64,000 bases of DNA, taken from positions 1,364,001 to 1,428,000 of the forward strand of contig JABTUA010000002.1 in assembly GCA_015075635.1 (NCBI GenBank), in the 5' to 3' direction. This document shows positions 1 to 64,000 of the stretch, piece by piece. Within the stretch, counting starts at the first letter, position 1; every line of letters begins with the position of its first letter. The stretch is from Polyangiaceae bacterium. GTDB taxonomy: Bacteria > Myxococcota_A > Polyangia > Polyangiales > Polyangiaceae. Under the pieces are notes generated by a model. It saw only the letters and a program-made list of their open reading frames with translations. It was not told the DNA's origin and searched no databases. Made by a program: the position numbers and the translations under genes.

Positions 1-488
1 TGGCGGGCATCGCCAAGGGCTTCGGCATGGAGGTCTTGGCGTTCGATCCCTTCGTGGGTGCCGACGCGATGACGGCCCTGGGGGTCGAGCACGTCGCTGC
101 GGTCGAGGCGCTGTACGAGCGCTCGCGCTACGTCTCGCTGCACATCCCCGCGACCGCCGAGACCAAGGGCTCCATCGGCAAGGACCGCCTGATGCGCATG
201 CCCAAGGGCGCCACGCTGATCAACACCGCTCGCAAAGAGGTGATCAACGAGGCCGAGCTGTTGGCAGTGCTGGCGGAGCGCGAGGACTTCCGCTACGCGA
301 GCGACATCGCGCCCTCGGCCGAGACGCTGGCGACCATCAAGCAGAAGTACTCGAACCGCGTCTACGTCACGCCGGTCAAGCTCGGCGCGCAGACCGGCGA
401 GGCCAACGTGAACGCCGGCCTGGCCGCAGCCAGGCAGATCGTCGCGTTCTTCGAGAACGGCGAGCGCCGGTTCGTCGTCAATCCCTGA
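1..488 (+). CDS. D-3-phosphoglycerate dehydrogenase-like oxidoreductase, C-terminal part
   Basis: This is the 3' part of a D-2-hydroxyacid dehydrogenase; its start lies before the window and the first whole codon is at base 3. The visible protein begins in the Rossmann fold (AGIAKGFGMEVLAFDPF) and carries the NTARKEVINE segment, whose Arg is the substrate-binding Arg of the family. It ends with LGAQTGEANVNAG and a short C-terminus without an ACT domain. In most family members the catalytic His lies in a TPHIGAST-like motif; here the equivalent segment reads TPVKLGAQT, with Lys at that place. This is the signature of the Lys-type 3-phosphoglycerate dehydrogenases, so serine biosynthesis (oxidation of 3-phosphoglycerate) is the likely role. 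Neighbouring serine genes would lie outside the window. Confidence 0.85.
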   Translation, partial: AGIAKGFGMEVLAFDPFVGADAMTALGVEHVAAVEALYERSRYVSLHIPATAETKGSIGKDRLMRMPKGATLINTARKEVINEAELLAVLAEREDFRYASDIAPSAETLATIKQKYSNRVYVTPVKLGAQTGEANVNAGLAAARQIVAFFENGERRFVVNP

Positions 489-534
489 GCCACCACGACC
501 GCCGGGTCGGATCGCGTGTGCTAGGATCGCGACC

Positions 535-1179
535 ATGCGCGCGCGCCTCACGGTCGTATTCGGCGTCGGGCTCCTGTCGTGTCTCGAGCTCGCCAGCTGC
601 ACCTCCACGACCGAGAACGAGCCCAAACAGACGGGCGGCAGCAGCGGGACCGGCGCGCTCGACGGGGGTTCTGGTGCCGGCGGCGGCGGCGCGCCCAGCG
701 GCGGCGGCGCTCCGAGCGGCGGTGGAGGCCCGAGCGGCGGTGGTGCGCCCAACGGCGGTGGCGGTGGGCCGACCGGCGGTGGTGGTGGCCCGAGCGGCGG
801 TGGGGGTGCTCCCAGCGGCGGTGGTGGCGCGCCCAGCGGCGGTGGTGGCGCGCCCAGCGGCGGCGGTGGCGCGCCCAGCGGCGGCGGCAGCCCGGCGGTC
901 GACTGTAGCTGCACCGGCTCACCGCCGGTGGACGCAGGCGGCAGCGGGTGCGTGCGCTGCATCGACGCGATCTACGTCAACCTTCCGGTCACCGATCCGA
1001 AGCTCTGTCAGAACGAGGTGGACATGTACAAGGCGCTTCGCGACTGCGTCTGTCAGAAATGCGGGGGCCCCGGGAAGGATTGTGCCCAGCAGCTCTGCCC
1101 GCCGGCCACCTTCGACGGCACCTGCGAAGGCTGCATGGTCACGAGCTGCAACGCCGCGTTTAGCGCGTGCAACAAGTAG
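535..1179 (+). CDS. Gly-rich, Cys-rich lipoprotein
   Basis: A 214-residue predicted lipoprotein of unknown function. It has a signal peptide ending in the lipobox LASC, followed by an acidic/Thr stretch. Residues about 32 to 120 are a low-complexity linker of GGGAPSG-type units encoded by imperfect short repeats (about 655 to 895). The C-terminal 90 residues hold about a dozen Cys (CSC, CVRC, CVCQKC, CEGC), suggesting a small disulfide-bonded domain outside the inner membrane. The same architecture (lipobox, glycine linker, Cys-rich head) recurs many times in this window. The ATG at 535 directly precedes the hydrophobic signal. I do not recognise the Cys-rich domain. Confidence 0.8.
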   Translation: MRARLTVVFGVGLLSCLELASCTSTTENEPKQTGGSSGTGALDGGSGAGGGGAPSGGGAPSGGGGPSGGGAPNGGGGGPTGGGGGPSGGGGAPSGGGGAPSGGGGAPSGGGGAPSGGGSPAVDCSCTGSPPVDAGGSGCVRCIDAIYVNLPVTDPKLCQNEVDMYKALRDCVCQKCGGPGKDCAQQLCPPATFDGTCEGCMVTSCNAAFSACNK

Positions 1180-1437
1180 CGCGGCCGAGGGGGTCGTGTT
1201 GCGTCGCCAGTGCTCGAAGTCGTCGGGATGAGGGCGACTCGGCGCCCACCGCTGGGTGAGGTGGACGTCCGCGCACACGCTGGGATCTGACGCGGCACGC
1301 TGGTGGGGTGCGACGCTCGTGGCCGAAGAGCAGTCCGAAGCGGCGAGCCTTCCGTTCGCGCCTACGGTGGCCGTCTAGAAGAGCTGACGAGCCGCGCCGC
1401 CTTGACGCGCTCTCCGTTCGGCGTTGGAAAGGAGCTC

Positions 1438-2526
1438 ATGCCCCGTCGATACTGCCTGCCGTTCCTGGCTGTCGTAGCGCTCGCGTGCTCCAAGAGCCAA
1501 GCCCCGGAGCAGCAGGCGAAGGCCGAGAGCCCACCGGCACCCCCCGTTGCTCCCGTGGCCACACTAAGCGTGAGCGCCAGCGCGGCGGTCGCGTCGGCGG
1601 CGCCCTCCGCATCCGCTGCTCCCTCGCCTCCCGCATACCCTGTCGAGTTCTGCGGCAAGAAGCTCGGGAAAGACACGACGGTGATCAACTGCCAGACGGA
1701 GGGGGTCGTCGACGCGCCTCGGGATCTCGCGCCGCTCGCCGCGTTCCCGAAGCTACGCTCCCTCCAGATCGTGAGCGGCCCGGCGGGGATGCCCGCCAAC
1801 GACTTGTCGCCTCTGGCCGGCCTGACGGAGCTCCGCGAGATCGTGATTCTCGAGATCAGGACCAAGAGCTTGGAGCCTTTGGCTGGCCTCACCAAGCTCG
1901 AGAAGCTCGTCCTCATCCACACCCATGTGAGCGACCTCGGTCCGCTGGCGAAGCTCACGCGCCTGCGAGAGCTCAACCTGTCGTGGGCGCGGAACGTCAG
2001 CGACGTCACCCCGCTCGGTGGGTTGCGAGAGCTCGAGAAGTTGAGCCTCTCCGGAGTCAGCCTCGGCGATCTGACCCAGCTCGAGCCCCTGACCAAGCTG
2101 AAGGAGCTGCGCATCGACTCGACCAAGGTCACCGACCTGACGCCGCTCCAGAAGCTTCCCAACCTGCGCGAGCTCGACCTCGACGGCTGCAAGGAGCTCG
2201 CTGAGCTCGGGCCGCTCGGCGGTCTGACCCAGCTGGAGCGCCTCCGGTTGGGCAACACCAAGGTGACCGACCTGACGCCCCTGGCCGGCCTGACCTCGCT
2301 CACTGACCTCGGTCTGGGTCGCTGCAAGCTGCTGACGGACGTCTCTCCGCTCGCCAAGCTGAGCAAGCTGGAGCACCTGAACGTCTCCGACTCCGGGCTC
2401 GCGGACGCTTCGCCCCTCTACGGGCTCACGCAGCTCAAGACCCTCCAGGTGTACGGCACGCGCGTCCCCGAGTCCCAGAAGGAAGAGCTCGCGGCCAAGC
2501 TGACCTCGGCGAAGATCCACAAGTAG
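1438..2526 (+). CDS. Leucine-rich-repeat lipoprotein
   Basis: A 362-residue exported protein. The ATG at 1438 was chosen because AAAGGAG stands just upstream and the protein then opens with a signal peptide ending in VALAC; the open frame upstream of it (from 1303) has no signal. After a Pro/Ala/Ser linker (residues about 20 to 65) and a short Cys-containing segment come about 10 leucine-rich repeats of about 22 residues. Their pattern is LxxLxxLxLxxTxVxDLxPLAGL, the internalin-like short type. Such repeats form a curved binding surface, so a surface binding role is likely, but no ligand can be named. It stands alone, convergent with the acetyltransferase gene downstream. The 258 bases before it (1180-1437) hold no recognisable gene. 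Confidence 0.85.
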   Translation: MPRRYCLPFLAVVALACSKSQAPEQQAKAESPPAPPVAPVATLSVSASAAVASAAPSASAAPSPPAYPVEFCGKKLGKDTTVINCQTEGVVDAPRDLAPLAAFPKLRSLQIVSGPAGMPANDLSPLAGLTELREIVILEIRTKSLEPLAGLTKLEKLVLIHTHVSDLGPLAKLTRLRELNLSWARNVSDVTPLGGLRELEKLSLSGVSLGDLTQLEPLTKLKELRIDSTKVTDLTPLQKLPNLRELDLDGCKELAELGPLGGLTQLERLRLGNTKVTDLTPLAGLTSLTDLGLGRCKLLTDVSPLAKLSKLEHLNVSDSGLADASPLYGLTQLKTLQVYGTRVPESQKEELAAKLTSAKIHK

Positions 2527-2548
2527 GTATCAGCACGCCCGCAGCCCC

Positions 2549-3082
2549 TCAGGCCGTCCTTGCCAGGTCTGCCGGCAACAGGTCGAGGAGCATGCCGTCG
2601 TGGTATCGCCCGTCCGCGCCGCGCTCGTAGTCGCGCATCACGCCCACGCGCCGGAACCCGACCTTCTCGTAGGCCCGGATGGCCCTCAGGTTGTCCGCCG
2701 CGGGATCGATGGTGATGCGGTGGTGCCCGCACACCTCGAACAGGTAGCGGCACAAGAGCTCGATCGCCTCCGGCCCCAGCCCCGTACCCTGCGCGGACGA
2801 CGTCAGGAAGAGGTCGATGCCCGCGTGGCGGTAGTCGCGATGGAGGTTCTCCCAGCCCGCGATCCACCCGACGACTTCGCCGCCGCGCTCGATCACGAAC
2901 GTGTTGACCCGCTCCGTTCCCGGAAGCGGGTCGCCCGCCAGGAGCTCGCGTCCGTCGAACTCGTCGTCCGGCTCGCTCCAGTGCGCGGCCACCTCGGGCT
3001 CGCGCAAGATCGCGAGGAGCCTGGGCAAGTCCGCCGCTTCGACCGGGCGGAGCACCAGGCGCGCGCTGCGCAAGATCGTCAC
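2549..3082 (-). CDS. GNAT-family N-acetyltransferase
   Basis: A 177-residue cytoplasmic acetyltransferase of the RimJ/RimL and AAC(6')-like branch of the GNAT superfamily. It starts at a GTG with TILRSARLVLRP, the usual first strand. The middle carries the acetyl-CoA binding region (SSAQGTGLGPEAIELL, fitting the Q/RxxGxG/A pattern) and the family motif DPAADNLRAIRAYEKVGFRR before the C-terminal strand. Length is normal for the family. The donor is acetyl-CoA. The acceptor is uncertain: similarity to aminoglycoside 6'-acetyltransferases is seen, but protein N-terminal acetylation or small-molecule detoxification is equally possible. It is followed after about 50 bases by the AEC transporter gene running toward it on the same strand. 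Confidence 0.85.
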   Translation of the reverse strand: MTILRSARLVLRPVEAADLPRLLAILREPEVAAHWSEPDDEFDGRELLAGDPLPGTERVNTFVIERGGEVVGWIAGWENLHRDYRHAGIDLFLTSSAQGTGLGPEAIELLCRYLFEVCGHHRITIDPAADNLRAIRAYEKVGFRRVGVMRDYERGADGRYHDGMLLDLLPADLARTA

Positions 3083-3130
3083 GCACGAGACGTAGGAACG
3101 TCCTCGGCGGATGGCAAGAGCAGTCGCCAG

Positions 3131-4048
3131 CTACCTGAGCAGCCAAGCCCACGCCGGCACGGTGAAGAGCGAGAGCGGCACTCCGACGCCCACCATCGCG
3201 GTGGCGAGTCGGGGCGCGAGGCCCGACTCCATCGCGAGCAGCGCCCCGGTGATCATCGGCGCCATCGCGGCCTCCGCGACGGCCACATCTCCGACCAGCC
3301 CCGTCACGCCGAGGGCGCGCTGCACGATCAGGTACACGACCAGAGGCGCGAGCACCAGCCGCACCGAGAGGCCAATCGCCAGCGGGCGCGCGTGCTCGGC
3401 GAGGCCCTGCCGATCCACACGCAGCTGCCAACCCACGGCGAAGAGCGCCAGCGGCACCACCAGGAGGGCGAGCTTGTCGAGCACGCTGCTGACCAGGCTG
3501 GGCAGCGCGACCGGTCGCAGCGCGATGGCCAGCACGAAGGCCAGGAACGGCGGAAAGAGCAGCAGCTGCCGCCCGAGCGCGCGGAGGCTCGGGCGCCCCT
3601 CGCCGCGCCCGGCGCTGGCAGCGACCATGCCGAGGGTGGTGAGCACCAGGAACTGACCCTGATCGACCAGGACGGCGCGGGCGAGGCCCTCGCGACCATA
3701 GAGCGCCTCGATCAGCGGAAAGCCCACGAACGAGGTGTTGGCGAGCCCCGTCGTCAAGAGCAGGCACGCAGTGATCTCGCGCGGCCAGCCGAGCGCCCGA
3801 CCGGCTCCGAGGAGGACCACGAGCGCGACCAAGAAGATCAAGAGCGGCGTGGCAAGGGCGATGCCGAGCTCGAGCCATTGCTCGGACGCCAGCCGGAGCC
3901 CGTGGATGGTGACGAGGGTCAGCGCGGGCAGCGCGATGTGGATGACCACCCGCGTCGCGACCACTGGAGTGGCCTCGGGCAGGCGGCCGCTCTGCCGCGC
4001 GAGCACCCCGGCGAGCAGGCACACGACGACCAGGACCAGGTTCGTCAC
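3131..4048 (-). CDS. AEC-family transporter (auxin efflux carrier type permease)
   Basis: A roughly 305-residue inner-membrane protein with about ten hydrophobic helices in the two-half arrangement of the AEC family, which exports or exchanges small carboxylates and related anions. The start is taken as the GTG at 4048 because it overlaps the TAG stop of the upstream gene (TAGTG), implying translational coupling. The longer open frame from 4138 would overlap that gene by 90 bases and adds a charged, non-membrane tail. Typical features are the helix-breaking region TGLANTSFVGFPLIEAL in the middle and GVGVPLSLFT near the end. It is the last gene of an apparent operon with a TPR protein and a Ser/Thr kinase. 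The substrate cannot be inferred. Confidence 0.85.
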   Translation of the reverse strand: MTNLVLVVVCLLAGVLARQSGRLPEATPVVATRVVIHIALPALTLVTIHGLRLASEQWLELGIALATPLLIFLVALVVLLGAGRALGWPREITACLLLTTGLANTSFVGFPLIEALYGREGLARAVLVDQGQFLVLTTLGMVAASAGRGEGRPSLRALGRQLLLFPPFLAFVLAIALRPVALPSLVSSVLDKLALLVVPLALFAVGWQLRVDRQGLAEHARPLAIGLSVRLVLAPLVVYLIVQRALGVTGLVGDVAVAEAAMAPMITGALLAMESGLAPRLATAMVGVGVPLSLFTVPAWAWLLR

Positions 4049-4809
4049 TAGAAGCGGACCCGAAGCGCTGCCGACGAGGAGCGCGGGCCCACCTGCGCCG
4101 TGGCCGCGACGCCGCTCTTCCTGTCCAGCACCAGCCACAAACCGATCCCCGTGGCCAGCGCGCCGGCTGCGATCCCCACGATGCCCAGGGTCTGCTCGCG
4201 CTTGGCGGCGTCGAGCTCGCCCTTGGCTTCAGGACTGTTCCAGTAGGTCGTCCCGGGCTCGATCGCGTGCACGTCGTCGTTCCTCGACTTCGCCGAGAGC
4301 AACAACAGACCGCCGCCGAGGGCCAGCGCGCCACCGACCGCGATGGTGACGTACCCCACGGTGGGCGACGGCGCGTCCTTCGGCACCGGTGGCGGCGGCG
4401 CGGGGCTCGGCTCCGGCTCGGGCGCGGGCCCAGGAGGCGGCGCGCCGAGCTCGCCCCGGAGCTTCTCGATGTGCGCGCTGAGCTCCGCGCGATCCGGCGC
4501 TGCGTCGCCGGCAAGGGCCAGGTATCGCTCGAACGACTCGGCCGCGAGGCGCTTGTTGCCGACGCGCTCGGCGATCATGCCCACGCGCAGCGAGACCGCG
4601 GGTTTGTCGGCGATGCGCTGCACGCAGCTCAGGATTTCCAGCGCCCCGCGGGGATCGGCCGCCTCGCGGCGGAGCGCCTCTTCGAACAGCGCGCGCCCTT
4701 TCTTCTCCATCTCGCGGGGGTTGCCGGTGTCGGTGGGGCACGCCGGCACCTCGGCCCGCACCGGCAGCGCGCTCACCAGGCACGCGAGCGCCGTCAGCGC
4801 TTGAGGCAC
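4048..4809 (-). CDS. TPR-like exported protein with two C-terminal membrane helices
   Basis: A 253-residue protein of a kind commonly found next to Ser/Thr kinases in myxobacteria; function unknown. It begins at a GTG that overlaps the end of the kinase gene by 16 bases. A signal-like segment (ALTALACLVSALPVRAEVPA) is followed by an alpha-helical region (residues about 35 to 125) that reads as one or two degenerate TPR units, then a Pro/Glu linker. Two membrane segments follow (YVTIAVGGALALGGGLLLL near 155 and LGIVGIAAGALATGIGLWLVL near 210). The gene is translationally coupled on both sides. I infer a membrane-anchored adaptor acting with the kinase, but nothing in the sequence proves it. 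Confidence 0.75.
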   Translation of the reverse strand: MPQALTALACLVSALPVRAEVPACPTDTGNPREMEKKGRALFEEALRREAADPRGALEILSCVQRIADKPAVSLRVGMIAERVGNKRLAAESFERYLALAGDAAPDRAELSAHIEKLRGELGAPPPGPAPEPEPSPAPPPPVPKDAPSPTVGYVTIAVGGALALGGGLLLLSAKSRNDDVHAIEPGTTYWNSPEAKGELDAAKREQTLGIVGIAAGALATGIGLWLVLDRKSGVAATAQVGPRSSSAALRVRF

Positions 4810-6401
4810 CCCGGGTAGTCGAAGCTGTCGGGCGTACAGGGCTTGGTCCCTTTGCTGGTCACCGGAACTTTAGCGGCTGACGGCTTCGGCTTGCCAGCTC
4901 CCGGCAGCGGTTTTGGCTTGGAGGTGCTCGCCGTCGCAGCGAGCTCGGGTTCCAGGGGCAGCGATTCGGCCGACAAGAGCGGCTCCGGGAGCGGCGGCTC
5001 CGGAAGCGGCACGGGGGCGACCGTCGCGGGGCGAATCGGCGCGGGCTGGCTCGCGCTCGCGGGCTCGACGCGCCTCTTCCCGGTGGCCAGCACCGAGAGC
5101 ACCACCAAGAGGAGCGCCGCGAGGCTTCCGGCGATGACGCCGCCCACGACCGCCGACGAGTGGCGTGCGCGCGCGGTGGTCAAGGGCGGAGGCTGCGAGA
5201 GCCTCGCCACCGGTTCGAGCGCTGCCTCCATCGGCGTCGGGAGGCTCGCCGGGGCCGCCACGGGCTCCGACGGCGGGGGCGGGTAGCCCGAGACGGCGAC
5301 GCGGCGCGTGCGCGGGCGCGCTTCGTCCGGCTCCTCTCGCGGCTCGGGCTCGCGGCGGCTCGGGCGCTTGAACAACAGGAGGGTCCGTGTCTCGAAGCGC
5401 GGACGCTTTGGCGCATCCGAGTCGCCCGGCACCGTGCTCGCGTCTTCCTCCAACATTCGCGCGAGCTTCTTGTGGGCGGTGCCGGCGTGGCGCCGGGCAT
5501 AAGCGACGAGCGCTGCTTCGAGGTCCTCGCGCTGCTTGCCACGCGCGGCGAGCCAGGCGTCGAGCTTCCGCGCGAGCTCCACGCCGGTCGGCGGCCGATC
5601 GGCCGGGCTCTTCGCCAGCAGGCCGTCCACGATGCCAGCGAGCTCGGGGTCGATGTCCGGTACCGCCGACGCGAGCGTCGGAGGACTGGCGTAAGCGACG
5701 AGCTTCAGGAGCTCGAGGTCGCCCTTGGCGTCGAAGGGGACCTTGCCCGCCAGGAGCTCGAACAAGACGATGCCGAGCGAATACAGGTCCGCGCGTCCGT
5801 CCACGGGCTTTCGCGCCGCGTACTCCGGCGACATGTACGCGATCTTGCCCTTGATGATCCCGGTGCGCGTGTGCGAGCTCTTTCCGGTCGCTTTGGCGAT
5901 GCCGAAATCGGTGATCTTCACGCTGCCGTCGAAGCCGACCAGGATGTTGCTGGGCGTCACGTCGCGGTGGACGATGTCGAGGGAGCGGCCGCTCTCGTCC
6001 GTGAGCGCGTGAGCGGCGTGCAGACCCTCGGCGGCTCGAGCGCAGACGAAGGCGACCAGCTCCGCGGGCATCGGCTCGCCGGCGCGCCGGCCCTCCAGCG
6101 CGATGCGCGCCAGGGCCACGCCGTCCACGTACTCCATCACCAGGTACGGACCGTCGTCGTCCTCGCCGAAGCCCACCAGGCCGACCACGTTGGGGTGACA
6201 GAGCGAGCCGGTGAGCCAGATCTCGTCGCGGAACATGCGCACGAACTCCTGGTCCCGGGAGTATTCGGGGTGCATGCGCTTGACCGCGACGAAGCGCTCG
6301 CCGTCCGGATCCGTCAGGCGTGCCAGCTCCACGGCGCCCATGCCACCGCTGGCGATCTCGCCGAGCACGGTGAGGTCGAGCTCGGGCGCGGCCTGGGTCA
6401 T
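4794..6401 (-). CDS. Membrane-anchored Ser/Thr protein kinase
   Basis: A 535-residue Hanks-type kinase. The kinase domain covers about residues 10 to 280: glycine loop GEIASGGMG (14-22), ATP-anchoring Lys41 in VAVKRM, catalytic loop HRDVTPSN (145-152), DFG (165-167) and the APE-equivalent SPE after the activation segment. The catalytic loop has Thr where most kinases have Lys (HRDxKPxN), a variant common among myxobacterial kinases, so activity may be altered but is not excluded. A Pro-rich juxtamembrane segment is followed by one membrane helix (about 420-445) and a short Pro/Ser/Lys-rich tail ending in a Cys pair, predicted periplasmic. It lies 49 bases downstream of the FHA/sigma54 activator gene and overlaps the TPR gene. 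Confidence 0.92.
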   Translation of the reverse strand: MTQAAPELDLTVLGEIASGGMGAVELARLTDPDGERFVAVKRMHPEYSRDQEFVRMFRDEIWLTGSLCHPNVVGLVGFGEDDDGPYLVMEYVDGVALARIALEGRRAGEPMPAELVAFVCARAAEGLHAAHALTDESGRSLDIVHRDVTPSNILVGFDGSVKITDFGIAKATGKSSHTRTGIIKGKIAYMSPEYAARKPVDGRADLYSLGIVLFELLAGKVPFDAKGDLELLKLVAYASPPTLASAVPDIDPELAGIVDGLLAKSPADRPPTGVELARKLDAWLAARGKQREDLEAALVAYARRHAGTAHKKLARMLEEDASTVPGDSDAPKRPRFETRTLLLFKRPSRREPEPREEPDEARPRTRRVAVSGYPPPPSEPVAAPASLPTPMEAALEPVARLSQPPPLTTARARHSSAVVGGVIAGSLAALLLVVLSVLATGKRRVEPASASQPAPIRPATVAPVPLPEPPLPEPLLSAESLPLEPELAATASTSKPKPLPGAGKPKPSAAKVPVTSKGTKPCTPDSFDYPGCLKR

Positions 6402-6450
6402 GCCCGGGCATTATCCCAGATTTTCTCCGGGGTACCGCCCGAGCGCCCGT

Positions 6451-7791
6451 TCAGCGGCCCTCGCCCATGCCGTGCTTGCGCATGAGCTTCTGCATCATCT
6501 GACGGGAAACCTCGGCCAGCGCCGCGCCGCGCGTCACGTTCCCGCCCGAGCGCTGGAGCACGAATTCGAGGTAGGCCCGCTCGAAGTCGTCGCCGGCCTC
6601 ACGCCGGGCGATGCGCAACGGCACCACCGAGCCGTCCCTGAGCCAGCTCTGCGCCGGGCTGCTGGCGCTCGGGCTCGAAGCGGTCTCGACGTGGTCGTGG
6701 TGCAGGGGGCGGTCCGGCGTGACTGTGAGGCGCTGCACGGCGTTGCGCAGCTCCCGGACGTTGCCCGGCCAGCGGTGGTTCTGGAACATCTCCCAGACGT
6801 GAACCGGCACGTCGCTCAGGTGCCGCGGTGGCCGCTCCAGACCCAGGAAGTATTCGACCAAGAGCTCCAGATCCTCCATGCGGTCGCGCAGCGGCGGCAC
6901 GGCCACGTGGGTGGTCGCGAGGCGGAAGTAGAGATCTTGGCGGAAGCGGCCTTGCTGGGTCTCGAAACGCAGGTTGCGGTTGGTCGCCGCGATGATGCGC
7001 ACGTCCACGGCGATGGTCTGGCGCCCGCCGATGCGACGGATCTCGCGCTTCTCCAGCGCGCGCAGGAGCTTGGGCTGGAGCTCCAGCGGGAGCTCGCCGA
7101 TCTCGTCGATGAACAACGTGCCGCCGCTGGCCTGCTCGAACACCCCGGTGTGGGTGGCGTGCGCGCCGGTGAATGCGCCGCGCTCGTGGCCGAACAGCTC
7201 GCTCTCCACCATCGTGGGCGCCACCGCGCCGCAGTCGAACACCGCGAACGGCCCGCCCGCGCGCTGGCTCTGCGCGTGGACGCTCTCGGCGATCAAGTCC
7301 TTGCCGGTGCCGGTCTCGCCCTCGATGAGCAGGCTGACCTCGCTCGGCGCGATGCGCTCCAGATCGGCGAACAGCTCGCGCATGCGCGGCGCGCGGCCGA
7401 GCACGTCGCCGAAGCGGTCGGTCTGAACCTGCTCGCGATCGACCGTCTCGCCCAACCACTGCACCGCGAGCCAGGTCTCGCCCAGGGCGATCTGGAAGTC
7501 GCCGGTGACGAAGCCGTCCTTGAGCCGAACGCCGCCGAGCACGATGCCGTTGGTGCTCTCCACGTCGCGCACACGCATGCCGAGCGGCGTGGGCTGGAGC
7601 TCGGCGTGCCGGCGAGAGACCGTGTCGTCGGTGAGCACCAGGTCGTTCTCGGTCGAGGTGCCGATGCGGACCGGCGTGCCGGCGCTCTCGAAATAGAGCC
7701 CCGTGTTGGGCCCACGCGTCACGCTCACCCGCACCTTGGCGTAGCGAACCACCGTGGGGAGCGGCCGGGCGCGTGTGGGGCCTTCGCTCAT
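6451..7791 (-). CDS. FHA-domain sigma54-dependent transcriptional activator
   Basis: A 446-residue enhancer-binding protein. An N-terminal FHA domain (residues about 20 to 112, with the core IGTSTENDLVL and STNG) replaces the usual receiver domain. The central AAA+ domain has Walker A GETGTGKD (158-165), the sigma54-contact loop GAFTGA (205-210), Walker B TLFIDE (225-230) and the R-finger region. The C-terminus (about 400-446) is a Fis-type helix-turn-helix. FHA domains bind phosphothreonine, so this protein probably reads the output of a Ser/Thr kinase and switches on sigma54 promoters. The kinase encoded 49 bases downstream on the same strand is the obvious partner. The start at 7791 gives the full FHA domain. 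Confidence 0.92.
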   Translation of the reverse strand: MSEGPTRARPLPTVVRYAKVRVSVTRGPNTGLYFESAGTPVRIGTSTENDLVLTDDTVSRRHAELQPTPLGMRVRDVESTNGIVLGGVRLKDGFVTGDFQIALGETWLAVQWLGETVDREQVQTDRFGDVLGRAPRMRELFADLERIAPSEVSLLIEGETGTGKDLIAESVHAQSQRAGGPFAVFDCGAVAPTMVESELFGHERGAFTGAHATHTGVFEQASGGTLFIDEIGELPLELQPKLLRALEKREIRRIGGRQTIAVDVRIIAATNRNLRFETQQGRFRQDLYFRLATTHVAVPPLRDRMEDLELLVEYFLGLERPPRHLSDVPVHVWEMFQNHRWPGNVRELRNAVQRLTVTPDRPLHHDHVETASSPSASSPAQSWLRDGSVVPLRIARREAGDDFERAYLEFVLQRSGGNVTRGAALAEVSRQMMQKLMRKHGMGEGR

Positions 7792-7896
7792 GGAGCGCGA
7801 TTTATCTCACTTTCTTCGATGGCGCCCAAAGGAATCTGCCGGGGTGGGCAAAGGGACATCGAGGCCGCCGAATCGCGGCCCGAAAGGACCCCAGTC

Positions 7897-8409
7897 ATGA
7901 AGGCCACGTTCCCCGTCGCATCGCTCCTCGTCTGTCTCGTCGCCGCCGGCTGCACCGCCGAGATGGCGCCCGAGGACGCCGTCCTGCTCGAGGATGGGCA
8001 GGACGAGCCCGCCGCTTTTGGCGAGGCCGAGGCATCGGAGGAGGAGACCGAGGAGCCCGTGAGCGAGAGCGCGGAGGCGCTCTGCAGCTGCGCCACCACG
8101 CTCCACTGCTCGAACGGCCAGCTCACGGTCTACGAGCACTCGAGCTGCTGCGGAGGGAAGTTCTTCTTCTGTCCTGGCAACTATCCGGACCTGACCAAGT
8201 ACACGAACAACCTGGGCTGGGGGGCGAACTGGAACGATCGCATCAGCCGCCTGATGACGACCGCCAGCCCCAAGGTGGGCGTCTACGTGTACCAGCACGT
8301 CAACTACAAGGGCGACGTGAAGTATTTCCCGCCGGGCTCGTTCGTGGATCTGGGCGGCGGCCTGTGGAACGACCAGATCAGCTCGATGAAGGTCGTGGCC
8401 TTCAAGTGA
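7897..8409 (+). CDS. Beta/gamma-crystallin-domain lipoprotein
   Basis: A 170-residue secreted lipoprotein. The ATG at 7897 has AAAGGA upstream and opens a signal peptide ending in the lipobox VAAGC (Cys19). An acidic linker (20-62) precedes a Cys-rich crystallin-like domain (63-170) resembling the I36 inhibitor and protein S families. Two copies of the calcium-binding motif N/D-N/D-x-x-S/T-S are visible: NDRISR (113-118) and the perfect NDQISS (158-163). The second half also has the Greek-key Tyr corner VYVYQHVNYKGDVKYFPPG. Known relatives include Myxococcus protein S, a calcium-binding spore-coat protein. A calcium-stabilised structural or inhibitor role at the cell surface is likely. It is divergent from the activator gene at 7791 and nearly touches the convergent gene at 8411. 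Confidence 0.85.
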   Translation: MKATFPVASLLVCLVAAGCTAEMAPEDAVLLEDGQDEPAAFGEAEASEEETEEPVSESAEALCSCATTLHCSNGQLTVYEHSSCCGGKFFFCPGNYPDLTKYTNNLGWGANWNDRISRLMTTASPKVGVYVYQHVNYKGDVKYFPPGSFVDLGGGLWNDQISSMKVVAFK

Positions 8410-8410
8410 C

Positions 8411-9250
8411 TCAGGGGCCCGAGCTCGAAGACGCCGTCGTCTTCGGAGCGACGCGCTGCAGGCGTCCACCCTTCAGCACGTACTTGCCGATCGCCCGGCA
8501 CAGTCGCGCGCGGAGCTCCTCGTCGAGCCGGGCCCACGCTACCTGAGAAGGGTCGTTCGCGGCTCGTCGCCGGCGCAGCTCGGCCTCCGCTTCGTCGCAG
8601 GCGCCGTCCGAAGGCTCGCCGAGCACCAGCTCGGTGAGCGGTGACCTCGTCTCGACGGCGAGCTCGAACGCCGGGCCTTGCTCCAGGTCTTCCTTGTCGA
8701 GCACGTCGAAGCGGAGGGGCGCCTCGAGCAGCACCTCGACCCGCTTGCTCCGCACGGCGCGCACGCTGAGCAGCGTGAGCACGCGGTAGGTGTGGAGCGG
8801 CGTGCCGGGCTTGCCGCGGGATTCGTGCTGGATGCGCTCGCACCAGAGCGCGGCCTCCGACCCCGAGCCCAGGACGATCTCGCGACAGCTGGGCTCGATC
8901 CCTTGCGGGGGCTTGGTGCCTCGGCTCTGGTACCAGCTCGCGAGCGCCTCGGAGTCGAGCCAGTCCTGCGACGCTTGGGACACGCAGGCCTTCGCGAGCC
9001 GGAGTGGGCGGCAGGCCGTCTCGGGCAGTGGTTGCGGCGCCTCGGCCGTGGGAGCGGAGGGTGGGGGCGGGTCGGGCGAAGGGGCCGGAGTCGGGGCCGG
9101 AGCCGGCACCTTCGCCGCGGGCGGCGGGGAGAGCGGCGGACCCGACGCGGCGGGCGAGCCCGAGCAGGCGAGCCCGAGCGCGGTTGCCGAGAGCCAGAGC
9201 CTCACGGCACGGTCGTAGCGCACACGCGGCTCTGGCACCATGAGCGACAT
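8411..9250 (-). CDS. Hypothetical exported lipoprotein
   Basis: A protein of about 279 residues, function unknown. The start is uncertain: ATG at 9250, ATG at 9241 or GTG at 9205 all precede the same signal peptide (VRLWLSATALGLACSG), whose Cys is a weak lipobox. The earlier frame up to 9388 is unlikely because it overlaps gene remnants on the other strand. After a long Pro/Ala linker comes a domain of about 200 residues with four Cys (CRPLRLAKACVSQ, CREIVLG, WCERIQHES). Its predicted strands and the segment WARLDEELRARLC near the end give no family I recognise. It is convergent with the crystallin gene. Confidence 0.6.
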   Translation of the reverse strand: MSLMVPEPRVRYDRAVRLWLSATALGLACSGSPAASGPPLSPPPAAKVPAPAPTPAPSPDPPPPSAPTAEAPQPLPETACRPLRLAKACVSQASQDWLDSEALASWYQSRGTKPPQGIEPSCREIVLGSGSEAALWCERIQHESRGKPGTPLHTYRVLTLLSVRAVRSKRVEVLLEAPLRFDVLDKEDLEQGPAFELAVETRSPLTELVLGEPSDGACDEAEAELRRRRAANDPSQVAWARLDEELRARLCRAIGKYVLKGGRLQRVAPKTTASSSSGP

Positions 9251-9385
9251 GAGGCCCGTTCTAGTCCTCGCACCGCTCGCGCACGCCTTGGCCACCTGTG
9301 CCCGGCGGCCTGCGCCAAGGTCAACTCCGGCCCGGGCGGCAGCGTGGACGTGCGCTTCGGGTGCGACGTGGGGTTCGTGAAGTGA
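9240..9385 (+). pseudogene. Remnant of a Cys-rich lipoprotein paralogous to the next gene
   Basis: An ATG at 9240 (or 9249) opens a plausible lipoprotein signal (MRPVLVLAPLAHALATC). After a shift to frame +2 from about 9293 the sequence reads CAKVNSGPGGSVDVRFGCD and stops at 9385. That segment matches part of the neighbouring intact protein (SCASGSAEKVDVRFSCD). The two ends of a paralogous gene therefore appear joined by an internal deletion that broke the frame. The stop overlaps the GTG start of the next gene (GTGA), suggesting that the two paralogues were once a translationally coupled tandem pair. The assignment rests on a 17-residue similarity, so it is moderately secure. Confidence 0.5.
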
Positions 9386-9930
9386 CACGCGCCGTGCTCA
9401 TCGCCGCCGGCATCCTGTTGTTTGGCGGCTGCTCGTCCACGTCCACCAACGAGGGAGGCCCGAACAGCAGCAGCGGCTGCGCCGACGGCAGCGTCGAGCA
9501 GGCCTACGGGGACTCGCCCATCATGGTGGGCTGCGCCGGCAACGTGAACCAGTGCAACGCCGAAACGCTGTGCTCCCCGGGCTGGCACCTGTGCACCTAC
9601 GCGGAGTATGTGGCGCGGGGCGGGGCGAACGAGAAGGCGACCTCGCAGCGCTGGCTGGCAGGCTGTGTGCGCGCGCTCGGCTCGAGCGCGGCGAGCTGCC
9701 CCAGCGACGACGAGAGCGTCTGCGGGAGCTCCTGCGCCAGCGGATCCGCGGAGAAGGTCGATGTCCGCTTCAGCTGCGACGCGGGGGCGCCGGGCGCTAG
9801 CGACCAGGCCAACCTGGGCCTGCTCAGCTCGATTACCCAGATGCGCCCGGGTTGCGTCAGCGCCGACTGCAGCTACGCAGAGGTGATGCCTGCTTCCGCC
9901 AAGAACTTCGGCGCGACCTGCTGCAAGTGA
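9382..9930 (+). CDS. Cys-rich secreted lipoprotein (GCADG...CCK family)
   Basis: A 182-residue lipoprotein of unknown function. The GTG at 9382 was chosen because it directly precedes the signal VLIAAGILLFGGC and overlaps the stop of the remnant upstream. The mature part starts with a Ser/Thr/Asn linker, then a domain of about 150 residues beginning GCADGSVEQAY and ending ATCCK. It contains the segments GCAG, LCSPGWHLC and about 14 Cys. The same pattern (GCADGxxExF, GCAG, LCAAGWHVC, final CCKD) forms the head domain of the protein at 49486, so this is a small paralogous family within the window. Extracellular disulfide-bonded folding is likely. Confidence 0.75.
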   Translation: MTRAVLIAAGILLFGGCSSTSTNEGGPNSSSGCADGSVEQAYGDSPIMVGCAGNVNQCNAETLCSPGWHLCTYAEYVARGGANEKATSQRWLAGCVRALGSSAASCPSDDESVCGSSCASGSAEKVDVRFSCDAGAPGASDQANLGLLSSITQMRPGCVSADCSYAEVMPASAKNFGATCCK

Positions 9931-9937
9931 AACGCGC

Positions 9938-10291
9938 TCAGGGCGCGCACTGCACGAACTCGCTGACCATCGCTTTGCACTGGTCGGGTGTCTCCGGAAG
10001 AGGCAGGTTTCCGCCATTGCAGGCGGCGCTGGTCGTGTTCGCTGCCACGCAATCGTACGCCGCCTGGGCCTTCGCGCGGCACGCCGAGTCGAGCTGCGGA
10101 ATGAGCCCGTCGCAGGCCTCCTTGCAGTTGCCGAGGGCGTCGCTCGGGCAATCGGTGGCGAGCTGGAGCTCCTTGTCGCAGAGCGCATGGCAGCTCTTGC
10201 CCGCCGGAGTGCTGGCGGCGTTCTCGCCGCCGTCGTCCGACCCGCAGGCTATGACGGCGAACGCAACGAGCCAGGGGAACCGCGCAACCAT
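9938..10291 (-). CDS. Small Cys-rich lipoprotein
   Basis: A 117-residue predicted lipoprotein. The ATG at 10291 gives a compact signal peptide (MVARFPWLVAFAVIACGSDD). The mature domain has eight further Cys in the spacing CHALCDKE, CPSD, CKEAC, CRAK, YDCVAANTTSAAC, DQCKAM, CAP, which fits a small helical disulfide-stabilised domain met repeatedly in myxobacterial lipoproteins; no function is established that I know of. It is convergent with the previous gene (7 bases between stops). The 136 bases to the next gene at 10428 must hold divergent promoters; a GTGTACAC palindrome sits at 10299-10306. Confidence 0.75.
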   Translation of the reverse strand: MVARFPWLVAFAVIACGSDDGGENAASTPAGKSCHALCDKELQLATDCPSDALGNCKEACDGLIPQLDSACRAKAQAAYDCVAANTTSAACNGGNLPLPETPDQCKAMVSEFVQCAP

Positions 10292-10427
10292 GCACGCAGT
10301 GTACACGGGAGACCATGGCGCAGGGGTGTCGCCATCGCCAAATGCGCCGCGTTTGTTTGCTGCCTCTAGTCCTCACCTGGCGCGCCGTCAGCGAAACGCC
10401 ACCGGCGTGGTACCGTGATCGAGACAC

Positions 10428-11153
10428 ATGGGGCACACGAGTCGCTTGGGCATGTTGGCTGCGCTTTCGATCGCCAGCGTCACCTCGGTCGCCACGGCGC
10501 AGACCTGGACCGGGGGCCGAACCGGACCGGCGCTCGGCGAGCTCTTCGCCATCGACAAGACCGGCGAGCCGGGCTGGATCTACGGCGCGGAGGATCTAGC
10601 CGGTGACGGCCTCGACTCGTTCAAGCAGCAGGAGATGTCCATCGACATTCGCACGGCCTACGCCTCCACCGACGCGCAGCGCTTCTGGGCGCGCGTCTAC
10701 GTGTCGGACGCCGCGTCCCCCGGAGGCAACATCAACGCCTACGTGTTCATCGACTCCGACAAGAGCGCGTCCACCGGAGGCAGCGCCGCCGCGACGGACA
10801 TCGACCCCAAGCTGACCGGCGACCCGTCCGGCGGCGGCTACGAGTTCTGCCTGGGCGTGAAGGGCAATCAGAGCATCTCGCTCTGGGAGTGGAGCGGCAG
10901 CGCCTGGACCCCGAAGAACCTGACGCCTCCCCAGAGCGCAGCGGAGGCCGGCGCGATCCTCGATCCGATTCGCCTGAACGGCGACGTGCACGGCCAGGCC
11001 CGCGCGGAGTCCGTGCGTCGCTATCTGATCGGCAAGGGAGTGAAGCCCTCCCGCCTCAGCGCCAAGGGTTACGGACCGGACAAGCCGCTCGAGAAGGGCA
11101 CTTCGGACGCGGTGCGGGCGAAGAACCGGCGCGTGGAGTTCGTCGCGGAGTAG
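10428..11153 (+). CDS. Exported protein fused to the tail of an OmpA domain (internal deletion)
   Basis: A 241-residue protein with a signal peptide cleaved after VATAQ. Residues about 25 to 188 form a carbohydrate-binding or DOMON-like beta domain (WARVYVSDAA, AYVFIDSDKSAS, YEFCLGVKGN). From residue about 189 the sequence switches abruptly to QARAESVRRYLIGKGV and ends with GYGPDKPLEKGTSDAVRAKN. That is the last 50 residues of an OmpA-type peptidoglycan-binding domain. The first half of that domain, including the strand and helix with the diaminopimelate-binding Asp, is absent. The likely history is an in-frame internal deletion joining the N-terminal domain (at NGDVHG, near base 10993) to a truncated OmpA tail. 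Whether it folds is doubtful. Confidence 0.75.
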   Translation: MGHTSRLGMLAALSIASVTSVATAQTWTGGRTGPALGELFAIDKTGEPGWIYGAEDLAGDGLDSFKQQEMSIDIRTAYASTDAQRFWARVYVSDAASPGGNINAYVFIDSDKSASTGGSAAATDIDPKLTGDPSGGGYEFCLGVKGNQSISLWEWSGSAWTPKNLTPPQSAAEAGAILDPIRLNGDVHGQARAESVRRYLIGKGVKPSRLSAKGYGPDKPLEKGTSDAVRAKNRRVEFVAE

Positions 11154-11180
11154 GCGTTCGCGCGAGTCGCGACCGTAGGA

Positions 11181-11687
11181 CTAGTACTTCCCGCAGGCGT
11201 GGCTGCAGATCCACGAGTGACAGTCGGCCAAGTAGCAGGCGGGCTCCGCTCCGGTGTCGCAGGGCAAGCCACACTTCGCCGTGCAATTCGCGTCGGTGCA
11301 GAGGCGCAGGCAGGTCAGGTAAGCTTTGCAGTCCGGCGAGGACAGACACTCTTCGACCAGGGTACCGTAGTCGCAGCAACGACAGGAGCACTCGCCGCAG
11401 GTCTCCCCTTCGGGGTAGACGTCCGATGAGCACTGACCGCTCTGCGCCGCGCAGTAGGGGAAAGGCAGCGGAGGAGCGCTCGTATCCGCGCCAGGCGAGG
11501 CATCCAGAGGCGCGGGCGCACCCGCATCGACCAGCGGCGGAGGCGCAGGCCCGGCCGCGGCATCCGCCTGGTCTCCGGGGCTGATGGCGCCGGTGCCGTC
11601 GGCCGTCTGCACCTTTCCACCGCAGCCCACCGCGACCGCCGCCAGCAGCCCTGCGGCGCAGGCGACGCGTCCGAGCCGAGCTGTCAT
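11181..11687 (-). CDS. Cys-rich lipoprotein
   Basis: A 168-residue lipoprotein with no recognised family. The ATG at 11687 gives a clean signal peptide ending in AVAVGC; an in-frame ATG at 11711 would add eight residues. A Pro/Ala/Asp linker (about 25-75) leads to a head domain of about 90 residues with 18 Cys, including CGECSCRCC, CLSSPDC, CLRLCTDANC and CYLADCHSWICSHACG. Some motifs resemble the small Cys-rich domains of the lipoproteins at 535 and 9938. It points toward the OmpA-tail gene, from which it is separated by 27 bases tail to tail. Extracytoplasmic location is the only firm inference. Confidence 0.75.
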   Translation of the reverse strand: MTARLGRVACAAGLLAAVAVGCGGKVQTADGTGAISPGDQADAAAGPAPPPLVDAGAPAPLDASPGADTSAPPLPFPYCAAQSGQCSSDVYPEGETCGECSCRCCDYGTLVEECLSSPDCKAYLTCLRLCTDANCTAKCGLPCDTGAEPACYLADCHSWICSHACGKY

Positions 11688-11749
11688 GCGAGCTGCGAAA
11701 GCACTCCTCATGCCAGCGGTCGGTGGCACAGCCTGGCGCAGCTGAGCGT

Positions 11750-13141
11750 TCAGGCGCGCTTCTTCTCGACGTGCAGCGCCATCCCCCTCAGCATCGCCTC
11801 GGCGATGGCCGCGAACGCGCGCTTCCAGGCCGCGCCGATCGCGGCGTTCCACTCGACCCGGTCGAACTGGCGAACGGTCTCGAGCAGCGCCTCGCCGAAC
11901 AGGCGAAGATGCTCGGGTTTGGCGCCGTAGCGAGCGTGCCGCCAGCCCAGATCTTCCAGCACCGGGACCAATTTCGCCGGGTTCCTGAGGTGGTCCACCA
12001 CCAGGCGGAGCGCGGCAGCGAGCATCATCTTCTGGTCGATCATCGAGGCCGGAAACAGCGCCCGCAGCTCCGGCGTGCGAGCGAAGAGGCGATCGTAGAA
12101 GGCGTCCATCAGCTCGTCGGCGTCGCCCTGGATCCGCGACAGGGAAGCCGCGACGATCGACGCATCGTCACCGCCGTGGGTCCGGTCCCCGACCGTACGG
12201 AAGCCGCGCAATACGCTCTCGACGGTCTCGAGCGCCCGCGCGAGCTCTGCACCGTCGGCGTACCGGTCGGCAGGGTCGCGGGCGGTTGCCTTGTCGACCA
12301 CCGCGGCGAACGAGCGTGGCAGATCGGACCGCAAGCTGGCGAGTGGCGAGAGCGGCGTCTGCGTGACCTGCTCGATCAACGCTCGCCCGCTCAGCCCGGC
12401 GAAGGGTTGCGTCCCAGTGCACAGCTCGTAGACCACCAGACCCAAGGCGTAGACGTCGGTGCGCGTGGACGAACGCTCCCCCATCCACACCTCCGGAGCG
12501 ATGTAGTTCGGAGTGCCGATCATGGCTCCGGTGTGCTCTCCCCGCCAGGTGCTGCCGTCGTTCATGGCGGCGCGCACGCCGCTGCCGATGCGGGCGGTGT
12601 CCGCGGTCGCGAAGGCCTGCTCCCAAGAACTGGGCGTGCGCCGAGGCTCCGTCTCGAAGACCGGCTCGGCGAAGAGCTTGGCCAGGCCGAAGTCGACGAG
12701 CTTGACCGAGCCTTCTCGCGCCAGGATCACGTTGGCAGGCTTCACGTCGCGATGCAGCACTCCGCGCTGATGCGCCAGCCCGAGGCCACGCGCCACCGAG
12801 AGGCCGATCTCCGCCACCCGCGTCCACGGGAGCGGCGTCGCGACGCGGTCCAGGCTGTCCCCGTCCACGTATTCGTACGCGATGTACGGGCGCCCCTCGA
12901 CCTCGCCGATGCGATAGATGGCCACGATGTTCGGGTGCTGGAGCCGCGCGATGGCGCGGGCCTCCCGAGAGAAGCGCAGGCGCGCCGACTCGTCCGGCGA
13001 GTCGGCCGCGATGAGCTTGAGCGCCACCGGACGGTCGAGCGAGACCTCGTAGGCGAGGTAGACGCGTCCCATGCCGCCGCGTCCCAGCTGCCCCTTGATC
13101 TCGAATCCATCGAAAGACTCCGGTGGCTCCCACTCGGGCAT
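11750..13141 (-). CDS. Ser/Thr protein kinase with C-terminal globin domain
   Basis: A 463-residue protein combining two intact modules. The ATG at 13141 is chosen for its GAGG ribosome site; an upstream in-frame ATG (13192) would add 17 residues. The kinase domain (about 10-290) has GRGGMG (20-25), Lys42, HRDVKPAN (130-137), DFG (150-152) and APE, with an activation segment about 30 residues longer than usual. Residues about 320-455 read as a single globin of the flavohemoglobin/Vgb type. The heme-pocket residues are in place: Tyr349 (B10) in FYDRLFARTPELRALF, Gln370 (E7) in IDQKMMLAAAL and the proximal His402 (F8) in RHARYGAKPEH. There is no membrane helix. I infer a soluble kinase whose activity is set by O2, NO or another heme ligand. 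Confidence 0.9.
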   Translation of the reverse strand: MPEWEPPESFDGFEIKGQLGRGGMGRVYLAYEVSLDRPVALKLIAADSPDESARLRFSREARAIARLQHPNIVAIYRIGEVEGRPYIAYEYVDGDSLDRVATPLPWTRVAEIGLSVARGLGLAHQRGVLHRDVKPANVILAREGSVKLVDFGLAKLFAEPVFETEPRRTPSSWEQAFATADTARIGSGVRAAMNDGSTWRGEHTGAMIGTPNYIAPEVWMGERSSTRTDVYALGLVVYELCTGTQPFAGLSGRALIEQVTQTPLSPLASLRSDLPRSFAAVVDKATARDPADRYADGAELARALETVESVLRGFRTVGDRTHGGDDASIVAASLSRIQGDADELMDAFYDRLFARTPELRALFPASMIDQKMMLAAALRLVVDHLRNPAKLVPVLEDLGWRHARYGAKPEHLRLFGEALLETVRQFDRVEWNAAIGAAWKRAFAAIAEAMLRGMALHVEKKRA

Positions 13142-13301
13142 CGCGCACCTCACTCGAGACCTGGTGTCCGAGACCCGGGCCGACAAGCCCATCGAGCGTG
13201 CTTGCAGCGATTGACCAAGCGTCGTCGAACCACGAACGAGCTCTTACAAGGGTCGTTCCAGCGCCAACTGCGCGGATCCGACCGGGCCCCCGAGTCCTCG
13301 T

Positions 13302-13320
13302 GGCCGCAGGGGCTGCGGCC
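13302..13320. terminator. GC-rich hairpin behind the 13366-14598 gene
   Basis: A perfect 8-base inverted repeat GGCCGCAG / CTGCGGCC with a GGG loop lies 46 bases beyond the stop of the minus-strand lipoprotein gene at 13366. There is no T-run, so it may be a weak or factor-aided terminator or a transcript-stabilising hairpin. Nothing else is recognisable in the 224 bases between 13142 and 13365. Confidence 0.35.
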
Positions 13321-13365
13321 CGAAGGCATCACCTCGCTGACCGAGCCCCGCGTATTGGGCGGCGA

Positions 13366-14598
13366 TCAGTAGTGGTAGCTCACGTCGTAAGGCGTGCAGG
13401 CGCTGGTCGTCTGGCCCTTGACCCGGATGTAGACGTTTGCGTCGTCGAAGATCCCGGGGCAGTTGATCTCGAGCTGCGCCGGAGTCGTGGTGCTGGTCGT
13501 GCAGCAGCCGGTCATCGCGCCTTCCGTGGCCACCGTGCCTTGCTTGCAGCTCTTGTACGCCGCCGAGCCGTCGGTGCACGCCGCGAACACACAGACCTGG
13601 ATGCCCGCCGTCTTGGTCGAGACGGTCGGATCGACGATGCACAGGTCGTCCCAACCCTTGAACTTGAAGAAGTCCACGTCACCGCCTGGCTGGACCACCC
13701 CGGAGACCGACGAGCCGGACGAGTTGCAGTCGTTGATGTTGCAGAGCACCGTGGGACACGCCGAGCTGGCGGTCGCCACCGTGTTGTTCGGCTCTGGGCC
13801 GGCGTCGGTGCAGGTCGTGCAGCTCGAGCCGTTGCAGGTCCCCGAGCACTCGCAGCCGCCGATGCCGTTGCAGTTCTGCTGACCCGCCAGGCACTTGTAG
13901 CAGGTGCCGTTCGAGCAGTAGTTCGCGGTGTTGCCGCACTCGAACGCGGTGGTGCCGGTGCAGCCGGGCGTGCCGCCCGTACCGCCCGTACCGCCCGTGC
14001 CGCCCGTGCCGCCGCTGCCGCCCGTGCCGCCCGTGCCTCCGGTGCCGCCGCAATTGCCGCAGTTGAACTCCTTGACCTCCTGCACACACATCGAGTCCCA
14101 CGCGGTGTTGCAGCAGAACTTGTCCTGCGCGCAGACGCAGGTCTGAATCGAGCTCGTCGAACAACCTGGAGTCGTCGCCGCCTTGCAGCAGTCGTTGGTG
14201 GAGACCCCGCCGCTGCCGCCGGTCGAGCCGCCGCTGCCGCCGGTCGAGCCACCGCTGCCGCCGCTCGCGCCACCGCTGCCGCCGGTCGAACCACCCGCGC
14301 CGCCGCTCGCGCCGCCAGCTCCCGACGCGCCGGCTGCGCCCGCCGCCCCCGCCAAACCGCCGCTGCCTCCGCCGCCGACGGAGCTGCCACCCGTGTTGCC
14401 GACGCCTCCGGTCGCGCTGCCGCCAGCACCGCCGTAGGAGCTACCGCCATAGGATGAGCCACCGCTCGAGCTCGCGCCGTAGCCGCCGGCGTTCGAGGCG
14501 CCGTAGCCGCCTTCCTCCTCGGCATCTTCACCTGCCGCGCAGGCCAGACCGAAGAGCGCCGGAACGACCGCGAGCGACAAGAATCGGATCGGCTTCAC
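13366..14598 (-). CDS. Large Cys-rich lipoprotein with pre-peptidase-like C-terminal domain
   Basis: A 410-residue lipoprotein (signal ending FGLAC). An acidic and Gly/Tyr/Ser-rich stretch is followed by a long GGSGGSTGG linker. A Cys-rich module follows (CCKAATTPGC, CVCAQDKFCC, WDSMCVQEV), a pattern seen in many myxobacterial surface proteins. Then come a second glycine linker (GGTGGTGG) and another Cys-rich strip (CYKCLAGQQNC, CECSGTCNG). The last 135 residues resemble a bacterial pre-peptidase C-terminal beta domain (PEPNNTVATAS, GDVDFFKFKG, VYIRVKG). These domains usually assist secretion or adhesion. No catalytic domain is present, so this is probably an adhesin-like or structural surface protein. 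It stands alone on the minus strand. Confidence 0.8.
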   Translation of the reverse strand: MKPIRFLSLAVVPALFGLACAAGEDAEEEGGYGASNAGGYGASSSGGSSYGGSSYGGAGGSATGGVGNTGGSSVGGGGSGGLAGAAGAAGASGAGGASGGAGGSTGGSGGASGGSGGSTGGSGGSTGGSGGVSTNDCCKAATTPGCSTSSIQTCVCAQDKFCCNTAWDSMCVQEVKEFNCGNCGGTGGTGGTGGSGGTGGTGGTGGTGGTPGCTGTTAFECGNTANYCSNGTCYKCLAGQQNCNGIGGCECSGTCNGSSCTTCTDAGPEPNNTVATASSACPTVLCNINDCNSSGSSVSGVVQPGGDVDFFKFKGWDDLCIVDPTVSTKTAGIQVCVFAACTDGSAAYKSCKQGTVATEGAMTGCCTTSTTTPAQLEINCPGIFDDANVYIRVKGQTTSACTPYDVSYHY

Positions 14599-14685
14599 GC
14601 ATGCACCTCTTTCAACGTGGAGGATACCAGCCTCGGCAACGCGTTCCTACGCCCGCGTTGGACGCACCGGCGTCCATCGGCGCGC

Positions 14686-15960
14686 TCACTTCGCGTTCGT
14701 GCACGAACGCCGCCGCACGAACGCGACGCCGAGGCCGAGCAACAGCCAGGCCGGATCGCTCTGGCGAACGGGACCGCTCACGCTGCAGCTGCCTTCTTCA
14801 CCGCTGTCGGCGAAGGTCTTGGTGGTCTGCCCGCTGCCGCCGCTGCCGCCGGCTGCGCTTCCGCCGGACGCGCTGATCCCGCCGCCGCTCCCCGCTCCGC
14901 CCGCCGCGCCGCCTCCGCCCGCGGCGCCTGCCGCTCCGGCCGCACCCGCTGCGCCAGCCGCACCCGCCGCGCCGCCGCTGCCGCAGTTGCTGTTCGCATC
15001 GCAGGCGTCGCCTTTGCCGTCCTGATCACAGTCCGCCTGGTCCGCGTTGTCGTCCTTCGGACAGTTGTCCTTCGTGTCCGCGACGCCGTCGCCGTCGTCA
15101 TCGTCGTCGCAGGCGTCTCCCTTGCCGTCTTTGTCCAGATCCTCCTGCCCAGCGTTCTTCGTTCCCGGGCAGTTGTCCTTGGTGTCCGTGACGCCGTCGC
15201 CGTCCGTGTCCTTGGGCTCGGAGCAGGTCGGCCCCTTCGCGAAGCCCTCCGTCGGGCTCTTGCCCAGGCGGGTGTCGGTCTGCGTGCCGAACTCGCCGTC
15301 CTCGGCGATCTTGTCCTCCGGGTGGTTCAGGTTCCAGAGCCTCTGGAACGCGAGCACGTCCTTGCCCTTCAGGTTGACCGTGCCACCGCCGACGTAAGTG
15401 TAGTGGTAGACGTCGCTCGAGCCGTACCACTGGAAGCTCTTGGCGGTGAGCGCGGTCTTCCAGGTCGAGTAGTCGCCGGTGTCGAAGGCCGTGCCGCCCT
15501 CGTGGTTCGAGTTGCCCGGCGTCGCGGCCAGCGGAATGCCGCACTTCCCCGCCTTGTACCAGTGATAGAGCAGCCACTGCTGGGGCAAGGTGCGCAGCAT
15601 GCTGCTGATGTGCAGGGTCTTGCTCGGGTTCGCGTCCAGCGCCTTGACTAGCGAGTCCACCGCCGCCGGCTGCATGTACATGAACACGTGGCTGTAGTTC
15701 TTGATCAGGTTCGGCCGCGAGGGCACGGCCTTCAGCGCGTTCGGGTTGATGCAGTTCATCTCCGCGATGATCTGCTTTGAGAGGCCCTCGACCACCGAGG
15801 TGGAGCAGCCGCTCGACAGCGCTTGCGACACGCTGAGTGCGCTCTGGACGGTCGCGGTCTCCTCGTGGGGCTCGGGGCCGTCGGGCTCGTCGGGTGCGAC
15901 CTCGACGGCGCAGCCGCCGAGCGCGAGCGTGCCGAGCAGGAGCAGGGCGTAGCGGCTCAT
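14686..15960 (-). CDS. M15-like D-Ala-D-Ala carboxypeptidase with TSP3 repeats and MYXO-CTERM tail
   Basis: A 424-residue secreted cell-wall enzyme. The start at 15960 overlaps the stop of the SpoIID-like gene (ATGA), implying coupled translation, and gives a signal peptide ending LALGGC. The catalytic region resembles M15/VanY zinc peptidases: [10 protein letters not shown] supplies His153 and Asp160 and DVYHYTY supplies His186, the three expected metal ligands. A peptidoglycan-binding-like segment follows (about 195-245). Two TSP3 repeats (DxDxDGxxDxxDNCP) come next, then an Ala/Gly linker, a Cys-containing tail, one membrane helix and an Arg-rich end, the MYXO-CTERM arrangement processed by myxosortase. 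The expected activity is trimming of peptidoglycan stem peptides at or outside the cell surface. Confidence 0.85.
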
Positions 15961-17372
15961 CGCGCGGCTCTCCGGCGAGTGAGCAGGCCGAGCGCCAGGC
16001 AGAGGCCAAGCGCGCCGAAGCCGAGGCCGCGCGGCGCGGGGCTCGTGCTGCACCCGCTGGCCTCGTCGCTCTCCATGACCTTGGTCTGCTGGCCGCCGCC
16101 GGCCGTGCCGGAGCCGCCGCTGCCGCCCGAGCCAGCGCCGCCGCTCGAGCCGCCGGACGCTCCGGAACCGCTCGAGCCGCTCGAGCCGCCCGTACCCGTC
16201 CCGCCGGCACCGCCGGTACCGCTCGACGCATCGCAGACGTCGCCCGCGCCGTCGTCGTCCGCGTCCGCCTGATCCGCGTTCGCGTCTGCCGGGCAGTTGT
16301 CGGCGGTGTCGTTCACGCCGTCGTCGTCGTCATCGGCGTCGCAGGCGTCGCCTTCGCCGTCCTGGTCCAGATCGCTCTGGTTCGCGTTGGCTGCGCTCGG
16401 GCAGTTGTCCGAGGCATCGGCCACGCCGTCGCCGTCGTCGTCGGTGTCGCAGGCGTCGCCCTTGCCGTCCTTGTCCGAGTCGGTCTGGGCCTTGTTGGCC
16501 ACGAGCGGGCAGTTGTCCGTCGTGTCCGCCACGCCGTCCCCGTCGTCGTCGGTGTCGCAGGCGTCGCCCTTGCCGTCTTTGTCGGTGTCGGTCTGCGCCG
16601 CGTTCTTGGCGCTCGGGCAGTTGTCCTTGTCGTCGGTGACGCCGTCGCCGTCCGTGTCGGCGGGGGCCACGCACGAGCCAGCGGCGGTCAGGATCTTGAT
16701 GTCAGCGCCGTAATAGAATTGGAGGATCTGCTTGTAGTCGTAGCTCTTGTTGGCCTCGAGGCAGCGCGCGCCCCACTGGCTCATGCAGCCGCGGTTCTGG
16801 CCGTAGCCGGGCGGCCCGATGTAGCCGAGAGAGGTCTGCTTGACGCTGGTGCCGGTCAGCCCCTGGTTGTACGTGACGTACTTCTCCATCGCGTGGCTCG
16901 AGCTGCCCTTGCAGCTCGGCGCGGAGGTGTTGTTGTCGCCGCTCACGTAGAAGCCGTAGGTGAGCATTCCGCCGAAGGAGAGGTACATGCCGGCGGTCTC
17001 CTTCACCGCTTGCTTGTGCTTGGCGCTGGGCGTCGCACCGCAGCTGTAGACCTGGCAGCCTTGGCCGTCGCAGATGGATCCCTTGGTGGCCATCGCGTAG
17101 TAAGCGACGGAGCGGGCAGAGATGGCCTGCGCCTTCAGGGCTTCGAGGTTCGCGCCGCCGTTCTCGCACTGGATGACGTGGGGGAGGTAGTCCTCCTCCA
17201 TGTTCTTCGTGCCGGCGCCGGTCACCGGGATCGAGCAGTAGGCCTTGGCGAGGGGCGCGCTGACCGCCTGCTGCACCTCCAGGATGGGCTCCTCGTTGCC
17301 GACCGGCCCCGCCTGGCAAGCGACCGCGAAGAGAGCCACCAGCAAAGTCCCGAAGCGCACCCAGAGCGTCAT
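15957..17372 (-). CDS. SpoIID-domain protein with TSP3 repeats and MYXO-CTERM tail
   Basis: A 471-residue secreted protein. The ATG at 17372 opens a signal peptide ending in FAVAC; a longer frame to 17441 has no signal. Residues about 60-230 match the SpoIID/LytB domain ([43 protein letters not shown]), whose best-known member is a peptidoglycan lytic transglycosylase acting on denuded glycan. Four TSP3 calcium-binding repeats follow, then a Gly/Ser linker and the tail [11 protein letters not shown] plus a membrane helix and Arg-rich end (MYXO-CTERM). The M15-like gene is translationally coupled downstream, so glycan-strand and stem-peptide cleavage are probably delivered together. An operator-like array lies 72-109 bases upstream. 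Confidence 0.85.
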
Positions 17373-17400
17373 GCACCGGTGTAGGTGCAAGGCCGAGACC

Positions 17401-17420
17401 AGATCCCGTCCGAGGGATCT
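17401..17420. promoter_or_regulatory. Inverted repeat in the leader of the SpoIID-like gene
   Basis: AGATCCC and GGGATCT (7 bases each, 6-base loop) lie 28 bases before the ATG at 17372. They could form a leader hairpin or bind a regulator close to the promoter. No counterpart was seen before the sister operon at 42054. Confidence 0.35.
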
Positions 17421-17444
17421 CGTGGGGTTAGAAGGCCACAAAAC

Positions 17445-17481
17445 GCCAACCGCCGCCCCGATCCGCCAACTCGGAGTTGGC
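17445..17481. promoter_or_regulatory. Three-half-site operator of the SpoIID/M15 operon
   Basis: GCCAAC at 17445-17450 is followed exactly 20 bases further by the perfect palindrome GCCAACTCGGAGTTGGC (17465-17481). The same arrangement, with the same spacings, is found at 42129-42165. The distances from this array to the first ATG of each cell-wall enzyme operon are 72 and 74 bases to the single half-site and 92 and 94 to the palindrome. I infer a binding site for a shared regulator. The regulator is not identified. Confidence 0.65.
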
Positions 17482-17498
17482 AGCCGGGCGGCGATCGG

Positions 17499-17515
17499 TC
17501 CGGACGGCGTCCGGA
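17499..17515. other. 17-base perfect palindrome between the NmrA-like and SpoIID-like genes
   Basis: TCCGGACG-G-CGTCCGGA lies 7 bases beyond the stop of the NmrA-like gene (minus strand). It may be part of a transcription end or a second operator; it has no T-run. The surrounding 150 bases (17373-17522) otherwise contain only the operator array. Confidence 0.35.
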
Positions 17516-17522
17516 TTCGGGG

Positions 17523-18464
17523 TCACTCGGTCGGGATGCGCGAGGCGTTCTGCTCGAGCCAGGCCGCGAAGGTCTGGAGCTCCGGGTTCAGCGCGCGCGA
17601 GGCGGCAAGGTCCCGCGCCCCGCAGAACTCCTTCTCGAAGTCCGCCTTGTACTGGAACATGTTCCCGAGGTCGTCGGCGCCGGGGAACGGGAACGTGCGG
17701 TAGACCTCCGGCGGCACGTCGCGGTGCACGACCTCCTTGCCCAGGGCCTTGCCCAGGGCAGCGGCCATCTGCGCTCCGGTCAAGTGATCGCCGGCGATGC
17801 CGACGTATTTGCCGATGAGCTCACTGCCCTTGTTGAACACCCCGTAGGCGCACTTGCCGATGTCCTCGGCGGCGATGCCGGGCAGCTTCTTGCCACCCAT
17901 CGGCAGGACGAATCCGTACTTGCCGTCGTCGCCCTTCTTCGGAGCCATGCCGAAGTAGATCAGGTTGTCCCAGTAGAACGAGGTGAGCAGAAACGTGGTC
18001 GGCACGCCGGCGTCGCGGAAGTACTGGTCGGCCTCGCCCTTCGCGTCGAAGTGCGGGACCTTGTACTTCTCCTTCAGCGTCGGCATGCGCGAGTCCGAGA
18101 GCGGCACCAGCTTGCGCGTGTCCTCGAGGGTGGACCAGATCACGTGCGAGACCTTGGCGCGGCTGGCCGCCTGCGCCAGGTTCCTCGCCTGGGCCAGCTC
18201 CTTCTCGGGCGACATGTGCTCCCAGAAGCTGGTCACCGTGAACGCGCCGTGCGCGCCCGCGAACGCCTTTTCCAAGCTCGCCGCGTCGTCCAAGTCCGCC
18301 GCGACGACCTCGGCCCCGAGCTTCCGGAGCTCTTGGGCTTTGTCCCCGTCGGCCTTGCGGGTGATGGCACGGGCCGCAAAGTCCCCGCGCTTGACGATGG
18401 CGCGCACCAGGCTCCCGCCCTGCGCACCCGTAGCTCCGATGACCGCGATGATCTTCTTGCTCAT
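17523..18464 (-). CDS. NmrA-family NAD(P)-binding protein
   Basis: A 313-residue cytoplasmic Rossmann-fold protein of the atypical short-chain dehydrogenase group. The N-terminus carries the dinucleotide motif VIGATGAQGG (residues about 8-17) and a typical second strand (AITRKADG). The middle holds HVIWSTLEDTRK and the segment PTTFLLTSFYWDN, as in NmrA/HSCARG proteins. Those proteins bind NADP(H) and act as redox sensors or as quinone-type reductases. The usual catalytic Tyr-Lys pair is not obvious, favouring a sensor role. It is preceded by a free upstream region (18465-18572) and is not obviously part of an operon with the symporter gene, which ends 108 bases upstream. Confidence 0.88.
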   Translation of the reverse strand: MSKKIIAVIGATGAQGGSLVRAIVKRGDFAARAITRKADGDKAQELRKLGAEVVAADLDDAASLEKAFAGAHGAFTVTSFWEHMSPEKELAQARNLAQAASRAKVSHVIWSTLEDTRKLVPLSDSRMPTLKEKYKVPHFDAKGEADQYFRDAGVPTTFLLTSFYWDNLIYFGMAPKKGDDGKYGFVLPMGGKKLPGIAAEDIGKCAYGVFNKGSELIGKYVGIAGDHLTGAQMAAALGKALGKEVVHRDVPPEVYRTFPFPGADDLGNMFQYKADFEKEFCGARDLAASRALNPELQTFAAWLEQNASRIPTE

Positions 18465-18572
18465 TCGGCTTTCCCCTGTCTGCCCTCGTCCGTCGAGGGA
18501 CCGGCTGCGTAGGGCCCGGCCCCGGGGCGTGCCAGGTCCAAGCGTCCGGCGAGGCTTGCCGGACGTTCGAGC

Positions 18573-19937
18573 TCAGCGCTTTCGCCCGACCCAGGCGCCG
18601 CACAGGTAGACCCCGCCCGAGACCGCGAGCGAGAGCAGGAACGGCGCCTGAACGTGGAAGACGTGCTCGCCGGTGACGTAGCTCAGGGCGCCGCTGACCA
18701 AGCCCAACGCCGCCGTGCGCGGCCCGCCGAGCTGGGTGTGGAGCCCGAACACCAGCACGACGAAGAACCCGGCGCCGCCGAAGGCCGACGCCTCCTCGAC
18801 CAGGCCGGCGACGCTCTGTCCGCCCAGCGCGAGCGCCCACGTGCAGACTCCCATGACTACCAGCGAGACGCGCGCGAAGGCGAGCTTCGCGGCCTCGCTG
18901 CTCTTCCCCGAGAGCGGTACCGCAATGTTGTGGGCGACCAGGGATGCCGCGACGAGCAGGGTGCTGTCCACCGTGGACAAGATGGCGGACACGACCGCGC
19001 CGATGAAGACCACGTAGAGCACGGTCGCGAGGTGCTTCTGCGCGACGACCGGCAAGAGGTGCTCCGGGTCGGCCAGGCCCGGCGCCAGCTGCGGACCGAG
19101 CAGGCCGATGAAGATCGGGATCGAGCCCACTGACAGGTAGATTCCCGCGGCTGCGAGAGTAGAGCGCCGCGCGACCTGCGGAGAGCGGCAGGCGATGATG
19201 CGGCTGACGACCTCCTGCGCGAACACCGACCCGAGCACCGGCGTGACCCAGGATTCCGCGATCTTCCACCCGCTCAGCTCACTGGGAAACGGCGACAGGC
19301 GACCCGGCTCGATGGCGGCGAGCGCCGGACCGACCCCGCCCAGGTGCGAGACGACGACGCCTCCCAAGATCACGAGGCCGATGATCAGGACGACCCCCTG
19401 CACGAAGTCCGTCGCGGCGTCGGCGAGCAGACCGCCGAAGCCGGTGTACACGACGGCGACCACGGCAGCGATGGTGATCGCCGTGACGGAGGTGATGCCG
19501 GACGCGACGCTCAACACCTGACCGAAGGCCCGGATCTGCGCGGCGCCCCAGAGTAGGCTCGACGGCACCATGAGGAGCACGGCCAGCTTCTCCACGCGCG
19601 GCGAGAAGCGCTCGCGGAACAGGTCGCCGAGAGTGGTCATCTTCCGCGCCCAGAGCAGACGCGCGAAGAAGACGCCCATCACCAGCAGGCACAGCGAGTA
19701 GCCGAACGGGTCCGCCGGGCTCGAGAACACCCCGCCCGCGTGCACCGAGCCAGCCGCGCCGACGCAAGTCTCCGCGCCGAACCAGGTGGCGAAGATGCTG
19801 AAGATGGCGATGGGGTAGCCGAGCCGACGGCCGGCGACGAAGAAGTCCTCTTCGCTCGCCACGCGCCGGGACGCGAAGAAGCCTACAGCCAGGTTCAGCG
19901 CGACGTAGCCCGCGATGCCCCAGACCACCGGGCTCAT
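18573..19937 (-). CDS. Sodium:solute symporter (SSS family)
   Basis: A 454-residue inner-membrane protein with about 12-13 hydrophobic helices and the SSS-family layout. The first helix (VVWGIAGYVALNLAVGFFAS) leads to the conserved ASRRVASEEDFFVAGRRLG segment, then helices with FATWFGAETCVGAAGS and the sodium-site region ILSTVDSTLLVAASLVAHN. It should import a small organic solute with Na+. The substrate (sugar, amino acid, carboxylate) cannot be told from the sequence. Length is a little shorter than the usual 480-550 residues. It starts 10 bases downstream of the lipoprotein gene ending at 19948, so the two are probably co-transcribed. Confidence 0.9.
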   Translation of the reverse strand: MSPVVWGIAGYVALNLAVGFFASRRVASEEDFFVAGRRLGYPIAIFSIFATWFGAETCVGAAGSVHAGGVFSSPADPFGYSLCLLVMGVFFARLLWARKMTTLGDLFRERFSPRVEKLAVLLMVPSSLLWGAAQIRAFGQVLSVASGITSVTAITIAAVVAVVYTGFGGLLADAATDFVQGVVLIIGLVILGGVVVSHLGGVGPALAAIEPGRLSPFPSELSGWKIAESWVTPVLGSVFAQEVVSRIIACRSPQVARRSTLAAAGIYLSVGSIPIFIGLLGPQLAPGLADPEHLLPVVAQKHLATVLYVVFIGAVVSAILSTVDSTLLVAASLVAHNIAVPLSGKSSEAAKLAFARVSLVVMGVCTWALALGGQSVAGLVEEASAFGGAGFFVVLVFGLHTQLGGPRTAALGLVSGALSYVTGEHVFHVQAPFLLSLAVSGGVYLCGAWVGRKR

Positions 19938-19947
19938 GGCCGCGAGA

Positions 19948-20793
19948 TCAGTTGCAGAGGAACGCCAGCGCGAGGCCGGCGAGCCCCGGGTTGTACTTGC
20001 ACACGCCTTCGGAGCAGCGCTCGCTCAGGCACTCGTCGCTGTCCATGCAGGCTTCGCCGTCGGCGCGCCGGGGCTCGCAGGTCTTGGTGGAGTCCACGCA
20101 GTGGGTCTCTGCGCTGCACTCGTCCCAGTCCCCGGTGCAGGTCGCGCCCGCCGGCAGGCGCGCGGCGCACGTTCCGGAGGGGCAATACGCGCCGTCCACG
20201 CAAGCGTGCGCGGAGGAGCAGGCTTGTCCCAGCGCCGAGCGCTGCTTGCAGGTACCGGCGTCGCAGTGCAGCCCCGCCTGATAGTCGCAGAGCGTGATCT
20301 GGTTCTGCTGCGGATCACCCGACCAAGAGGACGAGCTGCCGTTGCGCTCGCCGATACACGCCGCGCCCTCCGCCACCAGCACGAACGCCGCGCAGGTGCC
20401 CTTGTCGGTGTCGAAGTCGTGGTCGCACGTGGAGTCGCCGGCGCAGTCCGAGCCGTTGTCGCAGGTCTCGCCCGGCTTCTTGCCACCGGAGCCGTCCGGG
20501 AACGCCTTCTGACAAGACTCCGGCTCGTCGTGGGAGAAGTCGCAGAAGGTCGGGTCATTCGCCAGCGCCTCGTACTCCGTCAGGCACTGCTCGGCGAGCG
20601 ACTTGCTGGTCGGCCGCGCGCTGCCGTAGAGCATTCGGCAGGTGCTCTGGTCGCCGGGCAAACCGGCCTTGTCGCAGCAGGGCTTGAACAGCGCGCAGAA
20701 GCGCGGGCCAAAGTCGGAGGCGTCATCGTCGTCCGAACAGCCCACCGCCAGCGCGGCCAGGAAGAGCAGGAGCGAGCCGATGCGATTGCGCAT
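19948..20793 (-). CDS. Cys-rich lipoprotein with EGF/Dickkopf-like spacing
   Basis: A 281-residue lipoprotein. The ATG at 20793 gives a strong signal peptide ending in LAVGC; the longer frame upstream is rejected because it lacks a signal. After an acidic stretch (CSDDDDASD) come 28 or more Cys in repeating motifs such as GETCDNGSDCAGDSTC, GQACSSAHACVDGAYC and GEACMDSDECLSERC. Such segments are typical of myxobacterial secreted proteins and resemble Dickkopf-like Cys repeats. Function is unknown. It ends 10 bases before the symporter gene, suggesting one transcript, though no functional link is evident. A GC-rich inverted repeat (CCCCTG ... CAGGGG) lies in the 151-base divergent region before it. 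Confidence 0.8.
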   Translation of the reverse strand: MRNRIGSLLLFLAALAVGCSDDDDASDFGPRFCALFKPCCDKAGLPGDQSTCRMLYGSARPTSKSLAEQCLTEYEALANDPTFCDFSHDEPESCQKAFPDGSGGKKPGETCDNGSDCAGDSTCDHDFDTDKGTCAAFVLVAEGAACIGERNGSSSSWSGDPQQNQITLCDYQAGLHCDAGTCKQRSALGQACSSAHACVDGAYCPSGTCAARLPAGATCTGDWDECSAETHCVDSTKTCEPRRADGEACMDSDECLSERCSEGVCKYNPGLAGLALAFLCN

Positions 20794-20944
20794 GTCGTTG
20801 CTTCGGATCCTGGCAGCGCCTAAGCCAGAGGACAACCGAGGCGTTTCGGAGACACCCCCTGACGCCGATGCCAGGGGCCTGGCCGGAGAAGCAACCGCCA
20901 AGACCACGACATTCGAGCGGCACGTCGTTTGCTGACACTCCGGC

Positions 20945-22267
20945 ATGGGCATCGCGAAGCGTATCGAGGTGGGCGCGGCCGCGGCGGCCGTGGTGGCGGC
21001 GCTCCTGGCCTGCAAGGGCGGGGCGAATCAGAACCAGAAGGGGGTCGGCGATCAGCCCGGCGGCGTGGCGCTGGGGCTCGGGGACATCGCCGTCGCACCC
21101 GTCGGCGACTACGTGCTCTTCAAGCGCGGCGACGAGCTGGCCACCGGCAACCTGACCACCGGCGCCATCGACACTTTGCCGGTGCAGAAGCCCTCGCGCC
21201 TCGCCTTCTCCAAGCAGCGCCCCTTCGTCTACGTGGGCACCGAAGCCACGAGCGAAATCCTGGCCGTGGACATGGAGGCGCGGAAGGTCGGCTGGCGCCA
21301 GGGCGTCCCGAGCGCCTACACGTCCGTCTTGCGCTTGATGTCGTCCAAGGACGACCGCTTCGTGGTCTCCGCCCAGGGGCAGGAGGTGCAGGTGTTCGAC
21401 GCGACGAGCGGCGCACCGAAGGGCAGCTTCGCCTTCGAAGGTGCGCTGATCGACGTGCAGGTGTTCCCGGACTCCAAACGCGCACTCGCCGTCGAGTTGC
21501 ACGAGTGGAGCGGCGATGCACCCAGCACGCGGGTCACCGTGCTGGATCTGGAGACCAGCGCGCGGCGCACGCTGACGGTGCCCAACTGCGCGGACCGCGT
21601 GGCCATCAGCGCCGATTCGAAGCGGGCCCTCTTGGCGCCGACCACCTGCCAGAAGGATCCGGTGAGCGTCATCGACCTGAGCGAAGGGGCCGAGAAGTTC
21701 GAGCGCAATCTGCCCGGCTTCGGACCCGTGGCCCTCTCCCCCGACGGCACGACGGCGGTGGCCTTCCTCGATCGGGACAGCATCGACCTCACGCTGTTCG
21801 ACGATCCGAAGCTCGCGCCCACGAACGCGGCGGAGCGCTACCACCTGATGCTGATCGACACCGGCAACCTGAGCTACGAGTTCGTCGCGGCCGGCGACGA
21901 GCTGCCGCGCTTCGCGATCACGCCGGACGGCAACGTGCTCCTGGTGGACACGGCCTGGACCGACGACGCTGCCCGCCTGCTCGACGTGCCGAGCCGAACT
22001 TTCAAGCCCATCGCGGGTCCCAAGGTCCGGCTCGACAACTTCGTGCTGACCAAGGACTCGTCCCACGCGTTCGTGCTCCAGGGCAGCGTCTACGATCTGG
22101 ACATCGGGTCGGCGATCTCGTCCATGGTCGGGACGAGCTTCACGCCCAAGAACATCAACATCTCGGCGGACGACAAGGCGCTGTTCCTGCGGGTGGACGA
22201 CGACGAGATCTGCATGTTCGATCTGGCGACGAGGAGCTGCGCCCGGAGCTTCGTCGCGGTACAGTGA
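20945..22267 (+). CDS. Beta-propeller lipoprotein
   Basis: A 440-residue predicted lipoprotein (signal ending VAALLAC). The whole mature protein is made of repeats of 40-50 residues with the YVTN/WD40-like rhythm of propeller proteins: GDYVLFKRGDELATGNL, RFVVSAQGQEVQVFDATSG, RVAISADSKRALL, GPVALSPDGTTAVAFLD, PRFAITPDGNVLLVD, KNINISADDKALFLR. A seven-bladed propeller is plausible. These proteins mostly serve as binding scaffolds and no catalytic residues stand out. It is divergent from the Cys-rich lipoprotein and followed 35 bases later by the FHA-GAF gene, with which it could be co-transcribed. Confidence 0.8.
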   Translation: MGIAKRIEVGAAAAAVVAALLACKGGANQNQKGVGDQPGGVALGLGDIAVAPVGDYVLFKRGDELATGNLTTGAIDTLPVQKPSRLAFSKQRPFVYVGTEATSEILAVDMEARKVGWRQGVPSAYTSVLRLMSSKDDRFVVSAQGQEVQVFDATSGAPKGSFAFEGALIDVQVFPDSKRALAVELHEWSGDAPSTRVTVLDLETSARRTLTVPNCADRVAISADSKRALLAPTTCQKDPVSVIDLSEGAEKFERNLPGFGPVALSPDGTTAVAFLDRDSIDLTLFDDPKLAPTNAAERYHLMLIDTGNLSYEFVAAGDELPRFAITPDGNVLLVDTAWTDDAARLLDVPSRTFKPIAGPKVRLDNFVLTKDSSHAFVLQGSVYDLDIGSAISSMVGTSFTPKNINISADDKALFLRVDDDEICMFDLATRSCARSFVAVQ

Positions 22268-22302
22268 CCCGCTCGGGGTACTCGGGCTAACATGCCCGAT
22301 CC

Positions 22303-23112
22303 ATGGCCATGCTCGTGTACTCGGCGCCCGGGGAGCAGGACCGGCAGTTCGAGCTCGGCGCGCGTACGGTGATTGGGCGACACCCCGGCTGCCAGGTCCA
22401 GATTCTGGACGGGCTCGTGTCCAAGGAGCACTGCGAGATCGTGGCCCGCGATCGCAGCCACTGGATCCGCGACCTGGGCACCACCAACGGCACCTGGGTC
22501 AACGGCGTGCGCCTGCTGACCGAGCGGAGGCTCGAGCACCTGGACGAGATCAGCGCCGCCCGCGCGCGCTTGCTGTTCCTCGATCCGGGCGCGGCGCTGC
22601 GCCGCTCGCCGACCGGCGATCCCTACCGGAAGGCCGCCAGAGCCCCCTCGGAGCAGCCGCCGCCGCGACCAGACGTGGGCGACCTGCCGAGCCTGCGGCG
22701 CTTCTACGCCTTGGTCCGCATGTTGTGCGCGGAGTCGAATTTGAAGCAGCTCGCCTCCGACGCGAGCCACGGGCTGCTCACGCTGTGCGACGTGGACTGG
22801 GCGGTGCTCTGCGTGCGCGACGCCTCTGGAGCCTTCACCGAGCTGGCGCGCGCTGGCCGCGAGAAGCCGCCGGACGTGTCGGCGCCGTATCCCGCTCTGT
22901 TCGACGTGGCCGCGAACGCTCGCGCACCGACCTTCCAACTCGCGCACGACCGCGTGCTGCAGCTGGTCGTGCCGCTGGTGCACGCGGACACGGTGAAGGG
23001 CGTCTTCTGGGTCGGCATGGCGAGCACCACCGAAATCTCACCCGTGCTCGAGGTGCTGAGCAGCTACGGCGCGTTCGTCGCGGTGGCGCTCCGGGCGCTG
23101 GACGGCGGCTGA
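22303..23112 (+). CDS. FHA-GAF signalling protein
   Basis: A 269-residue soluble protein. The FHA domain (residues about 15-100) has all core motifs: TVIGRHPGCQVQI, SKEHCEI and GTTNGTWVNG. It should bind phosphothreonine peptides from a Ser/Thr kinase. A short linker leads to a GAF domain (about 120-265: LCDVDWAVLCVRDASG, LQLVVPLVHADTVKGVFWVG), which usually senses small molecules or mediates dimerisation. There is no output domain such as an HTH or cyclase. It probably works as an adaptor joining kinase output to another protein. The kinase gene at 24777 is the nearest on this strand; direct partnership is only an inference. Confidence 0.88.
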   Translation: MAMLVYSAPGEQDRQFELGARTVIGRHPGCQVQILDGLVSKEHCEIVARDRSHWIRDLGTTNGTWVNGVRLLTERRLEHLDEISAARARLLFLDPGAALRRSPTGDPYRKAARAPSEQPPPRPDVGDLPSLRRFYALVRMLCAESNLKQLASDASHGLLTLCDVDWAVLCVRDASGAFTELARAGREKPPDVSAPYPALFDVAANARAPTFQLAHDRVLQLVVPLVHADTVKGVFWVGMASTTEISPVLEVLSSYGAFVAVALRALDGG

Positions 23113-23188
23113 CCGTCACGTGGCTCTTGATCGAGGCGTTCCGGAGCTCCGTGTCGGCGCGGGCGCGGAGCCCGATCCCGGTCTGAGC

Positions 23189-23860
23189 TCAGCGCGCCTT
23201 GCAGCGGCCGTCCACCTCTGCACAGACGGGCGCCGGCGGAAACAGCGGCGGAACGGCGTGCGGCGGGCACTTCACGCCGGGGGGAGACGAGCGGAACACC
23301 TCGGCCACACCGCCGTCCGTCACTGCGACGCGCTCGCGCCCCACGATCTCGCCGCGGGACGCGCGCTCCGACTCCTCGACGAACCAGCCGTCCTGGTCGT
23401 TACCGAGCGCGCGCGCGCAGCCCGCCCAGCCGTCGCACACCACCGCGGGCAGGCAGCGCCGCTCCACGACGACGAAGGCGGGACCTCCGTCGGGGCCGCT
23501 CGCCGTGGCCACGCAGCGACCTTCCTGGCAGCGCGCGAAGGTCGGACCCATCGGGCAGGCGAGCGGGCTGCAATTCGAGGGCGGGTGCGCCGCGCAGTAG
23601 CGCTGGAGCTCGGCGTGCCAGCGCCGTGTGCCGGCAGTCGTCGCGCAGGCACCACAGCAGGCGTGCTCGCCGGATACCTCGATCCTGGCCACCGCGCACT
23701 CGTCGTCACGGGAGCACGCTCGCTCCGGGGCGGGCGGACCCGTCGGCGGCGCGCTGGCGCTCGGGGTCGATGCGGCGGCGCTCGGGGCAGGTGCGCTGGT
23801 GGTGCTCGGCGTCCGGCACGACGCGAGGCCCAGGCACACCAAGAGCGCAGGAGATCTCAC
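23189..23860 (-). CDS. Hypothetical Cys-containing lipoprotein
   Basis: A protein of about 223 residues. The GTG at 23860 is chosen because it begins the signal RSPALLVCLGLASC (lipobox LASC); the earlier frame is very Arg-rich and lies over the divergent gene, so it is a shadow. A Pro/Ser/Ala linker precedes a domain with about 16 Cys: ACSRDDECAVARI, HACCGACATT, CPMGPTFARCQEGRC, VVCDGWAGC. No family is recognised. It is divergently transcribed from the lipoprotein gene at 23920, with 59 bases between the starts. Exported location is well supported; function is not. Confidence 0.6.
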   Translation of the reverse strand: MRSPALLVCLGLASCRTPSTTSAPAPSAAASTPSASAPPTGPPAPERACSRDDECAVARIEVSGEHACCGACATTAGTRRWHAELQRYCAAHPPSNCSPLACPMGPTFARCQEGRCVATASGPDGGPAFVVVERRCLPAVVCDGWAGCARALGNDQDGWFVEESERASRGEIVGRERVAVTDGGVAEVFRSSPPGVKCPPHAVPPLFPPAPVCAEVDGRCKAR

Positions 23861-23919
23861 CGGCCGAGCCTCGCGCAGAACCGGGGTCGTCGCAACGCGG
23901 AGCGCGCTATGCTCCGAGC

Positions 23920-24441
23920 ATGCGACTCTTCTTCGCGGCGCTGCTGCTCTCTGCCTGCGCCGACGACGGAGGCGAGGTCGCGTCGAACACCGGCGGCGCT
24001 TCCAGCGGCGGCGGCAGCGGCGGCACCGGCACCGGCGGCGCGGGGGGCTCGGGCAACGCAGGCGCGGGCGGCGGCGCGGGCGACCGCGGCGACGCCTGCA
24101 GCGCTGCATCACAGGCTGGCGTCCACGCCGCGAGTGCCCTCGGCAAGACCCTGGCTCAGGGCAGCCTGCGCACGCCGCACGCGCTCTGGGATCCCGGGAG
24201 CGAGCGCTACGTCGTGCTCTTCGGTGCGGTGGGCGCGAGCGGGTTCCGCACGCGAGTGCTCACCACGCGCTGGGAGTCCGACGCGTTCGCCACCAGCCCG
24301 GAGCTCGAGCTCGCGCGCCCCCCTGCCGCTCAGCGCGGCATGATCAACACCTCGCCGAACGAGGCAGGATTGCCTCCGGGCGGGGGCCCGAAGGACAGAC
24401 CTGCCTTCTTGGCGCCCTTCTTCGCCTCGAAGATGACGTAG
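23920..24441 (+). CDS. Lipoprotein gene, probably truncated at its 3' end
   Basis: A 173-residue frame with a lipoprotein signal (MRLFFAALLLSACADDG) and a Gly/Ser/Thr linker (about 25-58). The start of a domain follows (ALGKTLAQGSLRTPHALWDPGSERYVVLFG) that looks like the first blade of a beta-propeller or similar repeat protein. From about residue 140 the sequence changes character (GMINTSPNEAGLPPGGGPKD) and the frame runs into the mosaic of minus-strand gene fragments that starts near 24438. The original gene was therefore probably longer and lost its 3' end by rearrangement. It may be a pseudogene; the signal and linker are intact. Confidence 0.55.
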   Translation: MRLFFAALLLSACADDGGEVASNTGGASSGGGSGGTGTGGAGGSGNAGAGGGAGDRGDACSAASQAGVHAASALGKTLAQGSLRTPHALWDPGSERYVVLFGAVGASGFRTRVLTTRWESDAFATSPELELARPPAAQRGMINTSPNEAGLPPGGGPKDRPAFLAPFFASKMT

Positions 24442-24517
24442 GTAGCTCACGCTGAGCTGCTCCTCGGCCTCCCGCCCTACGCGCTCGCGGCGCCCGCGGA
24501 TAGCGCGCCCGATCAGC
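24438..24517 (-). other. Mosaic of two short fragments of neighbouring genes
   Basis: Bases 24438-24472 match 26497-26531 (inside the lipoprotein gene at 26369) at 34 of 35 positions. Bases 24479-24517 match 27982-28020 (inside the aldo/keto reductase gene) at 38 of 39. Read on the minus strand this gives LIGRAIRGRRERV joined through a few bases to EAEEQLSVSYL, in the same order as the two intact genes. It looks like a duplicated copy of that gene pair shrunk by a large internal deletion. The remaining bases 24518-24776 contain no gene I can recognise, only the leader of the kinase gene. Confidence 0.6.
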
Positions 24518-24776
24518 GTTCCCGTCCTTGTGCATGTGCGAAGGACCCGCCGGGAAGTACGAGGCTCCACGGTCGCGCTGCGGGAAGTGAGCCGCGACCG
24601 CGATGAGACGTTCATGCTCGTGAGGCAACGCATGCACGCGCTCTCGGCATGTCTTGAACCGTGTGTGCGACCATGCATACTGACGTCGCAGGGCCTGCTC
24701 GAATTGGCCGGCTCGAAGGGGCGCAGCGAATGGCAGACTCACAGAGGTCGGCGACGACCGGAAAGAACCCCGACCG

Positions 24777-26354
24777 GTGAGCACGGAGCTGGTTCCAGGC
24801 TCGATCTTCGCGTCGGACTACCGGGTTGTCCGCCCGCTGTCGTCGGGTGGCATGGGATCGCTCTGGGTCGTGGAGCAGCTCAGCACGGGCGCGCCGCGCG
24901 CGCTGAAGCTGATGCGCCGCGAGCTGGTCACATCGCCGAGGCTTCGCGAGCGCTTCGAGCAGGAGGCGCGGATCGGGGCGCGAGTTCCGAGCGATCACGT
25001 GGTGTCGGTGCATGCCGCCGGCATCGACGCAGCGACCGGGTTTCCGTTCCTGGTGATGGAGCTGCTCGAGGGGCAAGACCTGTGGAGCGCATCGCCCCAG
25101 AGCGCGCCTTGGGCACCGGAGGACGTGTGCGAGATCTTCGAGCAGCTCTGTCATGGGCTCTCGGCGGCCCACCAGCTCGGCATCGTTCACCGCGACATCA
25201 AGCCGGAGAACGTGTTCCTGGCCGGACCCCGCCGAGCCGGGGTGCGCTTCTTCGTCAAGATCTTGGACTTCGGCATCGCCAAGATCGCAGCGGGGGCAGT
25301 GGACACGCCCACCGCGGCGGTGGGGACGCCGATGTGGATGGCGCCGGAGCAGGCGCGGGACTCCGTCCAGGTCTCGCCTGCCACGGACGTGTGGGCGCTC
25401 GGCTTGCTCGCGTTCTGGATGCTGACCGGTCGCTCGTATCTGCGGTCCGCGAACGAGACCCGCATCGACTTCGGCCGGCTCCTGATGGAGATACTCCACG
25501 ATGAGCTCGTGCCCGCGTCCGCGCGCGCCGCCGAGCTGGGTGCTCCGGGCTCGATCCCAGTGGGCTTCGACGCCTGGTTCTCGCGCGTCGTGGCACGCAA
25601 CCCGTCGGATCGCTTCCCCGACGCAGGCGCCGCTTTCGAGGCGCTCGCGCCGGTGCTGCGCTCGGCGCGCGCGGGCGCCGCACCAACCCAGCTCGCGCCC
25701 ACCCAGGCCGGCACCTCCGGCGCCGCAGACCAGGGCACCCAACTGGGGCCGCCTCCCTCGCCCTCCGCGTTCGGTCCACCTCCGCGCACACAGGTGGATC
25801 CGCTCCCAGCCGCGGCAGAGCCCCGATCCCCGGCGCCAACGGCCCCGGCCCCGGGTCGCCGAGCGTTGCTGGCAGGCGCGGGCGCGCTGCTGCTCGCGTT
25901 GCTCGTCGCAGCCATCTGGCTCGCGCTGAGCAACGTCGGACGAGCCCCGCCGGCCGCCGCGGCCGCGAGCGCGAGCGCGAGGGAGCCCGTCGGCCTCTCG
26001 TCGGAGCAGCTCCAGGGCGTGGTCTCCCGCCGCACTCGCGAGCTCGCGTCCTGCGGCCGCGAGGTCCAAGAGAGGACCCGGGCCGAGCTGGAGCTCGTGG
26101 TCAGTCCGGCGGGCGAGGTCGCGCACGCGCGGGTGGCGGTGGGCGATCCAGGTGCTGACGTCGAGAAGTGCCTGATCGAGCAGGTGACGGCCTGGCGCTT
26201 CCCGCGCAGCGGCAAGGAAACGACGGTGCGCGTTCCGGTGGTCTTCTCGGTGCAGAAGTCCAAGGGCATCTCGAAAGACCCATACCGGAGCTGCGATCCT
26301 CCCTACCGGGTGGACCAGGCTGGAGTGAAGCGGATGAAGCCCGAGTGCCTTTGA
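24777..26354 (+). CDS. Ser/Thr protein kinase with periplasmic TonB/AgmX-like C-terminal domain
   Basis: A 525-residue transmembrane kinase starting at a GTG. The kinase domain (about 15-290) is complete: LSSGGMGSLW (21-30), Lys44, HRDIKPEN (138-145), DFG (164-166) and APE. A Pro/Thr-rich linker follows, then one membrane helix (ALLLALLVAAIWLAL, about 355-380). The predicted periplasmic part (about 400-495) reads LSSEQLQGVVSRRTRELASC and CLIEQVTAWRFPRSGKETTV before FPVVF-like strands. This is the pattern of the AgmX/PglI or TonB-like C-terminal domain of myxobacterial energy-coupling proteins. The short tail ends with Cys-containing basic residues. A kinase cytoplasmic domain tied to a TonB-like periplasmic module suggests sensing of envelope contacts. 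Ligand and targets are unknown. Confidence 0.88.
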   Translation: MSTELVPGSIFASDYRVVRPLSSGGMGSLWVVEQLSTGAPRALKLMRRELVTSPRLRERFEQEARIGARVPSDHVVSVHAAGIDAATGFPFLVMELLEGQDLWSASPQSAPWAPEDVCEIFEQLCHGLSAAHQLGIVHRDIKPENVFLAGPRRAGVRFFVKILDFGIAKIAAGAVDTPTAAVGTPMWMAPEQARDSVQVSPATDVWALGLLAFWMLTGRSYLRSANETRIDFGRLLMEILHDELVPASARAAELGAPGSIPVGFDAWFSRVVARNPSDRFPDAGAAFEALAPVLRSARAGAAPTQLAPTQAGTSGAADQGTQLGPPPSPSAFGPPPRTQVDPLPAAAEPRSPAPTAPAPGRRALLAGAGALLLALLVAAIWLALSNVGRAPPAAAAASASAREPVGLSSEQLQGVVSRRTRELASCGREVQERTRAELELVVSPAGEVAHARVAVGDPGADVEKCLIEQVTAWRFPRSGKETTVRVPVVFSVQKSKGISKDPYRSCDPPYRVDQAGVKRMKPECL

Positions 26355-26368
26355 GTCAGCGGTCACTC

Positions 26369-27166
26369 TCAGGGAGTCACCACCACCGAATACGCCGGGT
26401 AGCGGACCGCGAAGGCCAAGCGGACCACCCGCGCGTACTCCGGGCTGCCCTTCTTGGCCGAGACGGTGGTGAGCGCGTCTCGCCCGCCCGCCGGCGGTAG
26501 GTAGCTCACGCTGAGCTGCTCTTCGGCCTCCAGCCCCTTCCAGAACGACTCGAGGAAGAGCGCGTTCGCCTCGCGGTTCACCAGCTCGAGCCTGGCCGGG
26601 GTCGCGGACAGATCCAGCGTGCCCACCTTCGCGCCGTCACGGCTGAGCTCCAGCTTTCGCACGGACGCCGGCGGGTCGCGATCGGCGAAGCGCGGCACGT
26701 TGGCATCGACGTCGAAGCCGCGGCCACCAAGATGCTCCTCGACCGCGTGCCGGTACAGCGGGTCTCCCGGCGCGACGAGGCGGGAGCCGTAGGGTCCTCG
26801 CTCGCCCGGCTTCTCGGGCGGCAGGTGCATGCTCAACGCGAAGGGCTTCGAGCCGTGGTCGGTCACGAGCTTCTCGAGCGCCCGCGCGTCTTCGCTGCCG
26901 CTGTGGAGCACCAGCCGCCAGGGCTTGCCGGCGAGCATCTCCACCACGCCGAGGTCGCGACCCCCTTTGCGGACTCCAAGCCACGCGTCCGCTTCCTGCC
27001 GATCCGGCGGGCGGGTCGCGCTGGGCGTCGCGCCGGTCGACCCCGCCGGCTCGGGGGCGCGGGAGCGCTCCTGGCACCCCGCCGAGAGTGCGGCAAGCAG
27101 GGCCAAGAGCGTCGCCGTACAGCGCGGGTTCGAAAAGACTCGACCGGATGCAGCGGAGGCGAGCAT
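26369..27166 (-). CDS. Hypothetical lipoprotein
   Basis: A 265-residue predicted lipoprotein, signal peptide ending LSAGC. After a Pro/Ala/Thr linker comes a domain of about 200 residues without further Cys, with predicted alternating strands (LGVVEMLAGKPWRLVLHSG, KVGTLDLSATPARLELVN) and a C-terminal segment EAEEQLSVSYLPPAGGRDA. I do not recognise the family. A 35-base piece of this gene (26497-26531) recurs at 24438-24472 in a mosaic remnant. It converges with the kinase gene (14 bases between stops) and follows the aldo/keto reductase gene by 61 bases on the same strand, so the two could be one transcript. Confidence 0.7.
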   Translation of the reverse strand: MLASAASGRVFSNPRCTATLLALLAALSAGCQERSRAPEPAGSTGATPSATRPPDRQEADAWLGVRKGGRDLGVVEMLAGKPWRLVLHSGSEDARALEKLVTDHGSKPFALSMHLPPEKPGERGPYGSRLVAPGDPLYRHAVEEHLGGRGFDVDANVPRFADRDPPASVRKLELSRDGAKVGTLDLSATPARLELVNREANALFLESFWKGLEAEEQLSVSYLPPAGGRDALTTVSAKKGSPEYARVVRLAFAVRYPAYSVVVTP

Positions 27167-27227
27167 GGCCCGGGATCATACGGCCGACACCGGCCGGAGT
27201 TCTCCGGCCGCGCGCTTCGGCTGAATC

Positions 27228-28214
27228 TCAGCGCTCGCTGTCCAGGTTTCGCATGTGCTCCGGGGCGTAGCGCTCACCAGCGACGGCGCCGGACGGGACC
27301 AGCGCCTCGAGCTCGCGCACGTCGGCGTCCGACAGCGGCTTCTCCAACGCTGCGAGCGCGTCCTCGAGCTGCGCCACCGTTCGCGCGCCGATCACCGGCA
27401 CGAAGCTCGGCTGCTTCGCCAGCGTCCAGGCGATGGCGAGCTGTCCCGGCGTCATGTTCCGCCGGCGCGCCTGCTCCGCCAGCTTGCCCACGACCCCGTC
27501 GTTGTGCGAGCGGTTGCCGCCGGCGAAGCGCGGCAGGTACGCGCGGAAGTCCCCGGGTCCCTTGGGCCGACTACCGCCGAAGAGCCCGCGAGAGAGCACG
27601 CCGTAGAGCGTCGCGCCGATGCCGAGCTCGCCGAGCGCCGGGAAGATGCGCGTCTCCGGCGCGCGGCTCGCCAGCGAATATTCGATCTGCAGATCCGCGA
27701 CCGGGCACACGGCGTGCGCGCGGCGAATCGTCTCCACGCCGACCTCCGACAGCCCCGCGTGCTTGACGTAGCCAGCCTTGATCAGCTCGGCGACCGCGCC
27801 CATCGTCTCCTCGATGGGCACGTTGGGGTCGAGACGGGCCGGCCGGTAGACGTCGATCACCTCGACTCCCAGTCGCTTCAGGCTGTAGGCAGCGAAGTTC
27901 TTCACCGCTTGCGGGCGGCCGTCCACGCCGGTCCAGCCGCCGTCGGGGGAGCGCAGCGCGCCGAACTTGACCGAGAGCTGCACGCGCTCGCGGCGCCCGC
28001 GGATGGCGCGCCCGATCAGCATCTCGTTGTGGCCCATGCCGTAGAAGTCACCGGTGTCGAGCAGGCTCACGCCGCGCTCCACGGCCATCGCGATGGTGCG
28101 CTCGCTCTCGGCGTCGTCGCTGGGCCCGTACATACCGCTCATCCCCATGCAGCCGAGGGCGAGCGGAAACACCTGCGGGCCGTTCGTTCCCAGGGTCCTG
28201 TGGCTCTTCGTCAT
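27228..28214 (-). CDS. Aldo/keto reductase
   Basis: A 328-residue NADP(H)-dependent oxidoreductase of the AKR superfamily (AKR13-like, single-domain TIM barrel). The ATG at 28214 is preceded by AGGAGGAA. Family landmarks are LALGCMGMSGMYG, the catalytic Asp-Tyr pair in LLDTGDFYGMGHNE, the active-site region that normally reads HR, and the cofactor-binding end FVPVIGARTVAQLEDAL. In place of the usual DLYQLHRxDP motif the protein has DVYRPARLDPN, so the expected catalytic His is replaced. Lys (VQLSVKFGA) is present. It may be catalytically altered. The divergent LysR gene with a palindrome between them suggests direct control. Confidence 0.9.
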   Translation of the reverse strand: MTKSHRTLGTNGPQVFPLALGCMGMSGMYGPSDDAESERTIAMAVERGVSLLDTGDFYGMGHNEMLIGRAIRGRRERVQLSVKFGALRSPDGGWTGVDGRPQAVKNFAAYSLKRLGVEVIDVYRPARLDPNVPIEETMGAVAELIKAGYVKHAGLSEVGVETIRRAHAVCPVADLQIEYSLASRAPETRIFPALGELGIGATLYGVLSRGLFGGSRPKGPGDFRAYLPRFAGGNRSHNDGVVGKLAEQARRRNMTPGQLAIAWTLAKQPSFVPVIGARTVAQLEDALAALEKPLSDADVRELEALVPSGAVAGERYAPEHMRNLDSER

Positions 28215-28253
28215 TGGCAGTTCCTCCTGAGACCGAGCGTAGGCCTTTCCACC

Positions 28254-28269
28254 ATTCAATCCAGTGAAT
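28254..28269. promoter_or_regulatory. Likely LysR operator between the reductase and LysR genes
   Basis: ATTCA-N6-TGAAT lies in the 71-base divergent intergenic region. Its core TTCA...TGAA gives the T-N11-A spacing typical of LysR boxes, and further TGAAT/GAATT elements follow toward the LysR start. The region is notably AT-rich against its surroundings. Binding by the adjacent LysR protein is inferred from position and pattern only. Confidence 0.5.
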
Positions 28270-28285
28270 AGGATGAATGTCACAC

Positions 28286-29263
28286 ATGAATTCTGTTAAT
28301 TCCAGGGACCTCGATCTCAACCTGCTGCGCGTGTTCGTGGTCACCGCGGAGGCAGGCAGCGTGACCGCAGCGGCCGAGCGCTTGTACCTGACGCAGCCGG
28401 CGGTGAGCGCGGCGATGAAGCGCCTGTCGAGTGCCGTTGGCGCGCCGCTGTTCGCGCGCGCCGGACGCGGGCTCACGCTCACCGCTCGAGGCGAGCTCCT
28501 GCTCGGGCGCGCGCGCCCGCACCTCGAGGCGCTCTTGGCCGCTGCCCTCTCGCCGACCGTATTCGATCCCAAGACCAGCGAGCGCACGGTGCGGCTCGGG
28601 CTCGCCGACGCCAGCGAGCCCTGGCTCTTGCCGGCGCTGCTGCGCGTGCTCGCCCAGAGGGCGCCCCGTCTCCGGCTGATCGTGCTGCCGGTGCAGTTCC
28701 GCACGGTGGGCGAAGCGCTGGCGTCGGGCCGCGTGGACATGGCGGTCACCGTCGCCGACGAGCTGCCGGCGGGGACGGAGCGCTCCGAGCTGTTCGTGGG
28801 CGAGCTCGTGTGCCTGTTCGACCCGCGCTTCGCCCGGCTGGGCAAGACACCCTCGCTGGCGAGCTACCTCGCACACGACCACGCCGTCGTCTCGTACAAC
28901 GGCGACCTCAGGGGCATCGTCGAAGATGCCCTGGGGCTCAGCCGGCGGGTACGGCTCTCGGTGCCCTCGTTCCAGAGCGTCGGCGGCGTGATCGACGGGA
29001 CCGCGCTGGTCGCGACGGTGCCGTCGCTGGTGGCCCGGGAGCTCTCCCGCACGCGCCCGCACCTGCGCACGGCTCCGCTGCCTTTCAGCCTCGGCCGTGC
29101 GCCCATGGAGCTGCTCTGGCGCAAGGCCGTCGCTGACGACGACGCCGTGCGCTTCGTGCGCGACGAGATCGTGCGCATCTCGCGCGCGGCAGTGGCTAGT
29201 TCCCGTCGGCCCCCAGCCACTCCGCGAGCAGGTGCTCGAGCTCGCCGGACTGCGAGACCGTAG
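28286..29263 (+). CDS. LysR-family transcriptional regulator
   Basis: A 325-residue regulator. The N-terminal winged helix-turn-helix is classic: LDLNLLRVFVVTAEAGSVTA, then TQPAVSAAMKRLSSAVGAPL with the recognition helix, and FARAGRGLTLTARG. The effector-binding region (about 95-300) has the LysR substrate fold (RTVRLGLADASEPWLLPAL, ASGRVDMAVTV). The ATG at 28286 is favoured over 28277 by an AGGA site; the difference is three residues. The last 25 residues are an Arg/Ala-rich run-on that is not typical of the family, and the natural end may have been lost where the frame enters remnant sequence near 29196. It probably controls the divergent aldo/keto reductase gene. Confidence 0.9.
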   Translation: MNSVNSRDLDLNLLRVFVVTAEAGSVTAAAERLYLTQPAVSAAMKRLSSAVGAPLFARAGRGLTLTARGELLLGRARPHLEALLAAALSPTVFDPKTSERTVRLGLADASEPWLLPALLRVLAQRAPRLRLIVLPVQFRTVGEALASGRVDMAVTVADELPAGTERSELFVGELVCLFDPRFARLGKTPSLASYLAHDHAVVSYNGDLRGIVEDALGLSRRVRLSVPSFQSVGGVIDGTALVATVPSLVARELSRTRPHLRTAPLPFSLGRAPMELLWRKAVADDDAVRFVRDEIVRISRAAVASSRRPPATPRAGARARRTARP

Positions 29264-29281
29264 CCGGTGGCTGGGGCGCCG

Positions 29282-29569
29282 TCAGCGGCGCCGGCGCCGG
29301 AGCCCGATCGCCCCGACCGCAGCCGCCGCGAGCAGCGCCGGCCAGGAGCGGTCGCTCCCAGCGCCCGGCAGCGCGCAGCCGCAGCCGCCGCTCACCGCGT
29401 CGTCGTCGCCGGTCGCCGCCGGATCGACGAAGCCGAGCTCGCCCAGATCGCCGCTGGAGCAGGCCTCGCCCTTGTCGCCGAGGCCGGCCTTCTGGTCTGG
29501 GTTCACCACGGTCGGGCAGTTGTCCACCGCGTTGAACACGCCGTCGCCGTCCAGGTCGTCGTCGCAGGC
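29282..29569 (-). repeat. Left copy of a 288-base direct repeat
   Basis: It is identical at 281 of 288 positions to 39380-39667, in the same orientation and without gaps (constant offset 10,098). The similarity begins at the stop codon and ends inside a TSP3 repeat. Confidence 0.9.
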
Positions 29570-29578
29570 TCGAGTCAT
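29282..29578 (-). pseudogene. 3'-end fragment of a TSP3/MYXO-CTERM gene
   Basis: This 98-codon piece has no signal peptide and begins in the middle of a TSP3 repeat (ACDDDLDGDGVFNAVDNCP). It ends with the MYXO-CTERM tail VSGGCGCALPGAG, a membrane helix and RRRRR. From 29282 to 29569 it matches the end of the NlpC/P60-like gene (39380-39667) at 281 of 288 bases, without gaps. Left of it on the minus strand, 29196-29280 can be read as the C-terminal end of some other protein (ELEHLLAEWLGADGN, then stop), possibly another remnant. It has no recognisable promoter of its own. It is a truncated duplicate rather than a functional gene. Confidence 0.8.
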
Positions 29579-29617
29579 GCTGCCAGAACCTACCGGCTGG
29601 GGGCCGCTGCGCGCGCG

Positions 29618-29635
29618 TGTCAGCACATGCCGACA
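29618..29635 (+). promoter_or_regulatory. 18-base palindromic operator, copy 1
   Basis: TGTCAGCACATGCCGACA ends 41 bases before the ATG at 29677. It is one of four near-identical oriented copies; the consensus is TGTCAGCA-NN-TGCCGACA. Confidence 0.75.
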
Positions 29636-29676
29636 TGCGGCTCGAGGTCGTTTGCCGTAGTCGTGGTTGGGCTCGC

Positions 29677-30096
29677 ATGGACCTCCGTGTTCGACCTCTG
29701 CTCACCGCGTGGCGGCGGGTGCTCATCGGGTTGCTCGCGATCGGGGCATTCGGCGGATGCTTCAATCCCTTCGGGCGACGGGGCGAGGGTGACGGCGAGG
29801 GGTCCGGCCCGCCCAGCTGCAAGAGCTCGTGCGAGCGTCTGAAGAAGAAGACCTGCCTGACGACGGATGTGCCCAAGTGCACGACGGAGTGCACCGGTCA
29901 CGAGGCGAAGGTCTCCGCTCTCGGGTGCGGCACCGAATGGGCCGCGCTGCTCGAGTGCTGCACTACCTGCGCGCACGGCGGGAACGACTGCACCTACGGG
30001 TTGGGCTGCGGCCCTCGCGAATTCTCGCCGTGCCGACATCCTTGCGGCGGGGAGTGGTCGGCGGTGGAACAGTGCGCCGGCCCCCTGGAGGACTGA
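29677..30096 (+). CDS. Cys-rich lipoprotein of the palindrome-controlled set
   Basis: A 139-residue predicted lipoprotein. The ATG at 29677 precedes a signal peptide ending IGAFGGC (Cys in CFNPFG). The mature part begins with a charged Gly/Glu stretch and continues with about 16 Cys in the pattern CKSSCERLKKKTC, CTTECTG, LLECCTTC, CTYGLGC, CRHPCGG, EQCAG. This is a small disulfide-rich domain of unknown function, similar in style to the lipoproteins at 9938 and 36017. It is the first gene of the block that shares the 18-base palindrome, which lies 41 bases upstream. The upstream region also overlaps the remnant at 29282. Confidence 0.75.
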   Translation: MDLRVRPLLTAWRRVLIGLLAIGAFGGCFNPFGRRGEGDGEGSGPPSCKSSCERLKKKTCLTTDVPKCTTECTGHEAKVSALGCGTEWAALLECCTTCAHGGNDCTYGLGCGPREFSPCRHPCGGEWSAVEQCAGPLED

Positions 30097-30118
30097 CGGA
30101 GCGGCTCGTCGATGAGAC

Positions 30119-30136
30119 TGTCAGCACCTGCCGACA
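30119..30136 (+). promoter_or_regulatory. 18-base palindromic operator, copy 2
   Basis: TGTCAGCACCTGCCGACA ends 35 bases before the ATG at 30172, in the same orientation relative to its gene as the other copies. It lies directly downstream of the previous gene's stop. Confidence 0.75.
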
Positions 30137-30171
30137 CGCCAAGCGCCCGTCGTCCGTGTTGACCTGATAGC

Positions 30172-31896
30172 ATGTCCAAGCGAGAGACTTGCGAGTCGGG
30201 TCGGTCGAGTCGGGGTGGTCTTCGGAGCAGGCGCTTTGCCGCAGTGTGGATGCCGCTGACCGGGCTCGCGCTCGCCTGTGGGAGCGCGACGACCGAGGAC
30301 TCGGCGACCTCGACCGAGCCACTCACGGCGAACCAGCAGGCCAAGCTCGTGCCCAACGACGGCGAGGCCAGCGACCGCTTCAGCTACGCGGCCGTGGACG
30401 TCGATGGTGACACGGCCATCGTCGGCGCGTGGGGAGACGACGACAAGGGATCGAACGCGGGGGCCGCCTACGTCTTCGTGAAGAACGGCGGCACCTGGTC
30501 GCAGCAGGCCAAGCTCACCGCGAGCGACGGCGGCGCCAACGACTACTTCGGCGTCGTGACGGCCGTCGAAGGGGACACGGCGATCGTCGGCGCCTACCAG
30601 GACGACAACTGGCAGGGCTCCGCCTACGTCTTCGTGCGCAACGGAACGACCTGGACGCAGCAGGCCAAGCTCACGGCGGGAGACCCCACGAACGGGGCGG
30701 AGTTCGGCTGCCGAGTCGGCATCTCCGGCGACACCGTGATCGTGGGCGCCCGCTGGCGTGCGCCGTCGGGCGCGGCCTACGTCTTCACGCGGAGCGGGAC
30801 GACCTGGTCGCAGCAAGCGAAGCTCACGTCGGATGCGACCGCCGGCGGCGGCGTGTCGGGCGGTGGGTTCGGCTGGTCCGTGGACGTCTCCGGCGACACG
30901 GCGCTGGTGAGCGCGTTCCAGGACGACATCACCGCGACGGACCAGGGGTCGCTGTTCGTCTTCACGCGAAGCGGCGCGACCTGGTCGCAGCAGGCGAAGC
31001 TGGTCGCGTCCGACGCCGGCGCCGGACACAAGCTGGGCTACTGGGTCGCGCTTCAGGGAAACACGGTTCTGGCCGGCGCTCCCTTCCACGGCTCGGGCAG
31101 AGGCGCGGGCTACGTGTTCTTCCGCTCGGGCACCGCGTGGTCGGAGCAAGGGAAGCTCCTGGCCGCGGACGGCGCGGCGGGGGACAACCTCGGCAACGCC
31201 GTGGCGGTTCACGGCGACGTCGCGATCCTCGGCGCCGAGGGCGACGACATCGGCACGAGCGCGAATCAGGGCAGCGCGTACCTCTTCACGCGCACCGGCA
31301 ACGCCTGGAGCGAGGCCGTGAAGCTCGCCGCGGCGGATGGGACCGGCGGCGACCAGTTCGGAAACGCGGTGTCCTTGTCCAACGGCGTGGCGCTCGCGGG
31401 CGCCTATCTGGACAACCCCAAGGGCTCCCAGAGCGGGTCGGCGTACGTCTTCGACTACACCAACGGCACCGGTGGCACCGGCGGCACTGGCGGCACGGCG
31501 ACGGGTGGCACCGGCGGCACCGCGACGGGTGGCACCGGCGGCACCGCGGCGGGTGGCACGGCCGGCGCGGGCGGCGCAGGAACCGGCGGCACTGCGGGCA
31601 GTGCCACGGGCGGTAGCGCGGGCGCATCCGGCGGTGGCGCTGGAGTTGCTGGCGCCGCGGGAGCTTCCGCAGGCAGCGGAGGCGGCGGAACCGGCGGCGC
31701 TGGAGTCGGAGGTGACGGCACGGGCGCAAGCGCAACGGGCGGCGCGGCCGGTCCGGGCGGCAGCGAGAGCTCGTCCGAGGACGAGGGCGGCTGCGGCTGC
31801 CGACTCTCCGGGCAAGGCGCGCCTTCGTCGCAGCTCTCGCTGCTCTTCGTCGCCGCGGGGGCGAGCCTCCTGCGACGCCGTCGGCGCGCGCGCTGA
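30172..31896 (+). CDS. FG-GAP repeat surface protein with MYXO-CTERM tail
   Basis: A 574-residue secreted protein. The N-terminus is a long signal peptide (n-region with several Arg, h-region LTGLALAC). Residues about 55-415 hold seven repeats of about 50 residues, each with a core like GDTAIVGAWGDD, GSAYVFVRNGTTW, QQAKLTA. These are FG-GAP/integrin-alpha-like units that should form a seven-bladed propeller. Many repeats keep an Asp-rich calcium-type loop. A Gly/Thr/Ala linker (about 425-530) leads to EDEGGCGCRLSGQG, a membrane helix and an Arg-rich end, the MYXO-CTERM signal. An adhesion or binding role on the cell surface is the best guess. Copy 2 of the palindrome stands 35 bases upstream. 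Confidence 0.88.
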   Translation: MSKRETCESGRSSRGGLRSRRFAAVWMPLTGLALACGSATTEDSATSTEPLTANQQAKLVPNDGEASDRFSYAAVDVDGDTAIVGAWGDDDKGSNAGAAYVFVKNGGTWSQQAKLTASDGGANDYFGVVTAVEGDTAIVGAYQDDNWQGSAYVFVRNGTTWTQQAKLTAGDPTNGAEFGCRVGISGDTVIVGARWRAPSGAAYVFTRSGTTWSQQAKLTSDATAGGGVSGGGFGWSVDVSGDTALVSAFQDDITATDQGSLFVFTRSGATWSQQAKLVASDAGAGHKLGYWVALQGNTVLAGAPFHGSGRGAGYVFFRSGTAWSEQGKLLAADGAAGDNLGNAVAVHGDVAILGAEGDDIGTSANQGSAYLFTRTGNAWSEAVKLAAADGTGGDQFGNAVSLSNGVALAGAYLDNPKGSQSGSAYVFDYTNGTGGTGGTGGTATGGTGGTATGGTGGTAAGGTAGAGGAGTGGTAGSATGGSAGASGGGAGVAGAAGASAGSGGGGTGGAGVGGDGTGASATGGAAGPGGSESSSEDEGGCGCRLSGQGAPSSQLSLLFVAAGASLLRRRRRAR

Positions 31897-32091
31897 CGAC
31901 GGGCGTGAGGTTCGTGCGCGCCGGGGCGCGGCGTCTCGCGCGTTGACGCACTACCGCGCTTTGGCCATGCGCCTCTCCCGTCGTGGCCCTCGTCGTCCAG
32001 AAGTTTGGCAGGGATGACGCGCATCGCGTTCAAAATCCCCCGCGGAAACTGACCCGGCCGGCGCCGCTGCGCACACCGGCTCGCGGGGGCG

Positions 32092-32109
32092 TGTCAGCAC
32101 ATGCTGACT
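32092..32109 (+). promoter_or_regulatory. 18-base palindromic operator, copy 3
   Basis: TGTCAGCACATGCTGACT ends 37 bases before the ATG at 32147. The rest of the 250-base gap (31897-32146) shows nothing else recognisable. Confidence 0.75.
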
Positions 32110-32146
32110 AGGCAATTCCTTCGGCGCAAGGCACGCTTGTCGGTTC

Positions 32147-33241
32147 ATGGGCCAACTCCATCTCCCCATCGGTGTCTGCCTCGCGCTCGCCGTGTCCGCC
32201 TCTGCAGTCGCTTCGGCGCAGACTCCGGCCGCGCCTCCTCCTCCTCCGGCGGCCGACGCTCCGCCGCCCGCTCCCGCGGTCCCGAGCTACCCGGCGCCGG
32301 GCCCGGCGACCAACAACTGGGACGTGCTGGTCACCGCCGACGGTCGAGTACTCTACGTGCGCGTCATGCGCCACGAGCCCGGCTCGTTCGTGACGTTCCG
32401 CCACAGCGATGGTCGCGAGGAAACCTGGGCTTGGGCCCAGGTCAAGGTGGTGGCGCTCGTGCCGGACCGCACCGGCTTGGTCACACCGGGGGCACCCGTG
32501 CCTCCGCCCACGAAGACGAGCCAGACCAACGTCGGCACGTCTGGCGTTCAGCACTCGACGGCTCGCGACTGCAGCACGCGTCCTGGCGAGCAGTGTCAGG
32601 AGCAAACGACGACGAACGTGGATGGCAGAGGCGTCAGCTTCGGGCTCCAGGGACAAAGCGTTCAACGTGTCGTCACGCCGCCCTCCTACGACATCGGCGG
32701 CGCAGTGGAGCTGGCCGGCCTGTACGGCACTGGCACCGGTGACATCGACGTGACCATCCTTGGCTACAATGTCCAAGGCGGGCTCCGCACCATGTTCGGC
32801 GGACAGTTCCCCGGGCCCGAGGGCGGCGGCTGGAGCGGCGTGGGGCTCGAGCTGATGGGCACCTTCGGCGGCGGCGCCGGGAAGATCGACGCTGCTGGAA
32901 CCGAGGTCGACTACGAGCAGGCGACCGTCTCGGCGAACGTCGGCGCGGGCTACCAGTACCTGAAGTTTGGCTCGATGGATCCCAAGACGCTGCAACAGGG
33001 CGGGTTCGGGTTGTTCTTGGGCTATCGCGTTGGAGCCGCTGCGAACTTCACGACGACGAAAGTCGGAGACAAAGAGACCACCAACGACGACACGAGCATG
33101 AGCCACGGACCCGTGCTGACGCTCAGCTTCCCCAAATACAATGCCGGAACGGCCAAGCTCCGGCGTTGGACCATCACGGCGATGGGCATGTACATCTCGG
33201 ACTTCCTGCTCGTGACCGTGGGCGGCGGTTACACGTGGTAG
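32147..33241 (+). CDS. Putative outer-membrane beta-barrel protein
   Basis: A 364-residue exported protein with a standard signal peptide (cleavage after ASAQ). A Pro/Ala linker (about 26-52) is followed by a short beta-rich domain (WDVLVTADGRVLYVRVMRHE, RHSDGREETWAWAQVKV). That segment resembles the small modules that precede barrels in several myxobacterial proteins. From about residue 180 to the end, alternating hydrophobic strands (YDIGGAVELAGLYGTGTG, ANVGAGYQYLKFG, FGLFLGYRVGAAANF, DFLLVTVGGGYTW) suggest a barrel that ends in an aromatic residue, as outer-membrane proteins do. Its stop overlaps the GTG start of the ZU5-like gene. Copy 3 of the palindrome lies 37 bases upstream, so both genes would be under its control. 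Confidence 0.75.
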   Translation: MGQLHLPIGVCLALAVSASAVASAQTPAAPPPPPAADAPPPAPAVPSYPAPGPATNNWDVLVTADGRVLYVRVMRHEPGSFVTFRHSDGREETWAWAQVKVVALVPDRTGLVTPGAPVPPPTKTSQTNVGTSGVQHSTARDCSTRPGEQCQEQTTTNVDGRGVSFGLQGQSVQRVVTPPSYDIGGAVELAGLYGTGTGDIDVTILGYNVQGGLRTMFGGQFPGPEGGGWSGVGLELMGTFGGGAGKIDAAGTEVDYEQATVSANVGAGYQYLKFGSMDPKTLQQGGFGLFLGYRVGAAANFTTTKVGDKETTNDDTSMSHGPVLTLSFPKYNAGTAKLRRWTITAMGMYISDFLLVTVGGGYTW

Positions 33242-34851
33242 GCCGCCAATCCCTCCGGCTCGTCCTTTGGTGCGCCCTGGCGGGCGCCGGCTGCGGCGAG
33301 AGTGACTCGCAAACGGACACGACGTCCGACGTCGCGCGCGCCACCATTGGTCCCACCGGCGGGCAGCTCGTGAGCAAGGACGGCGCGGTCACGTTGCACG
33401 TGCCTGCAGGTGCCCTCAGCCAAGACGTCGAGCTCGCCATCGCCCCCGCCAAGAGCACACCGACCGGCGGGCTGGGCAAGGCCTACGACTTCCTCCCCCA
33501 CGGCACGACCTTCGATCAGCCCGTCTCCCTCGTGTTCGACAACAACTACACGCCGGCTGCTGGCGTCACCGTTGGCGTGGGCATGGTGATAGACGGGCGT
33601 TGGGTGCCCGTGCCGACCTCCGGCCCGGACGCCAGCGGGCAGAAGGTCCTGGCGACGACGCAGCACTTTTCGAGCTACGGAGGCGTCGCGATGCCTGCCG
33701 CTACCGCCGCATGCAACGGTAGCAGCAAGGACCCGTGCCTGTGCGAAGAGGTCGCTTGGAAGACCTGCTGCCAGGCGCAGCAAGCCGGGAACCCCCTCTT
33801 TTCCGTGAGTGCCTGGACGTCGCCCACTGTTTGCGTCTGCTCCAACCCAAAGACTCTCAACGGCATCTTCGATTGCTACGAAGACAAGACCGGCAACGAC
33901 TTTGGCGGCTGCACACGTTGCGAACGCGACTGCTGCACCAAAGCCAAGGCATTCGCTTTCGCTTCCGACGGCGTGTGCGCCTGCAGCCTGCCGGCGGGGG
34001 ACACCTGTCTGCAGCAATGTGCCGCCCAGAACAAAGCCACCACCAAGTGTGAAGCGGCACACAAGGGCGGTGTCACGGCGCCCGAGTGTAGCGGCACGGG
34101 CGGAACCGGCGGCACGGGCGGAACCGGCGGCACGGGCGGAACCGGTGGCATGGGCGGCACGGGCGGAAGCGGTGGAGTTGGCGGCACCGGTGGCATGGGT
34201 GGCACGGGCGGCTCGGGCGGGAGCGCGGGCGCAGCCTCGGGCGGGAGCGCGGGCACAGCCTCGGGCGGGAGCGCGGGCACAGCCTCGGGCGGGAGCGCGG
34301 GCGCAGGTGGGGGCGCGGGCGCGGGTGGAACCGGCGGAAGCGGTGGATGCTCCCTGAGCTTCAGCGATGCCTTCACGACGAACCCGATCAACAACACGTG
34401 GCACGTCGCCGGCTCCGCGTTGCCCATCGGGATGTTCTCGGATTTGACGGTGACCTGGCAGCCACAGGGTCTGGCTACGCCCGGCCTGATGCGCATCTCG
34501 AGCGCGGGCAACGCAAACGCCGACGCACCAGCGACGTTCTTCCCGAGCACCAGCTTCGACGCCTCGGGCTGTGCGTCCGTGAAGGTCAGCTTCAACTACG
34601 TCTTGAGCGCCTTCGACACGGACGGCGGCGCGCCCGTGATCGCGACGGTACAGGTGTACGAAAAAACTACCGGTCAGGCCACGGAGGCGGCGACGCTGCA
34701 ACAGTCCGTGAACCTCACCCAGCGCGTGGTCGACCTGACCCCGTTTCTGCCGGCGTCCAAGGTCTTCGTTCTTCGCTTCTGGGCGGGTCACCCCGTGCCG
34801 ACCCAAGCCTTCTCCTTCGACGTCGACGACGTCGTGGTCTCCGGGAGCTGA
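33235..34851 (+). CDS. ZU5-like domain surface lipoprotein
   Basis: A 538-residue predicted lipoprotein. The GTG at 33235 overlaps the end of the previous gene and precedes the signal LRLVLWCALAGAGC. A ZU5-like module follows (about 35-150): ATIGPTGGQLVSKDGAVTLH, VPAGALSQDVELAI and HGTTFDQPVSLVF. This domain is known from ankyrins and netrin receptors and occurs in bacterial surface proteins. A Cys-rich stretch (about 165-290: CLCEEVAWKTCCQ, CTRCERDCC, CLQQC) and a long Gly/Thr then Gly/Ser/Ala linker lead to a C-terminal beta domain (SFSDAFTTNPINNTWHVAGS onward) resembling galactose-binding-like folds. It is coupled to the barrel gene and shares its promoter. Binding or adhesion is likely; no catalytic site is seen. 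Confidence 0.8.
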   Translation: MVGRQSLRLVLWCALAGAGCGESDSQTDTTSDVARATIGPTGGQLVSKDGAVTLHVPAGALSQDVELAIAPAKSTPTGGLGKAYDFLPHGTTFDQPVSLVFDNNYTPAAGVTVGVGMVIDGRWVPVPTSGPDASGQKVLATTQHFSSYGGVAMPAATAACNGSSKDPCLCEEVAWKTCCQAQQAGNPLFSVSAWTSPTVCVCSNPKTLNGIFDCYEDKTGNDFGGCTRCERDCCTKAKAFAFASDGVCACSLPAGDTCLQQCAAQNKATTKCEAAHKGGVTAPECSGTGGTGGTGGTGGTGGTGGMGGTGGSGGVGGTGGMGGTGGSGGSAGAASGGSAGTASGGSAGTASGGSAGAGGGAGAGGTGGSGGCSLSFSDAFTTNPINNTWHVAGSALPIGMFSDLTVTWQPQGLATPGLMRISSAGNANADAPATFFPSTSFDASGCASVKVSFNYVLSAFDTDGGAPVIATVQVYEKTTGQATEAATLQQSVNLTQRVVDLTPFLPASKVFVLRFWAGHPVPTQAFSFDVDDVVVSGS

Positions 34852-34918
34852 TCACTCACCGTTCCGCGGCGGGTCCCAGGGGGCCTGATCGCCATCATTT
34901 CCGGACCGGGTCGGCCCC

Positions 34919-34948
34919 GCGCAATCTGTTGCGCTCGAATGAGCGCAA
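34919..34948. promoter_or_regulatory. Overlapping palindromes across the LuxR-type start codon
   Basis: TTGCGCTCGAATGAGCGCAA (34929-34948) has perfect 8-base arms and a 4-base centre that contains the A of the start codon at 34939. A further GCGCAA (34919-34924) pairs with the TTGCGC at 34929-34934. This could be an autoregulatory operator or an RNA hairpin that hides the ribosome start. Confidence 0.55.
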
Positions 34949-35991
34949 GTTCCGCCGTAGCCGCCCTGCTTCGGGACCTCGGTCCCGGGCTCGAGGCGCT
35001 TCCGTGGAGCTCGCCGGGCGAGGCGATGGCTTCCTTGCCTGCGTCGCGGCGCGCCGCCTTGCGGCAGTTCACGCGGCAGCTGGGCGAGTCCTGGCTCTCG
35101 CCACGACCGGAGCGGGAGCTTCTCCGCCGGCTCGAGCGGGCTGCGCCAGGCAACATGGTCGGCGTGCACCCGGGGCCAGCCCCTGACAGCCTCCCTTGGT
35201 TGGTCCACACGCGCGGCATGGGCAAGGCCGAGGGCGACCCGATCGAGAATCAACACTTGATCGCCGCGACCTGTCTGTACGACCCGACGCGCCGCGACGC
35301 GTTTTCGGACCGTCCCGTGGCACTGGCCCCGCTCATTCGTCGAACGCCGGTGAACATCGACCCGCTGAGCCTCGTGGACGGCGTCCTGCACCCCAATCGG
35401 CTGTTCCACCAGCTCAGGATGGTGCTCTACCAGAGCGGACGCGTGCGGCTCTTCGTGGGACTCTACCGCGAGCGTGTCAGCGAGCGCTTCGACGAAGGAG
35501 ACCACGCCGCGATGCTCGCCTTGCGCCCAGCCCTTGCGGAGTGGGTTCGCGTCGCGCGTGCCATCGGACTCGCGCCCCTCGGCGATGGCGCGCTGGTCAC
35601 CGCGCTCGGGGCCATCGACCAGCCGGCTCTCTTGCTGAGGCGTGGCAGGGTCGTCTTCGCCAATGCCCTCGGGGAGCGCTGGGTCGGGCGCGTGAAGGAG
35701 TGGGCACGCACGTCACCTCGCGACTCGCGCTTCGCTTCGACCGTACGTTTGTGTCCCAGCGGGTTGGACGTGGAGCTCGTGCTGGTGCGCGCGGAGCGAG
35801 CATGGGATTTTACGGCTCGCCTGACCCCCGCCCTCGTACCCGTGGCCGAGGCCATGGCCGAGGGCTTGTCGGACAAGGAGGTCGCGGACCGGCTACGCCT
35901 GCCCCTGCGCACCGCACGCACGTACGCGCAGCGTGTGCTCGCGCGTCTGCAGATCAGCGACCGGCGGGAGCTCATTCGGCGTCAGCGCTGA
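34939..35991 (+). CDS. LuxR-type transcriptional regulator
   Basis: A 350-residue DNA-binding protein. The C-terminus (about 288-350) is a LuxR/NarL helix-turn-helix: LTPALVPVAEAMAEGLSDKE, VADRLRLPLRTARTYAQRV, LARLQISDRREL, in the usual order. The N-terminal 280 residues are not a receiver domain. A middle part (about 110-220) reads like a GAF-type sensor (RLFHQLRMVLYQSGRVRLFVGL) and the segment near 230-285 (QPALLLRRGRVVFANALGE) like a PAS core. It is therefore probably a ligand-responsive regulator. It lies among the genes carrying the 18-base palindrome and is the best local candidate to bind it. It does not carry that palindrome itself but has its own over its start. Confidence 0.85.
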   Translation: MSASSAVAALLRDLGPGLEALPWSSPGEAMASLPASRRAALRQFTRQLGESWLSPRPERELLRRLERAAPGNMVGVHPGPAPDSLPWLVHTRGMGKAEGDPIENQHLIAATCLYDPTRRDAFSDRPVALAPLIRRTPVNIDPLSLVDGVLHPNRLFHQLRMVLYQSGRVRLFVGLYRERVSERFDEGDHAAMLALRPALAEWVRVARAIGLAPLGDGALVTALGAIDQPALLLRRGRVVFANALGERWVGRVKEWARTSPRDSRFASTVRLCPSGLDVELVLVRAERAWDFTARLTPALVPVAEAMAEGLSDKEVADRLRLPLRTARTYAQRVLARLQISDRRELIRRQR

Positions 35992-36016
35992 GGCGAGCCA
36001 GCGCGGGGTGCTGCCC

Positions 36017-36289
36017 TCACAGGCACGAGCACTCCGGGTCTCCGGCGTCACAGCGACAAAGGCCGGAGCCCGCGGCAGCACCGCCGTCCTGCGCGTTTCC
36101 CCGTTCCCGTTCGCGCTGCCTGTGCTCGCGCTCGGCCTGGTCGCGTCGCTGCTGGGTGTCCACGAGCCCTTCGGGAGGCCCCGAACAGCGTTCGCAGCCC
36201 GCGAGACCCGCCGCGCCCGACAAGATCAGCACCACGGCGCCGATTCGGCTGCGGTTCCGCGCTGTCCCGCCGTGAGCGACCCTCGGCAT
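36017..36289 (-). CDS. Small lipoprotein coupled to the Sel1-repeat gene
   Basis: A 90-residue gene whose ATG (36289) overlaps the TGA stop of the Sel1-repeat gene as TGATG, so it is probably translated by coupling. The signal peptide runs IGAVVLILSGAAGLAGC (lipobox LAGC). The mature part has a charged helical segment (QQRRDQAEREHRQRERERGN) and a short Cys-rich tail (LCRCDAGDPECSCL). The same tail style is seen in other lipoproteins of the window. It has no recognised family. Its coupling to the large gene suggests a shared envelope function. It converges with the LuxR-type gene (25 bases between stops). Confidence 0.7.
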   Translation of the reverse strand: MPRVAHGGTARNRSRIGAVVLILSGAAGLAGCERCSGPPEGLVDTQQRRDQAEREHRQRERERGNAQDGGAAAGSGLCRCDAGDPECSCL

Positions 36290-38916
36290 CAGCGCTTGCG
36301 CGCCTCGAGGGTCGCCGCGCAGTCTTTGGGGTCCGCTCCAAGACTGCACGCGAGCTCTACGTACTTGACGCTCTGAGCGCGGTCCTTGGACCCGCCCCAC
36401 GCATTCCAGTAGGCGTCCGCGAGGCCCCAACAAGCGTTGTGGTGCTTGGCCCCACAGCCCTGCTTCCACAGCTTCCGCGCCAGCTTTCCGTCGGCCTTCA
36501 ACCCCTGGGTCCCCTTGGCGAGCTTGTAGGCGAGCTGCGTGCAGCGCTCGTTGTCTTTGCAGATGTCGTCCAGCCACTCGAGCCTGCAGTTCCAAAAGTT
36601 CGAGGAACTCGCTTCCACCAGGCAGCGCTCCTTGCGCAAGGACTCGGTACGCGCGCTGTCCTTGGGCAACGAAGGGCTACGCTCGTAGAGGCTCGCCAGG
36701 GCTGCGCAACCTTCCGCGTATTTTGCCTTGCAGGCTCGGTCGTAGAAGTCCGCCGCCACGAGGTCGCTTTTCGGCGTGCCACGACCGTCCTGCGCCGTCG
36801 CGCCGGCCAGATGGCAGCTCGCGCCATCCGAATTCTCGCAGCCGATGGTCGCGAAAGCCACGCGACGTTCCTTGTCGGGATGGCGTCGGGCCAGGTAGGA
36901 GCAGGCCAGACGCGCGTAGCCGAGGGTGCAAGACTTTTCGAGCGCCGCCAGCCCTCTTTTCTCGTCGCGCCGAGCTGCGAGAATACCCTCGAAGTAGCGG
37001 ATGCCGGCGTTGTAGCAGCCGGCGCGGTCACCGAGCTCGCAGGCCTTGTCGTAGAGGTCCCGGACCTGGGCCGGGTCGTGTCCAGCAGTATGCGCGAGCA
37101 GGAATCCCTGGTCCTGACAGCCGCGGCCACTGTCGAGCGAGCAGGCTTTCTTCGCGAGCTCGAGCGCGCGCTGCGGGTCTTTGGGCACGGCTCGCCCGAG
37201 CTGAAACGAGAGTCCGAGCTCCGCACAGCCCTCGCCCACGTCGCGCTGACAAGCCGCTTCCAGGATCGCGTTGCCCTGGACTTCGTTTTTGGCCACGTGG
37301 GTCCCGGAAAAGTGGAGCGAGGCCAAATCGCTGCACGACCCTCCGTGGCCGTCGTCACAGGCCGTCTTCAGGTACTGGAGCCCGCGGCTCACGTCCTGCA
37401 CGACTCCGCTTCCCTTGAAGTGCGCCCACGCGAGTTGGCGACAGGCGTTGTTGCCGACCGTGTCGCGCCCTCCGTCGCAGGTCCGGCGGTAGAGCGCCGC
37501 CGCCTTGCCGGGGTCCTGAGGCACCTCGAGGCCTCCCGCGTACATGTAGGCCAGCTCGAGGCAACCCTTGCTCTGACCCGCGTCGCAGCTCTTCTGAAAG
37601 AGCTCGAGGGCCTTCGCTACGTTCTTCGGAGCTCCGCTGCCGTGCTTCAGCTTGGCGCCCCAATTGGCGCAGGAGTACGCGAACCCGCCGGAACAGGCCC
37701 GCTCGAAGAGCTCCACGGCCTTCTCCTGCTCGCCTCGATCTTCGTAGCGAACGGCCAGGTTGTTGCACCCGCGCATTTCTCCGGCCTTGCACGCCGCGTC
37801 TTGGAGCGCGAAGTCGCGGTCGAGATCCTTCGGCAGGCCGGCCTCGCCGCGGGAGTACATGATCCCGAGGCCACTACAGGCGTACTGAACGTTCTTCGCG
37901 CACGCTTGCTCGTAGAGGGCTCGGGCACGCGCAACATCCTTGGCGACTCCGAAGTAGGCGTAGTGAAGGGCGTAGCCGTAGTAGCCGCAGCTCGCCAGAT
38001 CCCCCTTGTCGCACTCGGCGCGGCACTCGGCCGGCTTCGCCGGGTTGCAGACGTAGCCGGTCGAAGCTCGACGGTGTGTGCATTTGCCGGCGACCGGCAC
38101 CAGGCCCTCGGGGCACTCGGTCACGACGGCGTCGTCGGCTCCAGTCTGAGCAGCGTCGAGCGCGACGAGCTCCAGGCGCAGTGCCGATCCGCATCGAGCC
38201 GGCGGCTTCCCCGACTCGACAGATAGCCCCTTGCATGCGCTCGCCTCACCGTCCTTCATCGTGCGCTCGCTGCTCGCGCTCCTGAGCCCGCTCGCGCCGG
38301 CGCCGAAGACTTCCACGGCGCCGGCGATCCGACCCTGCTGCCCGCGCTTGACGGCGAAGGCTCCGAGATACGCACCTCGCACGAAATGCGTCGCCCGCTG
38401 ACACTCCGGGTCGGTTCCCAGAGCGCTCCGGGCGACACTGGGGGTCACTGCTCGGCGCTTGCCGACGGTCGTGAACGCCAAGTCCAGCGCCGAGCCGCGC
38501 TGGAGCTCCGCGGAGATCTTCGCCCCGAAGGCCGGCAAGTTGGCGCGGATCTCGTCGGCGTCGCTCAGCTGCAGCACGTCCTCTTTGGGCTCGACGCCGA
38601 CGTAGCCGTAGCTGCCGGACGCGGCGCAGCCCCGGATCAGCTCCAGGTTCTTGCAGTCGTAGCGCACGAGGGCGAGGCCGTCCTCGGCCATGGCGACCTC
38701 GAGGTCCGCCCGCTCGTGGGAGGTCCAGTCCATCACGAGCGGGGTCGCGCGCTGGGGCACCACTCGGCAACTGCCTTCGCCCAGCGACTCCGCCAGGCCC
38801 TGCTCGGCGCTCGCTTTGCCGAGGCCTGGCTTGCCACGGTAGCAACCAGTAGCGCCCAAGGTGAGTGCTAGGGCAAACGGAAGGGCGATGGACAGCAGAC
38901 GAAATGTGGATGGCAT
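36289..38916 (-). CDS. Cys-rich Sel1-like repeat protein
   Basis: An 875-residue lipoprotein-like exported protein. The ATG at 38916 has GGAGG upstream and a signal peptide ending LGATGC. An N-terminal beta-rich domain (about 30-270) of unknown type comes first. A short Cys strip (CPEGLVPVAGKC, AECRAEC) is then followed by about 15 Sel1-like repeats to the end. Each repeat is about 36 residues with a pair of Cys (GCNNLAVRYEDRGEQEKAVE, ALELFQKSCDAGQSKGCLEL, GVVQDVSRGLQYLKTACDDG). This is the arrangement of the HcpA-type Cys-rich SLR proteins. Such solenoids bind other proteins. Copy 4 of the palindrome lies 36 bases upstream. Confidence 0.9.
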   Translation of the reverse strand: MPSTFRLLSIALPFALALTLGATGCYRGKPGLGKASAEQGLAESLGEGSCRVVPQRATPLVMDWTSHERADLEVAMAEDGLALVRYDCKNLELIRGCAASGSYGYVGVEPKEDVLQLSDADEIRANLPAFGAKISAELQRGSALDLAFTTVGKRRAVTPSVARSALGTDPECQRATHFVRGAYLGAFAVKRGQQGRIAGAVEVFGAGASGLRSASSERTMKDGEASACKGLSVESGKPPARCGSALRLELVALDAAQTGADDAVVTECPEGLVPVAGKCTHRRASTGYVCNPAKPAECRAECDKGDLASCGYYGYALHYAYFGVAKDVARARALYEQACAKNVQYACSGLGIMYSRGEAGLPKDLDRDFALQDAACKAGEMRGCNNLAVRYEDRGEQEKAVELFERACSGGFAYSCANWGAKLKHGSGAPKNVAKALELFQKSCDAGQSKGCLELAYMYAGGLEVPQDPGKAAALYRRTCDGGRDTVGNNACRQLAWAHFKGSGVVQDVSRGLQYLKTACDDGHGGSCSDLASLHFSGTHVAKNEVQGNAILEAACQRDVGEGCAELGLSFQLGRAVPKDPQRALELAKKACSLDSGRGCQDQGFLLAHTAGHDPAQVRDLYDKACELGDRAGCYNAGIRYFEGILAARRDEKRGLAALEKSCTLGYARLACSYLARRHPDKERRVAFATIGCENSDGASCHLAGATAQDGRGTPKSDLVAADFYDRACKAKYAEGCAALASLYERSPSLPKDSARTESLRKERCLVEASSSNFWNCRLEWLDDICKDNERCTQLAYKLAKGTQGLKADGKLARKLWKQGCGAKHHNACWGLADAYWNAWGGSKDRAQSVKYVELACSLGADPKDCAATLEARKR

Positions 38917-38952
38917 GCCCTCCAGGATCACCGCTGGCAGGCAGGCGGCGCA

Positions 38953-38970
38953 TGTCGGCACATGCTGACA
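38953..38970 (-). promoter_or_regulatory. 18-base palindromic operator, copy 4
   Basis: Read on the minus strand it is TGTCAGCATGTGCCGACA, 36 bases before the ATG at 38916. The 5' arm TGTCAGCA is identical in all four copies and three of four share the 3' arm TGCCGACA. Confidence 0.75.
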
Positions 38971-39044
38971 GTGTCGATTAACCCTCGAGGATCCGTCCTC
39001 GAAGACGCTGGGATCCCCGTAGCCCGGCCCGCGACGACCTCCGA

Positions 39045-39283
39045 TCAGTGCGGTGAGGTCTTCACGCTTACGGTCTCGATGCTGCCGTCCGGGCGCATCG
39101 AGTGGCGGGTGCCATTGCCCCAGACTTTGGCGCCCAGCGTTGCTCCCAATCCATGAAGCACGCTCGGTGCATGGCGGCATCTGAGAAAAGCCAGAGCTGA
39201 TGATCCGCATCGTCGATGAAGTGACTCGTCGCGACGCGATCCTCGGCGGCACCGAGAGCCTCGCTGCAAATCGCGCAGAGCAT
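39045..39283 (-). pseudogene. Frameshifted small zinc-finger-like gene
   Basis: The first part reads MLCAICSEALGAAEDRVATS and AAMHRACFMDWEQR, giving a CxxC...HxxC metal-site pattern. In that frame the end is meaningless. One frame over, the following bases read VWGNGTRHSMRPDGSIETV and then stop at 39045, a plausible native end. The two parts together look like one small protein broken by a short deletion and frameshift near 39125-39150. An in-frame extension upstream to 39316 exists but adds no signal. The remaining bases between 38971 and 39044 and between 39284 and 39379 contain nothing I recognise. Confidence 0.45.
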
Positions 39284-39379
39284 GCCTGGGTAGATGAGAG
39301 CTGTGTCGGGACCCACGCCTTGCGCGGACGGCCGAGGGCCGGTCGCCGTGGGCGTCGAGCGCGCCGGCGATGAGCTCGC

Positions 39380-39667
39380 TCACCGGCGCCGGCGCCGGAG
39401 CCCGATCGCCCCGACTGCTGCCGCCGCGAGCAGCGCCGGCCAGGAGCGGTCGCTCCCACCGCCCGGCAGCGCGCAGCCGCAGCCGCCGCTCACCGCGTCG
39501 TCGTCACCGGTCGCCGCCGGATCGACGAAGCCGAGCTCGCCCAGATCGCCGCTGGAGCAGGCCTCGCCCTTGTCGCCGAGGCCGGCCTTCTGGTCCGGGT
39601 TCACCACCGTCGGGCAGTTGTCCACCGCGTTGAACACGCCGTCGCCGTCCAGGTCGTCGTCGCAGGC
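39380..39667 (-). repeat. Right copy of the 288-base direct repeat
   Basis: This is the 3' end of the intact NlpC/P60-like gene; the partner copy is 29282-29569. Together they bound the block containing all four 18-base palindromes. Confidence 0.9.
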
Positions 39668-40972
39668 GTCGCCGACGCCGTCTTCGTCCGAGTCTTCCTG
39701 GCTCTCGTGGGCGAGGTCGGGGCAGTTGTCGCTGCCGTTCGGCGTGCCGTCGCCGTCCAGGTCGTCGTCGCAAGCGTCGCCGATCCCGTCGCCGTCGGCG
39801 TCGGTCTGGGTCGCGTCGGCGACCTCGGGGCAGACGTCCGTCGCGTCGAGCACTCCGTCACCGTCGTCGTCGTCGTCGCAGGCGTCGCCGCTGCCGTCTC
39901 CGTCGGCGTCGGCCTGGTCCGCGTTGGCGTCCGTCGGACAGTTGTCCTCTGCGTCGGTGATGCCGTCGCCGTCGTCGTCCGCCTCGCAGGCGTCGCCCTT
40001 GCCGTCCTTGTCCGTATCGGTCTGCGCGGTGTTCTTCACCAGCGGGCAGTTGTCCTTGGCGTCGGGGATGGTGTCCGCGTCGTCGTCGTCGTCGCAGGCG
40101 TCGCCTTTGCCGTCCTTGTCCGTGTCCAGCTGGCTCTTGTTGGCGACGGTGGGGCAGTTGTCCTTGGTGTCGAGGATCGTGTCCCCGTCGTCGTCCGTGT
40201 CACAGGCGTCGCCCTTGCCGTCCTTGTCCGTGTCGGTCTGCGCGGTGTTCTTCACCAGCGGGCAGTTGTCCTTGGTGTCGAGGATCGTGTCCCCGTCGTC
40301 GTCCGTGTCGCAGGCGTCGCCCTTGCCGTCCTTGTCCGTGTCCAGCTGGCTGGTGTTCTTGTTGGACGGGCAGTTGTCCTTCGAGTCGGCGATGCCGTCG
40401 CCGTCCTTGTCGGGGAAGTCCTGGACGTTGTCGCGCCGGATGGCCTTGTAGCTCGAGCTGATGCTGCGACCGCCGCGCACGCAGCCGTACGAGCAGCCCT
40501 TGCACTCGATGGCGGTGACCCAGCCCCAGGGGTCGCCGCTCTCGTACAGGAAGATGTGGCCCGCGCCGTTGGTGTTGTAGACGAACGAGTCGGCCTTCTT
40601 GGCGCTGCCGCGCGAAATCGTGCTCCAGTGGTAGCTGTTGTTGTCGAAGTGGTAAGTCGAATACGGGTGCGAGTCCGTCGTCACGGCGATGGCGCTCGGG
40701 ACCTGCCAGGCCTTGGCGACGAAGCCGGAGCAGTCCGCGCCGTAGGACCCGGAGTGCGAGCAGCCCGGGCAGCTGCCGGAGCACGAGCCGTAGGCGGTGG
40801 AGGTCGTGCTCCAGCGGCCGTGGCCCCACCAGTACGAGAACTTCACCACGCCCTTGCCGCGCGTGATGATCTCGTCTCGGGTCATGGCGGGCGGCGCGGC
40901 CAGCGCCGGCAGCGCTACACAGAGGCCCGCACCGACCAGCGCGAAGCGCAAGAGCGAGTCGAAGCGGCTCAT
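39380..40972 (-). CDS. NlpC/P60-like cell-wall hydrolase with TSP3 repeats and MYXO-CTERM tail
   Basis: A 530-residue secreted protein. The ATG at 40972 overlaps the stop of the propeller gene (ATGA). The signal peptide is cleaved after ALAA. Residues about 30-175 match a papain-like NlpC/P60 or amidase fold, with DCSGFV (Cys81), GHIFLY (His139) and IEC (Glu156) as the likely catalytic triad. This family cleaves gamma-D-Glu-diaminopimelate or related bonds in peptidoglycan. Eight TSP3 calcium-binding repeats follow (DxDxDGxxDxxDNCP). The tail GGCGCALPGGG, a membrane helix and RRRRR form the MYXO-CTERM signal. Its last 288 bases are duplicated at 29282. The upstream operator array matches that of the SpoIID/M15 operon. 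Confidence 0.87.
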   Translation of the reverse strand: MSRFDSLLRFALVGAGLCVALPALAAPPAMTRDEIITRGKGVVKFSYWWGHGRWSTTSTAYGSCSGSCPGCSHSGSYGADCSGFVAKAWQVPSAIAVTTDSHPYSTYHFDNNSYHWSTISRGSAKKADSFVYNTNGAGHIFLYESGDPWGWVTAIECKGCSYGCVRGGRSISSSYKAIRRDNVQDFPDKDGDGIADSKDNCPSNKNTSQLDTDKDGKGDACDTDDDGDTILDTKDNCPLVKNTAQTDTDKDGKGDACDTDDDGDTILDTKDNCPTVANKSQLDTDKDGKGDACDDDDDADTIPDAKDNCPLVKNTAQTDTDKDGKGDACEADDDGDGITDAEDNCPTDANADQADADGDGSGDACDDDDDGDGVLDATDVCPEVADATQTDADGDGIGDACDDDLDGDGTPNGSDNCPDLAHESQEDSDEDGVGDACDDDLDGDGVFNAVDNCPTVVNPDQKAGLGDKGEACSSGDLGELGFVDPAATGDDDAVSGGCGCALPGGGSDRSWPALLAAAAVGAIGLRRRRR

Positions 40973-42054
40973 AGCGCGTACCTCCTCATCGTCGCCCCGC
41001 GTTCGTCGTAAGCCAGGTGGTAGAGCGCGCCGTCTGCGCCCACGCGAATGCGCCGGAAGCTCTCCTCCGGCCCGGTGCTGGCGGGCAGGTCCAGGCGGGA
41101 CAGCTCGCTGCCGTCCTTGCCGAGCACCACGACGACCTCTCGCGCGTCGAGCACCTCGAAGGGCGGCGCCGCCGCCTCCTCGAGCAAGCTCGCGCCCAGG
41201 AAGACTCGGCCCCGCCGGTCCGTGTCGAGCTCGAGCAGCTGCCAGACCGGCAGGTCGAAGCTCACCTTGGCCAGCGGCGTGACGCCCCGCTCCGTCTTCT
41301 GCGCGACGAAGGCGGCCCGCTCGCCGGACTTCGAGGCGCGCAGCACGCTGCCCTCGGCGCCGAAGCGGCCCTGGACGATGGTGCGATCCTCCAGCGGGGC
41401 CCCGTCGGCGTCGGCGACCTTCACCAGGTTCGCGTGCTTCACCTCGACCCAGGTGCCGTCGTCGCGCTGGAACAAGCCGGTGACGTCGCCGCCCTCGGCG
41501 ATGCCCTCGCCTTGGAGCGCGATCTCGTGGCTCACCTTGCCGCGCGCGTCGGCGAAGGCCACGCTCTCCTTGCTCAGGCGATCGAGCAACACCAGGCCGT
41601 CGTCCTTGCGCAGGGCGACGTCCTGGTAGGTGTCGCCGGGCACGGGGATACTGTGCGGCTCCGCGCCGGGCTCGAACACCTGCACGCGACCGTTGACCTG
41701 ATCGAGCACGAACGCGCGGCCGCGGGCGTCCACCGCGAAGCTCATCGGACCCTCGGGCGAAGACTCGTTGGCCGCGCGCCGGCCGAGCTCGCCCTTCGCG
41801 CCGCCCCAGCGCGCGCTGAAGACCTCTTCGGACTTCACGTTCGCCGGCACGACCGGCGGGGGTCGAGTCGGCGGCTGCGCGGCCGCGCGGGCCGGCGCCG
41901 GGGAGGCGAGCGCCGGCGCGACCGCCGCGTGCGGTGTGGCGCCCACGAGCCCCCGAGCGAGCTTCGGCGGGGGACCCGCGCGCAGCGCAAACGCGGCGAG
42001 CAGGAGCCCCGCCGCCACACCCCCCAGTACCCAACGACCCGTGTGCGTTCGCAT
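40969..42054 (-). CDS. Exported beta-propeller (NHL-like) protein
   Basis: A 361-residue protein anchored or secreted through an N-terminal hydrophobic segment (WVLGGVAAGLLLAAFALRAG). The ATG at 42054 is chosen because it starts that segment. A Pro/Ala linker is followed by strand repeats of the NHL/propeller type: GPMSFAVDARGRAFVLDQVN, YQDVALRKDDGLVLLDRLS, LELDTDRRGRVFLGASLLEE, RRIRVGADGALYHLAYDE. It should bind a partner rather than catalyse. The NlpC/P60-like gene is translationally coupled downstream, so the propeller may target or restrain that hydrolase. Its upstream region (42055-42172) carries the three-half-site operator. Confidence 0.8.
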   Translation of the reverse strand: MRTHTGRWVLGGVAAGLLLAAFALRAGPPPKLARGLVGATPHAAVAPALASPAPARAAAQPPTRPPPVVPANVKSEEVFSARWGGAKGELGRRAANESSPEGPMSFAVDARGRAFVLDQVNGRVQVFEPGAEPHSIPVPGDTYQDVALRKDDGLVLLDRLSKESVAFADARGKVSHEIALQGEGIAEGGDVTGLFQRDDGTWVEVKHANLVKVADADGAPLEDRTIVQGRFGAEGSVLRASKSGERAAFVAQKTERGVTPLAKVSFDLPVWQLLELDTDRRGRVFLGASLLEEAAAPPFEVLDAREVVVVLGKDGSELSRLDLPASTGPEESFRRIRVGADGALYHLAYDERGATMRRYAL

Positions 42055-42128
42055 GCGAGGGAGTGGGATTGCAAGCGCGGGGCCGAGGCCGGGAGCCCGC
42101 AATCTCGCAGTTTTTCCGGATCCGTCGC

Positions 42129-42166
42129 GCCAACCTGCTCTTGCCGGCGCCAACCGGCGGTTGGCG
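42129..42166. promoter_or_regulatory. Three-half-site operator of the propeller/NlpC operon
   Basis: GCCAAC at 42129-42134 is followed exactly 20 bases on by the palindrome GCCAACCGGCGGTTGGC (42149-42165; arms extend one base further to 42148-42166). Spacing and distance to the start codon match the array at 17445-17481. Confidence 0.65.
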
Positions 42167-42172
42167 GAAGGC

Positions 42173-43012
42173 TCAGCGCGCCGGCCCGTCGATGACCTTC
42201 CTCATCGACCCGCCACGGCGCTCGTAGCGCACCCGCCAGCTGGTGAAGCCCCGCGGCAGCGGCTTGCCCTGCGGCGTCTCTCCCAGCGTGGTGGTCTCCG
42301 ACCACACCGTCTGGAGCTTGCCGTTCACCCACTCGTGCTCGCTGCCGACGTAGACCGGGCCGCCGGCGCGCCCGCCGGCCTCGACGCGCCTTCGCTTCGG
42401 GTCGAAGCGCGGCATCAACAGCTCTTCGAGCTCCTTGCTCGGCACGAAGCGCTTCTGGGCGGGGTCGAACAACCAAAAGCGGGAGCTCCGGTTGTAGGCG
42501 CCGCTCATCTCGCCGACGGTGAGATCGAGGTAGCCGTCGAAGTTGGCGTCCACGAACACCGGCGACGCGCCGTCGGTCTCGGCGTTCGCGGCCTCGAGCT
42601 TGCCCGGATTGGGCAAGAAGCCGCCCTCCAACGCGCCATGATGGCGGTCGGGATCGGCCTTGGCCTCCGTGCTCTCGTCGAACACCAAGTGCGCCGTGCA
42701 GCTCTCGCTCGCCTCCACCTCGATGCGCGAGACCGCCATCAGGTAGCGGCCCACCTCGCTCTCTGCGCCGACACCGGCGTGGAACAGGAACTTGCACGGC
42801 GGGAGATCGGCGCGCAGCGCGAAGCTCGCGCGGACCACGGGCTCGGCCTGCGCCTCGGCGTCGCTCGCCGCGTCAGCCCCGCCGGCGTCTTGCACCGGAG
42901 CCAGCTCCGGCGGAGCGGCGGGGATGTCGGTGCTCGGCGGCGCGACCGGCGGCGGCGGGCTCGGTGCGGCGCAGGCGCCGAGCAGCACGGTCACGAGCGA
43001 GCAGCGGACCAC
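42173..43012 (-). CDS. XAC2610-like periplasmic lipoprotein
   Basis: A 279-residue lipoprotein starting at a GTG, with a short signal ending LLGAC. After a Pro/Ala/Glu linker comes a beta-rich domain. Its centre, FVDANFDGYLDLTVGEMSG then YNRSSRFWLFDPAQKRFV, is the hallmark of the XAC2610-like family: an Asp-rich calcium-like loop followed by W/YxFDP and FVPS. A Xanthomonas member of that family is an immunity protein against a peptidoglycan hydrolase effector. Here the gene stands just upstream of an operon with an NlpC/P60-like hydrolase, on the same strand, 118 bases away. A protective role is therefore a reasonable guess, but the family call is by pattern only. Confidence 0.65.
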   Translation of the reverse strand: MVRCSLVTVLLGACAAPSPPPPVAPPSTDIPAAPPELAPVQDAGGADAASDAEAQAEPVVRASFALRADLPPCKFLFHAGVGAESEVGRYLMAVSRIEVEASESCTAHLVFDESTEAKADPDRHHGALEGGFLPNPGKLEAANAETDGASPVFVDANFDGYLDLTVGEMSGAYNRSSRFWLFDPAQKRFVPSKELEELLMPRFDPKRRRVEAGGRAGGPVYVGSEHEWVNGKLQTVWSETTTLGETPQGKPLPRGFTSWRVRYERRGGSMRKVIDGPAR

Positions 43013-43060
43013 GGCTCCCTTCGTAGCACCCCGGCCGACAATGCAGCTACCCTGGGCGGC

Positions 43061-44563
43061 ATGCGACGGACCCTGCTCGTGCTCGTGTGCTTCTCCCTGA
43101 TTGGATGCAGCGACGAATCGGAGTCAGCTGCCGGCTCTGGCGGCGCTGCAGGCTCCGGTGGCAGCGCGGGCAGCGGCGGCAGCGCGGGCGGCGGCGGCAG
43201 CGGCGGTGCGGGCGCGGGTGGCGCGGGCGGCAGCGCGGGCATGGGCGGCAGCGGCGGCGGTCCCGTCGAGCCGCCCATCACCTGCACGAACCAGTGCCGC
43301 TACGTGCGCGCCGGCGCTACGGGCGCCGGCAGCGGCGCGGACTGGAACGACGCGTTCGCCTCGCTTCCGACCCAGCTCGAGCGCGGGCTCGTGTACCTGA
43401 TGGCGGACGGCGACTACGGCAGCGCGGACTTCGACACGGCGCCCAACGGGACCGAGCTCGTCGTGGTGCGCAAGGCCACGTCGGAGAGTCACGGCACCGA
43501 GACCGGCTGGCAGGCGGACTACGGCGACGGCGTCGCGCGCTTCACCAGCGTCTCCTTCGGCAGCTCCCATTGGCTGTTCGAGGGGGCGAAGGGCGGCGGG
43601 CCCGGCGCCTGGAACAGCGGGCACGGCTTCGAGATCGTGCGCGAAGGCTCGGCCTGCAAGGACAACGGCAGCTTGATCGACTTCGCGCCCGGCGTGGCCC
43701 ACGTGACCGTCGCTCACGTCCACGCGCACGGCGCGAAGTACGACTACCCCATCAACGGCGTGAAGGGCACCGGGGGCAACTCGGACCTGACCTTCCGCTA
43801 CGTCTCGGTCCACACCACCTTCGGCCCCACCTTCCACATCGGCGACTGGAAAGACGTCGTGATCGAGAAGAGCTACCTGGCCGACGTGCGCAGCACCGGC
43901 GCCGGCGATCCGTTCTGCTCCGACTGGCACGCAGAGGGCATCTCCTCCATCGGCACCAACGAGAACATCGTGATCCGCCACAACCTCTGGGATCGCATCG
44001 GCGGCACGGCGGTGTTCGCCGGCGTGAACACCGGCGCCTCCAAGGCCTGGAAGATCCACGGCAACGTGTTCTCGCGCAGCGTGACGACGATTCGCTACTA
44101 CAACGAGGCTTCTTCCACCAACCAGCAGACGATGGACGACCTCGAGTTCCACGGCAACGTGATCCTGAAGATGCCGGGCTCGTCGGTCGGGGTCCTGGCC
44201 ATCGACGCAGGCACGAACAACAGGGCCTTCAACAACATCTGGTACGACAACATCGCCAACACCTTCTCGTTCGCGGGCGTCAGCCACGACCACAACTACT
44301 TCGCGGAGAACCGCCGGGTCGAGGGCTGCTCTCCCGTTTGCGACAAGGACGACGAGGGCGCCGCCGGCGAGACCCAAGCACAGGTCGCGAGCGGCAGCCC
44401 GTTCGTCAACGCCGACGTCGATCCGCTGGACGCGGATCTCCACTTGAAGGCAGCCACCCAGCCTGGGAAGAGCCTGCCGGCGCCGTTCGACCTGGATCCC
44501 GACGGCAAGACGCGCGGCGCCGACGGCAGCTGGGATCGCGGGGCGTACGAATTCGGGCCGTGA
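43061..44563 (+). CDS. Parallel beta-helix lipoprotein
   Basis: A 500-residue lipoprotein (signal MRRTLLVLVCFSLIGC). A Gly/Ser/Ala linker (about 25-70) is followed by a right-handed parallel beta-helix domain like those of pectate-lyase-type proteins. It starts with CRYVRAGATGAGSGADWNDA and shows regularly spaced rungs (VVIEKSYLADVRS, NIVIRHNLWDRIGGTAVFAG, AWKIHGNVFSRSVTT, LEFHGNVILKMPGS, NRAFNNIWYDNIANTF). It ends with GADGSWDRGAYEFGP, a common end in this superfamily. These folds bind or cleave polysaccharides; no catalytic triad can be named by eye. It is divergent from the XAC2610-like gene (48 bases between the starts). Confidence 0.85.
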   Translation: MRRTLLVLVCFSLIGCSDESESAAGSGGAAGSGGSAGSGGSAGGGGSGGAGAGGAGGSAGMGGSGGGPVEPPITCTNQCRYVRAGATGAGSGADWNDAFASLPTQLERGLVYLMADGDYGSADFDTAPNGTELVVVRKATSESHGTETGWQADYGDGVARFTSVSFGSSHWLFEGAKGGGPGAWNSGHGFEIVREGSACKDNGSLIDFAPGVAHVTVAHVHAHGAKYDYPINGVKGTGGNSDLTFRYVSVHTTFGPTFHIGDWKDVVIEKSYLADVRSTGAGDPFCSDWHAEGISSIGTNENIVIRHNLWDRIGGTAVFAGVNTGASKAWKIHGNVFSRSVTTIRYYNEASSTNQQTMDDLEFHGNVILKMPGSSVGVLAIDAGTNNRAFNNIWYDNIANTFSFAGVSHDHNYFAENRRVEGCSPVCDKDDEGAAGETQAQVASGSPFVNADVDPLDADLHLKAATQPGKSLPAPFDLDPDGKTRGADGSWDRGAYEFGP

Positions 44564-44569
44564 CGCGGC

Positions 44570-45316
44570 TCACAGGTTCTGGCCGGCCAGCGTCCAGCGC
44601 CCGATCTCGTTGGCGTCCAGCGTCGCCTGCGTCACGTCGATCCAGCCCGCGCTCGGGCTCGCGCCACAGTGACCGGTGATCATGTCGATGATGTAGACGT
44701 CGGTGCTGTTCTCGCTGACGCCTTCGCCCCAGTGGTAGTCGACGACGTCTTGCGACAGATCGCCGATCTTGCCGCGCTTCCAGTTCAGTCCCCAACGGTT
44801 GTCGAGCTTGCGCAGGCGCCGCACCACCTCGAACAGGAACTGGTTGTCGCCGCCCGTGTCGACGCACGAGGCCTGGAGCCAGTCGGGGTGATCCGCCGCC
44901 ACGGCGTTCACGACGGCCGAGCCGTCGGGCGGAGGCCCGGGCGGCTTCGACTGGGGAGGCCCGCTCGGCGCTCCAGCCACCGCGCCGGAGCCGCCAGCGC
45001 CACCGCTGCTACCACCGGCGCCGCCGGTGCTGCCGCCGGCGCCGCCGGTCGAGGAGGTTCCACCCGCGCCCGCACCGCCGTCGGGCCAGCCCCCGCCGCC
45101 CGCGCCCGCCGAGCCACAGCCGAGGCACGCGCCGAAGCTCTTGCCGTCTGCCGCGCAGATCTGAGCACCCGGCGGTGCTCCCCCCGGACACGGGCACGCT
45201 ACCTGCTCGCCTGCGACACAAGGTGAGCCGACCTCCGCGCTCGACGACGCGTCGTCGCCGCAACCGAGGAGACCGAAGCCCGCGATCAGGATCAGCTTTC
45301 TCACACGCCCGAGCAT
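44570..45316 (-). CDS. Lipoprotein with conserved C-terminal domain of unknown function
   Basis: A 248-residue lipoprotein, signal ending FGLLGC. A Cys-containing N-terminal strip (CVAGEQVACPCPGG, AACLGC-like) and a Gly/Ser/Thr linker precede a compact domain of about 110 residues. That domain reads VVNAVAADHPDWLQASC, FLFEVVRRLRKLDNRWGLNW, VVDYHWGEGVSENSTDVYI and GWIDVTQATLDANEIGRW. The high share of Trp, Asp and Tyr suggests a folded conserved domain rather than linker. I cannot name the family. It follows the pirin gene by 13 bases on the same strand and converges with the beta-helix gene. Confidence 0.72.
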   Translation of the reverse strand: MLGRVRKLILIAGFGLLGCGDDASSSAEVGSPCVAGEQVACPCPGGAPPGAQICAADGKSFGACLGCGSAGAGGGGWPDGGAGAGGTSSTGGAGGSTGGAGGSSGGAGGSGAVAGAPSGPPQSKPPGPPPDGSAVVNAVAADHPDWLQASCVDTGGDNQFLFEVVRRLRKLDNRWGLNWKRGKIGDLSQDVVDYHWGEGVSENSTDVYIIDMITGHCGASPSAGWIDVTQATLDANEIGRWTLAGQNL

Positions 45317-45329
45317 ACCGCGGAATCGA

Positions 45330-46286
45330 TCAGCCGCCGACCAGTCGCCCTGACCGGTAGTCTTCGAACGCCTGGCGGATCTCGTCGTCGGTGTTCATCA
45401 CGAACGGCCCGCGCCGCGCCACCGGCTCGTGCAGCGGGCGGGCAGCCAACAGCAGGCCCCGGCCCTTCTCCGCATCGCAGCTCGCCTCGAACACCTCGCC
45501 GGGGGCGAGGACGGCGAGCTGGCCGCGGCGGAGCTCGCGCTTCGAGGGACCGACGCGCAGCGCGCCGTCCACGACGTAGACGAACGCGGTGTGGGCGGCG
45601 GGCAGGTCGTGGCTGAAGCGCGCGCCCTTGGTGAGCGCCACGTCCAGGAACAGGGGCTCGACGTCGATGCCCTGCACCGGACCCGTCACGCCCTGCGCGT
45701 TGCCCGCGACGACGCGCAGGTGCGCGCCGTCCACGTCGCGCTCGGGGATCTTCTCCGCGGGGATGTCCTGGTAGCGCGGCGCGCGCCACTTGCTCTGCTT
45801 CGGCAGGTTGACCCAGAGCTGGTAACCCCACATCAGGCCCCGCTCCTGCTTGGGCATCTCCGAGTGGATGATGCCGCGCCCCGCGGTCATCCACTGCGCC
45901 GTGCCGGGCCCGAGCCGGCCGCGGTTGCCGACGCTGTCCTTGTGCTCCATGGCGCCGTGCAACATGTAGGTGACGGTCTCGAAACCGCGGTGCGGGTGAT
46001 CGGGGAAGCCCGCGATGTAGTCGTTCGGGTTGTCGGAGACGAACTCGTCGAGCAGGAGGAACGGGTCGAGCATCGGGAGCTCGCGGCCGCCGAGGATGCG
46101 GTTCAAGTTGACGCCGGCGCCGTCGCTGGTGCGCTGCGCGGTGACCACACGCTCGATCTCGCGGGAGCGGCGCGGCCCTTCGGGGGAGGCGCTGGGCGCG
46201 GGCTCGTCCTTCTTGGAGAGCGCCCACACCCCGAGAGGCACGGCGGCGGCGGCTCCGAGCATCAGGCGGCGGCGGGTGAGCGACAT
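45330..46286 (-). CDS. Pirin-family protein with a twin-arginine signal
   Basis: A 318-residue bicupin. The N-terminus MSLTRRRLMLGAAAAVPLGV is a twin-arginine (Tat)-type signal, unusual because most pirins are cytoplasmic. The pirin core is complete: HPHRGFETVTYML gives metal ligands His97 and His99, and HSEMP gives His141 and Glu143, the usual 3-His/1-Glu iron site. The motif GPGTAQWMTAGRGIIHSEMP is almost a family signature. The C-terminal cupin follows. Pirins act as iron-dependent quercetinase-like dioxygenases or redox sensors. Folding with the cofactor before export would explain Tat use. It lies between two lipoprotein genes on the same strand with short gaps. Confidence 0.9.
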   Translation of the reverse strand: MSLTRRRLMLGAAAAVPLGVWALSKKDEPAPSASPEGPRRSREIERVVTAQRTSDGAGVNLNRILGGRELPMLDPFLLLDEFVSDNPNDYIAGFPDHPHRGFETVTYMLHGAMEHKDSVGNRGRLGPGTAQWMTAGRGIIHSEMPKQERGLMWGYQLWVNLPKQSKWRAPRYQDIPAEKIPERDVDGAHLRVVAGNAQGVTGPVQGIDVEPLFLDVALTKGARFSHDLPAAHTAFVYVVDGALRVGPSKRELRRGQLAVLAPGEVFEASCDAEKGRGLLLAARPLHEPVARRGPFVMNTDDEIRQAFEDYRSGRLVGG

Positions 46287-46324
46287 CCGGCAAATCCTAG
46301 CGTGGACCGGCGGAAGCGGAAGGG

Positions 46325-46735
46325 TCAGTAGCGGAACGAGCGGACTTTCCAGGCTCCGCCTTCCTGGTGCAGCTCGATCAACAGAGGCCCGTTGCACTTC
46401 TCGCGCTTGGGCTCCACGCCCACGGTGACGCTCACGTCCTTCTGGAACAGGCTCTTGGTGGTCGACGAGAAGTTGTAGCCGCCGCGATCGACGCCCTTGC
46501 CGCCGGAGCTGCAGTTGCGGCTCCAGTCCGTGATCACCTTGCCCTTCTTCTCGATGATGTTCTGCAAGGCTCCCTCGTTCGGCACGAAGGTGCGCGCGTC
46601 GCTGTGCAGCTCGGCGTAGGCAGCCCGGTAGTCGGACTGTTTCAGCGCGCCCAGGAAGCGGTCGGTGACCTTCCGCGCTTCCGGGTCGCCGCAGCCGAGC
46701 AGAGCCAGCCCCATTAGGGTCGCCACGACTCGCAT
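46325..46735 (-). CDS. Small lipoprotein with NTF2-like domain
   Basis: A 136-residue lipoprotein; the ATG at 46735 starts the signal MRVVATLMGLALLGC. The mature part begins ARKVTDRFLGALKQSDYRAA and continues to LLIELHQEGGAWKVRSF. This is the helix-then-sheet pattern of NTF2-like/DUF4878-type domains often found as small periplasmic proteins. Two Cys (NCSSGG and KCNG) may form a disulfide. Function is unknown; such domains bind small hydrophobic molecules. It is divergent from the lipoprotein gene at 46800 (64 bases) and precedes the pirin gene by 38 bases. Confidence 0.75.
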   Translation of the reverse strand: MRVVATLMGLALLGCGDPEARKVTDRFLGALKQSDYRAAYAELHSDARTFVPNEGALQNIIEKKGKVITDWSRNCSSGGKGVDRGGYNFSSTTKSLFQKDVSVTVGVEPKREKCNGPLLIELHQEGGAWKVRSFRY

Positions 46736-46799
46736 CCGCCCACTCGAGCACATCGCGCGGCTCGATCCAACGCAGATCGGCTATCCTCCGCGCCAGTCC

Positions 46800-47192
46800 A
46801 TGCAGCGCGCTCTCGCCGTCCTGGTCCTGCTCACCCTGGTCTCCTTCCCGGCCTGCGGCTCCGACGACGGCGGCGGCGGCAACGGTGCCTCCGGCGGCAG
46901 CGGCTCGGGCGGTGCGCAGGGCACGACCTGCGCGGACGGCTATCCCAAGGTCGGAACGGCGTGCGCCATCCAGTTCGAGAAGTGCACGAGCTGCGGCAGC
47001 GGGACCTGGGCGTGCTGCGACGTCTTCGAGTGCCAGGCGGGCGCCTGGGCTCAGACCCAGTTCCACACGCTGTGTCCCTCCGACGGCGGCGCCGACGCGA
47101 GCGACGCGAGCGACGCGAGTGACGCGAGCGACGCGAGCGACGCGAGCGACGCGAGCGACGCGAGCGACGCGGGTGACGCGAGCGCGGACTGA
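46800..47192 (+). CDS. Small Cys-rich lipoprotein with a Ser-Asp-Ala repeat tail
   Basis: A 130-residue lipoprotein (signal ending SFPAC). A short Gly/Ser linker leads to a Cys-rich domain of about 55 residues (TTCADGYPKVGTACAI, KCTSCGSGTWACCDVFEC). The last 30 residues are almost pure repeats of Ser-Asp-Ala, encoded by a 9-base unit. The acidic tail could bind calcium or simply reflect repeat slippage. The gene stops one base before the stop of the minus-strand gene at 47193. Confidence 0.78.
   Translation: MQRALAVLVLLTLVSFPACGSDDGGGGNGASGGSGSGGAQGTTCADGYPKVGTACAIQFEKCTSCGSGTWACCDVFECQAGAWAQTQFHTLCPSDGGADASDASDASDASDASDASDASDASDAGDASAD
47092..47184 (+). repeat. 9-base tandem repeat encoding Ser-Asp-Ala
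   Basis: About ten copies of GACGCGAGC (with GACGCGAGT and GACGCGGGT variants) stay in frame. The unit is a multiple of three, so length changes alter only the acidic tail. Confidence 0.85.
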
Positions 47193-47717
47193 CTACCCCG
47201 GTCGATCCAGCACCAACCACTCCCGTCCGGTGAGCGGCGGCAGGCCCAGGCGCTCCCAGGGATAGGTGTCGCGAAAGCGCTGCGCGAGCTCGTCGAGCTC
47301 GAAGCCCGAGACCTCGAAGCGCAGCTGGCCTTCGCCCAATCCGAAACGCACGCCGGCGACCCGGAGGTGAGCGGCCTGGGCGCGCTCGAGCTGGTCGATG
47401 CCGCGCACCTCGCCGCGAGCACCCTCGTCGGTGGGTAGGTGGCGCACGATCCAGGTGCCTTCGATGATGTAACGCCCCGCGGTGATCTCGTCGGAGCGCA
47501 GGACGTCCACGCTGACGGGTCCCAGGCGCCCGATCTGCTCGAGGAATCGCGGCAGGGACTCGGGCTGGTAGCCGACCACGAACACATGGCGCTTCCACGG
47601 CAGGAATCGGTACGACAGGCCGAGCCCGTCCTCGGACTTCAGGTTGGACCGCGCGGCGAACAGCTGCTCCAGCGAGTCGGCGCGGATGTACGCGGCGTTG
47701 CTGCGGTACGGGCTCAT
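47193..47717 (-). CDS. Hypothetical soluble protein
   Basis: A 174-residue protein without signal peptide or membrane segment. It has mixed alpha/beta character (SLEQLFAARSNLKSEDGLGL, HVFVVGYQPESLPRFLEQIG, RYIIEGTWIVRHLPTDEGA). I find no recognisable motif. It starts 7 bases after the stop of the lipoprotein gene at 47725 on the same strand, suggesting an operon, and converges exactly with the gene at 46800. A cytoplasmic location would be unusual in this lipoprotein-rich neighbourhood. Confidence 0.7.
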   Translation of the reverse strand: MSPYRSNAAYIRADSLEQLFAARSNLKSEDGLGLSYRFLPWKRHVFVVGYQPESLPRFLEQIGRLGPVSVDVLRSDEITAGRYIIEGTWIVRHLPTDEGARGEVRGIDQLERAQAAHLRVAGVRFGLGEGQLRFEVSGFELDELAQRFRDTYPWERLGLPPLTGREWLVLDRPG

Positions 47718-47724
47718 CGAGCGC

Positions 47725-48597
47725 TCAGTTCGGGCAGGCGGGATCCTCGAAGTGCACGGTCATCGAGATGGCGTCCACCCGTGGCGTGGCAGCCGCGCTC
47801 GCGGTGACGGTCAGGAGCGCGCCGAAGTCCGCAGCCTCGACGTCCGTCTTGGAGATGGCGCTCGCGCCCCAAAGCTCGCTCGGCGAGCCGTACTCTGCCG
47901 CGGCGTCGGCGCTGGGCCACGCGGCGGTCTTGGCGCCGTTCGTGGCGAGGGGCACGCCCGCGACCAGGACGCGCACGTCTTGGTCCTTCAGCGCCGTGGC
48001 CGATCCGGACGCCGAGCGCTCGATGGAGACCACGACGCCGAGCACCTTCGCGTTGGCGGGCAACGAGAAGCCGAAGGCCGACGCCTTGAGCTGGTTCGTC
48101 GTCTTGCCTGCGTCGAGCGGCGCCGCTGTGCTCGCCCACTTGTCGTCGGAGAGCATCGCGTCGTTCAGGTTCGTCCAGGCGACGTTGCCGGTGATCTTCG
48201 CCTCGAAGACCGCGTCCGCCGCGCGCGTCTGCGACTGCGCTTTGGTGCAGCCGCACTCGCCGAGCTTGCCGCCGCCGCCGCAGGTGTAGGGCGCCGCGCA
48301 GCCGCAGCTCAGCGTGCTGCCGCAACCGTCGTCTAGGTCGCCGCACTTGGGCGCGAGCGTCGAACAAGTGGTCGGGAAGCAGCTGCCGTCGGTGCTGCCG
48401 TCTTTGCCGCCGGTGCCGCCATCCGGTGTCGCGGGCGAGTGGCGGCAGCGACCGTCGAGCGAGCAGCTCAGTCCTTCCGGGCACTCGTCCGCTCCACCCT
48501 TGGGGTCGCACAGGAACTGCGCGTCGTCGAAGCTCTCGTCCACGACGCAGCTCAGGGCGACGCCGAGCCCGAGGAGACTGGCCCCCACTACGCGCAT
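47725..48597 (-). CDS. Cys-rich lipoprotein with beta domain
   Basis: A 290-residue lipoprotein. The ATG at 48597 gives the signal VVGASLLGLGVALSC; an in-frame start further up exists but has no advantage. The first half is Cys-rich: ECPEGLSCSLDGRC, CFPTTCSTLAPKCGDLDDGC, CGCAAPYTCGGGG, CGCTKAQ. The second half (about 130-290) is a Cys-poor beta domain with patterned strands (VLGVVVSIERSASGS, DQDVRVLVAGVPLATNG, LLTVTASAAATPRVD) ending ISMTVHFEDPAC. Similar two-part proteins are frequent in myxobacteria. Function is unknown. The short gap to the next gene suggests co-transcription. Confidence 0.75.
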   Translation of the reverse strand: MRVVGASLLGLGVALSCVVDESFDDAQFLCDPKGGADECPEGLSCSLDGRCRHSPATPDGGTGGKDGSTDGSCFPTTCSTLAPKCGDLDDGCGSTLSCGCAAPYTCGGGGKLGECGCTKAQSQTRAADAVFEAKITGNVAWTNLNDAMLSDDKWASTAAPLDAGKTTNQLKASAFGFSLPANAKVLGVVVSIERSASGSATALKDQDVRVLVAGVPLATNGAKTAAWPSADAAAEYGSPSELWGASAISKTDVEAADFGALLTVTASAAATPRVDAISMTVHFEDPACPN

Positions 48598-48697
48598 GCT
48601 CGCGCCGGCGGTGCGCCACCGGAGGACGCGCGCAGCGAGAATCGTCAGAAAGCCGAGAACGCGCACCGTGTCACGCCCATCGTATACCATCCGAAGC

Positions 48698-49441
48698 GTG
48701 CCACGCGCGCGCGACATCGCCCGCTCCGCGCTGACCTGGGCCGGCTTCGCCGGTGTGGTGCTGGTCGGCGTGCCGCCCATGGTCCTGGGGTACCCCTTGG
48801 TGCTGGTGGACCCGAATCGCGCGATTTCGGACTGGTACTTCCGGCGCATCGCGCGCGTGCTGATGGGGGTGAACCCGTTCTGGACGGTGCACGTCGAGGG
48901 CAAACAGCTCCTCGCGCGCGGCGGCCCCTACGTGCTGGTGGTCAACCATCAGAGTTTTGCCGACCTGATGGCCATGTGCTTCCTCGATCATCCGACCAAG
49001 TACCTGGGCAAGCAGAGCGTGTTCAAGGTGCCGGTGTTCGGCTGGGCGCTCCGCATCGCAGGCGAGGTGCCGGTGGTGCGCGGTAACCGACGGAGCGGCG
49101 CCGAGGCCCTCGACCGACTCGGCGACTGGCTCGACCGGGGCGTTTCGGTGGCGCTCTTCCCCGAGGGCACGCGGAGCGACGACGGCAGCATCGGCCGGTT
49201 CAAGCTGGGCGCCTTCAGGCTGGCGATAGAACACGGTCGCCCCGTCGTGCCGGTGGTCATCGCGGGAGCGCGCGAGCTCTTGCCGAAGCACTCGCTGGTG
49301 TTCCAGGAGCGCGCCGACATCCGCGTGCGCGTGCTCGAGCCCGAGAGCACCGACGGACTCGGCGAGCGCCACACGCTGGAGCTCGCCGAGCGAGTGCGCG
49401 CTCGCATGGTGGCAGCGCTCGCCGACATGGAACCCTGCTGA
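48698..49441 (+). CDS. 1-acyl-sn-glycerol-3-phosphate acyltransferase (PlsC type)
   Basis: A 247-residue membrane-bound acyltransferase beginning at a GTG. An N-terminal membrane helix (FAGVVLVGVPPMVLGYPLV) is followed by the four PlsC motifs: NHQSFAD (the NHxxxxD catalytic motif), a Gly-Lys-rich second block (KYLGKQSVFKVPVFGWALR), FPEGTRS (glycerol-phosphate binding) and PVVPVVIAGARELLP. It transfers an acyl chain to the sn-2 position of lysophosphatidic acid, making phosphatidic acid for membrane lipids. It is divergent from the lipoprotein gene at 48597. This is one of the few housekeeping-like enzymes in the window; paralogues acting on special lipids exist, so the substrate is not certain. 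Confidence 0.9.
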   Translation: MPRARDIARSALTWAGFAGVVLVGVPPMVLGYPLVLVDPNRAISDWYFRRIARVLMGVNPFWTVHVEGKQLLARGGPYVLVVNHQSFADLMAMCFLDHPTKYLGKQSVFKVPVFGWALRIAGEVPVVRGNRRSGAEALDRLGDWLDRGVSVALFPEGTRSDDGSIGRFKLGAFRLAIEHGRPVVPVVIAGARELLPKHSLVFQERADIRVRVLEPESTDGLGERHTLELAERVRARMVAALADMEPC

Positions 49442-49485
49442 GACCAGCTTTGCGCTCGGAGACGGGTTCGAGCTATCCTGAGCGG

Positions 49486-50433
49486 ATGTCGCAACGCAGG
49501 GGCCTGCTCGGCTGGATCGCGTTGGGGGGACTACTGACGGCATGCGGCGGAGACTCCGAGGTGGAGTTCTCTGGCTCCGGCGGTGCGGGCGGCGCCGCAG
49601 GGCAACCCGGGGGCGCCGCGGGCACCACCGCGACTGGCGGCACGACCTCCACGGGGGGCGCCACCTCCACGGGTGGAACCACCTCCACCGGCGGTACCAC
49701 CTCCACCGGTGGCACCACTTCCACCGGCGGTACCACCTCCACCGGCGGTACCACCTCAACGGGCGGAACCACCTCCACCGGCGGAACCACCTCGACAGGT
49801 GGCACCACCTCCACGGGCGGAACCACCTCGACGGGTGGCACCACCTCCACGGGCGGAACCACCTCGACAGGTGGCACCGGCGGGACCCCGACGCCCACGG
49901 GCTGCGCCGATGGCCACCGCGAAGCCTTCGCCGACGCCGCCAAGTTCCCCAACATCGCCGGTTGCGCGGGCGGCTTCCAGGTGCCCGGGACCACTACGGC
50001 CGCGTCGCAGCAGCCGGCCTGCGGCCGTCAGGGCGGTGATGACGGCCCCAACCCGAACGGCACCGGCTGCAGCGTGGAGGATCTCTGCGCGGCGGGCTGG
50101 CACGTGTGCAAGAGCGCGCTCGACGTCGCGCTGGCGAGCGGCAACCAGGGCTGCGCCGCGGACGCCGTCACCGGCTTCTGGCTCACGCGCCAGGCGCAGA
50201 CCGACGGCGGAACGTGCGCCCCGCCGCCGGTGGACAACAACCCGACCGGCTGTGGGTCCATCGGCTACGCGGCGCCGGTGAGCTGCACGCCGCTGAACCG
50301 GTGGTTGCGTTACTCGGATTGCGCAGCGGCGCCGCCGTGGTCCTGTGGCACGAGCGCACAGTCGCTGAGCGAGGCCGCGGTCATCACCAAGGCCGGGCCC
50401 GGCCAGGGCGGCGTGATCTGCTGCAAGGATTGA
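49486..50433 (+). CDS. Lipoprotein with (Thr-Thr-Ser-Thr-Gly-Gly) linker and GCADG-type Cys-rich head
   Basis: A 315-residue lipoprotein (signal ending LLTACGG). The linker (about 42-133) is made of some 14 copies of TTSTGG. The head domain (about 140-315) starts GCADGHREAFADAAK and has GCAGGF, LCAAGWHVC, CGSIGY, CTPLNRW and a final ICCKD. The protein at 9382 shows the same order of motifs, so the two are paralogues. Fourteen or more Cys suggest a disulfide-rich extracellular domain. Function is unknown. The ATG at 49486 precedes the signal directly. It stands about 40 bases behind the PlsC gene on the same strand, a gap that may hold its own promoter. Confidence 0.8.
   Translation: MSQRRGLLGWIALGGLLTACGGDSEVEFSGSGGAGGAAGQPGGAAGTTATGGTTSTGGATSTGGTTSTGGTTSTGGTTSTGGTTSTGGTTSTGGTTSTGGTTSTGGTTSTGGTTSTGGTTSTGGTTSTGGTGGTPTPTGCADGHREAFADAAKFPNIAGCAGGFQVPGTTTAASQQPACGRQGGDDGPNPNGTGCSVEDLCAAGWHVCKSALDVALASGNQGCAADAVTGFWLTRQAQTDGGTCAPPPVDNNPTGCGSIGYAAPVSCTPLNRWLRYSDCAAAPPWSCGTSAQSLSEAAVITKAGPGQGGVICCKD
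49622..49881 (+). repeat. 18-base tandem repeat encoding Thr-Thr-Ser-Thr-Gly-Gly
   Basis: About 14 imperfect copies of an 18-base unit (ACCACCTCCACGGGCGGA and variants) encode the linker of the lipoprotein at 49486. All copies stay in frame; third-base changes dominate. Confidence 0.9.
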
Positions 50434-50477
50434 GGGAGCGCTCGCTCCAGCCTCCCACGGCACCGAAAGATCACGAG

Positions 50478-50858
50478 ATGACCAACCCGACCCAGCTCGC
50501 GCAGATGTTCGCCGACGCGGTGGTAGCAGGCGACTGGGCCGGCGCCGACGCGCACGGCTCCGCCGAGCTTCGCGCGCGCCTCGGTCCGCTCGGCCTCGAG
50601 CGCGCGTGGGGCGAGGTCGCGAGCGTGCTCGTGGCCGACGTCCCCGGCTGGCGTCCGACGCGCGCCAAGGTGAGCCCGATACCCCAGGCGCCCGATCCGC
50701 GCTTCGTGAAGACTTCGGCGCCGCCCGGCGCGTGGCGCGGCCACTTCTACCTGGCCTTCGAGAGCCAGGAGGGCGAGCTCGCCTGTGGTCACGTGCTCGT
50801 CGTCGACGATGGCGGTCGCCTCGCCGTCGGGCACGCCGACTTCGAAGTCTTCTGCTAA
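50478..50858 (+). CDS. Small hypothetical soluble protein
   Basis: A 126-residue protein without signal peptide. It begins TNPTQLAQMFADAVVAGDWA (helical) and continues with strands (HFYLAFESQEGELACGHVLV, DDGGRLAVGHADFEVF), the general layout of an NTF2-like fold. Some members of such families are immunity proteins or ligand-binding proteins, but no specific motif identifies it. It follows the GCADG-type lipoprotein by about 45 bases on the same strand and converges with the beta-helix gene, the stops being one base apart. The lack of any export signal contrasts with its neighbours. Confidence 0.65.
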   Translation: MTNPTQLAQMFADAVVAGDWAGADAHGSAELRARLGPLGLERAWGEVASVLVADVPGWRPTRAKVSPIPQAPDPRFVKTSAPPGAWRGHFYLAFESQEGELACGHVLVVDDGGRLAVGHADFEVFC

Positions 50859-50859
50859 T

Positions 50860-52515
50860 TCAGCGCTCGACCCGCGTCTGACGCCGGCGCACACGCCACG
50901 CGGCGAGGGCGCCGAGGCCCAGCGCGAGCTCGAGGGGCGTGCTTCGGGTCGGCGACGTGCGGCAGCCGCAGCCGCCGTCGTCGTCGCTGTCTCCGCTGCC
51001 GCCGCTCGCGCCGCTGCCGCTCGCGCCGCCGCTGCTCGCGCCGCCGCTGCTCGCGCGCCGCTGCTCGCGCCGCCGCTGCTCGCGCCGCCGCTGCTCGCGC
51101 CGCCGCTGCTGCGCGCCGCTGCTCGCGCCGCCGCTGCTCGCGCCGCCGCTGCCCGCGCCGCCGCTGCCCGCGCCGCCCCCGCAGCTCGCCCCGGTGCAGT
51201 GCTCGTACGCGCCGACGTCGTAGGCCGCGGCCTGGGGCCGACTCGTGCCGTCGCGATCCAGGGCGACCTCGGCGATGGTCTCGCCCTTGTCCAGCGCAGG
51301 GGAGCCCGCGACCAGGTGATAGTCGTGCTTGCTGGCGTCCACGAACGCCGCCGCGGTGGTGGCGAGGTTGGAGGCCGCAGTCGCCTGCGCGGGCAGGCTC
51401 CCGCCCAAGACCAACAGGTTTCGGACGTCGGGCTTGGTGGCGCCGCTGCTCGCCGCCTGGAACGCCGCCAGCACGTCGCCGCCGAAGGTCGCGTTCAACA
51501 CCGCCAGCTTCTCGATGTCGTCCTCGTAGCGCACGGCCTTGTCCACGTCGTAGACGACGGCGTTCTGGATGCGCACCCAGGCGCCGCCGTTGCTGCCGGG
51601 GCCGCGGGTTCGGAAGGCGATCTCCGAGTCGAAGACCGTGACGCGATCGAACACCGCGTCGATGTTCTCCTTCAGGTTGAACGCCGCCATGTTCGAGATG
51701 AACCCGCCGCGAAAACCCCAGGCGCTGGTGTTCACCACGGTCAGCTTGGCGCGGGGCGCGGCCGGGTTCGTCTTGGTGTCGATGGCGTTCTCGCCCGGGA
51801 CCGCTCCTACCGCGAAACCGTTCTCCGCCGAAGCGAGCGGCCCCGTCCACAGCTTGCAGCCTTCGACCAGGATGTCGCTCCAGCCCGGCAGCTCCCGCCC
51901 CGGGTCGAACTGGATCGAGTCGCCGCTGCAGGTGTGGATCTCGGTGTCGCGGATCGTGAGGTTCTTCACCGGACCGCCGGTTACGCCATGGGCGTCGGTC
52001 TGACCGCCGGCGGCGTTCAGACAGTGGTGGATCAGGCATCTGTCCAGCGTCACGTCCGCGGGACCGGCCATGTCCACGCAGTCCTTGGTGGCGCGGCGGA
52101 TCTCGGTGTTCGTGATCAGGAGCCCGGTCGCGCCGTCGTTCACGTCCACCAGGTCGAAGCTCGCGTATTGCCCGTCGAGCACGAAGCCGTCGAGCACGAA
52201 GTAGGCGTGATCGACCCGGAGCAGCGTGGCGCCGAGCGTCACGTCCACCTTGGCCCCGGAGGCAGCGCGCACGGTGATGGGGCTCGCGGCGTTGCCGTCA
52301 CGCACAGTCTTCAGCGCCTCGGCGTAGCTGCCGGCGGCGACCGTCACGAAGTCGCCCGGCTGCGCCGCGTCGATGCCCTGCTGGATCTTGCCGAAGGGCG
52401 TGGCCGCGTCGCCGTTGCCCGAGCCTCCGGGCGCGACGAACCACTCCTTGGCCTCGGCGACTGACGCGATGGAGGCGAAAACGACGATGCCGAGCAGGGT
52501 CGCGGGAGCGCGCAT
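50860..52515 (-). CDS. Parallel beta-helix protein with MYXO-CTERM tail
   Basis: A 551-residue secreted protein. The signal peptide is cleaved after AEAK; the mature end reads EWFVAPGGSGNGDAATPFGK and ADAAQPGDFVTVAAGSY-like, the classic start of right-handed beta-helix proteins. Rungs such as ADVTLDRCLIHHCLNAAGG, ILVEGCKLWTG and WVRIQNAVVYDVDKAV continue to about residue 445, ending DVGAYEHCTG. A repetitive linker follows, then DDGGCGCRTSPTRS, a membrane helix and an Arg-rich tail (MYXO-CTERM). In the linker, ASSGG repeats switch to EQRRR repeats and back, showing two compensating indels. It may bind or cut polysaccharide; the helix at 43061 is a second such protein. Confidence 0.85.
   Translation of the reverse strand: MRAPATLLGIVVFASIASVAEAKEWFVAPGGSGNGDAATPFGKIQQGIDAAQPGDFVTVAAGSYAEALKTVRDGNAASPITVRAASGAKVDVTLGATLLRVDHAYFVLDGFVLDGQYASFDLVDVNDGATGLLITNTEIRRATKDCVDMAGPADVTLDRCLIHHCLNAAGGQTDAHGVTGGPVKNLTIRDTEIHTCSGDSIQFDPGRELPGWSDILVEGCKLWTGPLASAENGFAVGAVPGENAIDTKTNPAAPRAKLTVVNTSAWGFRGGFISNMAAFNLKENIDAVFDRVTVFDSEIAFRTRGPGSNGGAWVRIQNAVVYDVDKAVRYEDDIEKLAVLNATFGGDVLAAFQAASSGATKPDVRNLLVLGGSLPAQATAASNLATTAAAFVDASKHDYHLVAGSPALDKGETIAEVALDRDGTSRPQAAAYDVGAYEHCTGASCGGGAGSGGAGSGGASSGGASSGAQQRRREQRRREQRRREQRRASSGGASSGGASGSGASGGSGDSDDDGGCGCRTSPTRSTPLELALGLGALAAWRVRRRQTRVER
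50994..51180 (-). repeat. 15-base tandem repeats with compensating frameshifts
   Basis: The unit (GCGAGCAGCGGCGGC on the coding strand) gives Ala-Ser-Ser-Gly-Gly. Near 51055 one unit is 14 bases and near 51110 one is 13. Between them about 20 codons are read in another frame as Glu-Gln-Arg-Arg-Arg, and the total change of three bases restores the frame. Confidence 0.8.
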
Positions 52516-52532
52516 CCGCCCACTATACGCTC

Positions 52533-53048
52533 TCAGTAGTGCTTGCCGGTCCAGATCTGGCGGAAGCTCGCGTCGAAGACGAACGAAAGCACGACGCCAT
52601 CCTCCGCCTCCGAAGCCGCGTCGTCGGCGTAGCGCCTGGCGTCGTCTGGGCTGTCGAAGTCTCGAGTGCTCACTCGGCCGCTCGCCTCGTAGACCACGAC
52701 CCGCAGGCTCCCGGCCGACAGCGGGCCCGCCGCCCGCGCGCGCGCGGCGTGGGGCCAGAGCGATTCCTCGAAGTGGTCCAGCACCTGGAGCAGCACCGGG
52801 TCCGGGCAAGCCGGCTCCGACACGAAGAACCACCACGAGCCGTGCTGGTTGTTGACGGAGAAGCTCGCGCCGCCGAGGTCGAAGTCGAGCCAGACCTCGG
52901 TCACCCCGTCGGTCAGGCAGCGAGTGAGGCGCGCGCCCGGCAGCTCGGCCACCGCGTCGCGAAGGCGCTCCCAGTCGGAAGTCTCGGGGAGCTCGCCGAA
53001 GTGGCGGCTGCCATCGGCCATGCGAAGGTCGAGCAAGCGCGAGCCCAT
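52533..53048 (-). CDS. Hypothetical soluble protein
   Basis: A 171-residue protein without a signal peptide, start taken at the ATG at 53048 (MGSRLLDLRMADGS); the earlier frame is Cys-containing and unlikely. Segments such as TEVWLDFDLGGASFSVNNQH, GSWWFFVSEPACPDPVLLQV and SPDDARRYADDAASEAEDGV suggest an alpha/beta fold. I see no known motif. Similar small proteins with a conserved HGSWWFF-type strand occur as possible immunity-type or cytoplasmic proteins, but that is speculation. It sits alone between the beta-helix gene (17 bases downstream) and a lipoprotein gene on the same strand. Confidence 0.65.
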   Translation of the reverse strand: MGSRLLDLRMADGSRHFGELPETSDWERLRDAVAELPGARLTRCLTDGVTEVWLDFDLGGASFSVNNQHGSWWFFVSEPACPDPVLLQVLDHFEESLWPHAARARAAGPLSAGSLRVVVYEASGRVSTRDFDSPDDARRYADDAASEAEDGVVLSFVFDASFRQIWTGKHY

Positions 53049-53135
53049 GCCTGCGCGATCAGCGCACGGAGCGGGGGCTTTGCCAAGCGTGCTCGGGCGG
53101 CCGGCAAACACCGCCGCCCGAGCCGGCTCGGGGAG

Positions 53136-53513
53136 CTACTCGCTGGGACAGGCGGCGGAGCTCAGCGCGATGGTGATGGGCTCGACCTTGTCGTCCTCGA
53201 TCTTCGCGGTGGCTTCGCCCCACTGCTCGCCGTCGCTGCACGCGCCATCGGCGTCGGCGTCCGCCAGCGCGCGGACCAGGAGCTCGTCGCCCTCGACGGA
53301 GACCGTCGCCTTGAACGAGCCGTCCGCTTCCGCCTTCGCGGTGTGGACGCTGGTCTTCTCGTTGCCGTTCACGTCGAAGAACTCGAGCACGATCTCTCCC
53401 TGGGCCGAGGCCGCGCTGACCTGACCGGTCACCTCGACGTCGCGGCTCGCGCTGCAACCCAGCGCGAATAGACCTGCAGACAGAATGGAAGCGGTGAAGT
53501 ACCTCGAAAGCAT
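53136..53513 (-). CDS. Small lipoprotein with regulatory-like beta domain
   Basis: A 125-residue lipoprotein; the ATG at 53513 has CAGGAGG upstream, a near-ideal ribosome site, and opens the signal YFTASILSAGLFALGC. The mature domain (about 25-125) is beta-sandwich-like: VEVTGQVSAASAQGEIVLEF, DVNGNEKTSVHTAKAEADGS, FKATVSVEGDELLVRALAD. This resembles carboxypeptidase-regulatory or Ig-like extracellular domains. An Asp-rich loop (ADADADGACSDGE) could hold calcium. Function is unknown. The 169 bases upstream to the zinc-ribbon gene contain no recognisable gene. Confidence 0.78.
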   Translation of the reverse strand: MLSRYFTASILSAGLFALGCSASRDVEVTGQVSAASAQGEIVLEFFDVNGNEKTSVHTAKAEADGSFKATVSVEGDELLVRALADADADGACSDGEQWGEATAKIEDDKVEPITIALSSAACPSE

Positions 53514-53682
53514 GTGGACCTCCTGCGAGCGCCGTTCGCGCTCGTTGGAGACTCCTCGCAAGGCTCGTGCCGGAGCGTTTCGGCCGAAATCGGCCCGAGC
53601 CCGGCGGTTTCGTTGCACCGGAGCCACAGCGCTCGCTCACACCTGGGCTCGGGCCACGACAGTACTTTCTTGCAGTGGCCGC

Positions 53683-54012
53683 TCAGTCGTCGAAGCGGCG
53701 GAGCCGGGCGACGAACGTCCACCACAGGCCATCGATGACGAAGAACGGGCCGAACACGTAGAAGAAGAGCGTGCCTCGCGTCGCGCTCTGCCCCACGCCC
53801 GTGACGAAGAGCAGGGCGATCGTGGCCACGTACGTCACGAGCTGGAGGATGGCGTAGGGCGTCCGCTGCACGTTGTCCTCTCCACAGTGGCCACAGGTCG
53901 TGATGGGCAAAAGCCGCGCGCGGCTGGTCATGTTCCGGCCCGCGTTGCGGAGAACGCCCAACCAGTACCTGCCGTAGTGGATGGTCTCGTCGCAGTGCGC
54001 GCAGCGGGCCAT
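53683..54012 (-). CDS. Zinc-ribbon-like small membrane protein
   Basis: A 109-residue protein. Two CxxC pairs (CAHCDE at residues 4-7 and CGHCGE near 40-43) form a probable zinc ribbon in the cytoplasm. The second half has two membrane helices (ILQLVTYVATIALLFVTGVG and TLFFYVFGPFFVIDGLWWTF). It begins 12 bases after the ferritin-like lipoprotein gene, in the same direction, and is probably co-transcribed with it and the multi-heme gene. No known function; a membrane chaperone or metal-handling role would fit the context. Confidence 0.78.
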   Translation of the reverse strand: MARCAHCDETIHYGRYWLGVLRNAGRNMTSRARLLPITTCGHCGEDNVQRTPYAILQLVTYVATIALLFVTGVGQSATRGTLFFYVFGPFFVIDGLWWTFVARLRRFDD

Positions 54013-54024
54013 GGTCCCTGCTCG

Positions 54025-55431
54025 TCACGCGGGCGCGCAGGTCCGCTCCGACGGCGCGCCCAGTAGCGCCGTCGCGGCGGGCGCCACCACTCGCTCGAGG
54101 GCGTCGCGCCGGAGCTCAGCTCGCTCGCGCTCGTCGATCATGCCGAGCGCGCGCTTCTTCTCCGCGCCGTCCCGAGCAGGTGGCAGCGTGTGGGCGCGCA
54201 CCTCGGCGGCGGCCCGCGCGAGCTCGGCCCGGGCGAATGCGCGAAGCTCGGGCTGGACATCGAGCAGCCAGCCGACGAAGCGCCAGGCGAGCGCGGCGTG
54301 GCGAGTCTCGTCCCGCGCGACGCCAGACAGCGCCGCGCGCACCGCTGGATCGGCGGCGTGCTCCGCGCCGTGCTCGGCCTCCACCGCAGCCAGGGTCTCG
54401 CCGATGCAACCCTCGCGGATCACGTCGCCGAGCACCTGCCGCGCGTCGAGCGGCGGCAGCGCGCCGCTCATGTCGAGCGGCCCCGGGCCCAGCGGGCTCC
54501 CGGCGTAGGCGCTCGCGAACGCGAACGCGAGCACGGCGTGCTCCGTCTCGTCCGCTTGAGCCCCGCAGCTCTGGCGCACCAGCTCGGCGGGCGCGCCGAG
54601 CGCGAGGAGCTGCAACGTGAAGCGCGCGAAGGCGGCCACCGAGGCGTGCTCCATCAGGCCCACCCGGGTCCAGTGCTCGGCGAGGATCAACCGCTCGGCT
54701 CGGGTCAGTCCGGCGAGCGAGGGCGCGTCCGCCTTCGCGTAGTCGCGCCGCCCGCAGACCTCGGCCAGGCGCGCCGCGCCCTCGACCAGGAACGGGCGGC
54801 CGAGGCCCGCGCAGCCATTCATGGTGCAGACCCGCTGGCCGTCGGTCCCGACCCCGCAGTAGCCCGTGGTGGGACAGTCGTCGTCGCTCGAGCACTCGTC
54901 CGCCTTGGTCTGGCAGTTCAGGCTGGGCGCGGAGCACGCCCCCACCGGCGTCACGCAGTCGAAGCCGCTCTGGCAGTCGCTCGACGTGCTGCACGTCGCG
55001 GGCACGCAGCGACCCACGGGATCGCCGCACAAGCAGCGCTGTCCGTCGGCGCACTCGCTGTCGTTGGTGCAGCCATAGTTGCAGTTGCAGGACGACGGCG
55101 CGCCGCCGCCTCCCTGGTTGAACGCGCAGTAGCCGTGGGGCCCGGCGTTGCAGTCCGCGTCGGCGGAGCAGTTCATGTTGGTGGCCGTGCACGGGTTCAC
55201 CCGGGGCATCGCCTCCGGACACGTCAGTGCCTCGCGCCGTCGTACCGCCCCCGGGCCGCAGCTCTCCACCCCCGTGGGCTGCCCGTTCACCAGGAGCGGC
55301 TGCGGGTCCTTGCAGGGGTGCGCGTTGCCGCTGCCGCCGCTCTCGCTGTCACCGCCGCAGGCCGGCACCGCCACGCCGAGCGCCGCGAACAGCCACCGGG
55401 CATACGTGTCCACCGCACCGAATCGCCTCAT
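54025..55431 (-). CDS. Secreted lipoprotein with C-terminal ferritin-like diiron domain
   Basis: A 468-residue lipoprotein; signal ALGVAVPACGG, start at ATG 55431. The first 260 residues are Cys-rich (CSADADCNAGPHGYC, CNCNYGCTNDSECAD, CQSGFDCVTPVGAC, CSSDDDCPTTGYC). From about residue 270 a four-helix ferritin-like bundle can be read: LMEHASVAAFARFTLQLLAL, SCGAQADETEHAVLAFAFA, EGCIGETLAAVEAEHG and VARDETRHAALAWRFVG. The ExxH/E pattern (EHAS, DETEH, GET, DETRH) is what a diiron centre requires. An exported ferritin-like domain on a lipoprotein is uncommon. Neighbours are a multi-heme protein and a zinc-ribbon membrane protein, pointing to metal or electron chemistry in the envelope. Confidence 0.88.
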   Translation of the reverse strand: MRRFGAVDTYARWLFAALGVAVPACGGDSESGGSGNAHPCKDPQPLLVNGQPTGVESCGPGAVRRREALTCPEAMPRVNPCTATNMNCSADADCNAGPHGYCAFNQGGGGAPSSCNCNYGCTNDSECADGQRCLCGDPVGRCVPATCSTSSDCQSGFDCVTPVGACSAPSLNCQTKADECSSDDDCPTTGYCGVGTDGQRVCTMNGCAGLGRPFLVEGAARLAEVCGRRDYAKADAPSLAGLTRAERLILAEHWTRVGLMEHASVAAFARFTLQLLALGAPAELVRQSCGAQADETEHAVLAFAFASAYAGSPLGPGPLDMSGALPPLDARQVLGDVIREGCIGETLAAVEAEHGAEHAADPAVRAALSGVARDETRHAALAWRFVGWLLDVQPELRAFARAELARAAAEVRAHTLPPARDGAEKKRALGMIDERERAELRRDALERVVAPAATALLGAPSERTCAPA

Positions 55432-55469
55432 CCGGTCAGGATGCCACGGCTCGGGCGGCGCTTCGAGCT

Positions 55470-58400
55470 TCAGGGATACGGCGGCCCCATGAAGGTCTCG
55501 GGCTTGAAGCCCGAGGCGGCGTCCAGGGGCTTGGCGTTCCGCTGGTCGGACTTGGAGGCGTGGCTGATGATGTCGGGCTTGATCGAGACGTCGAACTCCT
55601 TGCCCGTGGTCGGACCGTGGCAGCCGCCGCAGAAGTTGTTGAACACCTCGCGCCGGAACGACAAGGTCAGCCATTCGCCCGGGTAGAACTGGAGCTCCTC
55701 GCGCTGGTGGTGGAGCGTGGGCTTCGTGTCGCCCTTGAGCTGCTGCTCCACCGCGAGCACCACGGGATAGCCCGCCGGCGCCTGCACCTTGACCGAGCCG
55801 TCGGCTAGCAGCGGCACCGTGCCGACCTTGACCCGGTACGCCCAGACTTTGCCGTACTCGTCCTCGGCGACGTTCGGGCTCGCCTCGGCGAAGCTCTTTA
55901 TGTTCGGCGGCACGCTGGCCCAGGCCTCGAACGACTTCATCTCGGTGTTCACGTGACGGCCCGAGCGCGTGCTCTGGAACAGCATCGCGGCGATCATCGG
56001 GAAGTCCACGATGTTGAGCTGGAAGCGATCGGTGCGCTTCTGATCGTCGTCCTCCTGGTAGACCACGCCGTGGAACACCGAGTCGCCGCCGGGGGTGGTG
56101 CGAAAGACGCCGCGATCGATGCGACCGAACACCGCGACCGGCCAGATCTCGTCGGCGGCGGGGTCGGACAGCCCCGGCAGCGGCGTGCGCTGTCCGGTGG
56201 CCGGATCCACCGCAACCACGTCGAAGTTGCCGCTGAAGTTGCCGAGATCGACCACGTTCGCGGCGTAGCTGACCAGGATGTCACCGTTCGGCAAGAGCGA
56301 CGGGTTGCGGTAGGCGCCCTGCGTCGGCTGGCCGACGCGACCGGTCGCCGCCGGATCGACGTTGGTGAGCGAGCGCTGATAAAACGGCGTCTTGGCGTAC
56401 TCGAGCGCGTCCGGATCTTCCGCGTAGTCGTCAGGGTTCTGGCTGACGTTGTCCTGACCGATGGAGCGGTTGATGACGACCAGGGCGCCGGCCAGGTTCG
56501 CGGCGCCGCGGTCGCTGGCGATGCCGACGAAGTTCTGGTCGAGCAGCTGCGAGGTCTCCGTCAGCTGGAGGTGACCGAAGTGCGCGCGCTGCCCGAACAG
56601 CGGGTGGTAGTCGCCGCCGTCCAGGTTGATGCGTCGCGCGGCGAGTTGGTAGAAGCCGGGCGTCCGCTTCTCGGTGGTCATCAAGAGCTGCCCGTTGATC
56701 TTGAACGCCGGGTACATCTCCTGGTTCGACAGGAACGTCACCTGGCGGATCTTTCCCTTCTCGAGCACGTACAGGTTCGCGTTCAGCTTGGAAGGGTCGG
56801 CCGCCGAGCGCTGCGGTCCGGGGAACATGTGACCCGCCAGGATGTTGCCGCGGCTGGAGGTGAACACGATGCCGCCATCGGGCGCGAACGCGGGATCGAA
56901 GTTGTGGATCAGCTCTCCGTTGTCGGGCACCGGGGCGCCGGTATTGTCGGTCGGCGGCGCGTTGATGATCGGCTCCGGCGCGCAGGCCGAGCCGTCGGCG
57001 TTCATCACGTAGACCTTGTAGGGCTCGCTGGCGGCGCTCCGCGCTCCAAACGCGATCCTCTTGCCGTCCCAGGAGACCATCGGGCGGCGCACGTCGGCCG
57101 TCGTCGCGTTCAGGCCGCAGCCGCCGAGCAGGCTGGCGTCACCACCGCCGCTGGTGATGGCTCCGTTCGCGTCCAGGGAGGCGTCCACCCAGCGCAGATC
57201 CGCACCGGGCCGGTACGTCTCCCAGTCTTGCATCGTCTCCGGCTGGCCGAGCGGCGCGCGCTTCACGTAGACGATGCCCGACAGCGGCGGGAGGTTCTTC
57301 AGGCGCTCCGCGCGCTCCTTGGCGATCCAGGCCACCAGCACGCAATAGGGGGTCTGCTCGTCGAGCGGACCGGTCTCGGCGGCTTGCAGATCGCACGCGC
57401 TCGGGTCGCCGCCCAGGGCGAAGAGCGGGCCGCCGCGGTGGCGAATGCCGGGGTTGCCCGGACCGGGCTCGAGGTTCTTGCGGATCAGCCGACCGGCGTT
57501 CGGATCCGGCGACTCGATGGCGACCTGCTTCAGCACGTCGTGGTAGTTGTGCCGGCTGGACGCGATGCCGAAGTGCCCGCCGCTGGGCGGGCGCGGTCGG
57601 AACTCGTTGAACACCGGCGACGAGTGGCAGCCGAGCAGCACGCAGCCGCGCTTGACCAGCATCGGCTGCACGCGCCGGGCGAAGAAGTCGAAGCCCGGAT
57701 CGGTCGGGATGTTGGTCGGGCCGCCGTGCTGCGTCGCCCAGTCGAGCACGGTCTTGTAGTCGTCGTCGTTCGTGGAGTCGAAGACCCAGCCGCCCTGGTG
57801 GTACACTCCGCCGTAGGCGGGGTTCAGCGGCCGCGTCAGGATCTCGCTGAACTGCGGCGAGACGGCGACGTAGTCGCTGGCAGAGAAGTAGTTCCAGCGT
57901 TTCTGCTCGTCGGTCTTCCCGCAGGAGATCGGAAACGCCGCCTCCGTCGTGCCGTGGCAGTTCCCCGCCGCGCAGTTCTTCACCAGCCAAGGGTTCACCT
58001 TGTCGAGGAAGAGCTGGTAGTCGGGGTTCGTCGGGTCCTTGGTCTTGTCGAAGAGCGCGTCGGTGCCGATGCTCTCGACGCAGGGGTCGCGCTCGATTTC
58101 CGGCTGCTTCGGCGCCGCGTTGTTCTTGGTCGCGCCCCGCTCGAGCCAGGCCAAGATGGTGCGGAAGCCCGCCGAGCCCGTGTCCAGGATCGAGCCGCCG
58201 GCGTGCGGGATGTCGGTCTGGATCAGGACGTCCTGCCCGTCGTAGTGCGTCAGCTTCAGCATCTGCGGCGAGACGGCCTTGGCGAGCAGCGCGGGCATGC
58301 CGTAGGGCCCGTACTTCGCCAAGAGGTCCTTGCGCTTCGCGACCATCTCGTAGCTGGTCACGTCGAGGTTGCCGAGGGCGTTGCCGCGGTCGTCGGCGAC

Positions 58401-58574
58401 GATGTGACACTGCGAGCCCGTCGGGCTGACCACGCACGAGCCGGTCAGGATGGGCGAGATCTTGCGGTCGTAGTAGCTACCCTCCGCTTCGACGTCGCGC
58501 TGACTACAGCTCGCCCCGCCCCAGAGAGTCAGACCGAGCAGAAGCGACAAGGCAACCGGGCGCGATTCGAACAT
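55470..58574 (-). CDS. Multi-heme, PD40-propeller lipoprotein (HzsA-related)
   Basis: A 1034-residue lipoprotein; the ATG at 58574 starts the signal ALSLLLGLTLWGGASC. Four cytochrome-c-type sites are visible: CVVSPTGSQCH (47-57), CAAGNCH (201-207), CVLLGCH (311-317) and the standard CGGCH (982-986). The CX4CH forms occur in some multi-heme cytochromes; the first, CX8CH, is doubtful. The middle (about 500-800) is a PD40-type propeller (PMVSWDGKRIAFGARSA, DPAFAPDGGIVFTSSRGNI). This layout is shared with hydrazine-synthase-alpha-like proteins of many non-anammox bacteria, so a redox or binding role is meant rather than hydrazine synthesis. The two genes downstream (ferritin-like and zinc-ribbon proteins) follow with gaps of 38 and 12 bases. 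Confidence 0.85.
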   Translation of the reverse strand: MFESRPVALSLLLGLTLWGGASCSQRDVEAEGSYYDRKISPILTGSCVVSPTGSQCHIVADDRGNALGNLDVTSYEMVAKRKDLLAKYGPYGMPALLAKAVSPQMLKLTHYDGQDVLIQTDIPHAGGSILDTGSAGFRTILAWLERGATKNNAAPKQPEIERDPCVESIGTDALFDKTKDPTNPDYQLFLDKVNPWLVKNCAAGNCHGTTEAAFPISCGKTDEQKRWNYFSASDYVAVSPQFSEILTRPLNPAYGGVYHQGGWVFDSTNDDDYKTVLDWATQHGGPTNIPTDPGFDFFARRVQPMLVKRGCVLLGCHSSPVFNEFRPRPPSGGHFGIASSRHNYHDVLKQVAIESPDPNAGRLIRKNLEPGPGNPGIRHRGGPLFALGGDPSACDLQAAETGPLDEQTPYCVLVAWIAKERAERLKNLPPLSGIVYVKRAPLGQPETMQDWETYRPGADLRWVDASLDANGAITSGGGDASLLGGCGLNATTADVRRPMVSWDGKRIAFGARSAASEPYKVYVMNADGSACAPEPIINAPPTDNTGAPVPDNGELIHNFDPAFAPDGGIVFTSSRGNILAGHMFPGPQRSAADPSKLNANLYVLEKGKIRQVTFLSNQEMYPAFKINGQLLMTTEKRTPGFYQLAARRINLDGGDYHPLFGQRAHFGHLQLTETSQLLDQNFVGIASDRGAANLAGALVVINRSIGQDNVSQNPDDYAEDPDALEYAKTPFYQRSLTNVDPAATGRVGQPTQGAYRNPSLLPNGDILVSYAANVVDLGNFSGNFDVVAVDPATGQRTPLPGLSDPAADEIWPVAVFGRIDRGVFRTTPGGDSVFHGVVYQEDDDQKRTDRFQLNIVDFPMIAAMLFQSTRSGRHVNTEMKSFEAWASVPPNIKSFAEASPNVAEDEYGKVWAYRVKVGTVPLLADGSVKVQAPAGYPVVLAVEQQLKGDTKPTLHHQREELQFYPGEWLTLSFRREVFNNFCGGCHGPTTGKEFDVSIKPDIISHASKSDQRNAKPLDAASGFKPETFMGPPYP

Positions 58575-58625
58575 GTGAGCGGCCTCCCAGGCGCCCATTT
58601 TGGTCGGTTTGGGGACAGTCCGCGT

Positions 58626-58655
58626 TGACGGGCGTCATTTGCAGGGTGCACCCTG
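58626..58655. promoter_or_regulatory. Two palindromes in the divergent promoter region
   Basis: TGACG-GG-CGTCA (58626-58637) and the 14-base perfect palindrome CAGGGTGCACCCTG (58642-58655) lie between the divergent genes starting at 58574 and 58677. The second ends 21 bases before the amidohydrolase ATG. They are likely regulator sites; none is recognised. Confidence 0.5.
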
Positions 58656-58676
58656 GCGCAGCATCTGCGGACCCCG

Positions 58677-60377
58677 ATGCGGCTCATATTCGCCAAGACG
58701 ATCCACACCTTAGCGGCCGGGACGGGCGACGCCCTGGCGCTGGAGGGGGAACGTGTCGTCGCGGTGGGCGCCCGGAACGAGCTCGCCGCGCGCTTTCCGG
58801 GGGCGACCCGAGTCGATCTGGGCACCCGTGTCGTCGTGCCGGGGTTCGTGGACGCGCACCACCACCTGTCGATGCGCTGCGCGCTCGAGACCGGCATCGA
58901 CTGCCGGCCCGCCGCCGCAGCCGACATCGACTCGCTGCTCGCGCGCCTGGCCAAAGCGGCCGCAAAGCTCGAGCGCGGCGCGTGGGTCGTCGGCTGGGGT
59001 TACGACGAGCTCGAGCTGGCGGAGCGCCGCCACCCGACTCGCTGGGAGCTCGACGCGGCCTGCCCGGAGCACCCGGTGCTGTTGTTCCACTACAGCTGCC
59101 ACGAGCTCGTCGCGAGCAGCCGCGCGCTCGCGCTCGCCAAGATCGACGACACGAGCCCGGAGCCACCCGGCGGCAGCCACGAGCGCGACCGACGCGGCAG
59201 GCTGACGGGGCGGTTGGTCGAGGCAGCGCTGTGTCCCGTCGAGCGCCTGGGCGTTCCGGACCGACTGGCGCGCTCCGCCGACGCGGTGCTCGCCCGGCTC
59301 GACGCCGCGCAAGAAGAGCTGTTCCGCGTGGGCGTCACCCACGTCGCGGATCCCACCGTGCCCTCGGAGATGGACGCGCTCTACCGCCGCGCGCTCGCCG
59401 AGGGGCGCCTGCGCGTGGGCGTGACCGCGATGCCGGTCTCGGAGCTCGGCTATCTCCGCCCGGGCTGGGACGTCGTCGAGCGCGGCCCGCGCACCGGCGA
59501 GGGCGGCGACCGCTACCGCGTCGGCCCGCTGAAGCTGATCTTCGACGGCGCCAACCGCTGCGCAATCTGCGCGTCGAGCGCCGACATCGTGCGCCTGTCG
59601 CTTTCGGGCCTGCGGGGTGCGCTGCGCGCGCGGCGCTGGGACGTGCTCCGCACCATGGCCGACACCGGGCCGAGGCGCATGGCCGGGCAGTGGCGCACGG
59701 GTTTCTCGTTCCTGGAGGGCAGAGAGGCCCGCGAGCTCGTGGCGCGGGCGACGGACGCTGGGTTCTCGCTGGCGATGCACGCCATCGGCAACGCCGCCAC
59801 CGACGAGGTGCTGGCGGCGGTGATGGCGGCCCGCAGCCGGCAAAGGGACGTGCCCGCGCCGCGCATCGAGCACGCCTCGTTCTTGCGCCCCGATCAGCCG
59901 CGCCGGATCGCCGACGCGGGCATCTCCGTGGTCGTTCAGCCGGCGTTCTTGCGCTTGCCGGCCATGGACCTGGTGCGTATGCCGAAGACGTTCGCCACCA
60001 TGCCGCTGCGTGCGCTGCTCGACGCCGGCGCGTGCGTCGCCGGCAGCTCGGACGCGCCGGTCATCGACTTCGATCCGCTCGCCGCCATGCAGAGCGCGAT
60101 CACACGCAAGACGGCGTCCGGCGACGTGCTCGACCCCGGCCAGGCGATCGAGCCGGCCGAAGCGCTGGCCATGTACACCCGCGAAGCCGCCCGCGTGTGC
60201 GGCGAGCTCGAGAGCCGCGGCACGCTGGAGCCGGGTAAGCGCGCCGACTTCGTGGTGCTGAGCGCGGATCCGCTGCGAGCGCTCGGGGAGGCCCGGGTCG
60301 AGGCGACCTGGGTAGGCGGGCGGGTGGCTTGGGAAGGAGCTGACGGATCTGACGCCGCCGCAGCCTACTCGCAGTAG
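58677..60377 (+). CDS. YtcJ-like metal-dependent amidohydrolase
   Basis: A 566-residue cytoplasmic enzyme of the amidohydrolase_3 (YtcJ) group. The metal-binding VDAHHHLS (HHH 61-63) follows the typical N-terminal beta sandwich. Further metal or active-site elements are RIEHASFLRPDQP (His), MHAIGNAAT and the Asp in GSSDAPV. The C-terminal part (TREAARVCG, LESRGTLEPGKRADFVVLSA) closes the barrel in the family way. It hydrolyses amide, ester or cyclic bonds of an unknown small substrate. No other catabolic gene is near. The stop lies 13 bases inside the end of the convergent lipoprotein gene at 60365. Confidence 0.92.
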   Translation: MRLIFAKTIHTLAAGTGDALALEGERVVAVGARNELAARFPGATRVDLGTRVVVPGFVDAHHHLSMRCALETGIDCRPAAAADIDSLLARLAKAAAKLERGAWVVGWGYDELELAERRHPTRWELDAACPEHPVLLFHYSCHELVASSRALALAKIDDTSPEPPGGSHERDRRGRLTGRLVEAALCPVERLGVPDRLARSADAVLARLDAAQEELFRVGVTHVADPTVPSEMDALYRRALAEGRLRVGVTAMPVSELGYLRPGWDVVERGPRTGEGGDRYRVGPLKLIFDGANRCAICASSADIVRLSLSGLRGALRARRWDVLRTMADTGPRRMAGQWRTGFSFLEGREARELVARATDAGFSLAMHAIGNAATDEVLAAVMAARSRQRDVPAPRIEHASFLRPDQPRRIADAGISVVVQPAFLRLPAMDLVRMPKTFATMPLRALLDAGACVAGSSDAPVIDFDPLAAMQSAITRKTASGDVLDPGQAIEPAEALAMYTREAARVCGELESRGTLEPGKRADFVVLSADPLRALGEARVEATWVGGRVAWEGADGSDAAAAYSQ

Positions 60378-60868
60378 ACCTGGTAGTCGGGACAGCAGTC
60401 GCCGTTCGCCACGCATACCGAGTCGCAGTAGCATCCGGAAGGCTGTGCGTTGCTCTCGCCGCAATGGCCTGCGCACGAGCTCGTGCCGCCCGACCCCGCA
60501 TAGCCGCCAGAGCCGCTCGAACCGCCATAACCGCTCGAACCGCCATAACCGCTCGAACCGCCATAACCGGCTGAGCCGCCGGAGCCGGAACCAAAGCACT
60601 GCGAAGCGGAGCCGCAGCTGGTACCTAGCGCACACTGGAACTGCGACACGCTGTAGGCGTCACACAGCGTAGAACAGCTCGAAGGCGACGCCGAACCACA
60701 CTTCGAGATGAACTGGGAGCAGAGGCTCTCGCAACTCGCGCTGCTCGAGCCGCCGCCGCCGGGAGACGCGCCGCTGCCGAACAGGTTCTTGCCGGTGAAC
60801 GGCACGGGACCGGAGTCCTCGCAGCCGAGCAGCACCACGATCAGTGACGCGAAGAGAGCGCGCTTCAC
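60365..60868 (-). CDS. Lipoprotein with a somatomedin-B domain
   Basis: A 167-residue lipoprotein; the GTG start overlaps the stop of the upstream gene (GTGA). The signal is KRALFASLIVVLLGC. An N-terminal Cys cluster (CESLCSQFISKCGSASPSSC, CSTLCD) is followed by a Gly/Ser/Tyr linker of three 18-base repeats. The last 35 residues (132-166) are a somatomedin-B (SMB) domain: eight Cys with the spacing C-x3-C-x9-C-x-C-D-x2-C-x5-CC-x6-C. The motif CYCDSVC and the end DCCPDYQVYC match vitronectin's SMB exactly in spacing. SMB domains are common in animal extracellular proteins, bind PAI-1 and integrin partners, and are uncommon in bacteria. Confidence 0.85.
   Translation of the reverse strand: MKRALFASLIVVLLGCEDSGPVPFTGKNLFGSGASPGGGGSSSASCESLCSQFISKCGSASPSSCSTLCDAYSVSQFQCALGTSCGSASQCFGSGSGGSAGYGGSSGYGGSSGYGGSSGSGGYAGSGGTSSCAGHCGESNAQPSGCYCDSVCVANGDCCPDYQVYCE
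60513..60566 (-). repeat. Three perfect 18-base repeats in a Gly/Ser/Tyr linker
   Basis: The unit CCGCTCGAACCGCCATAA (plus strand) occurs three times in tandem without a mismatch, encoding Gly-Gly-Ser-Ser-Gly-Tyr-type units of the SMB lipoprotein linker. Perfect identity implies recent expansion. Confidence 0.9.
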
Positions 60869-63039
60869 GAGCCACCTCCTGCCGCGGCGCGGGTGCGGAA
60901 CAGCGTCCACTTCACCGCGCCCGGCGACTTGCTCGAGACCTCGATGCTGGGGACCTTGCCGCCGGCAAGCTCCGGCTGGCACAACTCGACCACCGCGAAG
61001 CCGCCCTCTCGCGTGTCGGCGAACGCGCGGTCCCCGGTGCGGATGGCCAGCGCGAGAGGGTTCTCCGCCGTGCCCGCGGCGACGGCCAACACGCACTGAT
61101 CCGCGCTCAAGCTGAGCGCGTCCGCCGGCAGCGGCAGCGCCTTGCCCTGCGCGAGCGTCGAGCTGCCCCGCAAGAGCGGCTTCTCCAGGCGCTTGCCCAC
61201 GGTGTCGTAGGCTAGCGCGTCCACCGTCTCGAAGCCCGGCTTGCTCGCCTCGAGACCGGCCGCGGCCATCGCCCGGCGCGCCGCCTCGATCTGCGCCTCG
61301 GCCATCGCCGCCCGGAAGCGCGTCGCGATGGCCGAGCTGGCGGCCGCCGCGATGTACGGCACGAGCCCCTCGGCGTTGTCGATGGGACCGCGGTCCGGCG
61401 CGTGCCCTTGCACGTTGTGCGCGGCGTCGGCCTGCACCTCGTAGTCCTGCCAGGTGTACTGGAGCGGCGTCTGGAAGGTCTTCGGCGACGGCGCGTCCGC
61501 CGGCTGGAGCGAGATGCTGAGCGTGCTGGTCACCGAGCGCGAGTACAGCTTCTTGGTGTAGGTCCAGTCGGCCATGATCGGCACCGTGATGGTGTCGGGC
61601 ATCTTGGCCAGCTCGGTCTCGGCGGCGCTGAGCTCGTTGCGCGCCGCCACCACGTCGGAGTCGCTGGGCTGGATCAGCGCGTCCGCGGCGGCGCAGCCGG
61701 TGCCGGCCGCGATGCGCGCCCAGGCGTCCTTCTGCTCGGAGGCGATGCGGTCGCACTCCGCCCTCGCCTCGCGCTTGAGCCGGTCGAAGTCGGCCTTCCG
61801 CGTCTGGTAGTCCGACTCTGCCGTGCTGAGCGTGCTGCGCGCGGTGGCCACGCGCTCACGAGCCGCCGGCTTGTCCGGGTTGTCGCGAGTCTCGTCCCGC
61901 ACCTTGTACTTCGTGGTCTGCGGCACCTCAGAGGTCTGGAGCTCCCCGATGTTGATCTCCGCGAGCTCGACGCCGATCCTGTAGGTGGCATCGCTGGCGC
62001 CCGCCGTCGTGACGCGGACGCCGCCGGCGTCCCGCGCCATGGCCTTCTGCATCGCGGGGGTGAGCGCGGCGTACAGGCGCTGGCGGCGCGAATCCGGCGC
62101 GCTGCCCACGCTCACCGCCACCACCGTGCGGGCGTAGCGCGCGCCGTTCACCAGCTTGCCCTCGAGGAAGTGCACCGCGCCCAGGGTGCGGCGCACGCTG
62201 CGGAGCTCGACGGCGGTGTCGTTCATGACGCCCTCCCACACGCCGACGGTGGTCCGGCACTCCACGTGGGGCTTGCCGTCGTCGGAGTCCTCCTCGCAGC
62301 GCGTCACCGGCAGGCGCAGGAACGCGAACGGATCGTTCGGGCGCGTGGCGCCGTCCGAGCCGACCGCCGAGAAGCACTTGGTGAGCACGTCCACTCGCAC
62401 GTCGAGCGCGCCGTTGCCGAGGTTCGCCCAGACTTGGTTGCCCGTCTTGCCGGCGGCCTTGGCCACGGCGCTGCCGGGACCGAGCCCGAGGCCCTCGACC
62501 TTCAGCGCCACGTCACCTTCGGCGTCCACCAGCATCGCCGCCGGCGCGCGCCCCGCCGCTTGCACCTCGGTGCAGCTCGGCGCCCAGGGCGTGAACATCA
62601 GCTGCTTGCCCACCAGCTTCCGCGCCTCCTCGAGCCCGGGCGGCACCGGCTGCAGGCAGCCGTGGGACGCGCCTGCGGGCAGCTTCAGCCACTGCTTGCC
62701 GCCGTCGGACCCTTTCACTTCGAGCGCCGCGAACGAGTCGCCGCCCGTGCGCACGTAGGCGTCGGTGATCTCGATCACGCTCAGGCTGGTCCCCATGGGG
62801 GTGCCGGCGACGGGGCTGCCCTTGCCTTGCTCGAGCTCGCCGAGCGAGGCCGCCGCGGAAACCTGGCAAGAGCCCGCCGGCGCGTAGAGCACGTACTTGT
62901 TGCCGGGCTCGAGACCCTTCCAGTTGGCGGATTCGTCGCCGGAGGTCGAGGTGTAGCTGGAGAGCTTCAAGGTCTTGGCGGGGCCGGCGCACGCCGCGAA
63001 GGCGGCGGCGGTGATGAAGAGGGTGATCGTTCGTCGCAT
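60865..63039 (-). CDS. Large lipoprotein with coiled-coil segment
   Basis: A 724-residue lipoprotein; the ATG at 63039 starts the signal TITLFITAAAFAACAGP (an ATG at 63048 would add three residues). The N-terminal 340 residues are mostly beta with few Cys. A helical segment with heptad character (about 405-490: RERVATARSTLSTAESDYQT, RKADFDRLKREARAECDRI) suggests a coiled coil. The rest returns to mixed alpha/beta (AIATRFRAAMAEAQIEAARR). I recognise no family. Gene order suggests an operon: outer-membrane protein (63055), this lipoprotein, then the SMB lipoprotein, with the last two translationally coupled. Confidence 0.75.
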   Translation of the reverse strand: MRRTITLFITAAAFAACAGPAKTLKLSSYTSTSGDESANWKGLEPGNKYVLYAPAGSCQVSAAASLGELEQGKGSPVAGTPMGTSLSVIEITDAYVRTGGDSFAALEVKGSDGGKQWLKLPAGASHGCLQPVPPGLEEARKLVGKQLMFTPWAPSCTEVQAAGRAPAAMLVDAEGDVALKVEGLGLGPGSAVAKAAGKTGNQVWANLGNGALDVRVDVLTKCFSAVGSDGATRPNDPFAFLRLPVTRCEEDSDDGKPHVECRTTVGVWEGVMNDTAVELRSVRRTLGAVHFLEGKLVNGARYARTVVAVSVGSAPDSRRQRLYAALTPAMQKAMARDAGGVRVTTAGASDATYRIGVELAEINIGELQTSEVPQTTKYKVRDETRDNPDKPAARERVATARSTLSTAESDYQTRKADFDRLKREARAECDRIASEQKDAWARIAAGTGCAAADALIQPSDSDVVAARNELSAAETELAKMPDTITVPIMADWTYTKKLYSRSVTSTLSISLQPADAPSPKTFQTPLQYTWQDYEVQADAAHNVQGHAPDRGPIDNAEGLVPYIAAAASSAIATRFRAAMAEAQIEAARRAMAAAGLEASKPGFETVDALAYDTVGKRLEKPLLRGSSTLAQGKALPLPADALSLSADQCVLAVAAGTAENPLALAIRTGDRAFADTREGGFAVVELCQPELAGGKVPSIEVSSKSPGAVKWTLFRTRAAAGGGS

Positions 63040-63054
63040 GGTTCTCACTCCCGC

Positions 63055-64000
63055 TCAGAAGAAGGCGATCATGAGCCCGCCCCCCAGGCGTTGCTCGATG
63101 GGGGAAGACGCTGCGGTGGCGTTGGCGAAGGACTCGTTGGTGGTGGTGCCGGCGACATCCGACGGTGTGAACTCGCCGGAGGAGCCGAGCCGCGTCTCAT
63201 ACCAGCCGGTGAAGTAGACGACGCCCGCCCGCAGGCCCACCTGGAGCGTGGCGTAGTTGGCGGTCTGGTACTCGCCGGCGCGCCACTCGTAGCGCGCGTC
63301 GGCGAAGAAGGTCGAGGGCGCCTTGGGCTTGGCTTTGGTGCGCAGGCGCGCGTGCAGGCCGTACTGGAGACCGGTGTGGAAGGCCGCCTCGGAGGACTCG
63401 TAGCTCGACTCGGGCTGGAACGACACGGAGTAGAGCTCCATGCGGTAGCCCACGAAGGGACCCGCCGAGACGAAGTCTGCCAGACCGAAGTCGATGCCGA
63501 AGAGGCCGCTCACTCGGTTGGAGAAGACCTTGAAGATACGGCCCGTCTCTTGACCGTTGATCTCTTCTTTGCGGCTGCCGTTCAGGATCCCGATGTCGAT
63601 GTCGAACCAAGGAATCAAGAGTTGCCCCACGTTGCGGAACTCCGCGCCCACGCCCATCCCGGCGTCGATCATGCCGAAGGCGGTGTCGTCGTCGGTGCGG
63701 TCGTCGTTGATGGGGTTGAAGGTCGCCTTGCTGGCGCCGAAGCGCATCCAGACCAGGGAGAGGCTGTCGAGGTTCGCTACGCCGGGAACCTTGACACCGC
63801 TCGAACCCGCGGCACCAGCATCGGCCCCGGCCTCACCGGGTTGCACGAAGCCGACCCCGGTCCAGCGCGCCGCGCCCACACTCTCCACCGGCGTCGCGGC
63901 GGGCCGCACCGCGGGCGGCGGAGGCGGTGGAGGTGGCGGTGGCGTCGGCTCGGCGGGCGGAGGCGGAGGGGGAGGGGGCGGCTCCTCCGGGGGTTTGCCC
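63055..64000 (-). CDS. Outer-membrane beta-barrel protein, 5' end outside the window
   Basis: At least 315 residues; the frame is open through the window end and no convincing start lies inside, so the gene continues beyond 64000. The visible N-terminal part is a long Pro-rich stretch (about 30 residues of Pro with Glu and Ala) followed by a linker. From about residue 80 of the visible part alternating strands fit a barrel: LLIPWFDIDIGILNGSRKE, SAGPFVGYRMELYSVSF, HTGLQYGLHARLRTKAK, ATLQVGLRAGVVYFTGWYE. It ends GGGLMIAFF, a C-terminal Phe as expected for BAM-folded proteins. The lipoprotein gene downstream starts 15 bases after its stop. Confidence 0.78.
   Translation of the reverse strand, partial: GKPPEEPPPPPPPPPAEPTPPPPPPPPPPAVRPAATPVESVGAARWTGVGFVQPGEAGADAGAAGSSGVKVPGVANLDSLSLVWMRFGASKATFNPINDDRTDDDTAFGMIDAGMGVGAEFRNVGQLLIPWFDIDIGILNGSRKEEINGQETGRIFKVFSNRVSGLFGIDFGLADFVSAGPFVGYRMELYSVSFQPESSYESSEAAFHTGLQYGLHARLRTKAKPKAPSTFFADARYEWRAGEYQTANYATLQVGLRAGVVYFTGWYETRLGSSGEFTPSDVAGTTTNESFANATAASSPIEQRLGGGLMIAFF

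What the first reader, a model, noticed from the sequence alone, without database searches (positions are those of the whole stretch)
29618..38970. Four oriented copies of TGTCAGCA-NN-TGCCGACA at a fixed distance before start codons
Copies at 29618-29635, 30119-30136, 32092-32109 and 38953-38970 end 41, 35, 37 and 36 bases before the ATGs at 29677, 30172, 32147 and 38916. The 5' arm is identical in all four and the 3' arm differs only in the third copy. The fourth serves a minus-strand gene and is turned accordingly. This defines a local regulon of surface proteins: Cys-rich lipoprotein, FG-GAP protein, barrel plus ZU5 lipoprotein, and Sel1-repeat protein plus small lipoprotein. The LuxR-type protein at 34939 is the nearest candidate regulator.
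Basis: partly seen in the sequence, partly recalled or inferred. Interest (0 to 1): 0.88.

Follow-up and report, generated by a model that had tools for sequence, protein, structure and literature searches.

The report
Palindromic activator-type sites for surface-protein genes
Four near-identical DNA palindromes, found nowhere else in this myxobacterium-like genome, sit at the promoters of exported-protein genes around a LuxR-type regulator gene, and the same site lies in front of equivalent genes in two sister species, so this is a real, genus-specific control switch of a familiar kind.

Summary
Across 9.47 Mb the motif occurs only here: three exact 18-mers plus the variant third copy. The 18-mer is absent from 97 other genomes of the family.

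It is a promoter element, not a repeat. In two sister species the core GTCAGCA-NN-TGCYGAC lies before orthologous barrel, Cys-rich and lipoprotein genes, usually 36-38 bp before the start codon. Across the genus a TA-bearing -10-like hexamer starts 23-24 bp after the core (9 of 13 sites; 0 of 20,000 shuffles). That places the palindrome near -43, a class II activator position. The -10 is weak in three of the four window copies.

The 7-2-7 geometry fits GerE/NarL-type DNA-binding domains. Sister genome G055 supports the LuxR-type protein: of its ten relaxed sites, five lie beside paralogs of it. Against it, sister species G013 keeps at least five sites but has no detectable homolog of the LuxR-type protein.

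The regulon is well supported; the LuxR-type protein as its regulator is likely but unproven. "Local" holds for this genome only, because most sites in the sisters are scattered. New member of a known kind.

The parts
29618..29635 (+). operator-like palindrome copy 1, TGTCAGCA-CA-TGCCGACA, 41 bp before ATG 29677
29658..29663 (+). candidate -10 element TAGTCG of copy 1 (the only window copy with TA in the genus-wide register)
   Evidence: inferred
29677..30096 (+). Cys-rich lipoprotein gene (lipobox ..GAFGGC), target 1; no Pfam match
30119..30136 (+). palindrome copy 2, TGTCAGCA-CC-TGCCGACA, 35 bp before ATG 30172
30172..31896 (+). FG-GAP-repeat exported protein with MYXO-CTERM tail, target 2
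32092..32109 (+). palindrome copy 3, TGTCAGCA-CA-TGCTGACT, 37 bp before ATG 32147
32147..33241 (+). barrel-like exported protein, target 3; orthologs in two sister species carry the same site
33166..34851 (+). ZU5-like Cys-rich lipoprotein (open frame; true start probably near 33240-33290), probably co-transcribed with the barrel-like gene; homologs in sister species carry their own site
34939..35991 (+). LuxR-type regulator: C-terminal GerE domain (residues 301-347), N-terminal part without family match; 87 bp after the ZU5 lipoprotein gene on the same strand; candidate regulator, possibly in the copy-3 operon
36017..36289 (-). small lipoprotein gene directly downstream of the Sel1 gene
36289..38916 (-). 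Sel1-repeat lipoprotein (lipobox ..LGATGC), target 4
38953..38970 (-). palindrome copy 4, TGTCAGCA-TG-TGCCGACA on the minus strand, 36 bp before ATG 38916

Best explanation
The palindromes are operators of class II-type, activator-dependent promoters. A dimer with a GerE/NarL-type helix-turn-helix binds the inverted heptamers GTCAGCA-NN-TGCYGAC centred near -43. There it stands in for a -35 element and recruits RNA polymerase to a weak -10 (TACGGT-like) placed a few bases before the start codon, so the mRNA has almost no leader. This switches on four exported-protein transcription units as one group. The most likely binder in this genome is the LuxR-type protein encoded at 34939, itself probably in the copy-3 operon and so self-activating. 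Shown: the sites, their exclusivity, their conservation before orthologs, the in-register -10 across the genus, and paralogous regulators beside variant sites in a sister genome. Inferred: binding, activation rather than repression, transcription start, operon structure, and the identity of the regulator.
For: Genome-wide exclusivity. Conservation 38 bp before the barrel orthologs of both sister species, before the ortholog pairs G055 C135/G013 C65 and G055 C170/G013 C271, and before the ZU5 gene of G013. TA in the -10 register at 9 of 13 sites, 0 of 20,000 shuffles. A profile of palindrome plus -10 gives hits with E below 0.01 only in the three genomes of the genus among 60 of the family. GerE domain in the candidate, closest solved relatives LiaR/VraR/DesR/DevR/NarL-type domains; 7-2-7 inverted heptamers are the stated NarP/NarL arrangement (PMC7380067). 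In G055, 5 of the 10 relaxed sites in the genome lie beside two of its four LuxR-type paralogs; the chance of two or more of seven places falling so is about 0.0005-0.002. One of those sites is about 33 bp before the predicted start of a paralog itself. The C54 locus of G055 also carries a ZU5 lipoprotein 45% identical to the window's and a Sel1-like fragment.
Against: Species G013 (98% complete) has at least five sites, several at the same orthologous promoters as in G055, but no homolog of the LuxR-type protein at E <= 1e-10. Three LuxR-type loci (G055 C205, G055 C45, G060 C21) have no close site nearby; C45 has only a weak variant. In the window only copy 1 has TA in the -10 register, and a sigma-70 consensus scan finds no promoter. 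The nature of the sensor part is not established: Pfam gives only GerE and the single-sequence model is poor.
Confidence: 0.57

Rival explanations
1. Same regulon, but the regulator is another transcription factor conserved across the genus and encoded elsewhere; the LuxR-type protein at 34939 is only a neighbour, or shares a subset of sites.
For: G013 keeps the sites and lacks the LuxR-type family. In the sister species the sites with the TGCTGAC arm are unlinked to it. NarL-type response regulators stand next to sites in G055:C60 and G013:C195.
Against: Those two response regulators differ from each other in the recognition helix, and the C60 one is cut to about 26 codons in G013. Five of ten relaxed sites in G055 lie next to paralogs of the LuxR-type protein.
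Confidence: 0.33
2. The palindromes are operators of a repressor: a dimer bound over the -35 region blocks RNA polymerase.
For: A palindrome over the -35 region is equally usual for repressors (general knowledge); no binding data exist.
Against: The weak -10 elements and the absence of a recognisable -35, together with the constant distance between palindrome and -10, fit an activator that contacts polymerase.
Confidence: 0.15
3. The palindromes form an RNA hairpin at the 5' end of the mRNAs (attenuator or stability element).
For: An inverted repeat can pair as RNA; copy 3 folds better than shuffles (z -2.3).
Against: Copies 1, 2 and 4 have an A.C mismatch in the stem and fold no better than shuffles (z -0.07, -0.69, -0.16); changes in the proximal arm (T, C or A) are not compensated in the distal arm; the palindrome lies upstream of the inferred transcription start.
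Confidence: 0.03
4. The copies are a dispersed repeat or a by-product of duplication, without regulatory function.
For: The cluster lies between 285-bp direct repeats.
Against: No other copies in 9.47 Mb; flanking sequence is not shared between copies; position relative to start codons and -10 is conserved at orthologous promoters in other species.
Confidence: 0.03

Closest known systems
NarL/NarP-type (FixJ/NarL family, GerE domain) operators: inverted heptamers with 2-bp spacing
   Same: 7-2-7 inverted repeat; a GerE-domain protein is encoded in the locus
   Different: Different heptamer (GTCAGCA); the candidate has no receiver domain and its N-terminal part matches no family
Quorum-sensing LuxR with lux box (class II promoters)
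   Same: 18-bp palindrome at about -43, apparently in place of a -35 element; LuxR-type DNA-binding domain
   Different: No autoinducer-binding domain detected in the candidate and no LuxI-type synthase noticed nearby; different sequence
Myxococcus xanthus MrpC sites (TGTYN8RAC, CRP family) and FruA sites (GGGYRN4-6YGGG), PMC4320627
   Same: Myxobacterial palindromic promoter elements; the outer TGTC/GACA resembles MrpC half-sites
   Different: Spacing N10, not N8; only four sites per genome, not hundreds; no GGG half-sites

Membership tests
NarL/GerE-type operator | two inverted heptamers separated by 2 bp | tested here: met
   GTCAGCA-NN-TGCYGAC; 11 of the 16 core columns invariant in 13 sites
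NarL/GerE-type operator | a GerE-domain protein that binds the site | not testable with these tools
   A GerE protein is encoded in the locus; binding needs an experiment
NarL/GerE-type operator | the regulator family present wherever the site is present | tested here: not met
   G013 has the sites but no homolog of 34939; it has other NarL-type regulators
Class II activator promoter | operator at a fixed distance from a -10, near -42 | tested here: met
   TA at 23-24 bp after the core in 9 of 13 genus sites, 0 of 20,000 shuffles; only 1 of 4 window copies taken alone
Class II activator promoter | mapped transcription start and dependence on the activator | not testable with these tools
   needs 5'-end mapping and mutants
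Quorum-sensing LuxR | autoinducer-binding domain | tested here: not met
   only GerE and other helix-turn-helix models match the six homologs, plus weak single matches
MrpC (CRP-like) site | TGTYN8RAC spacing | tested here: not met
   spacing here is N10
dispersed DNA repeat | many copies unrelated to promoters | tested here: not met
   4 copies in 9.47 Mb, all before start codons

The most novel reading that the evidence does not exclude
A genus-specific family of LuxR-type solos with an undescribed sensor part each runs a private, partly self-contained surface-protein module. Site variants (TGCCGAC arm here, TGCAGAC arm at the C54 and C132 loci of G055) diverge together with paralogous regulators, so that duplicated modules become insulated from one another.
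Probability: 0.3. Interest if true: 0.6.

Novelty: new member of a known kind. Interest (0 to 1): 0.45.

Why it matters
It gives an operator consensus, a promoter architecture and a defined target list for a small surface-protein regulon in a myxobacterium-like genus for which I know of no described regulon. Because sister species differ in whether sites are clustered and in whether the LuxR-type protein is present, it is a compact case for how a regulon is gathered, scattered or rewired. It also links under one control several exported protein families (ZU5-like lipoprotein, barrel-like protein, Cys-rich MYXO-CTERM-like protein) that have no known function.

Tried and rejected
De novo palindrome clustering around LuxR-type paralogs: swamped by GC-rich sequence. 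NarL-type response regulator at G055:C60 as genus-wide regulator: no close ortholog in this genome (39% best) and truncated in G013. RNA hairpin: rejected. MrpC and FruA sites: rejected. Literature search for the heptamers: only unrelated primers and constructs among those listed. No plasmid record holds the regulator.

Full report
OBSERVATION. The four copies are present exactly as described: coordinates, orientation, arm identities and gaps of 41, 35, 37 and 36 bp to the ATGs. In the 9.47-Mb genome there are three exact 18-mers plus the variant third copy and nothing else within two mismatches; three-mismatch hits are as frequent as those of the reversed pattern. None of 97 other family genomes holds TGTCRGCANNTGCYGACA.

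CONSERVATION IN THE GENUS. The relaxed core GTCRGCANNTGCYGAC has 6 places in this genome, 5 in G013 and 4 in G055, the two other sampled members of the genus; 57 further family genomes have 4 in all, at control level. The barrel-like gene (window 32147) has homologs at 68-70% identity in G055 and G013; both carry the core 38 bp (measured from the 18-mer) before the start codon. Two further ortholog pairs share the site: G055 C135 with G013 C65 (Cys-rich MYXO-CTERM-like proteins) and G055 C170 with G013 C271 (lipoproteins; in C271 the likely start lies about 56 bp after the site and the frame is broken in the assembly). In the C135/C65 pair the spacer has diverged while the palindrome and the following TACGGTCG are kept. 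The ZU5-like lipoprotein (window, up to 34851) has strong homologs only in G055:C54 (46%) and G013:C195 (48%) among 184 genomes of the order, both with a palindrome upstream.

PROMOTER ARCHITECTURE. In 13 oriented sites of the genus a TA dinucleotide starts 23-24 bases after the core in 9; none of 20,000 within-site shuffles reaches this, and other offsets have few or none. The hexamers are TACGGT, TACGTT, TAGTAT, TAGGGT and similar. If these are -10 elements, the palindrome centre is at about -43, and the start codon, 36-39 bases after the core in most cases, is within a few bases of the transcription start. This is the class II activator position (general knowledge, not tested). In the window only copy 1 has the TA; copies 2-4 have weaker sequences, so the claim rests on the genus set. 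A sequence profile of palindrome, spacer and -10 gives hits with E below 0.01 only in the three genomes of the genus among 60 of the family, and no new site in this genome. Caveats: one spacer base was removed in six of the 13 training rows to bring the two spacing classes into register, and the training sites match by construction.

CANDIDATE REGULATOR. The protein at 34939 has a C-terminal GerE domain; its closest solved relatives are LiaR-, DesR-, VraR-, DevR- and NarL-type domains. Inverted heptamers with 2-bp spacing are the NarP/NarL arrangement (PMC7380067). No autoinducer-binding domain was detected; the N-terminal 300 residues have no curated family match above cut-off. The gene follows the ZU5 lipoprotein gene by 87 bp on the same strand, so it may belong to the copy-3 operon (inferred).

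INDEPENDENT TEST IN G055. This genome has four homologs of the regulator at E <= 1e-10. Of its ten places with GTCNGCANNTGCNGAC (reversed control: 0), four lie about 2.8-5.5 kb from the C54 homolog and one about 33 bp before the predicted start of the C132 homolog. Counting places rather than copies, two of seven fall within 5-10 kb of a homolog; chance is about 0.0005-0.002. The C54 locus carries a ZU5 lipoprotein 45% identical to the window's, a Sel1-like fragment (46 residues, 46% identity, E 7e-6) and a lipoprotein-like start with the site 36 bases before it, interrupted by a transposase gene. Sites at C54 and C132 share a variant proximal arm, TGCAGAC, against TGCCGAC in the window. The C45 homolog stands near a protein with local similarity to the barrel-like protein (35% over 71 residues) and a weaker palindrome, GTCCGCA-TT-TGAAGAC, about 41 bp before it.

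COUNTER-EVIDENCE. G013 is estimated 98% complete and has no homolog of the regulator at E <= 1e-10 with a single sequence or a six-member profile, yet holds six places of the relaxed core plus the ZU5 site. Either its copy lies in an assembly gap or another factor binds there. NarL-type response regulators occur beside sites at G055:C60 and G013:C195, but they differ from each other and the C60 one is truncated in G013. I therefore put about 0.57 on the full statement with 34939 as regulator and about 0.33 on the same regulon with another regulator.

ALTERNATIVES. MrpC sites have 8-bp spacing (PMC4320627); here it is 10. An RNA hairpin is disfavoured by stem mismatches, unexceptional energies and position. 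A repeat without function is disfavoured by conservation at orthologous promoters. A repressor operator cannot be excluded.

CONTEXT. The cluster lies between two direct repeats of about 285 bp, 97.6% identical, 10,098 bp apart. The right copy is the 3' end of an intact TSP3-repeat gene on the minus strand (ending at 39380); the left copy is a detached 3' fragment. Integration of a unit by recombination, or a segmental duplication, would leave this pattern and could explain how the regulon members came together; not tested further. Taxonomy is inferred: the MYXO-CTERM match and large genomes suggest a Polyangiales-like myxobacterium.

VERDICT. A real, genus-restricted operator-promoter element of a known kind, in front of exported-protein genes; the LuxR-type regulator is probable, not proven.

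Noticed in passing
29286-29569 and 39384-39667: A direct repeat of about 285 bp, 97.6% identical with sharp ends, flanks the whole cluster; the left copy is a detached 3' fragment of the TSP3-repeat gene at the right, suggesting that the 10-kb unit was inserted or duplicated as a block.
   Followed up: partly
39504-40451: Seven in-register 108-bp repeats encode thrombospondin type 3-like repeats in the flanking gene.
   Followed up: no
L161 1501-2532 (G000:C1:2263302): A second copy of the barrel-like exported protein, 70% identical, lies elsewhere in this genome and has no palindrome upstream.
   Followed up: partly
L207 14955-16741: In G055:C54 a lipoprotein-like gene start with the variant palindrome is interrupted by a transposase gene, followed by a Sel1-like remnant.
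   Followed up: partly
L207 10217-13731, L208 10042-14242, L210 10901-12993: Alpha/beta-hydrolase-like genes lie within a few kb of three LuxR-type homologs and an acyl-CoA-ligase-like gene follows one of them; this hints at an acyl-type ligand, but the genes were assigned by eye only.
   Followed up: no
L186 about 4260 onwards (G013:C68): The NarL-type response regulator divergent from the barrel-like gene in G055 is cut to about 26 codons in G013, by deletion or misassembly.
   Followed up: no
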